From: Paenibacillus taiwanensis DSM 18679
GTDB lineage: Bacteria > Bacillota > Bacilli > Paenibacillales > Paenibacillaceae
Assembly (NCBI RefSeq): GCF_000425125.1
Contig: NZ_KE384306.1
Span: 1-64,000 of the forward strand
DNA: 64,000 nucleotides
Reading direction: 5' to 3'
Numbering within the stretch: position 1 is the first letter of the stretch; every line of letters starts with the position of its first letter. Below the pieces are notes generated by a model. It was not told where the DNA came from. It searched no databases and worked only from the letters and a program-made list of their open reading frames with translations. Below are positions 1-64,000 of the stretch, in pieces. Position numbers and translations under genes: made by a program.

Positions 1-1
1 T

Positions 2-76
2 GCGGACATAGCTCAGTGGTAGAGTATCGCCTTGCCAAGGCGAGGGTCGCGGGTTCGAATCCCGTTGTCCGCTCCA
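2..76 (+). tRNA. tRNA-Gly (GCC)
   Basis: Cloverleaf readable by eye: acceptor stem GCGGACA pairs with TGTCCGC, the anticodon loop is TTGCCAA (anticodon GCC), the T-arm contains GGTTCGAATCC, and CCA is encoded at 74-76. First of four tightly packed tRNA genes; the cluster may continue upstream of the window. Confidence 0.95.
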
Positions 77-82
77 TTATAT

Positions 83-159
83 GCGCCCTTAGCTCAGCTG
101 GATAGAGTGTTTGACTACGAATCAAAAGGTCGGGAGTTCGAATCTCTCAGGGCGCGCCA
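83..159 (+). tRNA. tRNA-Arg (ACG)
   Basis: Acceptor GCGCCCT pairs with AGGGCGC. The anticodon loop CTACGAA gives ACG (arginine, with A34 expected to become inosine). T-loop GTTCGAATC; CCA encoded at 157-159. It lies 6 bp after the tRNA-Gly gene. Confidence 0.95.
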
Positions 160-176
160 TCTTTACAACTTCATAT

Positions 177-258
177 GCCGGTGTGGCGGAATGGCAGACG
201 CGCGCGACTCAAAATCGTGAGGGAAACCGTGGAGGTTCGAGTCCTCTCACCGGCACCA
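177..258 (+). tRNA. tRNA-Leu (CAA)
   Basis: Class II tRNA with a long variable arm. Acceptor GCCGGTG pairs with CACCGGC, anticodon loop CTCAAAA (anticodon CAA), T-loop GGTTCGAGTCC, encoded CCA at 256-258. Confidence 0.95.
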
Positions 259-269
259 TAATGTAAGTT

Positions 270-346
270 CGGGACGTAGCTCAGCTTGGTAGAGCACTTG
301 GTTTGGGACCAAGGGGTCGCATGTTCAAATCGTGTCGTCCCGACCA
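270..346 (+). tRNA. tRNA-Pro (TGG)
   Basis: Acceptor CGGGACG pairs with CGTCCCG. Anticodon stem CTTGG/CCAAG encloses loop TTTGGGA (anticodon TGG). Encoded CCA at 344-346. Last gene of the cluster, directly followed by a terminator. Confidence 0.95.
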
Positions 347-353
347 TTAATAT

Positions 354-393
354 GAAAAACCGTCGGTTATATGCCGACGGTTTTTGCTTTTTC
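354..393 (+). terminator. Terminator of the tRNA cluster
   Basis: Hairpin with stem CCGTCGG/CCGACGG around a short loop, preceded by an A-run and followed by TTTTTGCTTTTT. A-tail, stem and T-tail make it potentially bidirectional. The following 200 bases (about 394-597) are AT-rich and show no gene. Confidence 0.9.
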
Positions 394-597
394 TGATATT
401 GTTCCGATCGGATGATGATCTAAATCGGATATTACTCTTCTTAGAACACTTCATGTAAATGTGGCCTCGAGCTGCAATATCCTCTTTATATAACAACACT
501 ACAGCACTTCATTTTCAATTTGACCAGCTAGTTTTACTTGATTTTATATACATAATCGATTCCCAGCATATGCAGCCTATATTTTTTAATGATGTTT

Positions 598-623
598 TGA
601 ACGAATGAATAGTCTTAATCGTA
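598..623 (+). promoter_or_regulatory. Candidate ECF-type (autoregulated sigY) promoter
   Basis: TGAACG (598-603), a 16-bp spacer, then CGTA (620-623). This is the TGAAC / CGT architecture known for Bacillus ECF sigma factors and lies 43 bp before the sigma gene. The role is inferred from position and from the autoregulation common in this class. Confidence 0.6.
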
Positions 624-665
624 CTACTAAGGACTATAGTCGATACAACTTAAAATACAAAGGGT

Positions 666-1184
666 GTGAGAGCGATTACTGAACAGCATACTATTGACCT
701 TGCACAAGCGGGGGATACGGCTGCATTCGCCCTCCTGTTACAGCAAAATTATATCTTTGTGCGGAACTATGTGTTAAAGCTGACGATGAATCCAGCGTTA
801 ACAGATGATATTGTGCAGGATACGATGCTTAAAAGTATGGAGAAACTGCATCTGTATAACGGTTCCTCCAAATTCTCATCCTGGCTGATTACGATAGCTA
901 CTCGAATTTATGTGGATATAATCAGAAGACAAAAAGTCGAGAAGCGTTGGCAAGAGCAGGCTGTTCGCTCATTGCGTTTCCAGATCGAGAGTCATAAGGA
1001 AGAATGGACGGATGTGCTTGATTGTTTGGGTAAACTTCCGCCCGAGCAGCGGGCTGCGATCTTATTAAAGCATTATTACGGCTACACCTATCCGGAAATA
1101 GCAGAAATGCTTGATATGAGCGAAGGCACCGCTAAGTCCCGTGTCTTTTATGGGATAGAGCACATTAGAAAGGAGCTGAAATAA
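666..1184 (+). CDS. sigY: ECF RNA polymerase sigma factor, SigY-like
   Basis: A 172-residue group IV sigma factor that would direct RNA polymerase to its own regulon. Region 2 spans roughly residues 22-92 (DDIVQDTMLKSMEKL, then FSSWLITIATRIYVD). Region 4 spans roughly 118-170 (LPPEQRAAILLKHYYGYTYPEIAEMLDMSEGTAKSRV). Identification as SigY rests on the operon: the next five genes match the yxlC-D-E-F-G order known from B. subtilis. The start is GTG with AAAGGG only 2 bases upstream, an unusually short spacing, so the true start could be slightly internal. Its activity is probably held down by the small membrane proteins that follow. Confidence 0.85.
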   Translation: MRAITEQHTIDLAQAGDTAAFALLLQQNYIFVRNYVLKLTMNPALTDDIVQDTMLKSMEKLHLYNGSSKFSSWLITIATRIYVDIIRRQKVEKRWQEQAVRSLRFQIESHKEEWTDVLDCLGKLPPEQRAAILLKHYYGYTYPEIAEMLDMSEGTAKSRVFYGIEHIRKELK

Positions 1185-1187
1185 GAC

Positions 1188-1535
1188 ATGAAGCATAACA
1201 AGCTGCCAGAGACAGATGTAGAGTGGTCAGCTCTTTTCAAGGAAGAGCTTGGCAAAGTGGACGTCCTCAGTAATGAGGAGTCAATACCCGATCAAACGTA
1301 TCTAATTACTATGCTCACGGAGCATAAACAAAAGCAAAAACAGGCACTTTGGCGTGAGTTAAGAATGCTGTGGCTAGTCGCTGTTGTCGTGCTGGCAGGC
1401 GGATTGGCTGTAGCGATGACCGATATATCGGTATATGTTATGCTGCAATTCGTATTATTGATCGGTGCTTTGGGCGGATTGCTTATGCGCGAATATAAAC
1501 TCAAGCGACAAAGAAGAGGTGCGTCTCATGACTAG
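1188..1535 (+). CDS. yxlC: YxlC-like membrane protein (putative SigY negative regulator)
   Basis: A 115-residue protein with a soluble N-terminal half (about 1-55) and two hydrophobic segments (about 62-82 and 85-102), ending in a basic tail. It starts 3 bases after sigY. In B. subtilis, YxlC together with YxlD keeps SigY inactive; I transfer that role from synteny and topology, since the sequence itself shows only a small two-span membrane protein. The cytoplasmic N-terminus is the likely sigma-contact part. The last 8 bases overlap the next gene, pointing to coupled translation. Confidence 0.7.
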   Translation: MKHNKLPETDVEWSALFKEELGKVDVLSNEESIPDQTYLITMLTEHKQKQKQALWRELRMLWLVAVVVLAGGLAVAMTDISVYVMLQFVLLIGALGGLLMREYKLKRQRRGASHD

Positions 1536-1734
1536 CTGGAGTGACATTCCACTATGGGTATTGTTTGTGCTCGTTCCGCTGCTGATTACACAAGGCACAG
1601 GCTTGTATCTACATGCGCGCAAGCATGGCTATTATCCGTGGTTATGGGCACTGTGGGGATTTATAAGTATCCCCTTGCCTACTATCCTATACGTACTATT
1701 TGTCGTTAGGCCGTGGAGAAAAGCAGCTAAATAG
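1528..1734 (+). CDS. yxlD: YxlD-like small membrane protein
   Basis: A 68-residue protein with two transmembrane spans (about 8-26 and 36-58), ending RPWRKAAK. A longer reading from 1465 is possible, but the ATG at 1528 has GAAGAGG upstream and overlaps the end of yxlC by 8 bases, so I prefer it. It resembles the short PLDc_N-type two-helix proteins, and its position matches B. subtilis yxlD, where it acts with YxlC to restrain SigY. The opening SWSDIP is shared with the following gene, suggesting the two are paralogues. Confidence 0.7.
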   Translation: MTSWSDIPLWVLFVLVPLLITQGTGLYLHARKHGYYPWLWALWGFISIPLPTILYVLFVVRPWRKAAK

Positions 1735-1760
1735 AGGACTAAAATAAAGGAGAGTCCATT

Positions 1761-1967
1761 ATGAATATGTCTTGGTCCGATATACCGTGGAATATCATTA
1801 TGCCGCTGCTGATCGTACAGCTTATTTTAATGGTGGTGGCCCTAATATCACTAAATAAGACTGAGGTAACTAACGGGCCTAAAGGGCTTTGGTTGGCTAT
1901 TATTATATTGTTAAACATTCCGGGATGCATTGCTTATTTTATAATAGGCAGAAAGGAGCATAGATGA
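1761..1967 (+). CDS. yxlE: YxlE-like small membrane protein
   Basis: A 68-residue, two-span membrane protein of the PLDc_N type (spans about 11-30 and 43-62), ending IIGRKEHR. The AAAGGAG site at 1745-1751 sits about 9 bases before the ATG. Both it and the preceding protein contain SWSDIPW near the N-terminus, consistent with an old duplication. The stop overlaps the ATG of the ABC ATPase gene (ATGA). The molecular role is not established from sequence; membership in the SigY operon is the main clue. Confidence 0.65.
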   Translation: MNMSWSDIPWNIIMPLLIVQLILMVVALISLNKTEVTNGPKGLWLAIIILLNIPGCIAYFIIGRKEHR

Positions 1968-2887
1968 GCCAGTTTGTCATTACAGAACTAAGTAAAGAAT
2001 ATGGCAGTCATAAAGCAGTAAATGCCGTAAACTTTAACATACCTAGCGGCAGATGTACCGCACTGCTTGGCCCGAATGGAGCAGGGAAAACGACGACACT
2101 TCATATGCTGACAGGCATAACCAAGCCAAGTTCAGGCTCGGTTGTGATGATTGACAAGACGGACAAGAAGCATCAGGGGGATTTGAGGCGTTGGATTGGA
2201 TTTATGCCACAGTCACCAAGCTTCCATCATTGGATGACCGGCAAGGAATGGTTGCAATTGATGGCCCAATTAACCGGCAGCAGCAAGCGCCAAGCCCGAA
2301 TCGCCGCAGATGAGTGGCTAGAAATAGTAGGTCTGGAAGACGCGGGACAGCGCAGCATCGGTGGATATTCGGGCGGGATGAAGCAGCGGTTAGGGCTTGC
2401 CCAAGCGATGATTGCACAGCCAGAGCTGCTTGTGCTTGATGAGCCAGTATCTGCGCTTGATCCGATTGGCAGGCGTGAGGTTATGGCACTGCTGCAATCC
2501 TTGAAGCGTCGTACAACGATTTTGTTTTCCACTCACGTGCTGCATGATGCTGAAGATTTGTGTGATGAGCTTATTATTTTGAAGCAAGGAAGTATATTGA
2601 TGCAGGGCCAATGGGATACACTGCGCAAACAATCCATCGATCCTCTGTTTTCGATAGAGGTTGAGCAGCATCCAACTGCCCTTCTCTGGCTGCAACAATT
2701 GGGCGAGCTTCCTTTTGTTAAAGCAGCAGAAATACGCTTTACGCGAGCCGAACTAACTGTAAGGGATTATGATGAAGCAAGAGATTATTTGTTACGTCAA
2801 ATGTATGAACAACAAATTCCGCTCGTTCGCTTTGAGGCCGGAGTTAACACATTAGAGCAGTTGTTTTTGAAGGCGGTGGGGTCATGA
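1964..2887 (+). CDS. yxlF: ABC transporter ATP-binding protein, YxlF-like
   Basis: A 307-residue ATPase that would energise an ABC-2 type exporter with the next gene product. Walker A GPNGAGKT is at residues 36-43, the signature YSGGMKQR at about 133, and Walker B LLVLDEP at about 153 with a downstream switch histidine in FSTHVLHDAE. A C-terminal extension of about 90 residues after the nucleotide-binding core is typical of CcmA/drug-exporter type subunits. It overlaps both neighbours by 4 bases (ATGA), so it is translationally coupled. The substrate is unknown. Confidence 0.85.
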   Translation: MSQFVITELSKEYGSHKAVNAVNFNIPSGRCTALLGPNGAGKTTTLHMLTGITKPSSGSVVMIDKTDKKHQGDLRRWIGFMPQSPSFHHWMTGKEWLQLMAQLTGSSKRQARIAADEWLEIVGLEDAGQRSIGGYSGGMKQRLGLAQAMIAQPELLVLDEPVSALDPIGRREVMALLQSLKRRTTILFSTHVLHDAEDLCDELIILKQGSILMQGQWDTLRKQSIDPLFSIEVEQHPTALLWLQQLGELPFVKAAEIRFTRAELTVRDYDEARDYLLRQMYEQQIPLVRFEAGVNTLEQLFLKAVGS

Positions 2888-3678
2888 GAACGTGGTTTGT
2901 TCTTTACCAGAAAGAATGTAAGGAAATGCTGCGTAATTATAAATGGGTTTGGGTGCCGTTAGTGTTTGCTGCTCTAGGTATTGCTCAGCCGATCACGATG
3001 AAATTTATGCCTGACATTTTGTCGATGGCTGGGAGTCTCCCTGAGGGCACGATCATCACAATTCCACCCCCTGTTCCAGGTGAGGTGCTTGGTCAAACAC
3101 TTAGTCAATTTAATACTGTTGGTTTATTGGTGCTTGTACTTGCCTTGATGGGGGCCGTATCAGGTGAGGTGAAGTCAGGAACCGCTGCTGCGTTGTTGAT
3201 TAAGCCGGTATCTCATGTCAGCTACTTGATGGCAAAATGGGCGGGAGCAGTCTCGTTGACGATTCCCTCCGTCTTGCTTGGTTATTTATGTTCGTGGTAT
3301 TACACCGCGCAATTAATTGGTCATATCGATATATTAGCCGGTGCAGCAGCGGCTTGCCTCGCATTAGGATGGTTTTTATGGATAGCCAGTATTACGGTGG
3401 CGATGAGCTCATTGCTGAATCATGCAGGTGGGTCAGCTTTTGCTGCGCTGGCTGCTGCCTTGATCACAAGTATGCTGGCGGGCTTGCTTCCATCATCTAG
3501 TGGATGGCTGCCTGCCAAGCTGCTGCAAGGAGCCCAACTCGTATTGATGGATAAGGCATTGCCGTTCCATTGGCCAATTGCAGCACTGAGTGCGCTCACT
3601 TTAACGTTGGCACTGATGGTCATTGCCGTTATGCGTAACATGCAGCGCAGCACATGGCTGCCAGCAGCGAATGAGTAA
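2884..3678 (+). CDS. yxlG: ABC-2 type transporter permease, YxlG-like
   Basis: A 264-residue integral membrane protein with about six hydrophobic segments, partner of the preceding ATPase. The N-terminal LYQKECKEMLRNYKWVWVPLVF is the amphipathic-then-hydrophobic opening common in ABC-2 permeases of the NosY/gliding type. It is the last gene of the sigY-like operon. What the exporter moves is not evident; in B. subtilis the operon responds to nitrogen starvation and its cargo is likewise unclear. Confidence 0.75.
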   Translation: MRTWFVLYQKECKEMLRNYKWVWVPLVFAALGIAQPITMKFMPDILSMAGSLPEGTIITIPPPVPGEVLGQTLSQFNTVGLLVLVLALMGAVSGEVKSGTAAALLIKPVSHVSYLMAKWAGAVSLTIPSVLLGYLCSWYYTAQLIGHIDILAGAAAACLALGWFLWIASITVAMSSLLNHAGGSAFAALAAALITSMLAGLLPSSSGWLPAKLLQGAQLVLMDKALPFHWPIAALSALTLTLALMVIAVMRNMQRSTWLPAANE

Positions 3679-3778
3679 TAGGCACAGCATAACCTGATTA
3701 ATGAATGAAATATCATAAGTATAGAGTTCCCCTTCGTTTGGCCACACTATAAAAAAAGTGGAAATGAAGGGGATTGTT

Positions 3779-4510
3779 ATGACAGGGGAGCATCGTTCCA
3801 AAACATGGTTCTCTTTTCGCATGAATCAGCTCAAAAAGCGCCTCAAGCGCTGGAAACGGCCGCTTTGGTCGTTGGCTACATTGCTTTTATTTGTTGTGGC
3901 GCTTGTTATTGGGGCAAAACTCACCGACGATACACGAGGGAAAACGGACGCAAGTGAGACACATATGAGTGCCGTTGCAGCAACATTTGCTCCGCTGCAC
4001 GAGTCGACTAACTATAAGGATACGTTGACAGAACAGGTGATGAAGCGGCTGGCCGATCGAAATACACGTTACAACGTTGTACATCGTATGAAGTATATAT
4101 GTGGTCAGACAGACGATATACTCGGCTCTAAACCTGCTGCTGAAATAGTACGTTCTTTGATTGACCATCCAGATTGGGTCGCTTCTTTTGATGAACATGG
4201 CCGTGTTGTATTGGAGCAGACAATTGATGATTTGTCGGAGACATGCAAACGGAATGCGTATATCGGTGTCGATCGTGACGGTAAATTAACTTTGTACGAA
4301 GGCACTCCTGAGAAGGAAAAAGTGATTCGAACGTTTTTCCAATTGGATGTGGAGTCGGTTGAGAGTGCTTTGCCGCCTCAAGTGATCAAACAGCTCAAGG
4401 ATGGAATTAAAATTACAGATATAGATGAATATAACAGTGTGCTTTCTACATTTAGTGATTATGCGGTAGAAGATACCAAAAAAGTGATGAAACCGACTAC
4501 GTTGCCCTAA
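3779..4510 (+). CDS. bofC: BofC-like forespore regulator of the sigma-K checkpoint
   Basis: A 243-residue protein with a basic N-terminus, one transmembrane or signal segment (about residues 32-48) and an exported remainder. The C-terminal half (YICGQTDDILG, then LSETCKRNAYIGVDRDGKLTLYEG) matches the BofC family, which acts in the forespore intermembrane space to restrain SpoIVB-dependent activation of pro-sigma-K. I chose the ATG at 3779, with AAGGGG 7-8 bases upstream, over the in-frame GTG at 3758. Position just before ruv genes matches B. subtilis. Here a cation antiporter lies between bofC and ruvC. Confidence 0.8.
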   Translation: MTGEHRSKTWFSFRMNQLKKRLKRWKRPLWSLATLLLFVVALVIGAKLTDDTRGKTDASETHMSAVAATFAPLHESTNYKDTLTEQVMKRLADRNTRYNVVHRMKYICGQTDDILGSKPAAEIVRSLIDHPDWVASFDEHGRVVLEQTIDDLSETCKRNAYIGVDRDGKLTLYEGTPEKEKVIRTFFQLDVESVESALPPQVIKQLKDGIKITDIDEYNSVLSTFSDYAVEDTKKVMKPTTLP

Positions 4511-4540
4511 CGTAATAAAATAGAAGAGGGAAACCCAAAC

Positions 4541-4572
4541 AGGACGCCGTAACCGACGTCCTTCTTTTTTTG
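4541..4572 (+). terminator. Terminator after bofC
   Basis: Hairpin AGGACG/CGTCCT followed by TCTTTTTTT. Confidence 0.75.
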
Positions 4573-4744
4573 CCAATATACGGTGCTGCTTCCATGCTTT
4601 ACAGCACTGTTGTATGAGTTTCGCCAAATTTTAATTACAGGTATGCGCAAAGCGTACTGAAATAGGCGTATCCATGCTGGAGAATTCGATTAAAGATAAA
4701 GTCGGTTTACGGTTATACTAAGGCTTGCTGAAAGGGGAATGTGT

Positions 4745-5923
4745 ATGGAACTTATGCTGATGTTACTTATTATCTTGGTAGCGACCAAGCTTGCCGGTGA
4801 CTTGTCTGTGCGACTTGGACAACCAAGTGTATTAGGGAAGCTGCTCGTAGGTATTTTGATCGGTCCAGCCGTGTTGGGCTGGGTGAATGAAGGTCACTTG
4901 ATTTCTGAAATGGCTGAGGTAGGGGTCATTTTATTAATGTTTATTGCTGGTTTAGAAACAGATATGGACCAGTTAAAGAAAAACTGGAAGTCTGCGTTTG
5001 CCGTTGCAGTAGGTGGTATTATTTTGCCGTTTATAGGGGGTTATGCCGGAGGTGTCGCCTTTGGACTGGATAATACACAGTCGATGTTTATCGGGCTGCT
5101 GTTATGTGCGACGTCAGTTAGTATTTCGGTCCAGACGTTAAAGGATATGAACCAACTCAGTTCACGTGAAGGGACTACCATTTTAGGAGCGGCAGTAGTT
5201 GATGACGTATTAGTTGTTATTATGCTAGCTTTTATGTTGAGCTTGTTAGGCGGCAGTACCGATGTGTCTATAGGCTTAGTTATCGGGAAAAAGGTGCTGT
5301 TCTTTGTTGGTGCAATATTGCTTGGCTGGCTTGTCGTGCCGCGTGTAATGAAATGGCTCGCTCCACTACAAGTGTCAGAAGCTGTCATTAGTGCGGCGCT
5401 TATTATTTGCTTCTTCTTCTCTTACGGTGCTGAATGGCTTGGTGTAGCGGGAATTATCGGAGCTTTTGCAGCCGGAATTGCGATCTCCCAAACCAAATTT
5501 AAGCATGAGGTTGAGCATAAGATTGAACCGATTGCGTATGCGATATTTGTCCCTATTTTCTTTGTGAGTGTAGGATTAAAAGTGTCATTCGAAGGTTTGG
5601 GTGAGCATATTTGGTTTGTGGTTGTGTTCACGGTGATTGCCATTTTAACGAAGTTAATCGGATGTGGTTTCGGTGCGAGATTAACGGGCTTCAATCGTAA
5701 AAGTGCGATCGGTATCGGTGCTGGTATGGTATCCCGTGGTGAAGTAGCGCTCATTATTGCTACGACGGGACTTGCAGGCAATTTGTTTGACGTTCAGTAT
5801 TTTACCCCGATCGTCATTGTAGTTATTTTAACGACGTTGGTGACACCACCAATGCTAAAAGTGGCATTTAAAGGGATTCATCCCGCCAAAGCAAAAGATG
5901 AAGGGCTTGAAATTGAAGGCTGA
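4745..5923 (+). CDS. Cation:proton antiporter (CPA2, KefB/NapA type)
   Basis: A 392-residue integral membrane protein with about 12 hydrophobic helices, the Na_H_Exchanger fold used to swap Na+ or K+ for protons. Typical family segments are GQPSVLGKLLVGILIGPAVLG near the N-terminus, ATSVSISVQTL and AAVVDDVLVVIML (paired acidic residues of the ion site) and GAGMVSRGEVALIIA near the C-terminus. There is no TrkA-N regulatory domain, so it is the short form. The ATG at 4745 follows AAAGGGG by 7 bases and is preferred to ATG 4739. Ion specificity cannot be read from sequence. Confidence 0.85.
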   Translation: MELMLMLLIILVATKLAGDLSVRLGQPSVLGKLLVGILIGPAVLGWVNEGHLISEMAEVGVILLMFIAGLETDMDQLKKNWKSAFAVAVGGIILPFIGGYAGGVAFGLDNTQSMFIGLLLCATSVSISVQTLKDMNQLSSREGTTILGAAVVDDVLVVIMLAFMLSLLGGSTDVSIGLVIGKKVLFFVGAILLGWLVVPRVMKWLAPLQVSEAVISAALIICFFFSYGAEWLGVAGIIGAFAAGIAISQTKFKHEVEHKIEPIAYAIFVPIFFVSVGLKVSFEGLGEHIWFVVVFTVIAILTKLIGCGFGARLTGFNRKSAIGIGAGMVSRGEVALIIATTGLAGNLFDVQYFTPIVIVVILTTLVTPPMLKVAFKGIHPAKAKDEGLEIEG

Positions 5924-6016
5924 TCATAGCTGGTAACGTCTGTTTTTGGTGGGAAATTGAATGGAAAATTGAATCAATAGGATCATTTTAAGTCTCATTC
6001 TCTTCCTGCTGATCTA

Positions 6017-6043
6017 TGTTATAATAAGAGAACACATATGTTC
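6017..6043 (+). promoter_or_regulatory. Extended -10 promoter and palindrome upstream of ruvC
   Basis: TGTTATAAT (TATAAT at 6020-6025 with TGn before it) is followed by a GAAC-ACATAT-GTTC palindrome at 6030-6043, near the expected transcription start. The half-sites are those of LexA boxes, but the spacing is 6 rather than the usual 4. Confidence 0.55.
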
Positions 6044-6077
6044 GCTTGTGACATGGTTCGGTAAGGGAGAGATTTTT

Positions 6078-6581
6078 TTGCGTATTTTGGGGATCGACCC
6101 GGGAATTGCTATAGTTGGATTCGGATTTGTGGATAAGCAGGGCAGCAGAATTACGCCTGTGCAGTTCGGATCAATCCAGACAGAATCTACTACCGCTCCC
6201 GAGGTGAGGCTGCTGCAAGTGTTTGAGGCGACGGAGCAGTTGCTGGATCAATTCAAGCCTGATGCTATGGCGGTGGAGAAGTTGTTTTTTAATCGCAACG
6301 TGACGACGGCCTTCTCGGTAGGTCAAGCGCGGGGTGTTACGATACTGGCTGCGGCCAAGCGTGGTATTCCTATCGCGGAGTATACGCCAATGCAAGTGAA
6401 ACAAGCAATTGTCGGTTATGGCAAGGCAGAGAAGAAGCAGGTGCAAGAGATGGTAAAGCTATTTTTGAAGCTGAAGACAGTTCCTAAGCCTGACGACGTG
6501 GCGGATGCGCTGGCCATCGCGATTTGCCATGCGCACTCGAGTGGATTACAAGACCAATTGAACGGGGTATTGCGACGATGA
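6078..6581 (+). CDS. ruvC: Holliday junction resolvase RuvC
   Basis: A 167-residue endonuclease that cuts Holliday junctions symmetrically, working with RuvAB. The RNase-H-like catalytic acids are visible: D7 in ILGIDPG, E67 in VEKLFF, and D140/D143 in PDDVADALA. A TTG start at 6078 is chosen because GGGAGAG lies 6-7 bases upstream and the protein then begins LRILGIDPG like its family; the upstream in-frame start would add ten unconserved residues. The stop overlaps the ruvA start by 4 bases. B. subtilis has no ruvC and uses RecU, so its presence is a lineage marker. Confidence 0.95.
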   Translation: MRILGIDPGIAIVGFGFVDKQGSRITPVQFGSIQTESTTAPEVRLLQVFEATEQLLDQFKPDAMAVEKLFFNRNVTTAFSVGQARGVTILAAAKRGIPIAEYTPMQVKQAIVGYGKAEKKQVQEMVKLFLKLKTVPKPDDVADALAIAICHAHSSGLQDQLNGVLRR

Positions 6582-7204
6582 TAGATTTTTTGAGAGGGCA
6601 AGTTGCCCATTTAGAGACGGAGTACGTGATCATTGATGTGAATGGAATCGGGTATCGAGTGTATTGCCCTAATCCGTATGTGTTTGCCAAGTCAAATGAG
6701 CCTGTTACAGTGTATACGCATCATCATGTTCGAGAAGATGCGATATTGTTATACGGGTTCAGCAGTCGTCAAGAGCAGAAGCTGTTTAGACGTTTGATTG
6801 ATGTGAACGGCATCGGACCCAAGGTAGCGCTTGGTATGCTAGCGGGGGGCAAGCCGGAGGCGGTTGTGATCGCGATTCAGCAGGAGAACCTTGCGTTTCT
6901 TACGAAGCTGCCGGGTATTGGTAAGAAGACGGCACAGCGGCTCGTGCTTGATCTGAAAGACAAGCTGGATTCGATTGGTCTCGACTTAAATATAACGGTA
7001 CAATCTTTATTCTTGGATACACCGACAGTTGTAAGCGATGAGGAACACCCTGCATGGAGCGAAGCACGCGAAGCGCTGAAGGCGTTAGGGTACAGGGATA
7101 ACGAGTTGGATCATGCGTGGCATGAATTGCAACATCGTGTCTATGCGGATGAAAGTGTGGATTCCTTAATGAAAAAGGCATTGCAGCAGCTATTTAAGGC
7201 TTAA
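6578..7204 (+). CDS. ruvA: Holliday junction branch migration protein RuvA
   Basis: A 208-residue DNA-binding subunit that tetramerises on four-way junctions and loads RuvB. It begins MIDFLRGQVAHLE with the OB-fold N-terminal domain (about 1-62). Two helix-hairpin-helix segments follow (IDVNGIGPKVALGML and LTKLPGIGKKTAQRLVLDL, about 72-130), then a linker and a C-terminal RuvB-binding three-helix domain (about 160-208). The ATG overlaps the ruvC stop (ATGA), so the two are translationally coupled. ruvB follows after a 116-base gap. Confidence 0.95.
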   Translation: MIDFLRGQVAHLETEYVIIDVNGIGYRVYCPNPYVFAKSNEPVTVYTHHHVREDAILLYGFSSRQEQKLFRRLIDVNGIGPKVALGMLAGGKPEAVVIAIQQENLAFLTKLPGIGKKTAQRLVLDLKDKLDSIGLDLNITVQSLFLDTPTVVSDEEHPAWSEAREALKALGYRDNELDHAWHELQHRVYADESVDSLMKKALQQLFKA

Positions 7205-7320
7205 TTTGATCTGGATTCAGATTAATTTTAGTAAGAGGTTTGACTGAGTGCTAACTTCGCCTTTGACTTGGCATTTTGCCAGATGAGAACGTTTTTAGAG
7301 GAAAGAAAGGCGGTTGACGA

Positions 7321-8325
7321 ATGGACGAGCGTATTATTTCGGCCAACTTCATGATGGAGGATCAAGCGGTTGAACTTAGTCTGCGGCCGCGTTATTTAAA
7401 TGAATATATTGGGCAAGCGCAGGTGAAGGACAATCTCAAGGTGTTCATTGAGGCTGCCAAGATGAGAAAGGAAGCACTTGACCACGTATTGCTATACGGA
7501 CCGCCGGGACTTGGTAAGACTACTTTGTCCAATATTATTGCAAATGAACTTGGTGTCAGTATACGCACAACTTCAGGTCCAGCGATTGAACGGCCAGGAG
7601 ACCTTGCAGCACTGCTCACCAATCTTCAGGAAGGCGATGTTCTGTTTATTGATGAGATTCATCGTCTGCATCGGACAGTGGAGGAAGTGCTATATCCTGC
7701 AATGGAGGACTTTGCACTTGATATTATTATCGGCAAAGGTCCAAGCGCTCGATCCGTACGGCTTGATTTGCCCAAGTTTACGCTGATAGGCGCCACAACA
7801 CGTGCTGGATTGTTGTCGGCTCCGCTGCGTGATCGCTTTGGAGTCGTCAGCCGTTTGGAGTACTACAAGACAGATGAGCTTAGCTACATCGTCTCGCGTG
7901 CGGCTGATATTCTTGGTGTTGAGGTGTTGGGAGATGCTTCTGACGAGATTGCCATTCGGTCACGGGGGACGCCACGAATTGCGAACCGGCTGTTGAAGCG
8001 TGTACGTGACTTTGCACAGGTCCGCGGCGACGGTATTATTACGACTGAATTGGCGAATGAGGCGCTAAAGTCCATTCAGGTTGACCAGTTGGGCCTCGAT
8101 CAGATCGATCATAAGATGCTGCAGGCGATGATCATGAACTTTCGTGGTGGTCCGGTTGGTCTGGATACGATTGCGGCAACGATTGGAGAAGAAAGTCAGA
8201 CGATTGAAGATGTATACGAACCTTATTTGTTACAAATCGGCTTTCTCCAGCGTACTCCGCGCGGACGTGTTGCAACGCCGCAGGCTTATGCCCATCTAGG
8301 CATTCCGATGCCAGACAAGAACTAA
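7321..8325 (+). CDS. ruvB: Holliday junction branch migration helicase RuvB
   Basis: A 334-residue AAA+ motor that drives branch migration with RuvA. Walker A GPPGLGKT is at about residue 60, Walker [10 protein letters not shown] at about 108, sensor 1 [20 protein letters not shown] at about 155, and the C-terminal winged helix ends [20 protein letters not shown]. Length and ends match the family. GAAAGAAAGG precedes the ATG. The final gene of the ruvCAB set; the SpoIID/LytB gene starts 63 bases later. Confidence 0.95.
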
Positions 8326-8388
8326 TATACGCAAATAGCGTATAGGAGTATACACCTTGTTTTAACGGAGAGAAGGAGATGTTGTTAG

Positions 8389-10506
8389 ATGATTCGAGTA
8401 AGACGCACATTGTTATGTATAGCAGCGAGTACCTTGCTATTGGGGAGCCCGCTGCTTCATGATCATGCACAAGCAGCGGCAGCTACGGCGACAAAGGTCA
8501 ACAGCCAAGCCGCTGCCAATAAAGCTAAATTAACGGCGGGGGAAACGATCCGCGCCGCGTTGTTCGCGAATTTGGGTAACAAGTCGCCGGGACATACACA
8601 GCAGGTGACTCTAACTTCACCGGAAACACTTACCGTACAAGCTCAATCGTCACAGAATGAGCTGGCGCTGGGCATTTCGCAAGCACGGTACAGTATGGAT
8701 CAGTATCAAATTAAAGTCATTGAAACAAAAGACAAGGCGACAGCACAAGCGGTTCTGAAAAAAGTTCAGGCTTCTGATTCCGCCAGATTGATACATATCC
8801 CGCGTAGAGGCACAACTTTTTATGCTGTATATGCTGGTTACTATAGTACGGCAACTGAAGCATCCCAAGCCCTTAAACGGTATGAAGGAGATGCTTCGAT
8901 ACAAGCGTCTTTACAAGGCGCGCGATCAACGATAGCGGGACCTCATTATTTGCAAGCGGGGACTTATGGCAGCTTGGCTGAGGCTAAGGCAACAATGCAA
9001 CTGCTGCTTGATGCGAACTTTGATGCCAATGCTGTCATTATGCAGAGCAGCGGCAAGACAGCAGCTGCGGTCTGGGTTGGTCATGCGGGCTCTCAAGCGG
9101 CATTGGATCTTGTACAAGCTGCGATTGGGCAAGCGTTGCCTGCGGTTTCTGTTCGTCCGGTACAAACGGGCGGTGCATTGGTGCAGTCGTTAGAGGATAC
9201 TGGTTCCGGCACGATTTCTCATTACCGTGTGTATGGCAATGAGAAATGGGGCATTGAACCTGCAAAGGACTCCACCATCAAAGTTACGGAACGATCGCAA
9301 CGCACCTACCGTGGAATGATGGAAGTGAGTGTACATAACAAAGAGTTGGCGCTTGTAAATGAGCTGCCGCTTGAACAGTATTTAGTGTCCGTTGTTGGCG
9401 GCGAGGTTTATTCCAGTTGGCCAGCAGAGACATTAAAGGCGCAGGCAGTAGCTGCTCGCACATTTGCTTTGTACCAAAACGGCAAGTTCGAAATTGCCAA
9501 TGTAGTGGATACGACGTTGAGCCAAGCTTATTATGGAATAGATAAGGAGCACCCTAACGTCAAGTCAGCAGTTGAAGCGACTGCTGGAGAAGTGCTCATG
9601 CAAAACGGTAAGTTAATCGAGGCGATTTTTAACTCAAATGCGGGTGGTAAGACAGCTGATCCAAGCGAAGTATGGGGTGGCAGCTATAGCTATTTTCAAG
9701 TCGTAGATAGTCCAGATGACGTCATTCAAGCAGGCAAGAAAAACTGGTACTATGTCGCTCTTCCTAGCGGGGCACTCGGTTATGTTCGCGAAGACGTGGT
9801 GACGAAGGAACCAAGCCGAAACAAAGCCGGACTTCAAATGGCATATCCGAAGGAGAATGGTACGAACATTCGACCGATACCGGCCATTCAATCCAATGTA
9901 AATCCTGTGGCCCAAGCGGATAAAGGAACGGGATTGATTGTGCTAAATACCGTGCCGGAATCCACAGAGTATGCATGGATGCGTGGACCTTATACGGCAC
10001 AAGAGGTTACTAATATGATTAAGTCCGCTACGAAAACAACTTTTAGCGGTACAGTGCAGAAATTGGCTGTGACAAGCCGTGGTCCTTCTGGGCGGGTGAC
10101 CAAAATGGAAGTAAACGGTGTGCCGATTCAAGTCAGCTATCCTGATAGCTTCCGCAGTGTATTTGGTGGACTGCCAAGCACATTGTTTGAGGTTGTATCA
10201 AGCAGCAACTATACGGTAGCCGCAGCAGGCGGCAAATCGACTGACAAGAACGGCATCAGCGGTGGTAACGCTATTGATGGCAAGTCCTCTACGCCACAGA
10301 ACCTGAAGGATGGTGCCATTGCCATCAACGGTAAAGGTGAGGCTAAGGCAATTAATTCACAGCCAACCTATTTCTTTAAAGGTAAGGGATATGGTCATGG
10401 TGTCGGCTTATCCCAATGGGGGGCCAAAGGATTGGCTGACCAAGGGTATGACTACCAAAAGATTTTGAAATACTATTATAAAAATGTTGAACTCGTAAAG
10501 CGTTAG
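8389..10506 (+). CDS. SPOR and SpoIID/LytB domain protein (exported, cell-wall acting)
   Basis: A 705-residue exported protein with a signal peptide (about 1-30: basic start, hydrophobic core, cleavage near AQAAAA). Residues about 95-240 hold two or three SPOR-like repeats (YQIKVIETKDKATAQAVL, FYAVYAGYYSTATEASQAL, HYLQAGTYGSLAEAKATM). The SpoIID/LytB core follows: PLEQYLVSVVGGEVYSSWP with AQAVAARTFAL, then FNSNAGGKTADPSEVW, and near the C-terminus GKGYGHGVGLSQWGAKGLA. SpoIID is a lytic transglycosylase acting on stem-stripped glycan, and SPOR domains bind such denuded glycan, so a wall-remodelling role is likely. Sporulation versus vegetative use is not decided. It sits between ruvB and queA. 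Confidence 0.85.
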   Translation: MIRVRRTLLCIAASTLLLGSPLLHDHAQAAAATATKVNSQAAANKAKLTAGETIRAALFANLGNKSPGHTQQVTLTSPETLTVQAQSSQNELALGISQARYSMDQYQIKVIETKDKATAQAVLKKVQASDSARLIHIPRRGTTFYAVYAGYYSTATEASQALKRYEGDASIQASLQGARSTIAGPHYLQAGTYGSLAEAKATMQLLLDANFDANAVIMQSSGKTAAAVWVGHAGSQAALDLVQAAIGQALPAVSVRPVQTGGALVQSLEDTGSGTISHYRVYGNEKWGIEPAKDSTIKVTERSQRTYRGMMEVSVHNKELALVNELPLEQYLVSVVGGEVYSSWPAETLKAQAVAARTFALYQNGKFEIANVVDTTLSQAYYGIDKEHPNVKSAVEATAGEVLMQNGKLIEAIFNSNAGGKTADPSEVWGGSYSYFQVVDSPDDVIQAGKKNWYYVALPSGALGYVREDVVTKEPSRNKAGLQMAYPKENGTNIRPIPAIQSNVNPVAQADKGTGLIVLNTVPESTEYAWMRGPYTAQEVTNMIKSATKTTFSGTVQKLAVTSRGPSGRVTKMEVNGVPIQVSYPDSFRSVFGGLPSTLFEVVSSSNYTVAAAGGKSTDKNGISGGNAIDGKSSTPQNLKDGAIAINGKGEAKAINSQPTYFFKGKGYGHGVGLSQWGAKGLADQGYDYQKILKYYYKNVELVKR

Positions 10507-10518
10507 GATGAACAGACG

Positions 10519-11550
10519 ATGAATGTGAACTTATTTGATTTTCATTTACCAGAACAGCTAATTGCACAAACCCCTTTGCAAGATCGTACCGCATCGCGCT
10601 TGTTGACGCTGGATCGCCATTCAGGGCATATAGAGCACCATACGTTTACCGATATTATTCATTATTTGCAACCCGGTGATCTGCTTGTCCTTAACGATAC
10701 TCGTGTCATTCCTGCCCGATTGTTCGGGGTTAAGCCTGACACAGGAGCTAAGATGGAAGTTCTGCTGCTCAAGCAGGAAGAAGGCGATGTTTGGGAGGCG
10801 CTTGTTAAGCCTGCTAAGCGTCTGAAGCTTGGCGCTGTAGTTACCTTTGGCGAGGAACTGCGTGCTGTGGTGGTGGAAGAGCGGGATATGGGCGGAAGAT
10901 TGCTTCGTTTTGAATACGATGGTATTTTCCAAGAAATTTTAGATCGACTTGGAGAAATGCCGCTGCCGCCATATATTAAAGAACAGTTGAGTGACCGTGA
11001 GCGTTACCAGACTGTGTATGCAAAGCACGAAGGTTCGGCTGCTGCACCGACTGCGGGGCTGCATTTTACAACGGAACTGTTGGAGCGGATTAAGGCCAAA
11101 GGAATTAATATTGCTTCTGTAACGCTCCATGTCGGACTTGGTACGTTCCGACCGATGTCAGCGGAACGGGTGGAAGAACATGTGATGCATGCAGAGTACT
11201 ATGAGATGCCTGAGGAAACAGCGAGTCTCATTCGAGCTACGAAAGCGAATGGCGGTCGGGTGATTGCGGTAGGGACAACGTCAGCGAGAACGTTGGAGAC
11301 GGTAGCTCAACGATTTGCAGACCAGCCGATTCAAGCTTGCTCAGGCTGGACCGATATTTTTATGTATCCAGGCTACCAATTTCTTGTAGTAGACGCATTG
11401 CTTACGAATTTCCACTTGCCGAAGTCTACGCTAGTAATGTTAGTTAGTGCTTTAGCAGGGCGTGAACACATTATGCATGCTTATGAAGAAGCTGTTGCCA
11501 ACGAATATCGTTTCTTTAGCTTTGGTGATGCGATGTTCATTCATGGGTAG
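10519..11550 (+). CDS. queA: S-adenosylmethionine:tRNA ribosyltransferase-isomerase QueA
   Basis: A 343-residue enzyme that transfers the ribosyl moiety of SAM to 7-aminomethyl-7-deazaguanine in tRNA, making epoxyqueuosine. Family segments include [16 protein letters not shown] at the start, [39 protein letters not shown] and [16 protein letters not shown]. Length is normal. It lies 12 bases after the SpoIID/LytB gene and just upstream of tgt, the preceding enzyme of queuosine synthesis, as in B. subtilis. Confidence 0.95.
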
Positions 11551-11590
11551 TGTAGACGAACTACAACAGAATGTTGTCAAAGAGCTATAA

Positions 11591-12814
<1,224 letters not shown>

Positions 12815-12902
12815 TTTTTGGGTGGACAAGCTTTCCGCACATACAGTCAGGGGAGCTTGATATCCGTACATAGAATATGTAAATGAAAGGGGGAGTAACA
12901 AG

Positions 12903-13226
12903 ATGTCTATCGAGATTGCTGGTGCAGCAGGAGGAGCAGGCGGATCTAGCATATGGTCCTTGCTTCTTCCGTTTGTATTAATGTTTGCTGTATTTTACTT
13001 TTTGCTCATCCGTCCGCAACAGAAGAAGTCTAAGACTCGTAATTCAATGCTTAGCGCTTTGAAGAAGAATGATAAGATCGTAACGATTGGTGGACTTCAC
13101 GGTACTATTGTGGAGATCACTGACGATACGGTTGTGTTGCGTGTGAATGATGTAACGAAGCTGACATTTGATCGTAGTGCGATCAGTCATGTCTCTTCAA
13201 GTTCTGAAGAGAGTGCTTCTGCGTAA
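12903..13226 (+). CDS. yajC: Preprotein translocase subunit YajC
   Basis: A 107-residue protein with one N-terminal transmembrane helix (about 16-36, ending FYFLLIRPQQKKSK) and a small cytoplasmic domain. YajC associates with SecDF at the translocon. AAAGGGGGAG precedes the ATG. The order tgt-yajC, with secD and secF 6.5 kb downstream, follows the Bacillus arrangement, with several membrane-protein genes inserted between. Confidence 0.9.
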   Translation: MSIEIAGAAGGAGGSSIWSLLLPFVLMFAVFYFLLIRPQQKKSKTRNSMLSALKKNDKIVTIGGLHGTIVEITDDTVVLRVNDVTKLTFDRSAISHVSSSSEESASA

Positions 13227-13280
13227 TATTGAGACGCATGGTTTCAGGTCATATTGTAGTTATGCCGATCACATCGGTAA

Positions 13281-13317
13281 AGCAGGCTGTTGAGTATAAC
13301 TCAACAGCCTGCTTTTA
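13281..13317 (+). terminator. Terminator of the ruv-queA-tgt-yajC block
   Basis: Long perfect stem AGCAGGCTGTTGAGT pairing with ACTCAACAGCCTGCT, then TTTTA. Confidence 0.9.
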
Positions 13318-13390
13318 TGTTTATTTGAATGTAAACAATTGAGGTACTCTTTCTAGCTGATATAGTTTCATACAGGTACTAATTGATACA

Positions 13391-13430
13391 AGGAAGCTCT
13401 CCGAGCACTATATGGTGACGGAGAGCTTCC
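13391..13430. terminator. Hairpin between convergent genes
   Basis: GGAAGCTCTCCG and CGGAGAGCTTCC form a 12-bp stem around a 15-base loop, 45 bases beyond the stop of the minus-strand PAP2 gene. There is no T-run on either side, so it may act as an mRNA 3'-end structure rather than a classic terminator. Confidence 0.5.
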
Positions 13431-13474
13431 ACTTTCAAACATTGTATAGCAAATCTCACATTGTATCCGAACCT

Positions 13475-14353
13475 CTACTCAGCAGTTTGGTTTGATCCCG
13501 TAACATTGTGTTTATGTGTCGGTCTCAACGGCTGTTGTCTTTCACTTAACATCGCTTTTATAGATGGCTCAACACCAGCAAGCTTCATGCCCAACCAGCT
13601 AGCGAATGTGGCTAATGCCACCCCTGCCACCATATCCAGCAGCCAATGAATGCCCATATAGAAGATGGAGAAAATGATTATAAGTGCGCTAATGCCAGTG
13701 AAGATGGACCAGCGACGAATGCCTGATCTGGCTGCTATTAAGGCAACCGTAACAGAGATCGAAGTATGCAAACTTGGGAAACAGTTATCAAGTCCTGAGA
13801 ACTGACGATAGTGCTCTTCGAATGTCGGAAACACTTGCAGCATAACAAATTCTACCCCTGCTGGCGGGTATGACCATACTTCATTTACAGGGAAGAACAA
13901 GTAGAACGGAATTGCAATCACATAATTGATCGTGATCGCATAACAGACAGCAATAGCCATCTTTATTTTTCCAGATGCTGTATAAACCCCGATAGAAGAT
14001 ACAATCAAACCTTGAAATACGATTAAATAAAAAAATGCCAAAAATTGGGTTAGAAACGGATGATTAAACAGCTGCTGGAAGCTATTTACGAATTGCCCTT
14101 CCAACTGATGAATAACAGGAGTAAAGTCCCAAGAAATATTCATAAGCTGCTCAATATCTAACTCATACTTATTAACGAAAAGAATCAACAGCAGTGAAAT
14201 AAATGCGATAAGAAATGGTTTGGATTGCCAAAGTGCTCGGAATATAGACGCAAAAACAGCAAGTGGCTGCTTGCGAGAACCGAACCAGACGAGAGCTATC
14301 ACAACTACGATCGTCCAGATCGTGATAGTCTGCATGGAATGGAATTGAATCAT
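13475..14353 (-). CDS. PAP2-superfamily membrane phosphatase / IPC-synthase-like protein
   Basis: A 292-residue membrane protein with about six hydrophobic helices. The C-terminal part carries PAP2 motifs: FPSLHTSISVTVAL (PSxH, motif 2) and GIHWLLDMVAGV (HxxxD, motif 3). The PSLH form and the spacing resemble the PAP2_3 / inositolphosphorylceramide-synthase branch rather than undecaprenyl pyrophosphate phosphatases. Substrates would be lipid phosphates. On the minus strand AGGGGG lies 6 bases before the ATG at 14353, which I prefer to the TTG 30 bases upstream. Confidence 0.75.
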   Translation of the reverse strand: MIQFHSMQTITIWTIVVVIALVWFGSRKQPLAVFASIFRALWQSKPFLIAFISLLLILFVNKYELDIEQLMNISWDFTPVIHQLEGQFVNSFQQLFNHPFLTQFLAFFYLIVFQGLIVSSIGVYTASGKIKMAIAVCYAITINYVIAIPFYLFFPVNEVWSYPPAGVEFVMLQVFPTFEEHYRQFSGLDNCFPSLHTSISVTVALIAARSGIRRWSIFTGISALIIIFSIFYMGIHWLLDMVAGVALATFASWLGMKLAGVEPSIKAMLSERQQPLRPTHKHNVTGSNQTAE

Positions 14354-14471
14354 TATGCTCCCCCTATTATGCCTATTCACCAAGTATTAACTTACATAGT
14401 ATATCACAAAGAGAGAGGAACATCAGCGGACGGAAAGTCCCTTTTTTACCCGTAACTTTCAATCATGGAGG

Positions 14472-14867
14472 TTATTTCTTATCTTTTTTAGTATTAACAC
14501 CTGCTATTCCACCTAGCGCGGCTACACCAAAGGAGAGTAAAATATAAAGTAATTTATTCCAATTAAATGACACGTCCATAGCTAAAAATCCGATAATAAA
14601 AACTATTAATAAATATAGTAGTCCTGTTATCCCCCCATAATACCAGCCCTTCTTGCCGCTGCGACGTCCAGCGGTCCACCCAGCTACAAGCAAAGCAAAT
14701 CCATGCGTCATATAAGTGTAGCTTTTCAAATTATCTTCACTTGCAGAGCTGGCTGCAAGCAGAACAGAAAGGGCAAGCGCACCTAAAGCTAACCATACAA
14801 AGCCATAACAAATGCCTGCAACTATCGGATTTAATTTCCAATTACTTACTTTTTGAATCGCATTCAT
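14472..14867 (-). CDS. TIGR04086-type four-span membrane protein (YrzE-like)
   Basis: A 131-residue protein with four predicted transmembrane segments (about 15-38, 50-66, 77-98, 104-122) and a lysine-rich C-terminus NTKKDKK. The short glycine-rich helices and the AGWTAGRRSGKKGWYYGG loop fit the TIGR04086 family, whose function is unknown. Its neighbourhood between yajC and spoVB matches B. subtilis yrzE. GGAGGGAATC precedes the ATG on the minus strand. Confidence 0.7.
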   Translation of the reverse strand: MNAIQKVSNWKLNPIVAGICYGFVWLALGALALSVLLAASSASEDNLKSYTYMTHGFALLVAGWTAGRRSGKKGWYYGGITGLLYLLIVFIIGFLAMDVSFNWNKLLYILLSFGVAALGGIAGVNTKKDKK

Positions 14868-15085
14868 CAGATTCCCTCCTTGAACAAGCTATTTGTATTC
14901 ATCGTATGGGCAAGCTATAAGAAATAGTACAAGTCGATACGGAAAGATTACCAAAGGTTGGTGATGGAGAAATGCAAACATAGACGAAAAAAAAGGACAG
15001 CGTTATAATCTTGAAGGATAAGCCAAAGTATGTTCTCGATAAATGGATCGAACTACTTGTGCAGACATAGAAAGGGATGGAAATA

Positions 15086-16399
15086 GTGGAGCATCATATG
15101 GAGAGTTGGCAAATTACAGCAGCAGTTATCGTATTTTTGGTTACATATGCAATTATTATTTCTGAGAAATTAAACCGCGCAGTTATAGCATTGTTAGGTG
15201 CGGTAATTATGCTCATATTACAAATCGTTGATGCACATGTAGCTTTTACGAATTATATCGAGTGGAATACGATCTTCCTGCTTGTAGGGATGATGATATT
15301 AGTTGGAATTACAAATAAGAGCGGAGTGTTTCAATTCATTGCAGTTAAAGCTGCCCAGAAAGCAGAAGGCAGGCCTGTGCTTATACTCGTCATCATGTCC
15401 TTGCTTACCGCTTTCGGGTCTGCTTTTCTGGACAATGTGACTACCGTACTGCTTATTGTACCTATTACATTTTCCATTACCCGAATGTTAAAAGTGAATC
15501 CTGTTCCGTATCTCATTTCCGAAATTATTGCGGCTAACGTAGGCGGAACAGCTACGTTGATTGGTGACCCACCTAACATTATGATCGGCTCTGCAAATAA
15601 GCATTTGACTTTTAATATGTTTTTGCAGTATCTTGCACCGGTCGTGATCGTGATCATGCTCGTCATGATTGGAGTTCTTGTTCTCATCTACAGAAAACAG
15701 CTTCAAGTCAGTGACCAGCAGCGTGCTGCTTTGATGGAATTATCTGCCGATGCGTATATTAAGGACAAGCGCCTTGTGCGTAAATCGTTAGTTGTGCTTG
15801 TACTTACAATTGCAGGATTTGCACTGCATTCTGTCATTCATGTTGAAGCTTCTGTCGTGGCAATGGCGGGCGCTACCTTGCTAATGCTGATTGGGACACG
15901 CGGTGAGCATGAGATTGAAGAAGCGTTACATCAGGTGGAATGGGTTACGATTCTGTTCTTCATTGGCTTGTTTATTCTAGTTGGTGGTTTAATTGAGGCT
16001 GGCATTATCGGCCAATTGGCACAAATGACCTTGGATCTAACCGAGGGGGACATGACAAAGACAGCGATGCTGATTTTGTGGGTTTCCGGCTTCGCCTCTG
16101 CTACGATTGACAACATTCCTTTTGTAGCGACGATGATCCCGTTAATTCAAGACTTGGGTAATCAGATGGGAATTACGAGTCCACATGATTTGAATCCTAT
16201 TTGGTGGGCTTTGGCGTTGGGAGCTTGCCTAGGGGGAAATGGTACGATTATTGGTGCCTCCGCTAACGTAATTGTATCAGGTATGGCCAAAAAAGAGGGT
16301 CACGGATTTAGTTACTGGGAATTTTTAAAAATTGGCGCACCCCTTACGTTATTGTCATTAGTCATCTCTACAGGTTATTTGTTGTTGTTTATCTTATAG
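15086..16399 (+). CDS. ArsB/NhaD-family ion transporter
   Basis: A protein of about 437 residues and 11-12 transmembrane helices of the ion transporter superfamily. Diagnostic segments are SAFLDNVTTVLLIVPI, then GGTATLIGDPPNIMIG, and in the second half FASATIDNIPFVATMIP with GGNGTIIGASANVI, i.e. two inverted repeats each with a DN(V/I) and a GD/G-S-N hairpin loop. Substrate could be arsenite, Na+ or a dicarboxylate; no arsR or arsC is adjacent. The GTG at 15086, 9 bases after AAAGGG, is preferred to ATG 15077, which touches the ribosome site. Confidence 0.8.
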   Translation: MEHHMESWQITAAVIVFLVTYAIIISEKLNRAVIALLGAVIMLILQIVDAHVAFTNYIEWNTIFLLVGMMILVGITNKSGVFQFIAVKAAQKAEGRPVLILVIMSLLTAFGSAFLDNVTTVLLIVPITFSITRMLKVNPVPYLISEIIAANVGGTATLIGDPPNIMIGSANKHLTFNMFLQYLAPVVIVIMLVMIGVLVLIYRKQLQVSDQQRAALMELSADAYIKDKRLVRKSLVVLVLTIAGFALHSVIHVEASVVAMAGATLLMLIGTRGEHEIEEALHQVEWVTILFFIGLFILVGGLIEAGIIGQLAQMTLDLTEGDMTKTAMLILWVSGFASATIDNIPFVATMIPLIQDLGNQMGITSPHDLNPIWWALALGACLGGNGTIIGASANVIVSGMAKKEGHGFSYWEFLKIGAPLTLLSLVISTGYLLLFIL

Positions 16400-16548
16400 C
16401 GGCTGAAGTATACCTCATGCCCACGAATCAGATCATGGCAATAAACACATATCAACATGTTGCATGTCTTTCCATGTGAGCGGTCAGAATACCATTACAG
16501 TAGTTGGCGTGATCACTCACATCTTGTGGAAACGGAGGACAATGCACA

Positions 16549-17460
16549 ATGAACGTGTGGCCCCATATTTGGCATACCATTTTGATGTATTTTCTGGTGT
16601 TTATTGTACTTCGTGTCATGGGTAAACGAGAAATCGGCAAATTGTCCGTATTTGATCTGGTCATTTCCATTATGATAGCTGAGATTGCGGTATTTAGCAT
16701 TGAAAATACAGAAAGACCTTTACTCGAAAGCATTACGCCGATGATTGTGTTAGTTGTTGTACAGGTGACACTTGCATTTTTAACTTTAAAGAGCAGACGC
16801 CTCCGGGAAATATTTGACGGCAAACCAAGCATCATTATTAGTCGAGGCAATCTGAACCGTGAGGAGATGCGAAAGCAGCGTTACAATTTAGACGATCTTA
16901 TGCTGCAATTACGGGAGCAAGGTGTGGATTCTGTTCAGGATGTTGAGTATGCTATTTTGGAAGCGACAGGGAAACTGACCATCTTTATGAAGGATACAGC
17001 TGTGCAAAGCGGAGGCCAGTCCGGTGGGTTTACAGATGAACTGGAGTCAGGCAGTAGTCAACAAATTGGTAACCGTCCAGGCGACCGCTTAAACAGCTCT
17101 TCTGGCACCGAGGCGGGGTCAAGCTCATCCAAGGCAGATCAGACAAAAAGCAGAGGTTCGGCTAGCTCCTCTGGTGGTTCTGATAAGGGGGGAGCTTCCA
17201 ATTATGCAGCAGAAGGTTCAGGGAGCACAGGAAGCAAGCCTGTAATACAGGCTGACACAATAAAGTTTGTAACTCTGCCGCTCCCGCTTATAATGGATGG
17301 CAAGGTGATGGATGATAGTCTTGAACAGATCGACAAGACACGATTTTGGCTAAAAGCTGAAATGAAGCTGCGAGGCGTAAAAGATTTTAAAGACGTTTTC
17401 TTTTGTAGTATTGATCATAAAGGGGAGTTGTTTCTCGACAAAAAAGATGCGATTCGTTAA
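16549..17460 (+). CDS. DUF421 membrane protein with long Ser/Gly linker (YrbG/YetF-like)
   Basis: A 303-residue protein. Three hydrophobic helices (about 5-90) precede the DUF421 soluble domain, seen as FDGKPSIIISRGNLNREEMRKQR and VDSVQDVEYAILEATGKLTIF. After residue 145 the domain is interrupted by about 80 residues rich in Ser, Gly, Asp and Lys, then the C-terminal lobe resumes (ITLPLPLIMDGKVMDDSLEQ is the family-like stretch). DUF421 proteins include YrbG next to spoVB in B. subtilis, matching this locus; YetF-type members are linked to spore membrane properties. The linker length is unusual. Confidence 0.8.
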   Translation: MNVWPHIWHTILMYFLVFIVLRVMGKREIGKLSVFDLVISIMIAEIAVFSIENTERPLLESITPMIVLVVVQVTLAFLTLKSRRLREIFDGKPSIIISRGNLNREEMRKQRYNLDDLMLQLREQGVDSVQDVEYAILEATGKLTIFMKDTAVQSGGQSGGFTDELESGSSQQIGNRPGDRLNSSSGTEAGSSSSKADQTKSRGSASSSGGSDKGGASNYAAEGSGSTGSKPVIQADTIKFVTLPLPLIMDGKVMDDSLEQIDKTRFWLKAEMKLRGVKDFKDVFFCSIDHKGELFLDKKDAIR

Positions 17461-17482
17461 ATAACGGATCGCATCTTTTTTA
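17440..17482. terminator. Bidirectional terminator between convergent DUF421 gene and spoVB
   Basis: AAAAAAGATGCGAT and ATCGCATCTTTTTT form a symmetric stem with an A-run on one side and a T-run on the other. The left arm lies inside the last codons of the DUF421 gene; the right arm ends 4 bases before the spoVB stop. Confidence 0.9.
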
Positions 17483-17485
17483 AGA

Positions 17486-19093
17486 TCAGGTTGTTCGTTT
17501 TGGGGAAAACCAACGGCCCACAATCGGCACACGGCTCATATCGCTGCGATCAATTAATTTCATTGCAATAAGTAAGCAAATATAAGTCGCAATGCCGCCA
17601 AGACAGCCGGCTATAAAGCGAAAAAGCGCATGGCCCTCGCCAAGAGGGGCGTGTACGTAAATATATTGTACGACTCCCGCCATGATGACCATTGCCGCAG
17701 TTACTTTAGCGAAGTCGAGCCAAGGGAGCTTTAGCTGCAACGATCGGATGACACTCCACGCATGCAGCAGAGTTACTATGACTGTATTAGCACTAATAGC
17801 GATTACTGCCCCCATAATGCCCAAGGCGGGCATGGAAGCAAGCTGTATAATAAGAATCAACTTCAGTGTGGCGCCAATTAGTGTATTTGTCAGCGCGGTC
17901 CCAGGTCGATCAAGTGCTTGCAGTGCGGCTTGCAATGGAGCTTGAATGTAAATAAATACGGCAATAGGTGCCATCCATCGCAGCATAGGCGCGACAGTGG
18001 GGTCGTTATAGAGCAGCACACACAACGGTAGAGCCAGCACAAACATAACGACCGCAAATGGTGCCCCACATACGAGGGCAAGGCGTATCGCTTGATGCAG
18101 CCGCTTATGGATCGTTTTCATGTCATTGCGGCCGTATGCTTCGGATAAGGATGGTACCAACGATACGGCAAGGGAATAAGTAAGCGCTCCGGGCAGCAGC
18201 AAGATAGGAATAATCATCCCTTGCAGCGCACCGTATTGCGCTGTAGCGACTGCTGTAGCTATGCCAGCTACGGCAAGGCTGCGAGCAATTGTAATCGACT
18301 CCACGAGGTAGGAGAGGGAGCCGATGAGCTTTCCGCCCGTTACGGGGAGCGCAATTCTCATCATGCTGCGCCATACGCCTCTTTGCGTAGGAGAGGGCAC
18401 ACCTTGCTCTAATGTGAAAGTAGGCTGCTCATCCGCTTGGTCGATTTCCATTCGCTCTCGCCTGCGGGAGGCGTAAAGCTCGTAAGCGAGTACCAATAGC
18501 CCGCCTAACTCGCCAATGACGGTGCCGAGCATGGCGCCAGCGGCTGCCCATTCCAGCCCGTAAGGCAGCAATACATAGGCGCAGGCGATGACGGCGATAA
18601 TACGTATAATCGTCTCCGTCACTTGGGACACTGCGGTAGGAATCATATTGTGCTTCCCTTGAAAATAACCGCGAAGCACAGAAGATACAGCGACAAGAAC
18701 GATAATTGGTGTCATAATAAGAAAAGTGAAATAGACACGCTTGTCCGTTAACAGATGTGACGTAATCCACGGGGCTAGCAGCAAGCTAATAATGGAGAGT
18801 ACAATACCAACGGTAGACGTCAACAAGAGGGCGGTTCGCAGAATCCGATAGGTGCGCGGCCTATCACCTCTTGACTCTGCTTCGGCCACTAGCTTGGAGA
18901 CGGCCAGTGGTACGCCACCTGTAATGATGGTAATCATAACGATAAGGAAAGGGTAGCCAAGCTGGTAAATGCCGACTCCTTCCGCACCGATGATTCTAGG
19001 CAGTGTGATGCGCGGGATGAAGCCGAGTATACGATTGACGATACCGGCAGCTAGCAGTATAAGAGTGCCTTGGATAAAGGATTGTTTTTTCAC
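17486..19093 (-). CDS. spoVB: Stage V sporulation protein B (MOP-superfamily flippase)
   Basis: A 535-residue polytopic protein with about 14 helices, polysaccharide-biosynthesis/MviN type. The start KQSFIQGTLILLAAGIVNR with LGFIPRITLPRIIGAEGVG is characteristic of SpoVB. In B. subtilis it is needed for spore cortex synthesis, probably by moving lipid-linked peptidoglycan precursor. A charged loop at about residues 215-240 separates the two halves. Transcribed opposite to its neighbours and ending on a shared terminator with the DUF421 gene. Confidence 0.9.
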   Translation of the reverse strand: MKKQSFIQGTLILLAAGIVNRILGFIPRITLPRIIGAEGVGIYQLGYPFLIVMITIITGGVPLAVSKLVAEAESRGDRPRTYRILRTALLLTSTVGIVLSIISLLLAPWITSHLLTDKRVYFTFLIMTPIIVLVAVSSVLRGYFQGKHNMIPTAVSQVTETIIRIIAVIACAYVLLPYGLEWAAAGAMLGTVIGELGGLLVLAYELYASRRRERMEIDQADEQPTFTLEQGVPSPTQRGVWRSMMRIALPVTGGKLIGSLSYLVESITIARSLAVAGIATAVATAQYGALQGMIIPILLLPGALTYSLAVSLVPSLSEAYGRNDMKTIHKRLHQAIRLALVCGAPFAVVMFVLALPLCVLLYNDPTVAPMLRWMAPIAVFIYIQAPLQAALQALDRPGTALTNTLIGATLKLILIIQLASMPALGIMGAVIAISANTVIVTLLHAWSVIRSLQLKLPWLDFAKVTAAMVIMAGVVQYIYVHAPLGEGHALFRFIAGCLGGIATYICLLIAMKLIDRSDMSRVPIVGRWFSPKRTT

Positions 19094-19258
19094 CGACGAT
19101 CCCTCGCTTGAGGTAACTTGTACCTATTGTCATTACTTCATTCATATGCGGTTGTCCACATTACATGCCGCACTTTTTTACTTCTAGGCTGTTAGTAAGC
19201 AGGAACAGGTGCTGTGAGGCGCGAATGAAAGAAGAGTGAACGGAAGGGAGAGGCCGTT

Positions 19259-19540
19259 ATGGTGGAACAGCTGGGGGTTGAACTGGAGTTAACAGCAGAG
19301 ATCGATAAGTTGAAGGATGAAGATGTAGAGTTGTTATGCAAGAGCAAAGCGGAGGAGTTTCACTTAATTGGCTATGAATATGTGACGGCAGCTGAAATAT
19401 GGGAGTGTGTCAGTGAGAAGTATAAGAAAAGTGGCGAACCAGCACTTCATGAAGTGGTCAATGATATTTTGTCGTTAAAAGTGACCAAGTTTATGAATTA
19501 CATGACGATGTCAGCTTATCGCGGGTCTCCCTTTTCCTAA
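19259..19540 (+). CDS. comN: Post-transcriptional regulator ComN
   Basis: A 93-residue soluble acidic/helical protein (KLKDEDVELLCKSKAEEFHLIGYEYVT, then WECVSEKYKK). It fits the Post_transc_reg family; in B. subtilis ComN (YrzD) acts on the comE mRNA and interacts with DivIVA. The position between spoVB and secD is the same as in Bacillus. GGAAGGGAGAGG precedes the ATG by about 5 bases. The stop lies inside the following terminator hairpin. Confidence 0.8.
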   Translation: MVEQLGVELELTAEIDKLKDEDVELLCKSKAEEFHLIGYEYVTAAEIWECVSEKYKKSGEPALHEVVNDILSLKVTKFMNYMTMSAYRGSPFS

Positions 19541-19554
19541 GGTGAGACTTTTTT
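19525..19554 (+). terminator. Terminator at the end of comN
   Basis: GTCTCCC pairs with GGTGAGAC (one bulge) around the comN stop, followed by TTTTTT. Confidence 0.65.
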
Positions 19555-19578
19555 CACGGATTTAAAGAGGTTAGATGT

Positions 19579-19587
19579 TGTTATAAT
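19579..19587 (+). promoter_or_regulatory. Extended -10 promoter for secD-secF
   Basis: TGTTATAAT with TATAAT at 19582-19587, 100 bases before the secD start. No good -35 element, which extended -10 promoters can do without. Confidence 0.5.
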
Positions 19588-19686
19588 GGTTGTGTAAATG
19601 CTTTCCTATGTTTAATATGCAAATTGACTCGTTTTTTGACGGCTATTATAATAGGAATATTGAATATGAAAGGGGAATGGGACGAA

Positions 19687-20955
19687 ATGAAACGGATGAT
19701 GGCATTTTTGCTCATCGTTGTTGTATCGTTAGGTGTTATGGTTTGGACTAGCCCTTCGATACTGAACAACATTCGTCTCGGTCTGGACTTACAAGGCGGC
19801 TTCGAAATTCTTTATGAAGCATCACCTCTTGAGCCGGGTGGAAAGATTACTTCTGAAACCTTAACACAGACTGCGAAGAGTTTGGAAAAACGGATTAACG
19901 CTCAAGGTACTAGCGAGCCTGAAATTACGACAGAAGGAACTAACCGCATTCGAGTGAAGATTGCGGCTGTTGGTGATGAACAGGCTGTACGCGAGAAGTT
20001 GAAGGAACCATCGGTGTTAACGTTCCGAAGCTCAGATGGCTGTAAGACTGCCACGGATTATTGTAAGGTTGAACTAAAAGGAACGGACTTTGTAGAGGGT
20101 GGCGCGAAGGTCGTATATGACGAGCTAAAGAGCCCTGTCGTTTCCATCAAGCTAAAGGATGCGAACAAATTTGCTGAGATTACGAAGCGTCTTGCTTCTA
20201 AAGTAAGCGATGGACGCAATCACTTGGCTATCTATATGGACGAGAAGATGATATCGGACCCGGCGGTTAACTTTGAGATTTCCGGCGGCGAAGCAACGAT
20301 TACTGGACAACGTACAAACGCTGAGGCTAATGAGCTGCGTGATACGATCAACTTGGGCTCGCTTCCGCTGAAGCTGACCGAGAAGTACACACAAAGTGTA
20401 GCTGCTACGCTTGGTAAATTGTCATTGGATCAGACTGTTAAAGCAGGCGTTATCGGCACTGTGCTAATTTTGATCTTTATGTTGGCCATTTACCGTTTGC
20501 CAGGTATTATTGCGAGCTTCTGTCTCATTCTATTTACATGGTTGTTGCTCCTTGTATTCTGGATGTCCGATATAACGCTTACCTTACCGGGGATAGCAGC
20601 CTTTGTACTAGGATTAGGGATGGCAGTTGATGCCAACATCATTACGTATGAACGTATTAAAGACGAGATGAAGAGCGGCAAATCGGTTATGTCGGCACTA
20701 CGAGCTGGTTCGAAGAATTCATTCCGTACCATTATCGATGCCAACGTGACGACGGTTATCGCTGCTGTTGTCATGTACTTCCTTGGTGAGAGCCAAGTTA
20801 AAGGCTTTGCGCTTATTTTGATGATGACGGTAGCTTGTACGATAATTACGAACGTGTACATTTCGCGCCTGTTGCTTCAATTGGTCATCAAGGCTAATAT
20901 TTGGAACAAGCCTGGGTATTACGGTGTGAAGGAGCGTGATATCCGTGCGCTTTAA
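19687..20955 (+). CDS. secD: Protein translocase subunit SecD
   Basis: A 422-residue subunit that uses the proton gradient to assist late steps of Sec export. One N-terminal helix is followed by LGLDLQGGFEILYE (the D1 hallmark), an extracytoplasmic P1 domain (about 50-240) and five C-terminal helices with LTLPGIAAFVLGLGMAVDANIITYERIKDE. The ATG at 19687 follows AAAGGGG by about 9 bases; the frame is open further upstream but that part is not family-like. It overlaps secF by 11 bases. Confidence 0.95.
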   Translation: MKRMMAFLLIVVVSLGVMVWTSPSILNNIRLGLDLQGGFEILYEASPLEPGGKITSETLTQTAKSLEKRINAQGTSEPEITTEGTNRIRVKIAAVGDEQAVREKLKEPSVLTFRSSDGCKTATDYCKVELKGTDFVEGGAKVVYDELKSPVVSIKLKDANKFAEITKRLASKVSDGRNHLAIYMDEKMISDPAVNFEISGGEATITGQRTNAEANELRDTINLGSLPLKLTEKYTQSVAATLGKLSLDQTVKAGVIGTVLILIFMLAIYRLPGIIASFCLILFTWLLLLVFWMSDITLTLPGIAAFVLGLGMAVDANIITYERIKDEMKSGKSVMSALRAGSKNSFRTIIDANVTTVIAAVVMYFLGESQVKGFALILMMTVACTIITNVYISRLLLQLVIKANIWNKPGYYGVKERDIRAL

Positions 20956-21850
20956 GGGAACGTTTAACTTTGTACACAGCAGTAAATATTTCTTTATTTT
21001 CTCGATTGTAGTAACGATACTAGGTGTTGCAACACTTAGCATTTTCGGATTAAACTACGGGGTTGATTTTAGCTCCGGTACAAATGTCGATATTACCATT
21101 AAGAAACAAGTGGAGAAAACAGAAGTAGACAAGCTGCTTAGCAAGTACGAAATGTCCAAGGCTCCTCAAGTTACGATGGGCAGCGAGCGAATCAATATTC
21201 GCTTTAACGAAGTGCTCACCGATAAGATGGAGAAGCAGCTAAAGGATGACTTTAGCAAAGTGTCTCCAGGTTCTTCGTTCGAAGTGAACACGGTTGATGT
21301 GGAGATTGCGAAGGAATTGCAACGTAATGCGATTTGGGCTGTATTGCTGTCCTCGATCGGGATTATTATTTATGTCAGTATTCGCTTTGAGTGGCGTTTT
21401 GCAATTGCTGCGGTTATTGCCTTATTACATGATGCCTTTATGGTAATAAGCGTATTTTCAATTTTCCGACTCGAAGTCAACCTGCCGTTTATTATTGCAA
21501 TTTTGACGATTATCGGTTATTCCATCAATGATACAATCGTTATTTTTGACCGTATCCGTGAGAATCTTCGATTTGCTAAATTACGCAACTGGAATGATCT
21601 TGCACATCTCGTTAATGACAGTGTGTATCAGACACTTACACGTTCCATCAATACCGTGTTAACGGTGCTTGTGGCAGCTGTGTGCTTGTTTATATTCGGT
21701 AGTGAATCTATTCGGATGTTCTCGCTTGCAATTATTATCGGTCTGGCCTTTGGTGCGTACTCTTCTATCTTTATTGCTAGCCCGTTGTGGGCTGTACTTA
21801 AGAATAAGGAAAAGAAGACAAGCACGGCTAAAAAGCCTCAACAAGCTTAA
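20945..21850 (+). CDS. secF: Protein translocase subunit SecF
   Basis: A 301-residue SecD partner with one N-terminal helix, FGLNYGVDFSSGTNVDI, a periplasm-side loop, and five helices including TIIGYSINDTIVIFDRIREN. GTG 20945 is chosen because AAGGAG lies 10 bases upstream; an in-frame GTG at 20936 is 1 base from that site. The start lies inside the end of secD, indicating coupled translation. B. subtilis has a single fused SecDF, so the split is a useful taxonomic feature. Confidence 0.93.
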   Translation: MRFKGTFNFVHSSKYFFIFSIVVTILGVATLSIFGLNYGVDFSSGTNVDITIKKQVEKTEVDKLLSKYEMSKAPQVTMGSERINIRFNEVLTDKMEKQLKDDFSKVSPGSSFEVNTVDVEIAKELQRNAIWAVLLSSIGIIIYVSIRFEWRFAIAAVIALLHDAFMVISVFSIFRLEVNLPFIIAILTIIGYSINDTIVIFDRIRENLRFAKLRNWNDLAHLVNDSVYQTLTRSINTVLTVLVAAVCLFIFGSESIRMFSLAIIIGLAFGAYSSIFIASPLWAVLKNKEKKTSTAKKPQQA

Positions 21851-21950
21851 TTTTGTTTTTTATGATAGTTTGCGTGCTTGCTGCGTAAACTGATATAGCA
21901 GGAATAAATGTCCATTGTTGCTCTAAGCGCTTGGCCTGTTTATTCGTTGA

Positions 21951-21977
21951 AGCCGCGTCCGTTGCGACGCGGTTTTA
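21951..21977 (+). terminator. Terminator after secF
   Basis: CCGCGTC/GACGCGG stem with a 6-base loop, followed by TTTTA. Confidence 0.75.
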
Positions 21978-22038
21978 GCGTGTTAGGCCTGTCGATGTGC
22001 GAGTAGAGTCGAATTGTTGAGTAAACGAGGGATGTAGT

Positions 22039-22992
22039 ATGGCAACTGACCGTTTTGCACAAGCCGAGACTGGTGCATGGGTGGGCATAATCGGTAACAT
22101 TTTATTAGCAGGTCTTAAAGGGGTTGCTGGATTTTTCTCAGGAAGCCATGCGCTGATTGCGGATGCGTTTCATTCTGCTTCCGACGTAGCTGGCTCTTTT
22201 GCCGTCCTTGTAGGTATTAAAGCTGCGAAACGTCCTCCTGATCGGGATCACCCTTATGGACATGGAAAAGCAGAATCTATTGCAGCAATCATTGTATCCG
22301 TGCTTCTGCTTGTAGTAGGTCTGGAACTCCTGATTTCAGCTATTAAAGCGATCTATGGTGGTCATGTGGATATACCTGAATGGTATGCGCTTGCGGTGTT
22401 GCTATTGTCCATTGTAGTGAAGGAAGGCATGTTTCAATACAAATTTCGTTTAGGAAAGCGATTATCTTCACAAGCGCTAATTGCCAATGCATGGGAGCAT
22501 CGTTCCGATGTCTATTCTTCGATTGCCGCTTTAATCGGTGTAGGGGCTGCCATGCTTGGCGGCAAGTTCAGAATGAGTTGGCTTTTGTACCTAGACCCGG
22601 TGGCAGGGCTGGTGGTAGCCTTGTTAGTTCTTAAGATGGGCTATACACTGGTGATGGACTCCATCCATTCTACAATGGATCATGTTCTTCATGATGAAGA
22701 AGCGAACCCGCTTATAAAGGCAGTGCAGACGGTGGATGGGGTCATACTGGTGGATGAGCTTCGGGCTCGTGAGCACGGTCATTATGTGATCGTGGATATT
22801 AAGATTAGTGTTAATCCTGTGCTAACTGTTGCGGAGGGGCACAGTGTCGGTAAACGGGTCAAACAGCATTTGTTACAGCAGTTTTTGCACGTTGCGGATG
22901 TGTTTGTGCATATTAATCCTTTTGACCCTGGTTATCCGATTCAAGGACAGCAGCAAGACGTTAGAGATCGTTCGCCAAAGTGGCTGCAATAA
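22039..22992 (+). CDS. Cation diffusion facilitator (CDF) metal exporter
   Basis: A 317-residue transporter with six helices and a cytoplasmic C-terminal domain. Metal-site motifs: HALIADAFHSASDVAGS in helix 2 (HxxxD/DxxxS pattern), DHPYGHGKAES after helix 3, and NAWEHRSDVYSS in helix 5 (HxxxD). The C-terminal dimerisation domain includes VLHDEEANPLIKAV and the histidine residues near REHGHYVIVDIKI. CDF proteins export Zn2+, Mn2+, Fe2+ or similar; specificity is not readable here. It ends 55 bases before recJ. Confidence 0.88.
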   Translation: MATDRFAQAETGAWVGIIGNILLAGLKGVAGFFSGSHALIADAFHSASDVAGSFAVLVGIKAAKRPPDRDHPYGHGKAESIAAIIVSVLLLVVGLELLISAIKAIYGGHVDIPEWYALAVLLLSIVVKEGMFQYKFRLGKRLSSQALIANAWEHRSDVYSSIAALIGVGAAMLGGKFRMSWLLYLDPVAGLVVALLVLKMGYTLVMDSIHSTMDHVLHDEEANPLIKAVQTVDGVILVDELRAREHGHYVIVDIKISVNPVLTVAEGHSVGKRVKQHLLQQFLHVADVFVHINPFDPGYPIQGQQQDVRDRSPKWLQ

Positions 22993-23047
22993 TAGCAACA
23001 AACGTATTGGAATACGAAATAACTTTTTCTAAAAGAAGGAGGCTGTA

Positions 23048-25447
23048 ATGCTTCAACCACGAACAAGATGGCGTTGTGCTGAAGTGTCAGAAGAACGTGT
23101 GGCGAAGCTGGCGGCCGAAGTAAGCATTTCACCTCTTCTGGCGAAGCTTCTTATCGTCCGCGGCATAGACGATGCACAACTTGTTGGTCATTTCTTAAAT
23201 GATACGATTGAAGATATGCTGGATCCGTATCAGTTGGCAGGAATGTCTCAGGCTGTAGAACGTATCCGCCGAGCGATTGCTAATAACGAACGAATATGGA
23301 TATATGGTGACTATGATGCGGATGGCGTATCTAGTACTTCGTTAATGATCCATCTGATGCGTGAGTTAGATGCTGACTTTGACTACTATATTCCACATCG
23401 CACGAATGAAGGATATGGACTGAATACGACGGCAATTGATCAGGCAAAGGAACAGGGTGTGACCCTCATTGTCACCGTGGATACTGGAATTAGCGCTGTG
23501 GATCAAATTGCACATGCAGCTAGCTGCGGGATCGATGTTGTGGTGACAGACCATCATGAGCCGCCTGAAGTGCTGCCTAATGCCTATGCACTTGTTAACC
23601 CTAAGCTTGATTATTGCCCTTATCCTTTCAAGGGCTTGGCAGGTGTAGGCGTAGCTTTTAAGCTGGCTCATGCGCTGTTAGACCGCGTACCGGAGCACTT
23701 GCTTGATCTAGCAGCTATTGGGACGGTAGCCGATTTAATGCCGCTAACAGGTGAGAATCGCATCATCGTCAAGCATGCGCTTATGCGTATGCGCAATTCT
23801 GCTTATCCAGGTATTCAGGCGCTGCTACAGATCGGTAATGTGGATGCAAGCACCTTAACTTCAACTCATATTGCATTTTCAATGGCACCGCGTATTAATG
23901 CAAGCGGCAGGCTAGATCATGCAAACATTGCGGTTCAGTTGCTAACGACTGATAAACTGGATGAAGCGCTTGCATGTGCGGAGGAACTGGATCGACTGAA
24001 TAAGGAACGACAGAAGATTGTCGAGCAGATCGTTAAGGAAGCGGAGCAGCAGCTTGCTGACAAGATCGAGGCTGCGGGTAAAGTACCTAACGTTATCGTG
24101 TTGGCAAAGGCGGGCTGGAATGTAGGTGTTATCGGCATTGTCGCCTCCAAAATTGTGGAGCGTTATTATCGCCCTACATTCGTACTGGGGCATGATGAAG
24201 ATACTGGCATGTGTAAAGGCTCTGCACGTTCAATTGACGGCTTTGACTTGTACGGTGCGATGTCGCAGCTTGGCGAATGGTTTGAGCATTATGGTGGTCA
24301 CCAGGCAGCAGCCGGTATGACGATTGCGTATGAGAAGCTGCCTCAGCTGGAGCAAGCTCTACAGCGCATCGCTGATGAACAATTAACCGCGGAGCATTAT
24401 GTGCCTTGTACGGATGCAGACGCTGCTTGCAGCCTGCATGACATTCCGCTTCAGGTCATTGATGAACTGCGCTGTCTGGAGCCGTATGGCATGGGGAATT
24501 CCACGCCAAAAATCATCATTACAGATGCACGTGTACAAGAAAAACGCACGATGGGGAAAGAGGCTCAACATTTAAAGTTGATGTTGAAGCAAGACCGTGC
24601 TACATTGGATGCTGTGGCCTTTCATAAAGGTACGTTAGCAGATCGAATTTCGCCTAATGTAGTGACCGATGTGCTCGGTGAATTGTCTATCAATGAATGG
24701 AATGGTTCACGTAAACCACAGCTTATGTTGCAGGATATTCGTATTCGGGAACGACAGCTATTTGATTTACGTGGAACGCGTGACCCGATTAGCGCTGCTG
24801 TTGAACTGACTCGGAAGCTGAATGCAAGTCGTGCAGGTGAAGCCATTTGGCTCACTTCACGTCAGGAAGCGGGCATATACGCGGCAGAGCCTTATGTGCA
24901 ATTGACGGACGCAGACAGTCTCAAACACAGTCAGTCTACGGCGGGAGAGCAGGTCCGTGACATTATATTGAGCTGCATCCCAATGGAGTCCGCGGCGAGT
25001 TGGTCGCTTCTAGGTCAATACTATCCCCATGTGGAACGTGTGCATCTGTTTTTGCCACGCAAGCCAGAGGAAGGGGTGCTGCGCTCACCAGATCGCAGCA
25101 GAATTGTACCTGCCTTTGCAGAGCTCAAGCGTTTGCGGACTTGGCAGGACAACAAAGGGACGTTGATGTCATTGTCGAGCCGGACAGGCCTAACGGTGCG
25201 CGAACTATCGGTGCTGCTGGATGTATTTCGCGATCTGGAATTTGTGACCGTAGAAGCTAGCGCAGCAGGTGCTACTTATTTTATGGTTGAAGAGCCGAGG
25301 AAGACATCTTTAGATGCTTCCCCAAAGTACAGAGAGTGGGAACAGGTAAGTGAGTGGGAATCTGCATGGTATGACGGTTCGACCGATGCGCTCAGGCAGC
25401 TGCTGCTTGCCGCATGGGACAAGCCGTTAAATAAGCAGACAGACTAA
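23048..25447 (+). CDS. recJ: Single-stranded-DNA-specific exonuclease RecJ
   Basis: A 799-residue 5'-3' exonuclease acting on single strands in recombination and base-excision repair. DHH-family motifs: IYGDYDADGVSSTSL at about residue 82, VTVDTGIS, VVTDHHEPPE, and MAPRINASGRLDHA; the DHHA1 half contains EHYGGHQAAAGM at about 418. A C-terminal extension of about 200 residues is the RecJ_C type found in Firmicutes. AGAAGGAGG lies upstream of the ATG. It is followed by apt as in B. subtilis. Confidence 0.94.
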   Translation: MLQPRTRWRCAEVSEERVAKLAAEVSISPLLAKLLIVRGIDDAQLVGHFLNDTIEDMLDPYQLAGMSQAVERIRRAIANNERIWIYGDYDADGVSSTSLMIHLMRELDADFDYYIPHRTNEGYGLNTTAIDQAKEQGVTLIVTVDTGISAVDQIAHAASCGIDVVVTDHHEPPEVLPNAYALVNPKLDYCPYPFKGLAGVGVAFKLAHALLDRVPEHLLDLAAIGTVADLMPLTGENRIIVKHALMRMRNSAYPGIQALLQIGNVDASTLTSTHIAFSMAPRINASGRLDHANIAVQLLTTDKLDEALACAEELDRLNKERQKIVEQIVKEAEQQLADKIEAAGKVPNVIVLAKAGWNVGVIGIVASKIVERYYRPTFVLGHDEDTGMCKGSARSIDGFDLYGAMSQLGEWFEHYGGHQAAAGMTIAYEKLPQLEQALQRIADEQLTAEHYVPCTDADAACSLHDIPLQVIDELRCLEPYGMGNSTPKIIITDARVQEKRTMGKEAQHLKLMLKQDRATLDAVAFHKGTLADRISPNVVTDVLGELSINEWNGSRKPQLMLQDIRIRERQLFDLRGTRDPISAAVELTRKLNASRAGEAIWLTSRQEAGIYAAEPYVQLTDADSLKHSQSTAGEQVRDIILSCIPMESAASWSLLGQYYPHVERVHLFLPRKPEEGVLRSPDRSRIVPAFAELKRLRTWQDNKGTLMSLSSRTGLTVRELSVLLDVFRDLEFVTVEASAAGATYFMVEEPRKTSLDASPKYREWEQVSEWESAWYDGSTDALRQLLLAAWDKPLNKQTD

Positions 25448-25521
25448 AGCAAGGCATTTATGAAATTTATTATATTTCTAAATGATCGTAGAGACGATCA
25501 CGTTCGAGGAGGAATTGACTT

Positions 25522-26034
25522 ATGGATTTTAAGTCTTATATTCGTGTTATTCCTGATTTTCCCCAGCCAGGCATCCGCTTTAAGGACATTACAACGCTGC
25601 TTAAAGACGGAGCTGCCTATCGTGAATCCATTAACGCCATGCATGATTTAGTTAAAGGTATGGAGGTTGACTTGGTAGCAGGCCCAGAGGCGCGTGGTTT
25701 TGTTGTAGGCGCACCTTTGGCATTGGCGATTGGTGCAGGCTTTGTACCTATTCGTAAGAGCGGAAAGCTGCCAGGAGATACAATTGAGGCAGGATACGAT
25801 TTGGAGTACGGCAAAGATAAGCTTGCGATGCACCGTGACGCGATTCAGCCAGGACAGAAAGTTCTGATTGCCGATGATCTGCTTGCGACAGGCGGGACGA
25901 TTTCCACAACGATCGAGCTGATTCGCCAATTGGGCGGAGAAGTTGTTGGTGCGGTATTTTTGATCGAGCTTGGTTATTTAAATGGACGCGAGAAGCTTCA
26001 AGGTATTGAAGTTCGTTCGTTGATGACCTATTAA
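25522..26034 (+). CDS. apt: Adenine phosphoribosyltransferase
   Basis: A 170-residue enzyme that salvages adenine to AMP using PRPP. Begins [29 protein letters not shown], with the PRPP-binding loop [13 protein letters not shown] at about residues 114-126. Length and ends match the family. AGGAGGAATTGACTT precedes the ATG. It follows recJ and is closed by its own terminator; rel follows after apbE and uraA, an insertion relative to the Bacillus recJ-apt-relA order. Confidence 0.95.
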
Positions 26035-26071
26035 GCACATGATTAGCACATGACAGATGTGCTTTACGACG

Positions 26072-26115
26072 AGCTGATATCTCTCTTAGGGAGGTATCAG
26101 CTTAATTTTGATTTC
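26072..26115 (+). terminator. Terminator after apt
   Basis: AGCTGATA...TATCAGCT stem with internal pairs, followed by TAATTTTGATTT. Confidence 0.7.
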
Positions 26116-26149
26116 AGGGCATACATAAAGCAAAGAGCGAGGGACGGCC

Positions 26150-27232
26150 ATGAACAAAAATACGACGATAATTGGACTTGGAGTAATTATTCTTGTCGTT
26201 GGGGCATTGTTTGCAGTGAAATGGAACACTAAAGAAGTGAAAGCGCCTGAAGCGGCGCCGCCTCCTCCAGCCTATCAAGATAAAAGTTATTTTATTTTTG
26301 GTACCGTCGTTAACATTAAAATTTATGATCAGGGAGATCATAAGCAGCACTTTCAGGAAATCGATCGCATTATGAAAAGTATAGACAGCCACATGAGCCG
26401 TACGAAGGATAACAGTGAATTAGCACTTGTTAATGAAGCGGCTGGCAGGTCAGCGGTACGTGTGTCTGCGGATACTTTTGAAGCTATTGAGCTGGCTGTC
26501 CAGTACGGGAAAGAGACCGATGGATTATTTGATCCCAGTATAGGACCACTCGTTAATCTGTGGAATATCGGACATGATAATGCCGAGGTTCCAGCTAAAG
26601 CAGAACTACAGGCTGCTATTTCAAACGTAAACTACAACAATATTGAATTAAACAAAGGGGACAGATCGGTACGCCTAACAAAGTCGGGCATGGTACTGGA
26701 TTTAGGGGGAATTGGAAAAGGATATGCGGCTGACAGAGTAGCTGATTATTTAAAGAAACAAGGGATTAAGCATGCCCTCGTTAATCTGGGAGGCAGCTCC
26801 ATTGTGACCATCGGCGAGAAGCCAAATGGAAGTGCTTGGGTGATCGGCATCCAAAATCCGGACAAAAGTCGGGGTACCCAGATAGGTACGATTAAGCTAA
26901 AGGGAGAAACGATTGACGCCTCGGGTGTATATGAACGATTCTTTATGAAGGATGGAGTTAGATACCACCATTTGCTCAACCCCAAGACAGGTTACCCCGA
27001 GCAGAATGAATTGATGAGTGTTACCATTATTGCAGACAACGCTACAGACTCTGATGCACTGTCAACCGCTGTATTTCTGGAGGGCCTGAAGGCAGGTCTT
27101 GCACATATGAACCGTGTAGAGGGGATGGAGGCGTTTTTTATTACGAATAACAAACATATTTATGTGACGGATGGATTAAAAGGAAAGCTGAACATAACAG
27201 ATCCTGAATTTAAAGTGATGAACGAACAATAG
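26150..27232 (+). CDS. apbE: FAD:protein FMN transferase (ApbE family)
   Basis: A 360-residue protein anchored by an N-terminal hydrophobic helix (about 6-24); no lipobox cysteine. Family motifs: TDGLFDPSIGPLVNLW, LDLGGIGKGYAADRV (FAD binding), LVNLGGSS, and DNATDSDALSTAVFLEG (Mg2+-binding acids). ApbE enzymes attach FMN covalently to threonine residues of redox proteins such as NqrC/RnfG or flavin reductases outside the membrane. No target protein is evident in the window. It sits alone between apt and uraA, with a large hairpin after it. Confidence 0.9.
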   Translation: MNKNTTIIGLGVIILVVGALFAVKWNTKEVKAPEAAPPPPAYQDKSYFIFGTVVNIKIYDQGDHKQHFQEIDRIMKSIDSHMSRTKDNSELALVNEAAGRSAVRVSADTFEAIELAVQYGKETDGLFDPSIGPLVNLWNIGHDNAEVPAKAELQAAISNVNYNNIELNKGDRSVRLTKSGMVLDLGGIGKGYAADRVADYLKKQGIKHALVNLGGSSIVTIGEKPNGSAWVIGIQNPDKSRGTQIGTIKLKGETIDASGVYERFFMKDGVRYHHLLNPKTGYPEQNELMSVTIIADNATDSDALSTAVFLEGLKAGLAHMNRVEGMEAFFITNNKHIYVTDGLKGKLNITDPEFKVMNEQ

Positions 27233-27244
27233 CACAATAAGAAC

Positions 27245-27307
27245 AATAATCCCCCATAAAACGCTCTTTTGACTAACTTTGAAAAGAGGTTGGAATGGGG
27301 GATTATT
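27245..27307. terminator. Long hairpin between convergent apbE and uraA
   Basis: AATAATCCCCCAT pairs with ATGGGGGATTATT, with an inner CTCTTTT/AAAAGAG stem. The structure lies between the two stop codons and probably ends transcription from both sides. Confidence 0.75.
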
Positions 27308-27314
27308 CATTCAT

Positions 27315-28607
27315 TTAATGAGCTGACTTGTCAGGAACTGAACTCTCATGATCATTGGATAACCCAAGCTTGTCAATCAATATAAAGAACAGGTTCAAGA
27401 CGATAGCCAGCACCGTCGCAAGTGCCATCCCTTTTAACTCCACATCGCCAAGCTTTAAAGAGGCATTGCTAATTCCGATCACGATAACAAGTGTAGTCAG
27501 GAGCAGGTTTTTAGGCTTGCTGAAATCGACTTTTGAATCAACCAGAATGCGCAGACCTGACGCTGCGATGACCCCGAACAGGAGCAGCGAGACGCCACCC
27601 ATGACTGGCACAGGAATGTTAGCGATTAGCGCGGACACATTACCAAAGAAAGACATAATAATGGCAATGACGGCTGCTCCGCCGATGACGTACACAGAAT
27701 ATACGCGAGTAAGCGCCATTACACCGATGTTTTCGCCATATGTTGTGTTTGGTGTTGAACCGAAAAACCCAGAAAAAACAGTTGATATGCCGTTGCCAAG
27801 CAAAGAGCGGTGAAGTCCAGGATCTTTCGACAGGTCCTTGCCCACAATATTGCTCGTTACCATCAAATGACCAACGTGTTCTACAACAACGACTAATGCT
27901 GCTGGTAAAATGATGGAGATTGCTGTCCAATTAAATTCAGGATATGTAATCGTAGGCAGCTTCAGAAATGCAGCTGATGTTACTTTGCTCATATCAACAG
28001 CATTCATAAAGTAGGCGGACACATAACCGACAACGATTCCAATGAGTATAGGTATAATTTTAAAGAACCCACGAAACATGACATTACCGATAACCGTGAC
28101 GGCTAACGTAATAATTGCCAGTGTGATGTTCGTATAATTCAAATTGCCATTTGCGTCAGGTATAAATCCTGACATGTTAGAAGCTACTGGAACAAGCTCT
28201 AAACCGATAACAGCTACGATTGCGCCCATAGCGGCCGGTGGAAATAGTACGTCAAGCCACCGTGTACCTGCCCACTTTACGATTAGAGCGACTATAATAA
28301 AGACAACACCGCATATGATAAAAGCACCTAATGCTTGCGGATAATTATCCGTTTTGCCAGCTAGCACAACGAGTACAGGTGAAATAAATGCGAAGCTGGA
28401 GCCTAGGTACGCTGGAATCAATCCCCGGCATAAGATGAGGTAAAATAACGTTCCGATCCCGTTCATCAATAGGACAATACCCGGATCGACCTGAAACAGA
28501 TTCGGCACGAGTACCGTGGAGCCGAACATAGCGAACAGATGTTGAATGCTCAGCAGCAGACCGGGCATGAGAGCGGGCTTTTCAAGCACTTGGATTTCGC
28601 GTTGCAA
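27315..28607 (-). CDS. uraA: Uracil permease (NCS2/UraA family)
   Basis: A 430-residue proton-coupled nucleobase transporter with about 14 helices. Typical segments: PALMPGLLLSIQHLFAMFGSTVLVP at the start, VVVEHVGHLMVTSNIVGKD (substrate-site Glu and His), and GNGISTVFSGFFGSTPNTTYGENIGVMALTRVYS. The last is the uracil-permease version of the NCS2 signature. The start is TTG at 28607 with AAAGGAG 8 bases upstream. There is no PyrR-type attenuator hairpin that I can see in front. Confidence 0.88.
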   Translation of the reverse strand: MQREIQVLEKPALMPGLLLSIQHLFAMFGSTVLVPNLFQVDPGIVLLMNGIGTLFYLILCRGLIPAYLGSSFAFISPVLVVLAGKTDNYPQALGAFIICGVVFIIVALIVKWAGTRWLDVLFPPAAMGAIVAVIGLELVPVASNMSGFIPDANGNLNYTNITLAIITLAVTVIGNVMFRGFFKIIPILIGIVVGYVSAYFMNAVDMSKVTSAAFLKLPTITYPEFNWTAISIILPAALVVVVEHVGHLMVTSNIVGKDLSKDPGLHRSLLGNGISTVFSGFFGSTPNTTYGENIGVMALTRVYSVYVIGGAAVIAIIMSFFGNVSALIANIPVPVMGGVSLLLFGVIAASGLRILVDSKVDFSKPKNLLLTTLVIVIGISNASLKLGDVELKGMALATVLAIVLNLFFILIDKLGLSNDHESSVPDKSAH

Positions 28608-28655
28608 TGCAGATGCACTCCTTTAATTCATATTTAATTGTAAACCTAACTATAT

Positions 28656-28685
28656 AATCTACATCGAACTAGCGCCGAATGACAA
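28656..28685 (-). promoter_or_regulatory. Candidate uraA promoter
   Basis: On the minus strand, TTGTCA (28685-28680), an 18-bp spacer, and TAGATT (28661-28656), about 50 bases before the uraA start. Confidence 0.4.
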
Positions 28686-28799
28686 CAACTTTTTTCATAA
28701 TCGTGTTAAAAAAGATAACATGACCCCCTGTTTTTGTAATTATTCTCTTATATTCGACAACAACCGACAGACATATCCGTGGAATAACAGCGATAGCCA

Positions 28800-28828
28800 T
28801 TGACGGCAATACGGTTCAAAGGCATAAT
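28800..28828 (+). promoter_or_regulatory. Sigma-A promoter of rel
   Basis: TTGACG (28800-28805), 17-bp spacer, CATAAT (28823-28828); 64 bases before the rel start codon. Confidence 0.7.
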
Positions 28829-28892
28829 TATAGGATAATCTGTAAAGAGGGACGACGAACGACCCGGATAGAAAGGAATCGAGACGAGTCCA

Positions 28893-31085
28893 ATGGGCAT
28901 CGACCAATTGATAACTAAAGCTTCTACTTATATGAAAGAGCCAGACTTGAACCGCATACGTGAAGCTTACGAATTCGCGGACAAAGCCCATTACGGGCAA
29001 ATCAGGAAATCTGGAGAACCTTATATTTTACATCCTTTGGCTGTAGCAGACATTGTTGTGGGCATGCAGATGGATCCAACGTCCATCGTCGCAGCTCTGC
29101 TTCATGATGTCGTGGAGGATACCTCTGTTTCACTTGATGAGATTCGCGCGAAGTTCGGCGAGACATGTGCAATGCTGGTCGATGGCTTGACGAAGCTTGA
29201 ACGTATTCAGTTTCGCTCAAAGGAAGAACAGCAGAATGAGAATTATCGTAAGATGTTTGTCGCGATGGCAAATGATATACGTGTTATCGTGATCAAGCTT
29301 GCGGACCGTCTGCACAATATGCGTACGTTGAAGTTCCAATCGGAGGAGAGTCAGCGCCGGATAGCCTATGAGACGCTCGAAATCTTTTGTCCGATTGCGC
29401 ATCGTCTAGGTATATCCGCAATCAAGTGGGAGATGGAGGATATTGCACTTCGTTACTTGAACCCGCAGCAGTATTATCGCATTGCTAATTTGATGCATAA
29501 GAAGCGGGCTGAGCGGGAGCAATTTATTTCTGACGTTATCTTACGGATTAACGAGAAGCTGGACGAGATGGGCATCGAAGCGGACTTGTCCGGCAGACCT
29601 AAGCATATATACAGCGTGTATAAGAAAATGACGGTGAAAAATAAGCAGTTTAATGAGATTTACGATCTGCTCGCGATCCGCATTTTAGTAGACAACATCA
29701 AAGACTGTTATGCCACTTTAGGCATTATTCACACTTTATGGAAACCGATGCCTGGCAGGTTTAAAGATTATATTGCAATGCCGAAGGCGAATATGTATCA
29801 GTCGCTCCATACGACGGTGATCGGTCCGACAGGCGAGCCGACCGAGGTGCAGATTCGCACCTGGGACATGCATCGTACAGCCGAGTACGGTATTGCTGCG
29901 CACTGGGCTTATAAGGAAGGTAATCAGAGCCTTATAGGCGGCAGCTTTGAAGAGAAGATGACCTTTTTGCGTGAGATTTTGGATCTCCAGCAGGAGACCA
30001 AAGATGCTAGCGAATTTGTCGAATCACTTAAAATGGATTTCTTCTCCGATCTTGTATTTGTATTTACGCCAAAAGGGGAAGTAATCGAGCTTCCGGCAGG
30101 CTCCGTTCCACTTGACTTTGCGTACCGGATTCATACGGAGGTCGGAAACCGCACTATTGGTGCTAAAGTGAACGGTCGCATCGTGCCGCTTGATCACAAG
30201 TTAAAAACGGGCGATATTGTAGAAATATTGACCTCTAAACATTCGTATGGTCCTAGCGCAGACTGGATTAAGATTGCTCAGTCTTCGCATGCTCGCTCCA
30301 AAATTAAACAGTGGTTCAAGAAGGAGAAGCGAGAAGAGAACGTTCAAAAGGGTCGAGACTCGATTGAGCGTGAACTAAAACGACTAGGTATTGATCCGCA
30401 AGGCTGGATGTCGGAAGATAAGCTAATGGAAGTGGCCAAGAAGTTTAACTTTAACGACGTTGAGGATATGATGTCCGCGATTGGTTTTGGAGGCCTTACA
30501 GCAGCACAAGTTTGTACACGCTTGACCGAAAAGCTCCGTAAGGAAGCAGAAGAGGCGCAGGCAGCACATCTTGAGCTTACAAACGAGATCAAAGAGATGA
30601 AGAAAGATTCCAATGAGCGGAAATCACGGCCGACCAATGGTGTTCGTGTGAAAGGAATCGATAATTTACTCGTGCGTTTTGCGCGCTGCTGTAATCCAGT
30701 GCCAGGAGACGACATCGTTGGATATGTTACACGTGGTCGAGGCGTATCTGTGCACCGCTCAGATTGCCTGAACCTGCCGAAGGAGATTGAAGGCGAGGAA
30801 GCTGAACGTATTATCGAGGTCGAGTGGGAAGAGTCGATTGAGGCGAACTATAGCGTAGATATCGAGATTACGGGCATGGATCGACGCGGATTTTTGAATG
30901 AAGTGCTGCAAGTCGTGTCAGAGAGCAAGACAAATATTGCGGCAGTCTCAGGACGTTCCGACAAAAACAAGCTAGCGCTTATTCATATGACGGTACTAAT
31001 CCGAAATACGGAGCATTTGCATTCCGTTGTCGAGAAGATTAAGCGTGTGAAGGATGTATATACAGTACAACGCATTATGCAATAG
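28893..31085 (+). CDS. relA: Bifunctional (p)ppGpp synthetase/hydrolase Rel
   Basis: A 730-residue stringent-response enzyme. Order of domains: HD hydrolase (about 45-150, with ALLHDVVEDT as the metal-binding HDxxED), synthetase (about 230-345, AMPKANMYQSLHTTVIGP), TGS (about 390-450, LVFVFTPKGEVIELPAGS), helical region, a zinc-finger-like segment (FARCCNPVPGDDIVGYVTRGRGVSVHRSDC) and a C-terminal ACT domain (VDIEITGMDRRGFLNEVLQ). Both catalytic halves look intact, so it should make and degrade (p)ppGpp. The ATG is 64 bases downstream of a near-consensus promoter. dtd follows in the same direction. Confidence 0.95.
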   Translation: MGIDQLITKASTYMKEPDLNRIREAYEFADKAHYGQIRKSGEPYILHPLAVADIVVGMQMDPTSIVAALLHDVVEDTSVSLDEIRAKFGETCAMLVDGLTKLERIQFRSKEEQQNENYRKMFVAMANDIRVIVIKLADRLHNMRTLKFQSEESQRRIAYETLEIFCPIAHRLGISAIKWEMEDIALRYLNPQQYYRIANLMHKKRAEREQFISDVILRINEKLDEMGIEADLSGRPKHIYSVYKKMTVKNKQFNEIYDLLAIRILVDNIKDCYATLGIIHTLWKPMPGRFKDYIAMPKANMYQSLHTTVIGPTGEPTEVQIRTWDMHRTAEYGIAAHWAYKEGNQSLIGGSFEEKMTFLREILDLQQETKDASEFVESLKMDFFSDLVFVFTPKGEVIELPAGSVPLDFAYRIHTEVGNRTIGAKVNGRIVPLDHKLKTGDIVEILTSKHSYGPSADWIKIAQSSHARSKIKQWFKKEKREENVQKGRDSIERELKRLGIDPQGWMSEDKLMEVAKKFNFNDVEDMMSAIGFGGLTAAQVCTRLTEKLRKEAEEAQAAHLELTNEIKEMKKDSNERKSRPTNGVRVKGIDNLLVRFARCCNPVPGDDIVGYVTRGRGVSVHRSDCLNLPKEIEGEEAERIIEVEWEESIEANYSVDIEITGMDRRGFLNEVLQVVSESKTNIAAVSGRSDKNKLALIHMTVLIRNTEHLHSVVEKIKRVKDVYTVQRIMQ

Positions 31086-31091
31086 CCAGAG

Positions 31092-31112
31092 CAGCCGCCC
31101 GCGAGGCGGCTG
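31092..31112 (+). terminator. Hairpin between rel and dtd
   Basis: CAGCCGCC/GGCGGCTG 8-bp stem with a 5-base loop. It is followed by TTGTC rather than a T-run, so read-through into dtd is likely. Confidence 0.45.
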
Positions 31113-31169
31113 TTGTCATATGAGTGCCGCAAATAATGGAGATGCTTAATTGGGAGAGGAGTTACGCAC

Positions 31170-31616
31170 GTGAAAATAGTCGTACAGCGGTCTAAAGCTG
31201 CAAAAGTTATTGTCAATCAGGAGACAGTAGGTGAAATTAATAAAGGACTGGTGCTGCTGGTTGGCGTCACACACGAGGATACAGAGCAGGATGCGCAGTG
31301 GTTAGCAGATAAAATCGCGGGCCTTCGTATATTTGAGGATGAGCACGAGAAGATGAATTTCTCTGTACAAGACATTGGTGGTGCTATTTTATCTGTATCT
31401 CAGTTTACATTGTTTGGTGATTGTCGAAAAGGCAGACGTCCTAACTTTATGGCAGCTGCACGTCCTGAGCAGGCAGAGCAATTGTATACCTTCTTTAATG
31501 AATGTTTGCGCAAGCATAACTTGCCCGTGTCGACAGGCACTTTTGGTGCGATGATGGATGTGCAATTTACGAATTGGGGGCCGGTGACGTTAATACTGGA
31601 CAGCCAGTCACGTTAA
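31170..31616 (+). CDS. dtd: D-aminoacyl-tRNA deacylase
   Basis: A 148-residue enzyme that removes D-amino acids (and glycine from tRNA-Ala) from mischarged tRNA. The two cross-subunit motifs are present: [10 protein letters not shown] at about residue 76 and [10 protein letters not shown] near the C-terminus (NxGP(V/F)T). Start is GTG with GGGAGAGGAG upstream. Adjacent to rel as in B. subtilis. Confidence 0.95.
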
Positions 31617-31736
31617 GTCATCCATGAATGAATTGGTTGTGCATTTGCGTCATGCAAAAGGTCATGCAATAGGATGAATAGACAAGGATAGATATCACGC
31701 ATACTATGGGCATCTCAACATGAAGGAGTGCCAATT

Positions 31737-31880
31737 ATGCGTCAATCGTTGCAGCAGCTAGCTATTCAGTATGGACATATAGCTTTGACGCAGTCTATGC
31801 GTGAAACATCAGCCAATATGAGTCAGGAGCATGCGGAGGAGCGCAGCATGAGACGAGTGTATCCAACCCACCGCAGATAA
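31737..31880 (+). CDS. Small hypothetical protein, 47 residues
   Basis: An ORF of 47 codons that begins MRQSLQQLAIQYGHIALTQS. It is preceded by GAAGGAGTG at ideal spacing (7 bases), and runs to TAA at 31878. The product is hydrophilic, glutamine- and methionine-rich, with a basic end (RRVYPTHRR) and no membrane segment or cysteine. I recognise no family. The strong ribosome site and placement in an otherwise gene-free 411-base gap between dtd and hemZ are the support; coding is not proven. Confidence 0.5.
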   Translation: MRQSLQQLAIQYGHIALTQSMRETSANMSQEHAEERSMRRVYPTHRR

Positions 31881-31957
31881 ACGGCACCGTTAAACGAGGT
31901 TGACTACAGATTTCTTTATTCTCCCTGTGACCTATGTTACAATTCATCAAGAAGTGA

Positions 31958-31990
31958 TAAAGCTCCGATTAGGGGCTTTTATTTTTGTTT
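31958..31990 (+). terminator. Terminator-like hairpin upstream of hemZ
   Basis: AAAGCTCC/GGGGCTTT stem with loop GATTA, followed by TATTTTTG. It ends just 38 bases before hemZ, so it either closes the small-ORF transcript or attenuates hemZ. Confidence 0.6.
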
Positions 31991-32027
31991 ATTTTACTGT
32001 CAGGTGTAACGGTAGGAGGATTTACTG

Positions 32028-33614
32028 ATGCGTATTCAATTAAATGCTAATGAAGCAGCGTTTGAGCGCTCGCTTGTTCATATTATTCAATTATATGTCG
32101 AACAACCCGAAGTGACGTATGTAGTTACAGATGGGATGGCGGGCGTCGAGGAAACGGAGTGGGAGACGTTTGATGCTGTGTTAACGCTGCGTACGGATAG
32201 CAGTACAAGAGCAGAGTGCCAGAACAGTGCGCCTTGTAGTTTACGGTCCTATGGCTCCTTGCAGATTAGGCTGGAGGATGGCAGTGTAAAATGGTATGAA
32301 GCTGAGCATACAAGAGCTGTAGCGGCTGATGCAACACATGAACAATTTCGCAAGCAGGTTAAAAACGGTCTTTGCCATGCGCTGCTGCGTGTATTAACAG
32401 AGTGGACAGGGATCGAGCAGCCATGGGGGATTCTAACAGGAGTGCGTCCGACTAAGCTGATGCATGATGCCCGTAGAAGGGGTTTGGCTGCGGATGCCGC
32501 ACGTAAGGAATTAAAGGAAGACTACTTGGTTACGGATCAAAAAGTAGCTTTAATGGAGCGGATCGTGGAGCGTCAGTTAACGGCTCTACCAGACTTGGAT
32601 CACTTGCAAAAGGAAATTAGTATTTATATTGGCATTCCTTTTTGTCCGACAAAGTGTGCTTATTGTACGTTCCCTGCGTATGATATTAATGGGCGCCAAG
32701 GATCTGTGAACTCCTTTTTAGGTGGGCTTCATTATGAAATACGCGAGATAGGTCGCTTTTTGAAGGAGCGGGGGGTACGAATTACGACCATTTATTATGG
32801 TGGCGGCACACCAACAAGCATTACGGCAGAAGAAATGGATATGCTGTATGAGGAAATGTATGAATCATTTCCAGACGTAGGAATGGTGCGAGAAATTACA
32901 GTCGAAGCGGGTCGGCCTGATACGATTACACCAGAGAAGCTGGATGTGCTGCGCAAATGGAATATCGACCGGATCAGCATTAATCCACAATCATACATTC
33001 AAGAAACGTTGGATATTATCGGCCGACATCATACTGTGGAGGAAACGATTGATAAGTATAAACTTGCACGCGAAATGGGCATGAACAACATCAATATGGA
33101 TCTCATCATTGGTTTGCCAGGTGAAGGTGTCGAGGAGTTCGCCCATACTTTACGTGAGACAGAGAAGCTGATGCCAGAATCACTAACGGTTCATACCTTG
33201 TCCTTTAAAAGAGCATCTGAAATGACACAGCACCGTGGCGAAGAAAAGTTTAAAGTTGCCGATCGACATGAGATCGCGCAGATGATGACCGCTGCAAGCG
33301 AATGGACAGATGCTCATGGATACGTTCCATATTATTTGTACCGTCAAAAAAATATTTTAGGCAACCTTGAAAATGTCGGTTATTCCATTCCAGGCACTGA
33401 AAGTTTATATAACATTTTAATTATCGAAGAAATTCAAACGATTTTGGGGCTAGGCTGTGGGGCAACAACAAAGTGGGTGCATCCGGAGACAGGGGCCATT
33501 TCTCGATTCGCGAACCCGAAAGAACCTAAAGTATACAACGACAACTACGTAGAAGTGACACGGAAGAAGATCGAAATGATGGAGAAATTGTTTCCGATGC
33601 AATCACCATCATAA
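32028..33614 (+). CDS. hemZ: Oxygen-independent coproporphyrinogen III dehydrogenase-like HemZ
   Basis: A 528-residue radical SAM protein. An N-terminal domain of about 190 residues specific to HemZ (with WGILTGVRPTKLMHDARR) precedes the radical SAM core. The [4Fe-4S] motif is IPFCPTKCAYCTFPAYD (CxxxCxxC, third position followed by F), with YYGGGTPTSI and NMDLIIGLPGEG as further SAM-barrel motifs. The family is annotated as anaerobic coproporphyrinogen oxidase, though HemZ activity is less certain than HemN. GTAGGAGGA precedes the ATG. Confidence 0.88.
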   Translation: MRIQLNANEAAFERSLVHIIQLYVEQPEVTYVVTDGMAGVEETEWETFDAVLTLRTDSSTRAECQNSAPCSLRSYGSLQIRLEDGSVKWYEAEHTRAVAADATHEQFRKQVKNGLCHALLRVLTEWTGIEQPWGILTGVRPTKLMHDARRRGLAADAARKELKEDYLVTDQKVALMERIVERQLTALPDLDHLQKEISIYIGIPFCPTKCAYCTFPAYDINGRQGSVNSFLGGLHYEIREIGRFLKERGVRITTIYYGGGTPTSITAEEMDMLYEEMYESFPDVGMVREITVEAGRPDTITPEKLDVLRKWNIDRISINPQSYIQETLDIIGRHHTVEETIDKYKLAREMGMNNINMDLIIGLPGEGVEEFAHTLRETEKLMPESLTVHTLSFKRASEMTQHRGEEKFKVADRHEIAQMMTAASEWTDAHGYVPYYLYRQKNILGNLENVGYSIPGTESLYNILIIEEIQTILGLGCGATTKWVHPETGAISRFANPKEPKVYNDNYVEVTRKKIEMMEKLFPMQSPS

Positions 33615-33734
33615 ATAGGTAAATGAAGCGTTTTCTTATTTGTAATCTTTCTGTAACCTGCGTTTCATGTTCCTTTAACAATCAATCCCTATAATAAGTG
33701 ACATGACCCCCTTTTAAGAATATATACTTTTGAC

Positions 33735-33772
33735 AAACCTACATTTGATGATGTAGGTTTTTTTCTTTTTTT
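33735..33772 (+). terminator. Terminator after hemZ
   Basis: AAACCTACAT/ATGTAGGTTT stem with loop TTGATG, followed by TTTTCTTTTTTT. Confidence 0.85.
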
Positions 33773-33782
33773 GTGATGCCTC

Positions 33783-33811
33783 TTGACTTTAATGGAGTAA
33801 ATTATTACAAT
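33783..33811 (+). promoter_or_regulatory. Sigma-A promoter of the hisS-aspS T-box transcript
   Basis: TTGACT (33783-33788), exactly 17 bp, TACAAT (33806-33811). Transcription would begin near 33818, shortly before the T-box leader. Confidence 0.75.
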
Positions 33812-33844
33812 GTTCTTCATATAATCTTTTTATGATATTTGATT

Positions 33845-34177
33845 TGATGACGGGAACAAGTACTTCGAACCCTCTTACTCAGAGAGAGGCCCCTTGGCTG
33901 GAAGGGTCTTTATGAAGGACGAACGAATGACACCCCCGAGAACCTGCGGCGAGACTTGGCGATATTTGCCATAGCAGTAGACGTTAGGCGTAGCGCGGAC
34001 GTTATACGCGAATGAAGCGGAACATGTATGGTATTCGGTAGGATATTTTTTCCTCAGATGCCTGTAGTCAAGCAAGTTGCTGACATGTCCGGAATGTGGG
34101 TGGCACCACGGGTGAATGGAACAACAACCAATCTCTCGTCCCTTTGCGTTATTTTAACGCGGGACGGGAGTTTTTTT
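33845..34177 (+). promoter_or_regulatory. T-box riboswitch controlling hisS-aspS
   Basis: The leader starts with Stem I (GATGACGGGAACAAGTAC), contains the AG-box region CAGAGAGAGG, and ends with the T-box antiterminator core GTGGGTGGCACCACGG (about 34096-34111). The terminator CTCTCGTCCC...GGGACGGGAG plus seven Ts follows at 34132-34177. The likely specifier is in GAATGACACCC near 33925-33935, where GAC (Asp) and CAC (His) overlap. The antiterminator UGGC would pair with a G73 discriminator, as in tRNA-Asp. The leader therefore senses uncharged tRNA, probably Asp and possibly also His. Confidence 0.9.
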
Positions 34178-34289
34178 GTTTTCTGATAGTTAAGGCGAGA
34201 TGAAGACGAGAATCGGAGCCTATGTTCTAGCTTGGGATGACGGAGTTTATGAATCAAGGCTTATCTCATAAGTATAGGAGGTTTTGTAG

Positions 34290-35543
34290 ATGGCATTCCA
34301 GAAGCCGAAAGGTACACAAGACTTTTTGCCAGGAACGGTTGAGATTTGGCAAACCGTTGAGCAAAAGGCGCGTGAGATGTGCCGCAGATTTAATTACAAG
34401 GAAATTCGTACACCTATTTTCGAATCAACTGAATTGTTTGAGCGTGGAGTAGGCGAGACGACGGATGTAGTGGAAAAAGAAATGTACACCTTTAGTGACA
34501 AAGGAAATCGCAGCATGACTTTGCGTCCTGAAGGAACAGCAGGTGCTGTTCGTTCCTACGTAGAGAACAAGCTGTATGGGGACCCTGACGTCACGAAGCT
34601 GTATTACATTGGGCCTATGTTCCGTTACGAGCGTCCGCAAGCGGGACGCTACCGTCAGTTTCACCAATTCGGTGTGGAGGCGTTAGGCGCAGTGGACCCA
34701 AGTTTGGATGCGGAAATTATTTCGCTCGGGTATCACTTTATGAAAGAAATCGGCTTGTCTGGTGTTCTTGTGGAGATTAACTCTGTAGGCAATGCAGATA
34801 GTCGCGCAGCATACCGCCAAACGTTGCTTGATTTCTTGACACCTATGAAAGAGACGCTGTGTAAAGACTGTCAATCACGCATGGAGCGTAATCCGCTGCG
34901 TGTGCTGGATTGTAAGGTAGATCAAGAGAAGTTTGGTGACGCGCCGTCCATCTTGGACAGCTTGGATGAGGAATGTGCGACTCATTTTGAAAAGGTGAAG
35001 CAGCTTTTAAGTGCTATGGGTGTGGAATATCGGATTAACCACCGGCTTGTACGTGGACTCGATTACTACACGCACACCGCATTTGAGTACAAAGCGCAAG
35101 GGATTGGCGCTATTGATACAGTTGGCGGTGGTGGTCGATATAACGGTCTGGTTGCGAGTATAGGCGGACCGGATCAGCCAGGCATCGGCTTTGGCTTGGG
35201 GATGGAGCGGATTGCTTTATTGCTGGAGCACCAGGGCATTTCGTGTAATGAGCAAGCTCCGCTTGATGTGTATTTAGTTGGCTTGGGTGAGCAGGCAGAG
35301 GATGAAGTGGCTAAGCTGCTGAATCAATTGCGGGTAGCTGGCATCGCAGCCGAGAAGGACTATCAGGGCCGAAAAATGAAGGCACAGATGAAGTCGGCTG
35401 AACGGATGCAGGCGCGGTTTGCAGCTATTTTGGGCGAGGATGAATGGTCTCGCGGAGAAATCGCATTAAAGCAATTATCGACTGGCGAACAGCGTATGGT
35501 GAAGCTGGATGAGCTGATCCAAACGATTCAACAGTCGTCTTAA
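34290..35543 (+). CDS. hisS: Histidyl-tRNA synthetase
   Basis: A 417-residue class II synthetase. It begins FQKPKGTQDFLPG, with motif 2 GPMFRYERPQAGRYRQFHQFGVE at about 108, the histidine motifs LVRGLDYYTHTAFEY and GGGGRYNGL, motif 3 GIGFGLGMERI at about 300, and a C-terminal anticodon-binding domain (DVYLVGLGEQAEDEV onward). Start ATG has ATAGGAGG upstream. First gene behind the T-box leader and only 57 bases from aspS. Confidence 0.96.
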   Translation: MAFQKPKGTQDFLPGTVEIWQTVEQKAREMCRRFNYKEIRTPIFESTELFERGVGETTDVVEKEMYTFSDKGNRSMTLRPEGTAGAVRSYVENKLYGDPDVTKLYYIGPMFRYERPQAGRYRQFHQFGVEALGAVDPSLDAEIISLGYHFMKEIGLSGVLVEINSVGNADSRAAYRQTLLDFLTPMKETLCKDCQSRMERNPLRVLDCKVDQEKFGDAPSILDSLDEECATHFEKVKQLLSAMGVEYRINHRLVRGLDYYTHTAFEYKAQGIGAIDTVGGGGRYNGLVASIGGPDQPGIGFGLGMERIALLLEHQGISCNEQAPLDVYLVGLGEQAEDEVAKLLNQLRVAGIAAEKDYQGRKMKAQMKSAERMQARFAAILGEDEWSRGEIALKQLSTGEQRMVKLDELIQTIQQSS

Positions 35544-35600
35544 ATTGAGTTTGAATTCGAATTGAAAAAAAGATCTAGTAGAAGATGGGGAGTGCCTTTT

Positions 35601-37391
35601 ATGATGTACAAGACGCATCACTGTGGAAAGCTTACAACGGCCAATATTGGTGAAACGGTCACATTAAATGGTTGGGTACAACGACGCCGCGATCTGGGTG
35701 GAGTATTGTTCGTTGACCTGCGTGACCGCAGTGGACTTATGCAAGCCGTATTTAATCCGGAGTTCTCACAAGCAGCACATGATATTGCGGATCGTGTCCG
35801 CAACGAGTATGTAGTTGCTGTACGTGGTACAGTAGTCGAGCGTGATGCGGAGACAGTTAACCCGAATTTGCCTACAGGCCAAATCGAAGTGCGTGTAACT
35901 GAGATTGAGGTGCTGAACGCAGCGAAAAACCCGCCATTTTTTATTGAGGATGGCATTGAGATTGATGAGACGCTTCGTCTCAAGTATCGTTATTTGGACC
36001 TTCGTCGTCCAGAGATGCAACAAACTTTAATGATGCGTTCCAAAGCGGCCAAAGTGTTCCGTGATTATTTGGACAACAAGGAGTTTATTGAGGTGGAAAC
36101 GCCTATTCTGGTAAACAGCACGCCAGAAGGTGCTCGTGATTATCTTGTGCCTAGCCGTGTACATCCAGGTGAATTTTATGCGTTGCCACAATCCCCACAA
36201 ATCTTTAAGCAATTGCTAATGGTATCTGGCATGGAGCGTTATTATCAAATAGCACGTTGTTTCCGTGACGAAGATTTGCGTGCTGATAGACAGCCTGAAT
36301 TTACCCAAGTCGATATTGAGACGTCGTTCTTATCGCAAGAGGAATTGTTTGGAATGATGGAAGAGCTAATGGTTCGATTGTTCCAAGAAACGAAAGGAAT
36401 TGAGCTCTCTACACCGTTCCAACGTATCACTTATCAAGATGCAATGAACAAGTATGGTTCTGACAAGCCAGATCTTCGCTTTGGTCTGGAACTGGTTGAT
36501 GTATGTGACATTGTAGCTTCCTCTGGTGTTAAAGTATTTGCGTCGGTCATCGAGAAGGGTGGCGTCGTCAAATGCTTAAACGCAAAAGGCTGTGGTACGT
36601 GGAGTCGGAAAGAAATTGACGATCTTGCACCATTCGCTGCACGTTATGGTGCTAAGGGCTTGGCGTGGATTCAAGTGAAGGATGGCGAATTTAAAGGGCC
36701 GATCGTGAAGTTCTTCAACGAGGAAGAAATTGCGGCTTTGCGTGATCGTCTCGGAGCTGAAGAAGGCGATCTTCTCTTGTTCTCCGCGGACACGAAAAAA
36801 GTCGTGGCTGATGTACTTGGCAACTTGCGTTTGCTCGTTGGCCGCCGTTTGAACTTGATTAACGATAATGAATATAAGTTTGCATGGGTAGTTGACTTCC
36901 CATTGCTTGGATATGATGAAGAAGCAAAACGTTATGTGGCGGAGCACCATCCGTTCACACGCCCGAAAGATGAGGATTTGGCATTGTTTGATACCGATCC
37001 TGGTCAGATTCGTGCACAAGCCTACGATATCGTGCTGAACGGCTACGAAGTAGGTGGAGGCTCGATGCGTATTTACAAGCGTGAAGTTCAGGAGAAAATG
37101 TTCAACGCACTTGGCTTCTCTCCAGAGGAAGCACAAGAGAAATTTGGTTTCCTGTTAAACGCATTCGAATATGGCACGCCTCCGCATGGCGGAATTGCGT
37201 TTGGCTTCGACAGACTGGTGATGCTGCTTGCAGGCAGCACCAACTTGCGCGAAACGATTGCATTCCCTAAAACGGCAAGTGCAACAGATCTGATGGTTGG
37301 CGCACCGAATGTGGTGGACACAGCTCAGCTGGATCAACTGCATATCAAAACGAAGAAAAAAGAGAAGAAAGAAGAGAAGCAAGGCGAATAA
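35601..37391 (+). CDS. aspS: Aspartyl-tRNA synthetase (bacterial type)
   Basis: A 596-residue class IIb synthetase. N-terminal OB-fold anticodon domain ([26 protein letters not shown]), motif 2 [22 protein letters not shown], a bacterial GAD insertion (about 290-420), and motif 3 [15 protein letters not shown]. The C-terminus ends in a Lys/Glu-rich tail ([14 protein letters not shown]). ATG 35601 has GGGGAGTG 6 bases upstream; the upstream TTG at 35562 adds an unlikely basic leader. Whether it also charges tRNA-Asn depends on gatCAB elsewhere. Confidence 0.95.
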
Positions 37392-37424
37392 GCCGAAGTC
37401 TTTCTTCACCGCCAAAGGTAAATG

Positions 37425-37468
37425 CATCCCTCGTCTCAGCCAGTTGGCTATGGGGCGAGGGTGTTTTA
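37425..37468 (+). terminator. Terminator after aspS
   Basis: CATCCCTCG...CGAGGGTG stem with a second inner pairing in the loop, followed by TTTTATGG. Confidence 0.7.
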
Positions 37469-37565
37469 TGGTTACTTAATAAGCGGCAGCGTGCAAGTAT
37501 TGTAAGTGGGTACATGTTATGTTAACTCAAACATACAAAGCAACTATGAATGAAGGAGGTACTTT

Positions 37566-38318
37566 ATGCTCAATCAATTTTCAAGAACAGAGCTTGCCAT
37601 TGGGCCAGAAGGCTTGGAACTGATGAAAAATAGTACGGTTGCGGTACTCGGCATCGGAGGAGTAGGCTCGATTGCTGCCGAGGCACTGGCAAGAACAGGT
37701 GTCGGGACGATCATTTTGATCGATAAGGACGTTGTGGACATTACAAATGTGAACCGTCAAATTCACGCCCTAACGACTACGGTAGGTCAACAGAAAACCG
37801 AATTGATGAAAGAGCGAATTAAGCTCATCAATCCAGAATGTAATGCAATTACTCTTAATATGTTTTACACAGAAGAGACGTATGAAGAGTTGTTCAAATA
37901 TAAACTCGATTATGTATTGGATGCATCAGATACCGTTTCTTATAAGATTCATCTTATTAAAGAATGTTTAAAGCGTGGTATCCCGATGATTTCAAGCATG
38001 GGTGCTGCTAACAAGATGGATCCAACTCGTTTCCAGGTCGCTGATATTTCTAAGACGACGGTAGATCCGATTGCCCGTGTCATTCGTCAGAAGCTGCGTA
38101 AGCAAGGGATCAAAAAGGGTGTTAAAGTAGTGTTTTCCACTGAGGAACCGATGAAGCCACGTGTAGATGTGACCGAGAAGATTGTGCCAGAGAACGCACC
38201 AGATCGACGCAAAGTACAACAGCCTCCTGCGAGTAATGCGTTTGTTCCGCCTGTAGCAGGACTGATTATGGTTAGTGTGGCCGTCAAAGATTTGTTAAAG
38301 CAGCTAGAGCAGAAATAA
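37566..38318 (+). CDS. tcdA: tRNA threonylcarbamoyladenosine dehydratase TcdA
   Basis: A 250-residue E1-like enzyme that cyclises t6A37 to ct6A37 in ANN-decoding tRNAs using ATP. Nucleotide-binding VAVLGIGGVGSIAAEALARTGVG at about residue 25, NVNRQIHAL, and DASDTVSYKIHLIKECLKRGIP. The C-terminal region ISKTTVDPIARVIRQKLRKQGI is typical of TcdA/YrvM. AAGGAGG precedes the ATG at 37566. The aspS-tcdA-rarA order is the Bacillus one. Confidence 0.92.
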   Translation: MLNQFSRTELAIGPEGLELMKNSTVAVLGIGGVGSIAAEALARTGVGTIILIDKDVVDITNVNRQIHALTTTVGQQKTELMKERIKLINPECNAITLNMFYTEETYEELFKYKLDYVLDASDTVSYKIHLIKECLKRGIPMISSMGAANKMDPTRFQVADISKTTVDPIARVIRQKLRKQGIKKGVKVVFSTEEPMKPRVDVTEKIVPENAPDRRKVQQPPASNAFVPPVAGLIMVSVAVKDLLKQLEQK

Positions 38319-38359
38319 AGACTTTAAAGATGGATGCAACCCGTAACATAATAGGGGAG

Positions 38360-38397
38360 AAGGCTGCAAAACCTCATGGTGATGCAGTCTTTTTTTA
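38360..38397 (+). terminator. Terminator after tcdA
   Basis: GGCTGCA/TGCAGTC stem (one G-U pair) followed by TTTTTTTAG. Confidence 0.75.
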
Positions 38398-38409
38398 GTG
38401 CGAAAAAAA

Positions 38410-38421
38410 GAACGTATGTTC
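38410..38421. promoter_or_regulatory. LexA-type box upstream of rarA
   Basis: GAACGTATGTTC, a perfect GAAC-N4-GTTC palindrome agreeing with the Bacillus SOS box (GAACRNRYGTTY). It lies 237 bases before rarA. No convincing -35/-10 pair is placed around it. The remaining bases to 38658 contain no gene that I can support. Confidence 0.5.
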
Positions 38422-38658
38422 CTAATGGATATGCAGGTTGTATATACGTATGATAAAATGATTGTTAATAGAAGATATATGAAACGTCGTGAGAAGTGTG
38501 ACGTTACGTTATCTTTATAAATGATAAGACATGATGATAAGATGACAATTAGGGATCATGGAAATGTCGATCACGAGGACATGCTGGATGTACTAACTAG
38601 GGGTGTCAGCTAGAATACAGGAAACCAAAGTTCGAATCAACTAGAGTGGTGATAAGAA

Positions 38659-39972
38659 ATGGATTTATTTTCGTATCAATCGGATCAGGAACCTGAGATG
38701 AGGTTGCTTGCTGATCGCATGCGTCCACGCACATTGGATGAATATGTAGGACAGGAACATATTGTGGGGCCGCAGCGTCTATTAAGGAGGGCGATAGAGT
38801 CAGACCGTGTATCCTCAATTTTGTTGTACGGACCACCTGGTTGTGGCAAGACAACGCTTGCCAACATCATTGCGGAGCGCACGCAAGGGGAATTCGTACG
38901 GCTAAATGCGGTAGACGCATCCGTTAAAGACGTTCGGGCCGTTATAGAACAAGCGGAGAATCGCAAAAATATGTACGCAGCCAAGACGATTCTGTTCTTG
39001 GATGAGGTGCATCGGTTTAACAAGTCACAGCAGGATGCGTTGCTGCCTGCGGTTGAGAAAGGAACGATTATTTTTATCGGCGCAACTACGGAGAATCCAT
39101 TTCATCATGTGAATGGAGCTTTAATTAGCCGGTCCACCTTATTTCAGCTAAAGGCATTAACATCAGAACATTGCCTGATTGCGATGCAGCGTGCGATGGC
39201 TGATAAGGAACGTGGCTTGGGCTTTATGCCGCTTCAAGTGAACGAGGATGCGCTCTTGCATATTGCCGAGATGGCGAATGGTGATATACGCCGTGCACTG
39301 AATGCGCTTGAGCTAGCTGCGATGACGACCATGCCACAGTCAGATGGCCAAGTCATTGTCACCATGACAGAAGCAGAAGAGTCTGTTCGCAGACCTATCG
39401 TCCGTGCTGATGAATCGACCCAATATGACGTACTATCCGCCTTTCATAAAAGTATTCGCGGATCGAGTGATGCAGCGTTGTTCTGGTTTTTTTATGCGGT
39501 AGATAAGCTTGGAATGGACCCGATGACGTTTATACGCCGTCTAACGGTTGCGTGCAGTGAAGATATCGGCTTGGCCAATCCGCAAGCCATGGTACAGGCT
39601 GTCAGTGCGCTAGAAGCTTATCATCGCATCGGATGGCCGGAATCGCAATACATTATTGCCCAGGCAATTTTGTTTGCGGTAGAGAGTCCGAAATCCAATT
39701 CAATCCCGCTTGCTATACAACGTGCGATGCAGGCGATGGATGATATTCGATCTGCTGAAGTTCCGCTTCATCTGCGGGACACGCATTACAAAGGGGCCGA
39801 CAAGTTGGGCCATAAGGGCTATCAGTATCCTCATGATTATGCTGGCCACTATGTGGCACAGCAGTATTTGCCGGATGCTATTCAGAACCGTGTGTTCTTT
39901 ATGGCAAACGAGCAAGGCATGGAGGCGAAGATGAAGGTGAATCAGGAGCTTCGGCGGCAGAAGGGGCGTTAA
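38659..39972 (+). CDS. rarA: Replication-associated recombination protein RarA (MgsA)
   Basis: A 437-residue AAA+ ATPase of the clamp-loader/RuvB group acting at stalled replication forks. It begins LADRMRPRTLDEYVGQEHI, Walker A YGPPGCGKTT at about residue 55, Walker B ILFLDEVHRFNKSQQDALLP at about 112, sensor ATTENPFH, and the RarA C-terminal tetramer domain (QYDVLSAFHKSIRGSSDAALFW, then MTFIRRLTVACSEDIGLANP). Length is normal. B. subtilis yrvN is its equivalent and sits in the same place. Confidence 0.95.
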   Translation: MDLFSYQSDQEPEMRLLADRMRPRTLDEYVGQEHIVGPQRLLRRAIESDRVSSILLYGPPGCGKTTLANIIAERTQGEFVRLNAVDASVKDVRAVIEQAENRKNMYAAKTILFLDEVHRFNKSQQDALLPAVEKGTIIFIGATTENPFHHVNGALISRSTLFQLKALTSEHCLIAMQRAMADKERGLGFMPLQVNEDALLHIAEMANGDIRRALNALELAAMTTMPQSDGQVIVTMTEAEESVRRPIVRADESTQYDVLSAFHKSIRGSSDAALFWFFYAVDKLGMDPMTFIRRLTVACSEDIGLANPQAMVQAVSALEAYHRIGWPESQYIIAQAILFAVESPKSNSIPLAIQRAMQAMDDIRSAEVPLHLRDTHYKGADKLGHKGYQYPHDYAGHYVAQQYLPDAIQNRVFFMANEQGMEAKMKVNQELRRQKGR

Positions 39973-40046
39973 CCGTTTCCTTTTCACAAATAGCATATCT
40001 GATGCAGCAACAAGTATCCATTTTCAAGCAGAGAGGTAGAGTGGCA

Positions 40047-40466
40047 ATGTCAAGCAGTTATTGGAATCCACGGCATGGACTCGCCGTAGCGATAGGAGGA
40101 ATGATAGGCGCGAATATTAGATATGGATGCAGTCTAATCTTCCCGTTTGACACGGTAGGTGGCTTCCCGGTGGCTACGTTGCTCGTTAATATAACGGGCG
40201 CTTGCTTTTTAGGCTGGCTAACTTCATTTGTAGCGACTAGGCTGAATTGTTCCCCCTTGTGGAAGTTAACGTTTGGTACGGGGATGGCAGGAGCGCTGAC
40301 GACTTACTCTACTTTTGCGCTGGAAACGGTTCGATTGCTGGAAATTAATCGAATTGGTACGGCAATTAGCTATCAGATTCTCAGCCTTGTGGGCGGTCTC
40401 GTAAGCGCATACGCTGGCTATAAGCTTGGACAGCGTGCTGAACGAACGGAAAGGGGCTTCATGTGA
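40047..40466 (+). CDS. crcB: Fluoride channel subunit CrcB/Fluc (first of pair)
   Basis: A 139-residue protein with four hydrophobic helices of the Fluc family, which exports F-. Motifs GGMIGANIRYGCSL, FPVATLLVNITGACFLGWL (the conserved Asn) and GTGMAGALTTYSTFALET (the phenylalanine/threonine track). The ATG at 40047 has GAGAGGTAGAG upstream. Its stop overlaps the start of a second crcB gene, so the functional channel is probably a heterodimer. No fluoride riboswitch fits in the 74-base gap after rarA. Confidence 0.88.
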   Translation: MSSSYWNPRHGLAVAIGGMIGANIRYGCSLIFPFDTVGGFPVATLLVNITGACFLGWLTSFVATRLNCSPLWKLTFGTGMAGALTTYSTFALETVRLLEINRIGTAISYQILSLVGGLVSAYAGYKLGQRAERTERGFM

Positions 40467-40834
40467 TGAATATCTGGCTAGTCAGCATTGGGGGAGCTGG
40501 AGGAGCGTGGCTAAGGTATATCATCACCAGTGTAATGGCCAAACATTCCACCTCTTATCCGTGGGGGACGTGGGTTATTAATTTGATGGGATCGATGCTG
40601 CTCGGAGTGTTGGCGGGGCTCCATACTGCAATGCCTGATTATGTTTATGCATGGTTAGGGATTGGATTTTGCGGAGCCTTTACAACGTTTTCTACATTTA
40701 CGGTTGAGTCATGGCTCCTTATTCAGCAGCGGCGGATCGTAACGGCACTTACTTATATCGGTAGTACCGCGTTGATTAATATAGCTGTGGCCGCCATTGG
40801 GTTATATGTTTTTCGTTTAACATGGCAGGGATAA
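40466..40834 (+). CDS. crcB: Fluoride channel subunit CrcB/Fluc (second of pair)
   Basis: A 122-residue, four-helix partner of the preceding protein, with GGAGGAWLRYIITS, WGTWVINLMGSMLLGVLAG and GFCGAFTTFSTFTVES. Start is ATG 40466 (or GTG 40463) with AAAGGGG upstream; it shares a base with the previous stop (TGATG). Split, tandem crcB genes are common in Firmicutes, where the two products pair in antiparallel orientation. Confidence 0.88.
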   Translation: MNIWLVSIGGAGGAWLRYIITSVMAKHSTSYPWGTWVINLMGSMLLGVLAGLHTAMPDYVYAWLGIGFCGAFTTFSTFTVESWLLIQQRRIVTALTYIGSTALINIAVAAIGLYVFRLTWQG

Positions 40835-40946
40835 GGGTAATAATGTTTTGGCTAATTGAATGGTGATGCTTCTCAATAAAACAAGTGATTCCGAGTAACT
40901 CGTGGTGGCGTACATGTTAGAGGTGAGCAGAGGGGACTGTGATGAC

Positions 40947-41495
40947 ATGCTACATACAAATGAAAGCGGAATGGCTAGTAAGCCCGAACGTCGAATAGGA
41001 CTGGTGCAAATTGTAATGGTTCTTCTTATGCTCATGCTGTTATCAGCCTGCGGTGCTACAACAGTAAGTGAGGGGCAAGGAACTGTGCAACATAAGCAGG
41101 ATCATTTGCTGCCAAATGGGGATTTGCGCCAATGCACCTCATCGGTGAATGAACTGCCTCCATTTCTGGATAATGGAGAAGAGGAACTTCGACTTGTATA
41201 CAAGCTTGCTGCTGAAAACGAGCACTTGTTGCAATGGATGCCTTGTTATTGTGGCTGTGGGGACAGCGCAAACCATCGAAGTAATTTGGATTGCTTCGTT
41301 CATGAGAGGCTTGAGGACGGCAGTGTTCAGTGGGATGATCACGGAACTCGATGCGGTGTATGTCAACGGATCGCCGTGGAGGCGGTCAAGTTGCAACAAG
41401 AGGGGAAATCGCTTGATGCTGTACGGAAGGTAATAGATGATAAATATCGTGAAGGGTATGCAGCACCGACACCAACAACGATGCCAACCATGTAA
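40947..41495 (+). CDS. PCYCGC-motif lipoprotein
   Basis: A protein of about 182 residues with an N-terminal hydrophobic segment ending in a lipobox (LLSAC), so exported and lipid-anchored. The mature part carries the signature PCYCGCGDSANHRSNLDCFVHE, followed by GVCQRIAVEA, which gives six conserved cysteines that look like a metal or heme/copper site. The PCYCGC family has no established function. The tail is Pro/Thr-rich. The ATG at 40947 has AGAGGGGA about 10 bases upstream; other in-frame starts exist at 40902 and 40971. Confidence 0.75.
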   Translation: MLHTNESGMASKPERRIGLVQIVMVLLMLMLLSACGATTVSEGQGTVQHKQDHLLPNGDLRQCTSSVNELPPFLDNGEEELRLVYKLAAENEHLLQWMPCYCGCGDSANHRSNLDCFVHERLEDGSVQWDDHGTRCGVCQRIAVEAVKLQQEGKSLDAVRKVIDDKYREGYAAPTPTTMPTM

Positions 41496-41693
41496 ATTTG
41501 GGGTAGCGTGTAACGGGGGACTGTATGCACACCTAATCCGATTCTGTCCTTCAAGCTATTAGGGGGACATTTTTCTGATGATTGATGTTTATTTTTCGGG
41601 TCAATGTTGCATCCTACTGGAATAAATTCTCCCCTCATATGTGGTTATGTTCAGACGGTGGAGGACAAGCTAAGGGGGAAACATGTACGTAAG

Positions 41694-41728
41694 GAGTATA
41701 CTCGTTACGAACCACTGTCTTAGCTAAG
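41694..41728. promoter_or_regulatory. Two palindromes upstream of the ArsR-type gene
   Basis: GAGTATACTC (41694-41703) and CTTAGCTAAG (41719-41728) are each perfect 10-bp palindromes, 25 bp apart, 45-80 bases before the ArsR start. Candidate operators; the rest of 41496-41773 shows nothing else I can name. Confidence 0.35.
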
Positions 41729-41773
41729 CATAGTGACAAGGCGTATGGAATGTACGATAAGGAGTCGGATGCA

Positions 41774-42088
41774 ATGGATGTATTAGAAGGGAAAGAATGG
41801 GAATCAGAAGTGCTAGAACGTGTATCACAGACATTTAAAGCTCTAGGGGACCCGACACGAATACGGATTTTGACGTTGTTAGCACGAGAGGAATGTGCGG
41901 TTAATCAAATCGCAGATGCGCTTCAATTATCACAATCAGCTGTGTCCCATCAGTTAAAGACGCTGCGTGCATACAGATTTGTGCGTTATCGCCGTGAGGG
42001 GCAAAATATGCTGTATTCCTGCGATGATGCTCATATTATAGGTCTCCTGAATGAAGCGGTTCGCTACGCTTCGAGCGAGCAAGCCTAA
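41774..42088 (+). CDS. ArsR-family transcriptional regulator
   Basis: A 104-residue winged-helix repressor. The core is FKALGDPTRIRILTLLAREECAVNQIADALQLSQSAVSHQLKTLRAYRFVRYRREGQNMLYS, a textbook ArsR HTH. A cysteine lies in the recognition region (EECAVNQ, the ELCV-like metal-site position) but only one, and C-terminal DDAHIIGLLNEAV offers Asp/His residues at the alpha-5 metal site, as in CzrA/SmtB-type Zn sensors. ATG 41774 has AAGGAG 9 bases upstream. No clear target gene adjoins except the CNNM gene downstream. Confidence 0.85.
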   Translation: MDVLEGKEWESEVLERVSQTFKALGDPTRIRILTLLAREECAVNQIADALQLSQSAVSHQLKTLRAYRFVRYRREGQNMLYSCDDAHIIGLLNEAVRYASSEQA

Positions 42089-42287
42089 ATTGTATATTTT
42101 AGGCTTAACCGATGGTGATAGGACGATGACGTGTTTGAATATATATAGTCAATCCCCAATACCGGAGGTGCTGCGGCCTGCGATGAGCAATTTCCTAGGC
42201 AAGGATTTGACGGTTATGTAAGAAGGTATATAATGATTAATAAGCGTCATTCTTTTTAAGTTTAAATTGAACAATGGGGAGGTGTAC

Positions 42288-42313
42288 CTGTCCGCTTTAT
42301 GGGAGGCGGATAG
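42288..42313 (+). promoter_or_regulatory. Hairpin just upstream of the CNNM gene start
   Basis: CTGTCCGC pairs with GCGGATAG (one G-U) around a 10-base loop. The 3' arm runs into the ribosome site TAGGGA of the TTG start at 42322, so folding could limit initiation. Confidence 0.35.
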
Positions 42314-42321
42314 GGATTCTA

Positions 42322-43653
42322 TTGGATAGTGATCCGTTACCGATAGTATGGGGATTGTTGTTAGTCATTTTACTTGTGTTTTTGAACGGGTTCTTTGTGG
42401 CGGCAGAGTTTGCCATGGTAAAAGTACGAGGCAGCCGAATCGACACACTCGTACAAGAAGGGAACGCCAAAGCCAAATTCGCGAGGAATTTGACCAACAA
42501 CTTAGATGCTTATTTATCGGCATGTCAGCTAGGTATTACATTAGCATCACTCGGCTTGGGCTGGATTGGAGAGTCTACGATTGCTCAATTGCTCCATGAT
42601 CCATTGGCGGCACTTGGGGCTGGACCCGCTCTTATTCATACGATTGCAACAGTTGTCGCATTTATCGTCATTACGATGATGCATATTGTATTAGGTGAGT
42701 TAGCACCTAAGACAGTAGCGATTCGCAAGGCGGAAAGTGTTACATTACTGACAGCAATGCCTTTAATGGTTTTTCATAAGGTGATGTATCCGTTTATTTG
42801 GCTCCTTAACGGTATGGCGAATACGTTATTGAAGTGGTTTCATGTGGAACCAGCTTCTGAACATGATTCGGCTCATACGGAAGAAGAGATTCGGATTCTG
42901 ATGAAGGAAAGCCATAAGAGCGGTCTAATTAATAATACGGAATTGACATTGATGGACAATATATTTGAATTTTCAGAGACACATGCACGTGAAATTATGA
43001 TACCCCGTACAGAGATGATTTGCCTTTATACGAATGATTCATTTGCGGACAATAGGCAGACCGCTTATAGCGAGATGCATACCCGTTATCCTGTATGTGA
43101 TCCCGATAAAGATAACATTCTAGGATTTGTGCACATTAAAGATTTGGTCAAGATTAATTCGGATGATGCTGATTTACGTGATATATTGCGGCCGATCCTA
43201 AGTGTGCCAGAATCGATGTCCATTAGTGCACTTATGAAGATGTTGCAGAAGAACAAGACGCAAATTGCACTGCTGATTGATGAATATGGAGGCACGGCAG
43301 GCCTCGTTACGCTTGAGGACATTATGGAGGAGATCGTAGGCGAGATCCAGGATGAATTTGATGAAGAGTTACCTGAGATCGTAAAGCATGACGACTATTC
43401 ATTTTCTGTAGATGGAAAGATGTTAATTGAAGAGATTAACGATCATTTTGGAAGTGATATTTCATCTGAAGACTTTGATACTATTGGTGGCTGGGTGTAT
43501 TCACAAGTTGAGATACCACCTAAGAAAGGTCAACGTATTGATTATGACAATCAATTGGAATTTATTGTGGAAGAAGCACAACAGCTTCGTATTACACGCC
43601 TGCTTGTTCGTAAGCTGACGTTATCTGAAGATATTCCAGTTGAAGCTTCTTAA
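42322..43653 (+). CDS. CNNM/HlyC-CorC family transporter (hemolysin family protein)
   Basis: A 443-residue membrane protein: DUF21/CNNM domain with four helices (about 1-190, NGFFVAAEFAMVKVR and ACQLGITLASLGLGW), a CBS pair (about 205-330, IMIPRTEMICL and LLIDEYGGTAGLVTLEDIMEEIVGEIQDE), then a CorC_HlyC domain (about 345-430, GKMLIEEINDHFG). Relatives such as MpfA/YhdP are linked to Mg2+ export. TTG 42322 is chosen because TAGGGA is 6 bases upstream and the frame before it reads non-family residues. It lies 233 bases after the ArsR gene. Confidence 0.88.
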   Translation: MDSDPLPIVWGLLLVILLVFLNGFFVAAEFAMVKVRGSRIDTLVQEGNAKAKFARNLTNNLDAYLSACQLGITLASLGLGWIGESTIAQLLHDPLAALGAGPALIHTIATVVAFIVITMMHIVLGELAPKTVAIRKAESVTLLTAMPLMVFHKVMYPFIWLLNGMANTLLKWFHVEPASEHDSAHTEEEIRILMKESHKSGLINNTELTLMDNIFEFSETHAREIMIPRTEMICLYTNDSFADNRQTAYSEMHTRYPVCDPDKDNILGFVHIKDLVKINSDDADLRDILRPILSVPESMSISALMKMLQKNKTQIALLIDEYGGTAGLVTLEDIMEEIVGEIQDEFDEELPEIVKHDDYSFSVDGKMLIEEINDHFGSDISSEDFDTIGGWVYSQVEIPPKKGQRIDYDNQLEFIVEEAQQLRITRLLVRKLTLSEDIPVEAS

Positions 43654-43694
43654 TACTTCATTATTGTTGTCACAGTATACAGCACTTATACACA

Positions 43695-43736
43695 ATAAAA
43701 GGGGCCCGCTAACTGGTAGCAGGGTCCCTTTATTTA
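43695..43736. terminator. Bidirectional terminator between CNNM gene and mnmA
   Basis: AAAGGGGCCCGCTA...GCAGGGTCCCTTT stem between convergent genes, with A-rich left and T-rich right flanks (CACAATAAAA, TTTATTTAG). Confidence 0.85.
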
Positions 43737-43754
43737 GTGATGCCACTTTGTTGT

Positions 43755-44903
<1,149 letters not shown>

Positions 44904-44929
44904 TTATCCTTATTGTAACACATCGCCCT

Positions 44930-44958
44930 TTTATACCGAAATGTCTGAATCTTGTCAA
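44930..44958 (-). promoter_or_regulatory. Sigma-A promoter of mnmA
   Basis: On the minus strand TTGACA (44958-44953), exactly 17 bp, TATAAA (44935-44930), about 50 bases before the mnmA start. Confidence 0.8.
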
Positions 44959-45079
44959 GGATTGTTATGAATAGATAAGGAGAAAATTGTCCATAACGTG
45001 GATAGTTGTGATACGATATACAGGGTGGCATATAGGAATACAATGAATTTATGAAAACAAACATTTTAGAGGTGCTTAT

Positions 45080-45499
45080 ATGAAGATATCTACTAAAGGA
45101 CGTTATGGCCTAACGATTATGATGGAGCTTGGGAGAAGTTTTGGTGAGGGGCCAACATCCTTAAAAAGTATTGCGGAAAAAAATCAACTGTCTGAACATT
45201 ATTTAGAGCAGCTTATTGCTCCTTTGCGTAACGCGGGTCTTGTTAAAAGTGTTCGTGGCGCATATGGCGGGTATGTGTTGTCGCGTGAGCCTGAGACGTT
45301 AAGCGCAGGTGAAATTATTCGTGTGCTGGAAGGACCAATCTCTCCGGTTGATTTTACGGAAGAAGATGATCCTGCGAAACGAGATTTATGGATACGTATA
45401 AGAGATAGTATTGCATCTGTATTGGATTCCACAACATTACACGATCTTATTCAATACAAGGATGAAGGAAGCCAAGACAGTTATATGTTTTACATCTAA
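45080..45499 (+). CDS. cymR: Rrf2-family regulator, CymR-like
   Basis: A 139-residue winged-helix regulator beginning MKISTKGRYGLTIMMELG, with the recognition segment LSEHYLEQLIAPLRNAGLVKSVRGAYGGY. The three cysteines that hold an Fe-S cluster in IscR/NsrR are absent, which fits CymR, the cysteine-metabolism repressor that works with CysK in B. subtilis. It directly precedes a cysteine desulfurase gene, again as in Bacillus. TTAGAGGTGC precedes the ATG. Confidence 0.85.
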   Translation: MKISTKGRYGLTIMMELGRSFGEGPTSLKSIAEKNQLSEHYLEQLIAPLRNAGLVKSVRGAYGGYVLSREPETLSAGEIIRVLEGPISPVDFTEEDDPAKRDLWIRIRDSIASVLDSTTLHDLIQYKDEGSQDSYMFYI

Positions 45500-45549
45500 T
45501 ATCACTGTGGCGAGTATGGGATCATCCAGAGAAGAGACGAGGGGCATAG

Positions 45550-46722
45550 ATGGAAAGAATCTATATGGACCATGCGGCTACAACACCGTTGCATCCGGCG
45601 GTATGGGAAATAATGTCTGCCAACATGCAAATGGTGTATGGCAACCCGTCCAGCATCCATGCATTTGGGCGTGAGTCTAAGGCGGTTGTACAGCAAGCGA
45701 GGGATAGGATAGCCCAAGAGTTAGGTTGTTCTCCGCAAGAGTTAATATTTACTAGCGGAGGCAGTGAGAGCGATAATACAGCTTTATTTGGAGCGATGTG
45801 GGCAGCAAAGCAGCGTATGGATAAGCAGGGACATTCAGGGATGCCGCATCTGATTACGACTGCAATTGAACATCATGCTGTTCTTCATGCTGCTGAGCAT
45901 TTGCAATCGCTTGGATTTGAAGTTACTATTGTCCAGCCTGATGAGTATGGAATGGTGTCCACTACTCAGATAGAGCAAGCCATTCAGCCTAACACTTGTC
46001 TGATTAGTGTGATGTACGGGAATAACGAGGTTGGCACTTTGCAACCGATTGAGGAGATTGGCCTTCTAGCTCGTGAACGCAGCATATTAATGCACTCGGA
46101 TGCAGTTCAGGCCTTGGGTATGATTGATATAAAGCTACAAGAGCTTCCTTTAGACTTGGTCAGCTTCTCAGCCCATAAAATAAATGGGCCTAAAGGGATA
46201 GGGCTTTTGTATGCAAGGCATGGCAGTGCATGGCAACCGCTTATTTATGGCGGTAATCAAGAGCGCAAGCGTCGCGCAGGGACGGAGAATATAGCAGGTA
46301 TTGTCGGATTTTGTGAGGCGTTAGTTCAAGCATCGCAGCACCGTGAAGCAAAGTTGCAGCAGATTCATCAAGTAAGAACTTTACTATTGGAAGGATTGCA
46401 ACGTGAATTAGGTGAACGGGTAGTTGTGAACGGACACCCGGACGTCAGGCTGCCGCATATTTTAAATGTTAGCTTTTTGGACATACCTACTGAAAAGCTG
46501 CTCATGAATTTAGATATGCTTGGTGTGATGGCGGCAAGTGGTTCTGCCTGTACTTCTGGTTCATTGGAAGTATCGCATGTACTGCGTGCCATGCAACTTT
46601 CGGAGGAAAGACAACAGACTGCTGTTCGATTTAGCTTCGGATTGGGCAATACTATCAATGAAGCGCAGGAAGTTGTTACGCGAATTGCAACCATCGTTCA
46701 CCGTATCCGTAGTAGACAGTAG
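45550..46722 (+). CDS. iscS: Cysteine desulfurase (IscS/NifS family)
   Basis: A 390-residue PLP enzyme that makes alanine and a protein persulfide from cysteine. Begins MERIYMDHAATTPLHPAV; the PLP lysine is in SFSAHKINGPKGIGLLY at about residue 204, and the sulfur-accepting cysteine is in ASGSACTSGSLEVSHVL at about 325. The long active-site loop fits the YrvO-type that feeds MnmA for tRNA thiolation. It follows cymR by 50 bases. Confidence 0.92.
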   Translation: MERIYMDHAATTPLHPAVWEIMSANMQMVYGNPSSIHAFGRESKAVVQQARDRIAQELGCSPQELIFTSGGSESDNTALFGAMWAAKQRMDKQGHSGMPHLITTAIEHHAVLHAAEHLQSLGFEVTIVQPDEYGMVSTTQIEQAIQPNTCLISVMYGNNEVGTLQPIEEIGLLARERSILMHSDAVQALGMIDIKLQELPLDLVSFSAHKINGPKGIGLLYARHGSAWQPLIYGGNQERKRRAGTENIAGIVGFCEALVQASQHREAKLQQIHQVRTLLLEGLQRELGERVVVNGHPDVRLPHILNVSFLDIPTEKLLMNLDMLGVMAASGSACTSGSLEVSHVLRAMQLSEERQQTAVRFSFGLGNTINEAQEVVTRIATIVHRIRSRQ

Positions 46723-46789
46723 GGTCTCCATAGGAACGGAAAGAGAACCGAGAGCGATGCAGTGCCTGACGCTCGAAGGAGGCTCTTTC

Positions 46790-47302
46790 ATGAAAGTGCT
46801 TGAATTGATAGGATTACCTGTTTATGACATTGCTACAGGGAAGCGTGTATCGAAGATCAAAGATGTCTGGATTACAGATGATTGGCTGATGACACATGTG
46901 GAACTAGAAGAACCTACGCGTTTTTCACGTGTTAGACACATTATTTCTTGGCAGGATATTAAGGCATGTGGTGAAGACGCGATTATGATCGAGAATAGTC
47001 TTGCGGTCCGCGAAGCGGAAGCTGTCCACATAGAACGGGCACGCGCTTTTCTTACAGGTCCAGAACGGGTTAAAGATTTGCCGGTCGTAACACAAGAAGG
47101 AAACCAACTTGGATGGGTAGCAGATGTTTATTTTCAGCCAAATTTGGGCAATACAATAACAGGACTGGAAATTTCAGACGGATTGCTTGCAGACCTGCTT
47201 GAAGGCAGACGGCAGTTGGACGAGGCAAATCGTCATATGCGATTAGGACAAGACACTGTTGTAGTGTCTGATCTGGCTAACCCCACAGGAAGTCACCTTT
47301 AA
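46790..47302 (+). CDS. PRC-barrel domain protein (YrrD-like)
   Basis: A 170-residue soluble protein made of two PRC-barrel units. The first starts LELIGLPVYDIATGKRVSKIKDVWIT (about 3-75). The second starts DLPVVTQEGNQLGWVADVYFQPN (about 95-150). PRC-barrels occur in photosynthetic H-subunits and RimM, and bind RNA, proteins or pigments. B. subtilis yrrD lies in the equivalent place between the desulfurase and alaS. GAAGGAGG precedes the ATG. Function unknown. Confidence 0.75.
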   Translation: MKVLELIGLPVYDIATGKRVSKIKDVWITDDWLMTHVELEEPTRFSRVRHIISWQDIKACGEDAIMIENSLAVREAEAVHIERARAFLTGPERVKDLPVVTQEGNQLGWVADVYFQPNLGNTITGLEISDGLLADLLEGRRQLDEANRHMRLGQDTVVVSDLANPTGSHL

Positions 47303-47354
47303 GGTTACTTGGATCGGTATATCAAATCTGTTAATGGACGGAATGGTGAATAAT

Positions 47355-47570
47355 ATGTTGCGATGCCCGAACTGCAATTCCAAGGATATAGGCAAGATCG
47401 GTTCCCATCAATTTTATTGTTGGGGTTGTTTTATTGAATTAACGGTGAACGGTGATAAGATGAATGTATATCAGGTAGAAGAAGACGGGACATTGAGTTC
47501 ACTGGATGATTTGTTTTTTGGTGATGACTGGGGTGCTTCTGCTTATCCTGAGACACATGCATCATCATAA
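47355..47570 (+). CDS. Small zinc-ribbon protein
   Basis: A protein of about 71 residues with an N-terminal zinc ribbon, CPNCNSKDIGK followed by FYCWGCFIEL (CxxC-x13-CxxC), then an acidic C-terminal part (VEEDGTLSSLDDLFFGDDWG). ATG 47355 has GGTGA 6 bases upstream; earlier in-frame starts at 47334 and 47343 lack a clear ribosome site. Comparable short proteins lie next to yrrD in Bacillus. No function is known to me. Confidence 0.65.
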   Translation: MLRCPNCNSKDIGKIGSHQFYCWGCFIELTVNGDKMNVYQVEEDGTLSSLDDLFFGDDWGASAYPETHASS

Positions 47571-47608
47571 ATGGTCACATGGTTGTTAATATATCGTAGT
47601 GTTGTTTA

Positions 47609-47651
47609 GCGCCTGTCTGGGTTGTTTTCGCCCGGATAAGGCGTTTTTTTG
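47609..47651 (+). terminator. Terminator after the zinc-ribbon gene
   Basis: CGCC...GGCG with inner GTCTGGG/CCCGGAT stem, then TTTTTTTG. Confidence 0.8.
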
Positions 47652-47682
47652 TTGTGCTGAAGTTTAAAATTAAAAGTGTGAC

Positions 47683-47730
47683 ATTATACATATTGTATGT
47701 TTTTAATATTATGCATACTATATATTGTGT
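47683..47730 (+). promoter_or_regulatory. nrdD promoter overlapped by two NrdR boxes
   Basis: Box 2, ATACTATATATTGTGT (47715-47730), differs from the NrdR consensus acaCwATATATwGtgt at one position. Box 1 (47683-47698, ATTATACATATTGTAT) matches 11 of 16. The 16-bp gap puts the boxes 32 bp apart, three helical turns. TTGTAT (47693-47698), 17 bp, TACTAT (47716-47721) forms a promoter whose -35 and -10 lie inside the boxes, as expected for NrdR repression. Confidence 0.75.
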
Positions 47731-47755
47731 TTATAACGAAAGGGTGGCGATAAAA

Positions 47756-49696
47756 GTGACATTAGCTCCTATTATAACTTCACATGACAAACAAAGAATG
47801 CTACATATACAATCAAATTCCAAACAACGAGTTCAGAGCATAGTAAAGTTTACGGAGAACGAACTGGATCTTGTATCTTCCATTGACCGTATATTGGAAG
47901 GTTCAGACCGCGATTTAATGCAGGAAAATGCAAATGTAGATGGGCGTTCTCCGATGGGAGTTATGGGGAAAATGGCAAGTGAAAGCTCGAGATGGTACGT
48001 CATGCAGCACCTTCTGAGTGATGAGACTAAAGAAGCGATCGCAGCAAATTTGTTGTATCCACATGACCTTGATTTTTATTCTACAGGTACAACAACGTGT
48101 TGTCAGGTGCCTTTAGGAAAGCTGCTTAAAGGTGGTTTTAACACGGGACATGGGCATATGCGGGAACCACAAGATATTAAGAGTGCTTTGGCACTGGCTT
48201 CTATTATATTGCAAGCTAATCAAAATCAGCAGCATGGAGGTCAAGCGTACCCGTTATTTGATTACGACCTTGCTCCATACATTACGCGAACACATGATAG
48301 ACATTTAAAATATTTAAGTACACTTCCGTTCCAAACGGGGTTTGACATTGATCAGGAGGCATGGAAATTAACGGAACGAGATACTTTCCAAGCATGTGAG
48401 GCATTTATCCATAATGCCAACTCGATGCATTCTCGCGGTGGTGGTCAGGTTCCATTTATTTCAATTAATTACGGGACGGATACTAGTCGCGCAGGCAGAA
48501 TGCTAGTAAGGCAACTTCTGTTGGCTACGCAAGCAGGATTAGGGAAAGGAGAAACCCCAATATTCCCGATTCAAATTTTTAAAGTAAAGTCGGGTGTTAA
48601 TTTTCAATCAGATGATCCGAACTATGATCTGTATGAACTTGCACTGGAAACGACGGCTCAGCGTTTATTTCCTAACTTTGCGTTTTTAGACGCACCGTTT
48701 AACGCTCAGTATCAGGATGGTACTCCCGAGAGCGAAGCTTGTTATATGGGATGCCGCACACGTGTGATGGGCAATGTAAATGGTCAAGAGACAGCTATCG
48801 GAAGAGGCAACCTTTCTTTTACCTCTATTAATCTTGTGCGGATAGCCTTGATGTCGAATAATGTCTCTGAATTTATGACTCACTTGGATGATTTAATTGA
48901 TATTGCTGAACGTCAACTGTTGGATCGTTTAAAGTACCAAGGTGAAAAGCTGGTACAGGATTTTACCTTCTTGATGCAACAAGGGGTGTGGCGAGGGAGT
49001 GAAAACCTTGCTCCACAGGACAAACTCCATGATGTATTAAAACAAGGGACGCTTAGCATTGGTTTTATCGGACTTGCTGAAGCCCTCGTTCAGTTAACGG
49101 GTTCACATCATGGCGAATCAGAGGATTCACGTCAGTTGGGTATGCGCATTGTTCGCCATATGCGTCAACGTATGGATGAAGCTATATTGCGTACGGGATA
49201 CAATTTCTCATTAATTGCCACACCTGCTGAAGGCCTGTCAGGCAAATTTACACGTAAGGACCGTCTGGATTACGGCTTGATTCCAGGAATTACAGATCGT
49301 GATTATTATACGAACTCGTTTCACGTTCCTGTTTATTATTCGATGAAGGCGTATGATAAGATCGCTATTGAAGGGCCTTTTCACGAGTTGTGTAATGCAG
49401 GACACATTACGTATGTGGAACTAGATGGAAGTGCGCGTGCAAATCCGAGAGCTTTAGATAAGCTGGTTCGGGCAATGGCTGAAAACGGCGTAGGGTACGG
49501 TTCAATCAACCACCCAATTGACCGCTGCCGATCTTGTGGTCATCAAGCCATCATTGAAACGGATTGTCCGGTATGTGGTGCACCGGATCACGATATTGAA
49601 CGTATACGACGTATTACAGGATATTTGGTTGGTGATATGAACAAATGGAACTCAGCTAAACGTGCCGAAGAATCGCAACGAGTGAAGCACAGATGA
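47756..49696 (+). CDS. nrdD: Anaerobic ribonucleoside-triphosphate reductase (class III)
   Basis: A glycyl-radical enzyme of about 646 residues that reduces NTPs to dNTPs without oxygen. Segments typical of NrdD: CCQVPLGKLLKGGFNTGHGHMREP (early active-site Cys), MHSRGGGQVPFISINYGTDTS, IGFIGLAEALVQLTG, a C-terminal zinc site CRSCGHQAIIETDCPVCGAPD, and the glycyl-radical region RITGYLVGDMNKW. The GTG at 47756, with AAAGGGTGG 8 bases upstream, avoids a 34-residue extension that would run through the promoter. The stop overlaps nrdG by 4 bases. Confidence 0.92.
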   Translation: MTLAPIITSHDKQRMLHIQSNSKQRVQSIVKFTENELDLVSSIDRILEGSDRDLMQENANVDGRSPMGVMGKMASESSRWYVMQHLLSDETKEAIAANLLYPHDLDFYSTGTTTCCQVPLGKLLKGGFNTGHGHMREPQDIKSALALASIILQANQNQQHGGQAYPLFDYDLAPYITRTHDRHLKYLSTLPFQTGFDIDQEAWKLTERDTFQACEAFIHNANSMHSRGGGQVPFISINYGTDTSRAGRMLVRQLLLATQAGLGKGETPIFPIQIFKVKSGVNFQSDDPNYDLYELALETTAQRLFPNFAFLDAPFNAQYQDGTPESEACYMGCRTRVMGNVNGQETAIGRGNLSFTSINLVRIALMSNNVSEFMTHLDDLIDIAERQLLDRLKYQGEKLVQDFTFLMQQGVWRGSENLAPQDKLHDVLKQGTLSIGFIGLAEALVQLTGSHHGESEDSRQLGMRIVRHMRQRMDEAILRTGYNFSLIATPAEGLSGKFTRKDRLDYGLIPGITDRDYYTNSFHVPVYYSMKAYDKIAIEGPFHELCNAGHITYVELDGSARANPRALDKLVRAMAENGVGYGSINHPIDRCRSCGHQAIIETDCPVCGAPDHDIERIRRITGYLVGDMNKWNSAKRAEESQRVKHR

Positions 49697-50175
49697 GCTT
49701 ATATGTGATGAATATTATTCATGACAGCGTGGTGGATGGAGACGGTTTGCGGTCTGTTGTTTTTTTTAGTGGCTGTCCCCACCAATGTCTAGGTTGTCAT
49801 AATCCTCAGTCCTGGGCTTTAATGGGTGGGACCCCGATGTCAGTAGATGAAATTGCAAATGAACTTCTTTCTAACCCTATAACAGATGTGACGTTATCTG
49901 GAGGCGAGCCGTTTGTGCAGGCGAAGGAAGTGAAGCTATTGGCGCGCAAGCTTCGTGCGGCAGGTAAGCATATTTGGGCATATACAGGGTATACCATTGA
50001 ACAGTTGCAAGGCGCAAGTCGTGATAAGATCGAATTGCTACGAGAAATTGATGTGCTTGTAGATGGTCCGTTCGAATTAGATAAAAAACGAGCAGGGCTT
50101 ATGTATAGAGGTAGTGCAAACCAACGCATCTGGCAATTGAAGAATGGGGAACCAATCGGGTTAATTTTTCCCTAG
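49693..50175 (+). CDS. nrdG: Anaerobic ribonucleotide reductase activating protein
   Basis: A 160-residue radical SAM activase that installs the glycyl radical on NrdD. The cluster motif is FFSGCPHQCLGCHNPQSW (CxxxCxxC), followed by DVTLSGGEPFVQ and IWAYTGYTIEQL. Size and ends are typical. ATG overlaps the nrdD stop (ATGA), so the pair is co-translated and under the same NrdR-type control. Confidence 0.95.
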   Translation: MSLYVMNIIHDSVVDGDGLRSVVFFSGCPHQCLGCHNPQSWALMGGTPMSVDEIANELLSNPITDVTLSGGEPFVQAKEVKLLARKLRAAGKHIWAYTGYTIEQLQGASRDKIELLREIDVLVDGPFELDKKRAGLMYRGSANQRIWQLKNGEPIGLIFP

Positions 50176-50227
50176 TCTACATATACTCTACTGTATGAGC
50201 ATGTCCGAAGCGGGGTGTGAAGGCGCA

Positions 50228-51298
50228 GTGGAGCGATTATGGAAAAATAAATTGTTTGTCAGCGGTATATACGTGCTGCTTGGTCTTATCATTTTATATA
50301 TGCTCTATTTGTTAAGACCAATGATCGGGGAAGTTTATGACTTTCTGAAGGCGATACTTGCGCCTTTCTTTTTGGCGATGATTATAGCGTATGTGCTAAA
50401 CCCAGTGGTTACACTGTTAAACGAGCGCAAAGTGCCACGTACGATGGCTGTACTGCTTATATATGCGGTGTTTATTATTTCAGTGACCGTTATACTTATG
50501 AATGTTATACCGATGTTGTTGAAGCAATTGGAAGAATTAAATACCCAAATGCCTCATATTAACGCCAAAGCAGAAAATTTAATGAACGGCTTAAATCGTT
50601 CATCGCTGCTTCCACCGTCCGTGCGTTCGGGAGTTAACACATGGATGTACGCTCTGGAGGAAAGGTTGGCTAAGGGTATATCTGAATTTATGGACAACAT
50701 TGGCGCTACACTAAACATGCTTTTTATAGCCCTAATTGTTCCATTCCTGATTTTTTATATATTAAAAGATTTTGATGTGTTTGAACGGACTGTGATTGCG
50801 TATGTGCCTAAAAGTCATCGGAAGCATATGGTTATGATGTTTAAGGACATTGATACAGCGCTTGGAAACTATATACGAGGACAATTTATCGTATGTGTTA
50901 TTATTGGGGTGTTGGCATATATCGGTTATTTGATTATTGGAATGCCGTACGCTTTGCTGTTGGCGCTGTTTGTTGCGGTATTTAACATTATTCCATATTT
51001 AGGGCCATATTTTGGTGCTGCTCCAGCGTTAATTGCGGCATCTACAATATCAATCAAGATGATGATTATGGTTGCTGTTGTAAACACCATATGCCAAATC
51101 CTCGAGGGAAATATCATTTCACCACAGGTTGTTGGTCGTACACTGCATATGCATCCACTGGCCATCATATTTGCTTTGCTGGTGGGGGGGGAAGTAGCGG
51201 GAGTAGCAGGTTTAATATTGGCAGTTCCGTTCTTTGCGGCTATGAAGGTAGTACTGCAACATGTGTTTACTTATTATGTGAGGCGAAAAACTACTTAA
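50228..51298 (+). CDS. AI-2E family transporter (YrrI-like)
   Basis: A permease of about 356 residues and 7-8 helices. Family marks: FFLAMIIAYVLNPVVTLL near the start, IVPFLIFYILKDFD, and VAVFNIIPYLGPYFGAAPALI with NIISPQVVGRTLHMHPLAIIFALLVGGEV. Members range from autoinducer-2 exporters to Na+/H+ antiporters and lipid-linked transport, so substrate is open. B. subtilis yrrI precedes alaS likewise. The GTG at 50228 follows GAAGG; an ATG at 50195 has no visible ribosome site. Confidence 0.8.
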   Translation: MERLWKNKLFVSGIYVLLGLIILYMLYLLRPMIGEVYDFLKAILAPFFLAMIIAYVLNPVVTLLNERKVPRTMAVLLIYAVFIISVTVILMNVIPMLLKQLEELNTQMPHINAKAENLMNGLNRSSLLPPSVRSGVNTWMYALEERLAKGISEFMDNIGATLNMLFIALIVPFLIFYILKDFDVFERTVIAYVPKSHRKHMVMMFKDIDTALGNYIRGQFIVCVIIGVLAYIGYLIIGMPYALLLALFVAVFNIIPYLGPYFGAAPALIAASTISIKMMIMVAVVNTICQILEGNIISPQVVGRTLHMHPLAIIFALLVGGEVAGVAGLILAVPFFAAMKVVLQHVFTYYVRRKTT

Positions 51299-51314
51299 AG
51301 TTCATTTCATTGAT

Positions 51315-51350
51315 GAAGAAGCTCCAATTATGATGGGGGCTTCTTTTTTT
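51315..51350 (+). terminator. Terminator after the AI-2E-family gene
   Basis: GAAGC(T)CC...GGGGGCTTC stem followed by TTTTTTT. Confidence 0.8.
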
Positions 51351-52236
51351 GTGGTTATGGTGATCTTTATAAAGGGAGTAAGTTATATTTGAGAGCCTAG
51401 TTACTGGTTTTGAACTTCTTTGATTTTCTCCCATGGTAAAGTATGTGCCGTTTCGTGATCTTAGTTCCACTATCCCTTTTGCTCAGGAGATGAATATGAT
51501 GGCCGTCTATCACGTGAGTGAATATCTCAGACATGTAGACGTAGAAATATAGATAAATACAAACATAAATTCGCATAGAGGCACAACCACATAAACACAC
51601 AACCATACAAACGTAAAATCGTAAAATCAGCACACATAAAAAAGCTAAGACAGTGCTGTAAATGACGTTTTTTACAACCAATGCAAATAATACTGTGCCA
51701 AGTAAACTGAGCAAACATAACCGAACCACCAAAGCGGAATTAACAAAAATAAATTAACAGACTGACCAGTCGGAACTGACCTAATAAAACTAATCCACCA
51801 TCAATGCCCCGCTTTACAAATAGAAACTATCTACCATAGTTGATTAAATAGGAATGAATAAGCGGATATGAATAAACAGAGCAACCCCATCCATCATAGC
51901 TGAACAAATGTAACCGGATCGCCAGAGCTGATCAGAAAGCATTGCACATACAAAACTGAGCAAACAAAACAGAGCAAACAAAACAGAGCAAACAAAACAG
52001 CATCAAAAAGACGGGACAGACAAACTGAACATACAAAATGGACTGACAAAATTTAAAGAATATTACAGGATTGGCAGATTTGATCCATCATAAGCGAATT
52101 AATTTACTCAAAAGACCAAGCGACAGGCACTTCATAGTGGCTCATAAAATGAAAATAACCGAGAAAATATATTTAACGCCAAAACTAAATAAGTCATTTC
52201 GTTCGAGCTAGATGCATGTTGAAGTGAAGTGTTGAC
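51351..52236. other. Gene-poor A/C-rich region with short repeats
   Basis: No ORF here has a believable ribosome site or protein composition. The + strand is rich in A and C and poor in G. It contains a 14-bp tandem repeat and a diverged 38-bp repeat pair (51709-51747 and 51902-51938). The region separates the AI-2E-family terminator from the 3' end of the transposase-like gene. Confidence 0.6.
51951..52001 (+). repeat. 14-bp tandem repeat, about 3.6 copies
   Basis: Unit CAAAACAGAGCAAA: 51951-51964 (with one change), 51965-51978, 51979-51992, and a partial copy at 51993-52001. Confidence 0.9.
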
Positions 52237-53094
52237 TTAACAAATTTGGCAACAGAGCATGGAAAGATGTCTCCAGGTGGATATATGATGCGCTTCTAAG
52301 TTCAAACGATAGCAATACTCATCTAGGTACATTTGTAGATGTAATGCACCAACACCATGAAAAGTATTGTTTAGCCATGTTGACATGTGCTTAGCTAAAT
52401 TCTGTATAGGGACAGCTTGAGTACGCTGATGATAAGAAGTTAACGGAATAAAGCGAATCTTGTTGGCGGAAGAATGCTGCGTGTCGAACTGCTCATAAGC
52501 AATAGGGGATAATCGTCTCCCCGTAATCAATTCGCGACAAACTAACTTCATTTTGACCATAGTATTACTATTCCGCTCTAATGGATGACTGACAGCAGTA
52601 ATGAAGGGATGTTGTTTGGAGGATATGGCGGTGCTGGCTACATGCCGATGTGATTGACCATACAAAGTAAATGCAGCATCTATATGCCCGTTCAGTGTAT
52701 GTTGGGTGTCATGTTGGGAAATTACACGTCTAATCTTGTGTAGCATAGACCATGCGGTCTTGTAAGTCACGTGAAGGAGTGAACTTAACTCCACAGCATT
52801 AACACCTTTATCGCTGCGAGAAACGAACCAGATAGCAGTAAACCACTTGCGCAGTGTTGTTCTGCTCCGCTCCATCACTGTTGAAACGGTGAGAGAAGTC
52901 TGATGTGAGCAAGATTGACATTCATATAGAGGGATTCGGCGGGAGGCAATAGTATAACAATCTGTGTGTTGGCACCGTGGACAACTATAACCATCAGGCC
53001 ACTTCTGATGAAATAAGTACTGAATGCAAGCATCTTCACTATGAAAGTGCTGCAGGAAATGTTCAAGTGAAGCATATGTATGGAGTGCCTTCAA
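52237..53094 (-). CDS. IS1595-type transposase-like protein, possibly degenerate or domesticated
   Basis: A 285-residue protein. The N-terminal zinc ribbon has cysteines at 38, 41, 59 and 62 (CPRC, CQSC), then an HTH-like segment typical of the ISXO2/IS1595 group (SRTTLRKWFTAIWFVSRSDKG, VTYKTAWSMLHKIRR). The catalytic part is poor: D139 in GHIDAAF lacks the usual following Glu, no TDG-type middle Asp is visible, and only the end YLDEYCYRLN (E259) is family-like. Start is TTG with AAGGAGG 10 bases upstream. No terminal inverted repeats or target duplications are visible. The promoter carries two LexA-type boxes. Confidence 0.8.
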   Translation of the reverse strand: MKALHTYASLEHFLQHFHSEDACIQYLFHQKWPDGYSCPRCQHTDCYTIASRRIPLYECQSCSHQTSLTVSTVMERSRTTLRKWFTAIWFVSRSDKGVNAVELSSLLHVTYKTAWSMLHKIRRVISQHDTQHTLNGHIDAAFTLYGQSHRHVASTAISSKQHPFITAVSHPLERNSNTMVKMKLVCRELITGRRLSPIAYEQFDTQHSSANKIRFIPLTSYHQRTQAVPIQNLAKHMSTWLNNTFHGVGALHLQMYLDEYCYRLNLEAHHISTWRHLSMLCCQIC

Positions 53095-53134
53095 CTGAAT
53101 GTCGCCTCCTTGCGTGACATAACAACAATCATGA

Positions 53135-53185
53135 GAATGTATGTTCCTACTAATGAATTATACAGAACATACGTTCTTTTGTCTA
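53135..53185 (-). promoter_or_regulatory. SOS-type promoter of the transposase-like gene
   Basis: On the minus strand: TAGACA (53185-53180), exactly 17 bp, TATAAT (53162-53157). The spacer contains the palindrome GAACGTATGTTC (53165-53176), and a second box GAACATACATTC (53135-53146) lies 30 bp away, centre to centre, just past the expected start site. Both fit the Bacillus LexA box (GAACRNRYGTTY; one mismatch in the second). Confidence 0.75.
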
Positions 53186-53628
53186 GTGAAACGTTAGAAT
53201 GTGCATACCTAAGATGTCTCACTAAACTATTTGCATAACAAGGAATGTTTGGTGATCGAACGATTCTTATTTAGTCAGTTTTATAAATTTGAATAAACGG
53301 ATCGTGCGTAACAGGATTTGTGAGTTCATGTAAACGGATTGTGTTCGTATCGAATCTATTTGGATGTTCTGAGTTATTGGGATAGTGTTGCTAAGGAAGA
53401 TTAAAGAGAACAGCTACTTATAGCTGCTTTAAAGCTAAAATGGCTTATATGGCTGTAAAGAAGGATTGAATCACACCTATATAAAGACCATGCAACGACA
53501 TGTATACATAAAGCTAAAAACATGGACACATCGATGGAAACCGTGCAGATCCAATACTTGACCTTTACGCAGTGTAAATCTTTATGCTTATTATGTTCTA
53601 ACCATAAGGATGATGAGGAGGCAATGAA
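53186..53628. other. Intergenic region without a recognisable gene
   Basis: AT-rich spacer between the divergent transposase-like and methyltransferase genes. A small CAGCTA/TAGCTG hairpin lies at 53409-53424. No convincing ORF or sigma-A promoter for the methyltransferase was found. Confidence 0.5.
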
Positions 53629-54327
53629 GTGGCAGAGCATGATTATATTTACAAGTTTGATGCAGCTCAATATGACCTTATGATTTCTAAACAGCCCGAG
53701 GTGGGTTCAGTTATCCGCGAAATTAGATCATTTGCAGGTCTTGATGTGATTGATGTAGGGGCAGGTACAGGCCGATTAACGACGGTGATGGCCCCTGAAG
53801 CAAAGACTATTGTAGCACTTGATGCCTCTGAAGCCATGCTACAGATTACTTCATCTAAGTTGTGCAGACTAGAATTGACCAACTGGCGTATAGTTCAATC
53901 AGATTATGTATCGATGCCGCTTGAGGATGATAGTGCAGATCTTATTGTAGCAGGCTGGAGCTTATGTTATATAGCAAACTCCAACTGTCAAAAGAGTTGT
54001 TGGGAGGAGAAATTACAGCAGGTTATGGAGGAATTGCGTCGTGTTGTGCGTCCAGGGGGTACTATCATCATTATGGAAACGATGGGAACAGGAACTGAAG
54101 TTCCTTCTCCGCCTACATTTTTGAGCGCTTATTATGAGCAGTTAGTAGAGAAGTATGGTTTCTTTCATAAATGGATACGATTAGATTATACGTTTGAAAG
54201 CACGGAGCAAGCAGAGCGGCTAGCACGATGGTTTTTTGGAGATGCAACGGCAGATGAGATCTTGCGGAAACAAATAAAACAGGTACCGGAATGTGCGGGT
54301 ATTTGGTGGTTGAACCTGCCTGTGTAA
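53629..54327 (+). CDS. Class I SAM-dependent methyltransferase
   Basis: A 232-residue soluble methyltransferase with the Rossmann motif I VIDVGAGTGRLTTVM at about residue 45, motif II acid in IVALDASEAML, and a post-II segment LRRVVRPGGTIIIMETMG. Nearest type is Methyltransf_11/25; substrate not inferable. GTG start at 53629 with GAGGAGG 7 bases upstream; an ATG at 53624 is out of frame. Lies between the transposase-like gene and the alaS T-box. Confidence 0.8.
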   Translation: MAEHDYIYKFDAAQYDLMISKQPEVGSVIREIRSFAGLDVIDVGAGTGRLTTVMAPEAKTIVALDASEAMLQITSSKLCRLELTNWRIVQSDYVSMPLEDDSADLIVAGWSLCYIANSNCQKSCWEEKLQQVMEELRRVVRPGGTIIIMETMGTGTEVPSPPTFLSAYYEQLVEKYGFFHKWIRLDYTFESTEQAERLARWFFGDATADEILRKQIKQVPECAGIWWLNLPV

Positions 54328-54424
54328 CACGGCTTCTTATTTTGTAAAATAGATGTCTAATGTAATGGCTTACATATGTTCAGAACGATAGGCTTTGAAA
54401 GTATGGAATAAGTAAACAGAATAT

Positions 54425-54454
54425 TTGACAAGCTAACATGATTGGATATACTAT
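54425..54454 (+). promoter_or_regulatory. Sigma-A promoter of the alaS T-box transcript
   Basis: TTGACA (54425-54430) followed by TATACT at 54447-54452 (16-bp spacer) or TACTAT at 54449-54454 (18-bp spacer). Confidence 0.7.
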
Positions 54455-54479
54455 TATTTTGAATACAACATGCAAAATC

Positions 54480-54834
54480 GTTGAAGAAACCGAGTAGGCA
54501 GCAGCCCTGACATCAGAGAGGGGATTCCTAAGCAGTAATACGTATTCATACGTATGTAGGCGTGCGAGTAAGTGGAACGTCATCAACTGCCAGGCTGAGA
54601 GAATCCTTGCCATGAAGAGCAGCCGAAGGCTAGTTTCGGAGAGTGAATGGACTTCACCGGGTCGTTCCGTTATTAACGCTGAGGCGATCGCTCATTATTC
54701 TCCAGTCGGATTCGATCTGGAGACCCTACTGCAATGACAGGAGGAGACACACCATTTATGGTGAGTCACAGCGATAACCAGGGTGGTACCGCGATTACAC
54801 ATCGTCCCTGTATATACAGGGGCGTTTTTTATTT
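54480..54834 (+). promoter_or_regulatory. T-box riboswitch controlling alaS
   Basis: Stem I begins near GAAGAAACCGAGTA; the AG-box is CAGAGAGGGG at 54513; the T-box antiterminator core AACCAGGGTGGTACCGCG is at 54776-54793; the terminator CGTCCCTGTAT/ATACAGGGGCG plus TTTTTT is at 54803-54830. UGGU in the antiterminator matches a tRNA with A73, as tRNA-Ala has. The specifier is probably GCC in ACTGCCAGG near 54587-54592, which I infer from the alaS gene downstream. Confidence 0.9.
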
Positions 54835-54859
54835 TTTGCTCACATAGGAGGAATTCCAA

Positions 54860-57490
54860 ATGAAAGCTAGTGAAATTCGTGCTAAATGGTTAGCGTTTTT
54901 TGAAGGCAAGGGGCATCATGTTGAACCAAGCGCGTCGCTTGTTCCCCATAATGATCCTTCCTTGCTCTGGATTAATGCCGGAATGGCTCCGTTGAAGCCT
55001 TATTTTGACGGACGTGTTAAGCCTGACAATCCTCGGATTGCGAATTCACAGAAGTGCATCCGTACCAATGATATCGAAAATGTAGGCAAGACAAGACGTC
55101 ACCATACATTTTTCGAGATGCTAGGTAACTTCTCGATCGGTGATTATTTTAAAGAAGAAGTGATTACTTGGGCATGGGAGTTTTTGACGAGCAAAGAATG
55201 GATCGGCTTTGATCCAAGTTTGTTGTATGTTACTGTACATCCTGATGATGAAGAAGCATACCGTCTATGGAATGAGAAGATTGGCGTACCTGCTGATCAT
55301 ATCGTAAAAACAGAGGACAATTTCTGGGATATCGGTGAAGGGCCATGTGGACCTTGTACAGAGATTTTCTATGATCGTGGAGAATCGTATGGTGACCCTA
55401 ACGATCCTGAAAATTATCCAAGTGGAGAAAACGAACGTTATTTGGAAGTGTGGAACTTAGTATTTTCACAATATAATCATAATAAAGATGGAAGTTACAC
55501 ACCACTTCCGAACAAAAATATTGATACAGGTGCGGGCTTAGAACGTTTTGCCTCCATTTTGCAAAATGTAGAGTCAAACTTCGATACGGATCTTTTTATG
55601 CCGATTATTGAAGAAACGAGCCGAATTGCGGGTATCGCATACAAGTCAAATCCGGAATTGGACGTTGCCTTTAAGGTTATTTCGGATCATGTTCGTACGG
55701 TTGCATTTGCAGTAGGCGATGGCGTACTGCCGTCTAATGAAGGTCGTGGTTATGTTATTCGTCGCTTACTTCGCCGCGCAGTACGCTACGGTAAAATGCT
55801 AGGTATTGAACGCCCATTTATGGTAGAACTCGTCAAAACGGTAGGCGATGTGATGGGTGTGTACTACCCGGAAGTCGTTGAAAAACGTGAATTTATCGAG
55901 AAAGTAATTAAAAACGAAGAAGAACGTTTTCATGAGACGTTAACAGATGGGTTGTCGATTTTGTCCGAGATGGCAGCGGCAGCGAATAAGGAAGGTCGCT
56001 CCCAAATTAGCGGACCAGAAGCGTTTAAGTTGTACGATACGTACGGTTTCCCGCTTGATCTGACAGAAGATTATGCAAGTGAGCATGGTCTAACTGTGGA
56101 TCGCGAGGGTTTTGACGCTTCGATGCAGGAGCAGCGTGATCGCGCTCGCGCGGCTCGTCAAGAGTCGGAGAGCATGAAAGTACAAGGCGGCCCGTTGGCA
56201 GAATTTACGACTAAAAGTGAGTTTGTTGGATACAATGAATTGGTAACCAACGCCCATGTATTGGCGCTTATTTTGGATGATGAGCTTGTTGAGGAAGCTG
56301 TTGCTGGAACAACGGTTCAAGTCATTTTAGATCGCACTCCTTTTTATGCGGAAAGCGGCGGTCAAGTAAGTGACAATGGTACACTAACAGCGTCAGATTT
56401 GCAGGCGGTTGTGACTGGTGTGAAAAAAGCACCTCATGGGCAGCATGTTCACATTGTTAAAGTAGAAGCTGGAACACTTCGTTCGGGCAGCATGCTTGAG
56501 GCTGCTGTTAATCGTTCTGAACGCGAGGAACTTATCAAGAACCATACAGCAACCCATTTGCTGCATCGTGCGTTAAAAGACGTGCTGGGAGAGCATGTCA
56601 ACCAAGCGGGCTCTCTGGTGGAGTCTGAGCGCTTGCGCTTTGACTTTACACAGCTTGGCAGCATACAGCCAGAAGAACTGGCAGATATTGAACGCCGCGT
56701 AAATGAACAGATCTGGAAAGGTACGCCTGTCGTTATTGAGCAAAAGTCTATCGACGATGCTAAGGCGATGGGGGCGATGGCTCTCTTCGGTGAAAAATAC
56801 GGCGATGTGGTGCGTGTCGTACAAGTGGGAGGATACAGCATTGAGCTTTGTGGTGGATGTCATGTGTCTAACACTTCCGAAATTGGATTGTTTAAATTGG
56901 TTAGCGAAAGCGGAATTGGTTCTGGCGTAAGAAGAATTGAAGCCGTAACCGGTCGTCATGCGTATGAATATATGGAGCAGCAATTAGATGTGCTCAAACA
57001 AGCGGCAGCATTGTTAAAGTCCAACATCAACGATGTACCTAAACGTGTGGAAGCGATGTTCACACGCGAGAAAGAATTAGCACGTGAGAATGAATCTTTG
57101 AATGCCAAGTTGTCCAGCATTGAAGCAGGTCAATTGACAGATCAGATTCGAACTGTTGCAGGTGTATCTGTATTAACAGCAGCTGTTAATGCGAATAGCA
57201 TGGACGCGCTGCGGACAACTGCAGATGAATTAAAGTCTAAGCTTCCTAATTCAATTGTGGTATTAGGTGCGGCTCATGAAGACAAAGTTAACTTTGTAGT
57301 ATCTGTAGCGCCTGAGCTAGTGAAGCAAGGATTCCATGCTGGTAAAATGATTAAAGAGATTGCCGCAGTCGCTGGCGGAGGCGGGGGCGGACGACCGGAT
57401 ATGGCACAAGCTGGGGGCAAAAATGCAGATAAGCTGCAGGATGCATTAGCGCTCGTTGAACAGCTTGTCAGCAGCCAAGCGGGCGTTTAA
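54860..57490 (+). CDS. alaS: Alanyl-tRNA synthetase
   Basis: An 876-residue class II synthetase. Catalytic domain starts [20 protein letters not shown] with [13 protein letters not shown] and [16 protein letters not shown]; editing domain with [12 protein letters not shown] (HxxxH) and [14 protein letters not shown] (zinc Cys/His); a coiled-coil segment and the glycine-rich C-Ala domain ([19 protein letters not shown]). Length is typical. AGGAGG precedes the ATG, 26 bases after the T-box terminator. Confidence 0.97.
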
Positions 57491-57673
57491 GTCTGAAGTT
57501 GATTACTTGAGCTTGCGTGAATGGACTATGCCTGACATTCTGCAATGGATGCAGGTGTAGTTCAGGTTTCATCAATTTGCCACAAACTGTTTTTAAAGAA
57601 TCAAGGTTTAGATGGAATATTTTCTTGTTTATTGGGGTATGTGTTATGATAAGAGTAAAGCGAGGTGTCGACG

Positions 57674-57934
57674 ATGAATCCAATGGATAAGACGATGAAG
57701 TTTAATGTCAAAGCGGATGAGCAGGAAGTATCTAGTCAAGACATCTTGTTGTCAGTGTACGATGCGCTGCAAGAGAAGGAATACAACCCCATCAACCAAA
57801 TCGTCGGTTACCTGCTGTCTGGAGATCCCGCTTATATTCCGCGTCATAATAACGCTCGAAGTCTTGTGCGCAAGAAAGAGCGGGATGAGTTGATTGAGGA
57901 ATTGGTTCGTTTTTATTTGAACCACCATCGTTAG
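57674..57934 (+). CDS. ireB: IreB-family regulatory protein (UPF0297)
   Basis: An 86-residue protein. [12 protein letters not shown] at the start, [49 protein letters not shown] as the family body. In Enterococcus IreB is a phosphorylated substrate of the Ser/Thr kinase IreK and affects cephalosporin resistance; B. subtilis YrzL is the homologue. The alaS-ireB-ruvX-DUF1292 order is widely conserved. ATG 57674 is preferred to GTG 57665 because GCGAGGTG lies 6 bases before it. Confidence 0.92.
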
Positions 57935-57996
57935 ACCGGCTAGTTGTTTGCCGGATGCTGGTGCTTACTGGCAAACATGAGTAGTAGGAGACAAAG

Positions 57997-58413
57997 ATGA
58001 GGATTCTTGGCTTGGATTATGGGGATCGCAAAATCGGTGTAGCCGTTAGCGATGCCTTCGGATGGACAGCACAAGGGCTAGAAGTTATCATACGTCGAAA
58101 TGACGAAGATGATATGCGTCGTCTGGAAACCCTTGTGAAGGAACACGAGGTAGAGGCAATTGTCCTTGGCCTGCCGAAAAATATGAATGGCTCGATTGGC
58201 CCTCGTGGCGAGATCAGTATGTCATTCGCCGAAACGTTAAAGCAGTCGTTTGGCTTGCCCGTTCACCTATGGGATGAGCGCTTAAGCACCGTGTCAGCGG
58301 AACGTACCTTAATTGAAGCTGATGTAAGTCGCAAGAAGCGCAGACAAGTTGTCGATAAGATGGCAGCTACAATCATTTTACAAACATATCTCGACTATCA
58401 ATCTAGAAGGTGA
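57997..58413 (+). CDS. ruvX: Holliday junction resolvase-like protein YqgF/RuvX
   Basis: A 138-residue RNase-H-fold protein: [22 protein letters not shown] at the start (catalytic Asp in LDYG), [17 protein letters not shown], and [16 protein letters not shown]. The C-terminal [15 protein letters not shown] carries the last acidic residue. YqgF proteins take part in 16S rRNA 5'-end processing or, in some bacteria, junction cleavage. GTAGGAGAC precedes the ATG. Confidence 0.93.
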
Positions 58414-58425
58414 GGGGTTTAGAAC

Positions 58426-58719
58426 ATGACACAGGACAAACATGAACATGAAGAACCAGAAATCATTTATATCCCGGATGATGAGGGAAATGAAGAGGAA
58501 TTTGAAGTCATCATGAAGTTTGAGGTTGATGGTTCTGACAATAAGTACATGATGGTTGTGCCCGTGGACGCTGCGGACGAAGAGGCGGATGAAGTGTACG
58601 CTTTCCGTTATGAAGAAGACGGCGAAGATTTGAAGCTCTTTATTATTGAGGATGAGGAAGAGTGGAATATTGTAGAAGAGACATTTAATACGTTAGTGGA
58701 CAACGAAGAGGAGAATTAA
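58426..58719 (+). CDS. DUF1292 protein (YrzB-like), first copy
   Basis: A 97-residue, very acidic protein (EEPEIIYIPDDEGNEEEFEVIMKFEVDG, then YKYMMV-like strand, ADEVYAFRYEEDGEDLKLF). It matches the DUF1292 family, which regularly follows ruvX in Firmicutes; function unknown. It is 12 bases after ruvX and 2 bases before a second, related gene. Confidence 0.88.
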   Translation: MTQDKHEHEEPEIIYIPDDEGNEEEFEVIMKFEVDGSDNKYMMVVPVDAADEEADEVYAFRYEEDGEDLKLFIIEDEEEWNIVEETFNTLVDNEEEN

Positions 58720-58721
58720 CG

Positions 58722-59024
58722 GTGAGCGAACAGCATGAGGTTACACTTATTGATCGTTTGTCGCAAACATACGGCAATTCGTTAGAGATGACAGATGAAT
58801 CCGGCCAAAGCCGCGTATTTGATTTGTTAGCGGAATTTGAGATCAGCGGGAAAGCGTACGCTGTTGTTCAAGCAGTAGACAGTGACGAGGATGCAGATGT
58901 CCTTCGTATTACGGAAGATGCGGCAGGCGGTTGGCAGCTGGAAACGATCGAAAGTGACGAGGAATGGGAAGATGCTATGGAGCAATTTGACGAGCTTGCC
59001 TATTCTGAAGAACTTGACGGATAA
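58722..59024 (+). CDS. DUF1292 protein, second copy
   Basis: A 100-residue acidic protein with the same layout as its neighbour: VFDLLAEFEISGKAYAVVQAVDSDEDADVLRITEDAAGGWQLETIESDEEWEDAMEQFDEL. The sequence is clearly diverged. GTG start at 58722, with the ribosome site GAAGAGGAG inside the end of the preceding gene. A tandem duplicate that may have partly separate roles; none is known. Confidence 0.85.
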   Translation: MSEQHEVTLIDRLSQTYGNSLEMTDESGQSRVFDLLAEFEISGKAYAVVQAVDSDEDADVLRITEDAAGGWQLETIESDEEWEDAMEQFDELAYSEELDG

Positions 59025-59054
59025 CAGCTATCTCTGTACAATTCAATAACTTAC

Positions 59055-59084
59055 AAAAGAGAGCGGCAGCAACCGCTCTTTTTT
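59055..59084 (+). terminator. Terminator after the DUF1292 pair
   Basis: AGAGCGG/CCGCTCT stem with loop CAGCAA, A-rich before and TTTTTT after. Confidence 0.85.
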
Positions 59085-59104
59085 CCATGTGGGAGAGTGA
59101 TGTC

Positions 59105-60154
59105 ATGAGGAAAGGGTTTAAAATTGCACTTGTGGTCTTCATTTTGTTAACACTGCTTGCAGGAGGAGGCGTGTGGTATGTTTGGAATGGCATGCAGCCC
59201 GTTGCTAAGCAGGATCAAGCTGTTGAGGTATTGATTGAGCGCGGATCAGGAACAGGCGCCATTGCAGAACAGTTGGAGAAAAACGGTATTATTAAGAACG
59301 CTGCCTTATTTAAAGTGTATTTAAAAATGAATGGTGAAGGCTCCAAATTTATGGCTGGGAAATATGTATTTCAACCAGGGGTAAACTATGAGGATATCAT
59401 CGCAAGCTTAAATAGTGGTAACGTCGTTAAGGATGAAATGGTTCGGTTTACGATTCCAGAGGGGTACACGGTAGAACAGATTGCTCTGGAGTTAAGCAGT
59501 AAAGGAATCGTTGAACAGTCTGATTTTATGAACGCAATAGATGATGCTGCTGCTCATGCAGAGAGACTGCCGTTCCAAATGAAGCTTCCAAAGGATACGA
59601 ATATTAAGCATTCACTTGAAGGCTATTTGTTCCCAGAAACGTATGAGATGAAAAAAGGAAGCACCGCTGAACAAATTGTAGATCGTATGCTCCAGGAGAC
59701 GGAGAAAAAGATTACACAACTGACCAACTGGGAAGCCGATATGAAGCAGAAAGGGCTAACGCTTCATGAGTTGCTCACTGTGGCTTCTCTTGTGGAACGA
59801 GAGGTCGTCGTTGATGAAGAACGGCCAATCGTCGCGGGCGTTATTTATAATCGCATTTTCATAGAGAAAATGCCTCTTCAGATCGATGCTACCGTCCAGT
59901 ATGCGCTGGACAAGCCTAAGGAACGGCTGTATTATAAGGATTTGGAAATTGACAGTCCATATAACACCTATAAAATAGCGGGGCTGCCGCCAGGACCGAT
60001 TGCAAGCCCAAGTATCGCTTCAATTGAGGCGGCGCTGCATCCTGAGACAACTGAATTTCTCTATTATGTAACCAAGAAAGACGGCACACAGTCTCATTTA
60101 TTTGCAAAGACTTATGCAGAACATTTGCGTAACATTGAGAAAAGTAAACAGTAA
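59105..60154 (+). CDS. mltG: Endolytic murein transglycosylase MltG
   Basis: A 349-residue enzyme with an N-terminal transmembrane helix (about 6-26), a LysM-like region (about 40-130, IPEGYTVEQIALELSSKG), and the YceG catalytic domain: LEGYLFPETYEM, HELLTVASLVEREVVVDEERPIVAGVIYNRI (catalytic Glu in EREV) and LPPGPIASPSIASIEAALHP. It cleaves nascent glycan strands to set their length. ATG 59105 follows GGGAGAG; YrrL of B. subtilis holds the same position. Confidence 0.93.
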   Translation: MRKGFKIALVVFILLTLLAGGGVWYVWNGMQPVAKQDQAVEVLIERGSGTGAIAEQLEKNGIIKNAALFKVYLKMNGEGSKFMAGKYVFQPGVNYEDIIASLNSGNVVKDEMVRFTIPEGYTVEQIALELSSKGIVEQSDFMNAIDDAAAHAERLPFQMKLPKDTNIKHSLEGYLFPETYEMKKGSTAEQIVDRMLQETEKKITQLTNWEADMKQKGLTLHELLTVASLVEREVVVDEERPIVAGVIYNRIFIEKMPLQIDATVQYALDKPKERLYYKDLEIDSPYNTYKIAGLPPGPIASPSIASIEAALHPETTEFLYYVTKKDGTQSHLFAKTYAEHLRNIEKSKQ

Positions 60155-60164
60155 AGTGGTGAGT

Positions 60165-61103
60165 ATGATGACAACTAAACCTGAACTGCTCATAACTGCA
60201 GGCTCGCTGGAGGAAGTCGAGCGATTTCTGAAGGCGGGTGCAACGGCGGTTATTGTCGGCGAATCAATATATGGCATGCGTATGCCAGGTCAGATGACAC
60301 TTGCGGATATTGAATTGGCAATGCCAATCGTGCGTAAGTATCACGCCAAACTGTACGTAGCTGTGAACAATATTTTGCATAATGATGCCTTAAAGGATCT
60401 TCCCGCATACCTGACAGCCATTGAACGTATTGGGGTTGATGCCGTTATTTATGGAGACCCTGCCGTATTAATGACGATCAGAAGCTCTGCACCAAGCTTA
60501 AAGCTGCATTGGAACGCGGAGATGACATCGACGAATTATGCGACAGCCCGTTATTGGCAAAAACGTGGTTCGAGCCGTATTGTATTGGCTCGTGAACTGA
60601 ATATGGAACAGGTATTGGAAATGAAGCAGTATTTGCCTGACATGGAAGTAGAAGTGCAAGTGCACGGTATGACCAATATATATCATTCAAAGCGTCATCT
60701 TGTTCAGCACTATTTACGTCATACTGGACAGGAAGAAGAGACGGCAAAAGTGGGACGGGATCGTAAATTGTTCCTGATTGAGCAGGAGCGTCAGGAGGAG
60801 AAATTTCCTGTCTATGAGGACGAGAACGGGACTCATATTATGAGTTCTGATGATATGTGTATTCTTGAGGATCTAAAGCTGCTGTTGGATGCAGGGCTGG
60901 ACAGTTTCAAAATTGAAGGTTTGTTTAAGTCCGCTGCTTACAATGAAGAGGTCATTCGTGTGTATCGTGAAGCAATAGATGCATATGCGGCAGATCCATC
61001 CGGATATGCGTTCCGTCCTGAATGGATGGAGCGTATTCGTCTAGTGCAAGATCCTGAACGGGAGCTGTCGTTTGGCTTTTTCTATAAAGAACAGATGTAT
61101 TAA
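60165..61103 (+). CDS. U32-family tRNA hydroxylation protein TrhP1-like
   Basis: A 312-residue U32 family protein (ELLITAGSLEEVERFLKAGATAVIVGESIYGMRMPGQM; LVQHYLRHTGQEEE; DDMCILEDLKLLLDAGLDSFKIEGLFKSAAYN). It lacks the cysteine cluster of its neighbour at the centre. In B. subtilis the pair YrrN/YrrO (TrhP1/TrhP2) is needed for 5-hydroxyuridine at U34 of tRNA from prephenate; older annotation calls them peptidases. ATG 60165 (or 60168) has AAGTGGTGAG upstream. Confidence 0.8.
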   Translation: MMTTKPELLITAGSLEEVERFLKAGATAVIVGESIYGMRMPGQMTLADIELAMPIVRKYHAKLYVAVNNILHNDALKDLPAYLTAIERIGVDAVIYGDPAVLMTIRSSAPSLKLHWNAEMTSTNYATARYWQKRGSSRIVLARELNMEQVLEMKQYLPDMEVEVQVHGMTNIYHSKRHLVQHYLRHTGQEEETAKVGRDRKLFLIEQERQEEKFPVYEDENGTHIMSSDDMCILEDLKLLLDAGLDSFKIEGLFKSAAYNEEVIRVYREAIDAYAADPSGYAFRPEWMERIRLVQDPERELSFGFFYKEQMY

Positions 61104-61121
61104 GAGGGGGGCGTGAAGCAG

Positions 61122-62465
61122 ATGACAAACACAACCAACACTAGAATACGTAAATATAACGGCAAACGGAATCGTCTCGACAAGCCTGAGCTGCTCGCAC
61201 CCGCCGGTAACCTGGAGAAACTGAAGTTTGCGGTTCACTATGGAGCCGATGCCGTATACATCGGGGGCCAGAAATATGGTTTGCGCTCAAATGCGGACAA
61301 CTTTACGTTTGAGGAAATGCGTGAAGGTGTACAATTTGCTAAAAAATATGGGGCTAAAGTGTTTGTAGCTACGAACATTTACGCCCATAATGAAGATATT
61401 GCAGGTATTGAAGCGTATTTGCTTAAACTGCAAGAAGTCGGAATCGCTGCAATTATTGCAGCAGATCCTGTCATTATCGAGACGGCACAGCGTGTCGCTC
61501 CACTTCTTGAAGTTCACGTTAGTACGCAGCAATCGATTGCGAACTGGCAGACGGTGCAGTTCTGGAAAGAAGAAGGTGCGCCACGTGTCGTGCTGGCACG
61601 TGAGACGAGTATGGACGAGATTGCAGAGATGAAAGCGCACGTAGATGTTGAAATTGAAGCTTTTATTCATGGTGCAATGTGCTCGTCCTATTCAGGCCGC
61701 TGTACGCTGTCGAATCACTTCACGGACCGTGATTCGAATCGCGGCGGCTGCTGTCAGTCGTGCCGTTGGAAGTATGATCTGTTTGAGGACGATCGACCTG
61801 ACCTGACAAAGCTAGTCAGTGAAGAGGAGGCAGCTCAGGAGCCTGCTTTGCAACCCTTTAAACTAGGAGTTACACAGCTCCCATTGTTCCAGGAACAACA
61901 AAACCAATTTACAATGAGTTCAAAAGACTTGTGTATGATTGGGCACCTTCCAGATTTGGTTGACGTGGGTGTGGATAGCTTTAAGATAGAGGGTCGTATG
62001 AAGTCTATTCATTACGTGGCAACTGTAGTAAATGTGTACAGACAAGCTATTGATTCGTACATGGCTGACCCTGATCATTATCAATTAAAGCCAGAGTGGA
62101 TTGAGGAAATGAACAAGGCAGCAAACCGGCCTGTCAACACCGGCTTTTTCTATGAAGAACCGGACCATGAAGACCATATTTACGAACCAGAAGAAAAGGC
62201 TGCGCCTTATGACTTTGCTGGACTCGTAGTGGATTATGATGCGGATACTTGCATGGCTACCATTCAGCAGCGCAATCATTTTAAACCAGGAGCAGAAATT
62301 GAATTTTTTGGTCCTAACGGAACGTTCTTTAAACAGACTGTGGGACAGATTTGGGATACAGATGGCAATGAGTTGGATGCAGCCAGACATCCATTGCAGC
62401 TTATTCGTATGAAAGTGGAGCAGCCTGTCCATTATTTCGATATGATGCGTAAAAAAAACCGTTAA
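61122..62465 (+). CDS. U32-family tRNA hydroxylation protein TrhP2-like
   Basis: A 447-residue U32 family protein with PELLAPAGNLEKLKFAVHYGADAVYIGG, the signature EAFIHGAMCSSYSGRCTLSNHF, and RGGCCQSCRWKYDL (four clustered cysteines, probably an Fe-S site), then KDLCMIGHLPDLVDVGVDSFKIEGRMKSIHYV and a C-terminal beta domain. Partner of the preceding gene, 18 bases apart. ATG 61122 is chosen; a GTG at 61113 sits only 2 bases from AGAGGGGG. Unlike B. subtilis, no methyltransferase trmR precedes the pair. Confidence 0.85.
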   Translation: MTNTTNTRIRKYNGKRNRLDKPELLAPAGNLEKLKFAVHYGADAVYIGGQKYGLRSNADNFTFEEMREGVQFAKKYGAKVFVATNIYAHNEDIAGIEAYLLKLQEVGIAAIIAADPVIIETAQRVAPLLEVHVSTQQSIANWQTVQFWKEEGAPRVVLARETSMDEIAEMKAHVDVEIEAFIHGAMCSSYSGRCTLSNHFTDRDSNRGGCCQSCRWKYDLFEDDRPDLTKLVSEEEAAQEPALQPFKLGVTQLPLFQEQQNQFTMSSKDLCMIGHLPDLVDVGVDSFKIEGRMKSIHYVATVVNVYRQAIDSYMADPDHYQLKPEWIEEMNKAANRPVNTGFFYEEPDHEDHIYEPEEKAAPYDFAGLVVDYDADTCMATIQQRNHFKPGAEIEFFGPNGTFFKQTVGQIWDTDGNELDAARHPLQLIRMKVEQPVHYFDMMRKKNR

Positions 62466-62519
62466 GCAAAGCAGCGAGTGTGCGCAGCATAGATATTTGC
62501 ACATCGTATAGATGTTTTT

Positions 62520-62547
62520 CCCCTTGCCTTATAGGCGAGGGGTTTTT
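62520..62547 (+). terminator. Terminator after the trhP pair
   Basis: CCCCTTGCC/GGCGAGGGG stem, loop TTATA, followed by TTTTTAG. Confidence 0.85.
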
Positions 62548-62705
62548 AGTATAAAGTCATAGCTTGGACTAAAATACGATCTTTTAAAAAGGATGAAAAG
62601 AAAGTATAAGCGCTCAAAAGGATTTAAAATGAATATGTCGAACTATATACCTAGGCCTAATGACATAAGTTTTAAATATTTATACATATAGGGTGGTGTG
62701 TGGCA

Positions 62706-64000
62706 ATGAATTGGAGAAAGAGAAAAGAGACAACTGTAACTCCATCTAACGGTGTCCCGCAGCAACCAACAGCGCTGGCTGCAAGAAATCCGTTTCATTC
62801 GGTGGGGATGAAGTTATTTACGTTGTTCCTCGTCAGTATAACGGTTCTTGTAGGGGGAATTGGGGGATTCTCTTATGACCGCGCTCAAGCAACGATTCAA
62901 GAGCAGGTATCGTTATCTCAAGTTCAAACGGTTCAGCAAGCAGGCGAAAAATTGGATCTTTTATTCCAGAACAACATGGAGTTAACCAATCAAATTTTAT
63001 TTGATCAGGATACGCAGAAATTGTTGACAGAAGCGTATAACACAAAAGAGAGCGATCAGTATGAGTTGTTCCAGCTCTCAAAGGACATTGAAAATAAGCT
63101 TCGTTCTTACGTTTTTGCAAACCATTCCTTATTTGGAATTTATTTAATCCCAATTGATAAGGAACATGCTACGATTTATTCTTCGGGAGTATCCACTACA
63201 ACAATGGCAGACGAGCGCAACAAACCTTGGTTTGACGCGACTCTTAAACTTTCAGGCAACGTCAACTGGATTCCGTCATCTAAGCGCGGGTTATCAGGCC
63301 AAAGTCCAAAGGAAACATATGCACTGGCCAGAGTAGTTAAAAATATTAATACGAGTCAGTCCATGTATGTGATGGTTATGGAAGTATATGTGCAGACTTT
63401 GCAAGAGCAGTTGAAATGGGATAAAAGTAGTGGTGGGTTTGCTCAGATTGTGGACGGGGCAGGAAAAGTGGTACTGGCTAACGATCTCCAATTAATTGGT
63501 CAGGAGCCACAGCTTCGTTTGGATGTAACAAAAGACAAGAGTGTTGACTATCGTATAGTAGCTAACACATCTGGCGAGGATCAACTAGGTACCTATTATG
63601 TCTCACCTGTTACGGGATGGACGATAAATGGATTTACGCCGATGGGAGAATTGCTTAAGGGTACAGCTTCCATTCGAAACGTAACGTTGATTTCCATCGT
63701 TGTGGCGATCATTGTCGCCCTCTTGCTAGGTTGGTACGTAATGAGAAGAATTGGCAAGCCGCTACAGCGATTACGGGATCTGATGGAAGAAGGGGCTCAA
63801 GGCAAATTAGGGCTTCAGATGAATCATCGCTCAAAAGATGAGATCGGGCAGTTATCGGTCAGCTTTAATACGATGATGTCCCGAATTTCGGAGCTTGTAC
63901 AGCGTACGGAACAATCTGCACAAGCTGTACTGGCTACAGCTTCGCGTCTAGGAGAAGCTTCGCGCCTGACAGCGAGTTCGGCGAAGGAGATCGCAGTTGC
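62706..64000 (+). CDS. Methyl-accepting chemotaxis protein (incomplete, cut by window end)
   Basis: The ATG at 62706 with AGGGTGGTG upstream opens a frame that runs, without a stop, through the last base. Of the 431 codons visible, residues about 30-60 begin with GMKLFTLFLVSITVLVGGIGGFSY (first transmembrane helix), a dCache-like sensor follows (about 65-310, with ERNKPWFDATLKLSG and GTYYVSPVTGWTI), then a second helix (about 325-345), a HAMP domain (RIGKPLQRLRDLMEEGAQGKLG, DEIGQLSVSFNTMM) and the start of the methylation/signalling region. The ligand cannot be inferred. Confidence 0.85.
   Translation, partial: MNWRKRKETTVTPSNGVPQQPTALAARNPFHSVGMKLFTLFLVSITVLVGGIGGFSYDRAQATIQEQVSLSQVQTVQQAGEKLDLLFQNNMELTNQILFDQDTQKLLTEAYNTKESDQYELFQLSKDIENKLRSYVFANHSLFGIYLIPIDKEHATIYSSGVSTTTMADERNKPWFDATLKLSGNVNWIPSSKRGLSGQSPKETYALARVVKNINTSQSMYVMVMEVYVQTLQEQLKWDKSSGGFAQIVDGAGKVVLANDLQLIGQEPQLRLDVTKDKSVDYRIVANTSGEDQLGTYYVSPVTGWTINGFTPMGELLKGTASIRNVTLISIVVAIIVALLLGWYVMRRIGKPLQRLRDLMEEGAQGKLGLQMNHRSKDEIGQLSVSFNTMMSRISELVQRTEQSAQAVLATASRLGEASRLTASSAKEIAV

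Follow-up and report, generated by a model that had tools for sequence, protein, structure and literature searches.

The window, that is, the whole stretch of 64,000 nucleotides of Paenibacillus taiwanensis DSM 18679 DNA analysed here, carries on its minus strand (52237..53094) a gene which starts at a TTG codon (position 53094) and encodes an IS1595-derived, catalytically dead protein of 285 amino acids, as judged from Pfam and NCBIfam matches and from a catalytic alignment. Its promoter, on the same strand, consists of a -35 hexamer TAGACA (53180-53185) and a -10 hexamer TATAAT (53157-53162), with a LexA-type box, GAACGTATGTTC (53165-53176), inside the 17-bp spacer and 2 nt before the -10 hexamer; a second box, GAACATACATTC (53135-53146), lies just downstream of the likely start site and is followed by a Shine-Dalgarno sequence, AAGGAGGCGAC (53101-53111). 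A repeat search delimited the whole element (51460..53395, no strand assigned) by two inward-facing arms, the distal one (51460..51491, plus strand) with TATCCCTTTTGCTCAG at 51471-51486 and the promoter-side one (53364..53395, minus strand) with TATCCCAATAACTCAG at 53369-53384. This inverted repeat is 32 nt long and imperfect (72% complementary), with the core TATCCC-N5-YTCAG, and no 8-bp target duplication was seen by eye at the element ends. Downstream of the gene, a direct-repeat search returned 14-bp-spaced repeats, AAACTGAGCAAACA (51690..52025, no strand assigned), which contain the reverse complement of GCTCAG; long arrays of similar, CTGAACTAACAGA-like units occupy the same place in the orthologous stretch L298.

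An earlier note on this DNA had described a textbook SOS promoter, and the hexamers, their spacing, the box in the spacer and a second box 30 bp downstream of it are present as claimed. Nevertheless, some details have to be corrected. Box 1 had been called a perfect palindrome, but only its half-sites GAAC/GTTC are perfect, the centre GTAT not being self-complementary, and box 2 carries one half-site mismatch. The 30-bp distance had been read as a phase of three helical turns, which was rejected, since among 109 two-box loci the spacing is 25-32 bp in 101, with a mode of 28, and is thus not fixed at 30. The statistics of single sites were also rejected as proof of an SOS promoter. In the window, GAACNNNNGTTC occurs 5 times versus 0.79 expected; genome-wide it is not enriched (70 per strand versus 143 for the reversed-pattern control), and for GAACRTAYGTTC there were 5 occurrences versus 5 control matches. 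Because the GAACN4GTTC pattern is not enriched across the genome, the occurrence of a lone box proves nothing. What excludes chance for the window boxes is the conservation, across homologues, of the boxes, of their occurrence in pairs and of the 2-nt geometry.

Homologues occur in 68 of 147 genomes, the window's own being counted, with at least 16 matches in the richest genome and one in that of the window; the contig search covered the best 80 of 406 relatives and the class search the best 5 candidates per genome. The 240 loci retained gave 200 distinct proteins, 180 of them of at least 250 amino acids, the 20 shorter ones being left out of the counts, in which copy-rich genomes weigh more because the loci are the best search matches plus places hand-picked from those listed. 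With a box defined by at most one mismatch in the 8 half-site bases and within 220 bp upstream, 173 of 179 full-length loci were boxed, 111 having a perfect box and 109 two boxes; one of the 180 was without enough upstream DNA, and two distant IS1595 proteins, neither of them boxed, are counted among the 179. Control windows from the same loci (n=532) gave 33 with a box, 3 with a perfect box and none with two. Conservation upstream of orthologues, which had been set beforehand as a check, is thus confirmed (173/179 versus 33/532). The boxed loci comprise 159 of the 163 dead homologues and 14 of the 15 intact relatives, the fifteenth having only 20 nt of upstream DNA. In three of the four unboxed dead members a box pair was seen by eye further upstream, which probably reflects a misplaced start codon (starts were assigned by script), and the remaining one, L171, has no box within 400 bp upstream. 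Moreover, the spacing of exactly 2 nt between a box and a following -10-like hexamer, seen in the window, recurs in 113 of the 159 boxed dead homologues.

Other IS1595 loci behave differently from these. None of 12 such loci from plasmids and phages (one with only 61 bp upstream) has a GAAC-type box, and one of them, L318, matches the box pattern of E. coli. A profile search of viral contigs returned 72 IS1595-type loci. The upstream DNA of 67 was distinct and of sufficient length, and among these controls 12 carry a single imperfect box, with no perfect box and no box pair in the set. One of those 12, L329, resembles a relative of the intact SOS-boxed proteins. The viral contigs gave no match when searched with one TIR pattern, and weak homologues were found in 5 records of the phage collection.

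The host has a single LexA match in its genome, and five GAACN4GTTC-type boxes lie upstream of lexA: GAACGGAGGTTC and GAACATCCGTTC have perfect half-sites, the former ending 5 nt before a TATAAT, and GAACTTATGTTT, GAACACACGTTT and AAACATGTGTTC have one mismatch each, AAACATGTGTTC lying towards the neighbouring gene. The host lexA promoter therefore has the same kind of operator as the window gene, whose box is of the Bacillus LexA type when judged against the consensus. As far as sequence can tell, the window gene is very probably a LexA target, and it may be expressed only on DNA damage, as the note had supposed. Further boxes were met with in the same genome. In the window itself, GAACGTATGTTC recurs with perfect half-sites at 38410-38421, after the preceding gene and 237 bp before an ATPase gene (38659-39972) which we take to be rarA/mgsA-like, so that this recombination factor may belong to the SOS regulon of P. 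taiwanensis. Elsewhere, two perfect boxes about 16 kb apart (L005 and L006, at C6:319007 and C6:335138) stand beside what by eye are phage-like genes, possibly a LexA-controlled prophage or tail-like region, and a third, L004, lies inside a coding sequence.

As regards the protein, the note had spoken of an IS1595-type transposase gene. The IS1595 origin is supported by the Pfam zinc ribbon (Zn_ribbon_IS1595, 3e-09) and by the NCBIfam IS1595 transposase model (5.9e-25, over the cut-off). A working transposase is not, since there is no D-D pair, the gene is single-copy in its own genome and no target duplication was seen by eye; a multi-copy active insertion sequence in that genome was likewise rejected, one copy having been found, whereas several nearly identical copies are typical of insertion sequences, though no strict requirement. 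DDE_Tnp_IS1595 is matched by the window protein only over profile positions 111-153, under the cut-off, and over its whole length by four intact relatives. In a 45-member alignment (A2), which includes two intact proteins, the zinc ribbon is present in all 45, and 37 retain some similarity to the Pfam catalytic domain (E 0.01 or better). Both catalytic aspartates occur in only 15 of the 180 full-length proteins; among the 163 dead ones, 9 have the first aspartate only and none has both, a count that sets aside the outgroup rows L150 and L151, called dead by the column test, yet with IEIDETYVGG / VEVDETYIGG and TD motifs in their sequences and no boxes. A quick tree built from 54 of the proteins groups the 37 dead ones sampled on a single branch (SH-aLRT 100), without settling its position among the intact SOS-boxed proteins. 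An AlphaFold model built with 45 aligned sequences reached pLDDT 93.6 and pTM 0.91, and in our own reading its predicted order of strands and helices is RNase-H-like; a PDB fold search gave no significant match, the best being the ISCth4 transposase (E 0.017).

The C-terminus is a further trait of the dead proteins. Of their 64 clusters at 60% identity, 48 end in A, S or G. A terminal AA pair occurs in 15, and none of the 39 positions next to it on the inner side has such a pair in more than 4. Ends of this type resemble ssrA-type degrons. The window protein ends in QIC and is without such a degron-like ending.

The terminal core is not peculiar to the window. Across 172 homologous loci with 700 bp available to either side, it was found facing inward 315 times (161 upstream and 154 downstream) and facing outward 1 and 0 times, respectively, and twice within the gene; 125 of the loci have at least one inward core and 59 have it on both sides. 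Short repeat arrays are common, often with periods of 42-49 and 54-74 bp. Core counts track gene counts over 28 genomes (Spearman 0.85), a set which omits G195 and G368 of the 30 genomes, as their elements have another TIR, and in which the gene counts of G274 and G222 come from the class search (best 5 candidates per genome). The 18 gene-bearing genomes have a median of 76 cores (lowest 11), and the 10 gene-less ones a median of 5 (highest 11). With one gene and 15 repeat matches in the window's genome, the role of the system there may be minor. In one genome, G088, gene-less inward-facing array pairs lie between open frames at L261 and L264-L268 and are miniature-element-like. In the same genome, L262 (772-1129 of G088:C1) shows seven 57-bp repeats, each with TATCCCGTTGACTCAG, within long open frames; 57 bp being 19 codons, that array may have grown within a gene.

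Intact and dead elements differ in the traces of insertion. Among 86 elements scanned at their outermost repeat pairs (78 dead, 8 intact), an exact 8-bp target duplication was detected in 5 of the 8 intact elements, all at a 6-nt offset, and in none of the background shifted by 200 nt, whereas at the matched offset it was found in 0 of the 78 dead elements with repeats on both sides. These five come from the widened scan; a narrower exact-offset scan, which excluded repeats overlapping the gene end, had given none. The duplications are AAATCAAA (L135), TACCACGA (L136), and ACATATGT, ACGTGTGT and ACGTATGT (L137, L138 and L140); at L132, TTTTTATT was seen by eye in AT-rich sequence. The duplicated bases of L137, L138 and L140 make up a LexA-box core, GA-[ACNNNNGT]-TC. 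A search of 50 genomes with the TIR of this intact subgroup (L137, L138, L140, L276 and L285-L297; G294, G272, G195, G524, G333 and G158) retrieved 8 elements in 6 of them, with 13 ends in all, and GAAYNNNNGTTC stands directly before every one of these ends, on one or other strand. Both ends were found for five elements. In three (two in G195, one in G272) an asymmetric box is directly repeated, as a duplication requires, the second G195 element having its ends 3.6 kb apart and its gene in two pieces; in G294 the box core is self-complementary and hence uninformative on direction, and in G524 the two boxes, like their flanks, are in inverted orientation, an arrangement that a simple duplication does not explain. 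No empty site with an intact box was matched in three genomes of that family. The subgroup may choose LexA boxes, by itself or through LexA. Beside one occupied box a predicted SOS-controlled gene was noted (L278, 6891-6983, minus strand); since the host-side box precedes a TATAAT, a Shine-Dalgarno sequence and a hydrophobic peptide of 30 amino acids, MDTQTYYLVSSIFLGLSIVIALINLTTKGK, it looks like a working host SOS promoter, into whose LexA box the IS1595 element seems to have inserted.

The reading towards which we lean is that the dead proteins are SOS-induced, TIR-binding proteins which control, and most likely restrain, related elements. The window gene would belong to a widespread protein group descended from SOS-controlled IS1595 transposons. 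LexA, bound to the two boxes over the promoter spacer and the start site, would block transcription, and its removal upon DNA damage would allow the protein to be made. With its zinc ribbon, its HTH and a predicted RNase-H-like fold retained and the catalytic D-D pair absent, the protein should bind TIRs without cutting them, and might thus occupy the TATCCC-N5-YTCAG repeats at its own and at related elements, so that the movement of the SOS-induced relatives would be controlled, most likely restrained. The ssrA-like endings of many members, the window protein excepted, would confine them to a short pulse after damage. LexA repression, induction, repeat binding, restraint of related elements and rapid turnover are all steps that we infer.

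The chief rival is self-propagation in some unusual way, which we consider unlikely: the dead proteins would still move their own elements, by non-DDE chemistry or with the help of an intact relative or of host enzymes recruited at damaged DNA, and SOS control would be the element's means of escape in a damaged cell. In favour of this, in six paralogue groups homology spans the gene and its promoter, in several pairs reaches the repeats, and ends within about 500 bp, the wider flanks of same-genome paralogues being unrelated. The dispersed copies are also under purifying selection, with dN/dS of 0.055-0.45 across 60 other pairs (the 60 most similar of 393, analysed together with the window pair). 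A low dN/dS of dispersed within-genome copies is as compatible with a self-serving element as with a host-serving repressor, which counts against the favoured reading. Gene-less inward arrays, which were present in 6 of the 11 gene-less stretches examined, are also in keeping with mobility. Against it stand the contrast in exact duplications between dead and intact elements and a 30-member alignment in which not one acidic position in the catalytic domain is invariant or reaches 90% conservation.

An insertion sequence in decay, functionless and with an SOS promoter simply inherited from its active ancestor, would account for the lost catalytic pair, the single copy and the missing target duplication, but is improbable in view of the closest orthologue, that in G003. 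The latter shares 83% amino-acid identity and the same gene neighbourhood, with 8.6 and 8.3 kb of aligned flanks, and comparison with it gave dN 0.097, dS 0.656 and dN/dS 0.148, which means that the protein has been maintained despite the loss of the catalytic pair, as is also indicated by the open frame kept. Moreover, box 2 of the orthologue has changed to GAACACTAGTTC, differing in the centre, yet both half-sites are kept, and the dead group is large and diverse. A clean empty site for the window element was not found through the neighbouring transporter homology in 18 genomes of the same genus, the locus being too variable; only G018 showed alaS in the stretch examined, directly after the transporter gene. 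Finally, a different repressor with this specificity, for instance a prophage-borne one, might occupy the boxes instead of the host LexA, as L005 and L006 might suggest, but this is most improbable, given that the host lexA promoter has the same kind of box, one of them 5 nt before its TATAAT, and that conservation of the boxes extends to genomes throughout the order and the class.

A wider reading joins the dead group, for which we favour the role of damage-induced repeat binding, to its intact relatives, and is offered as somewhat doubtful: the IS1595 group would be tied to the SOS response in three ways, by LexA-controlled transposase promoters, by insertion of one intact subgroup into LexA boxes and by a dead SOS-induced branch that binds repeats. 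If this were true, use of the box core as the 8-bp target would mean that both junctions rebuild a LexA box, and the dead branch would have spread through Paenibacillales genomes together with arrays of its binding site, as a damage-responsive repeat system. The large family which matches the NCBI model for IS1595 family transposases would then be neither junk nor working transposases, if the restraining role is correct, and would consist of DNA-binding proteins induced by damage, for which a candidate binding site is visible. Those intact relatives that lie in LexA boxes, in turn, offer a directly testable case of a transposon aiming at the operator of a regulator.

Searches of open-licence papers yielded no description of SOS or LexA control of IS1595, of an SOS-linked transposase in Paenibacillus, of a domesticated transposase under SOS control, of a LexA site or SOS box as an insertion target, or of dispersed repeats or ISXO2-like elements in Paenibacillus. 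The note knew of no such description for an IS1595-type gene; for other insertion sequences SOS control of the transposase is described, namely for ISCR, IS10 and, with controversy, Tn5 (PMC13393415), so that the finding is not fully new in kind.

In comparison with known systems, the window group shares with the IS1595 family (PF12760 and PF12762) the zinc ribbon, the HTH, the RNase-H-like domain and the TIRs. The intact relatives make 8-bp duplications, as does ISApl4 (PMC12561309). Unlike the family, the window group has no D-D pair, no target duplication, often iterated inward repeats and an SOS promoter. LexA acts on the transposase promoter, or on transposition, in ISCR1/2/8, IS10 and Tn5 (PMC13393415), as is predicted here; the ISCR transposases, however, belong to the HUH class, and the work on them used the E. 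coli LexA, whereas here IS1595 proteins are preceded usually by two boxes of the Bacillus type. Two subjects which are usually separate, the SOS regulon of soil Firmicutes and the domestication of transposons, are linked in the window group. In the RAYT/REPIN system, transposase-derived genes kept by selection are associated with dispersed short inverted repeats and with gene-less repeat elements, RAYTs being HUH (Y1) enzymes in which catalysis is kept. The likeness lies in dispersed short repeats which here too track gene number (Spearman 0.85); the window protein, however, matches IS1595 models and not the HUH (Y1) transposase, and its group is of the DDE type without the catalytic pair, often with many copies per genome, and under SOS control. 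A further comparison is with IS50 Inh and the KP protein of the P element, transposition repressors which derive from defective transposases and are competent in binding and deficient in catalysis. Unlike these, the dead proteins described here are encoded by separate genes, form an old and diverse group and are apparently induced by DNA damage together with their intact relatives.
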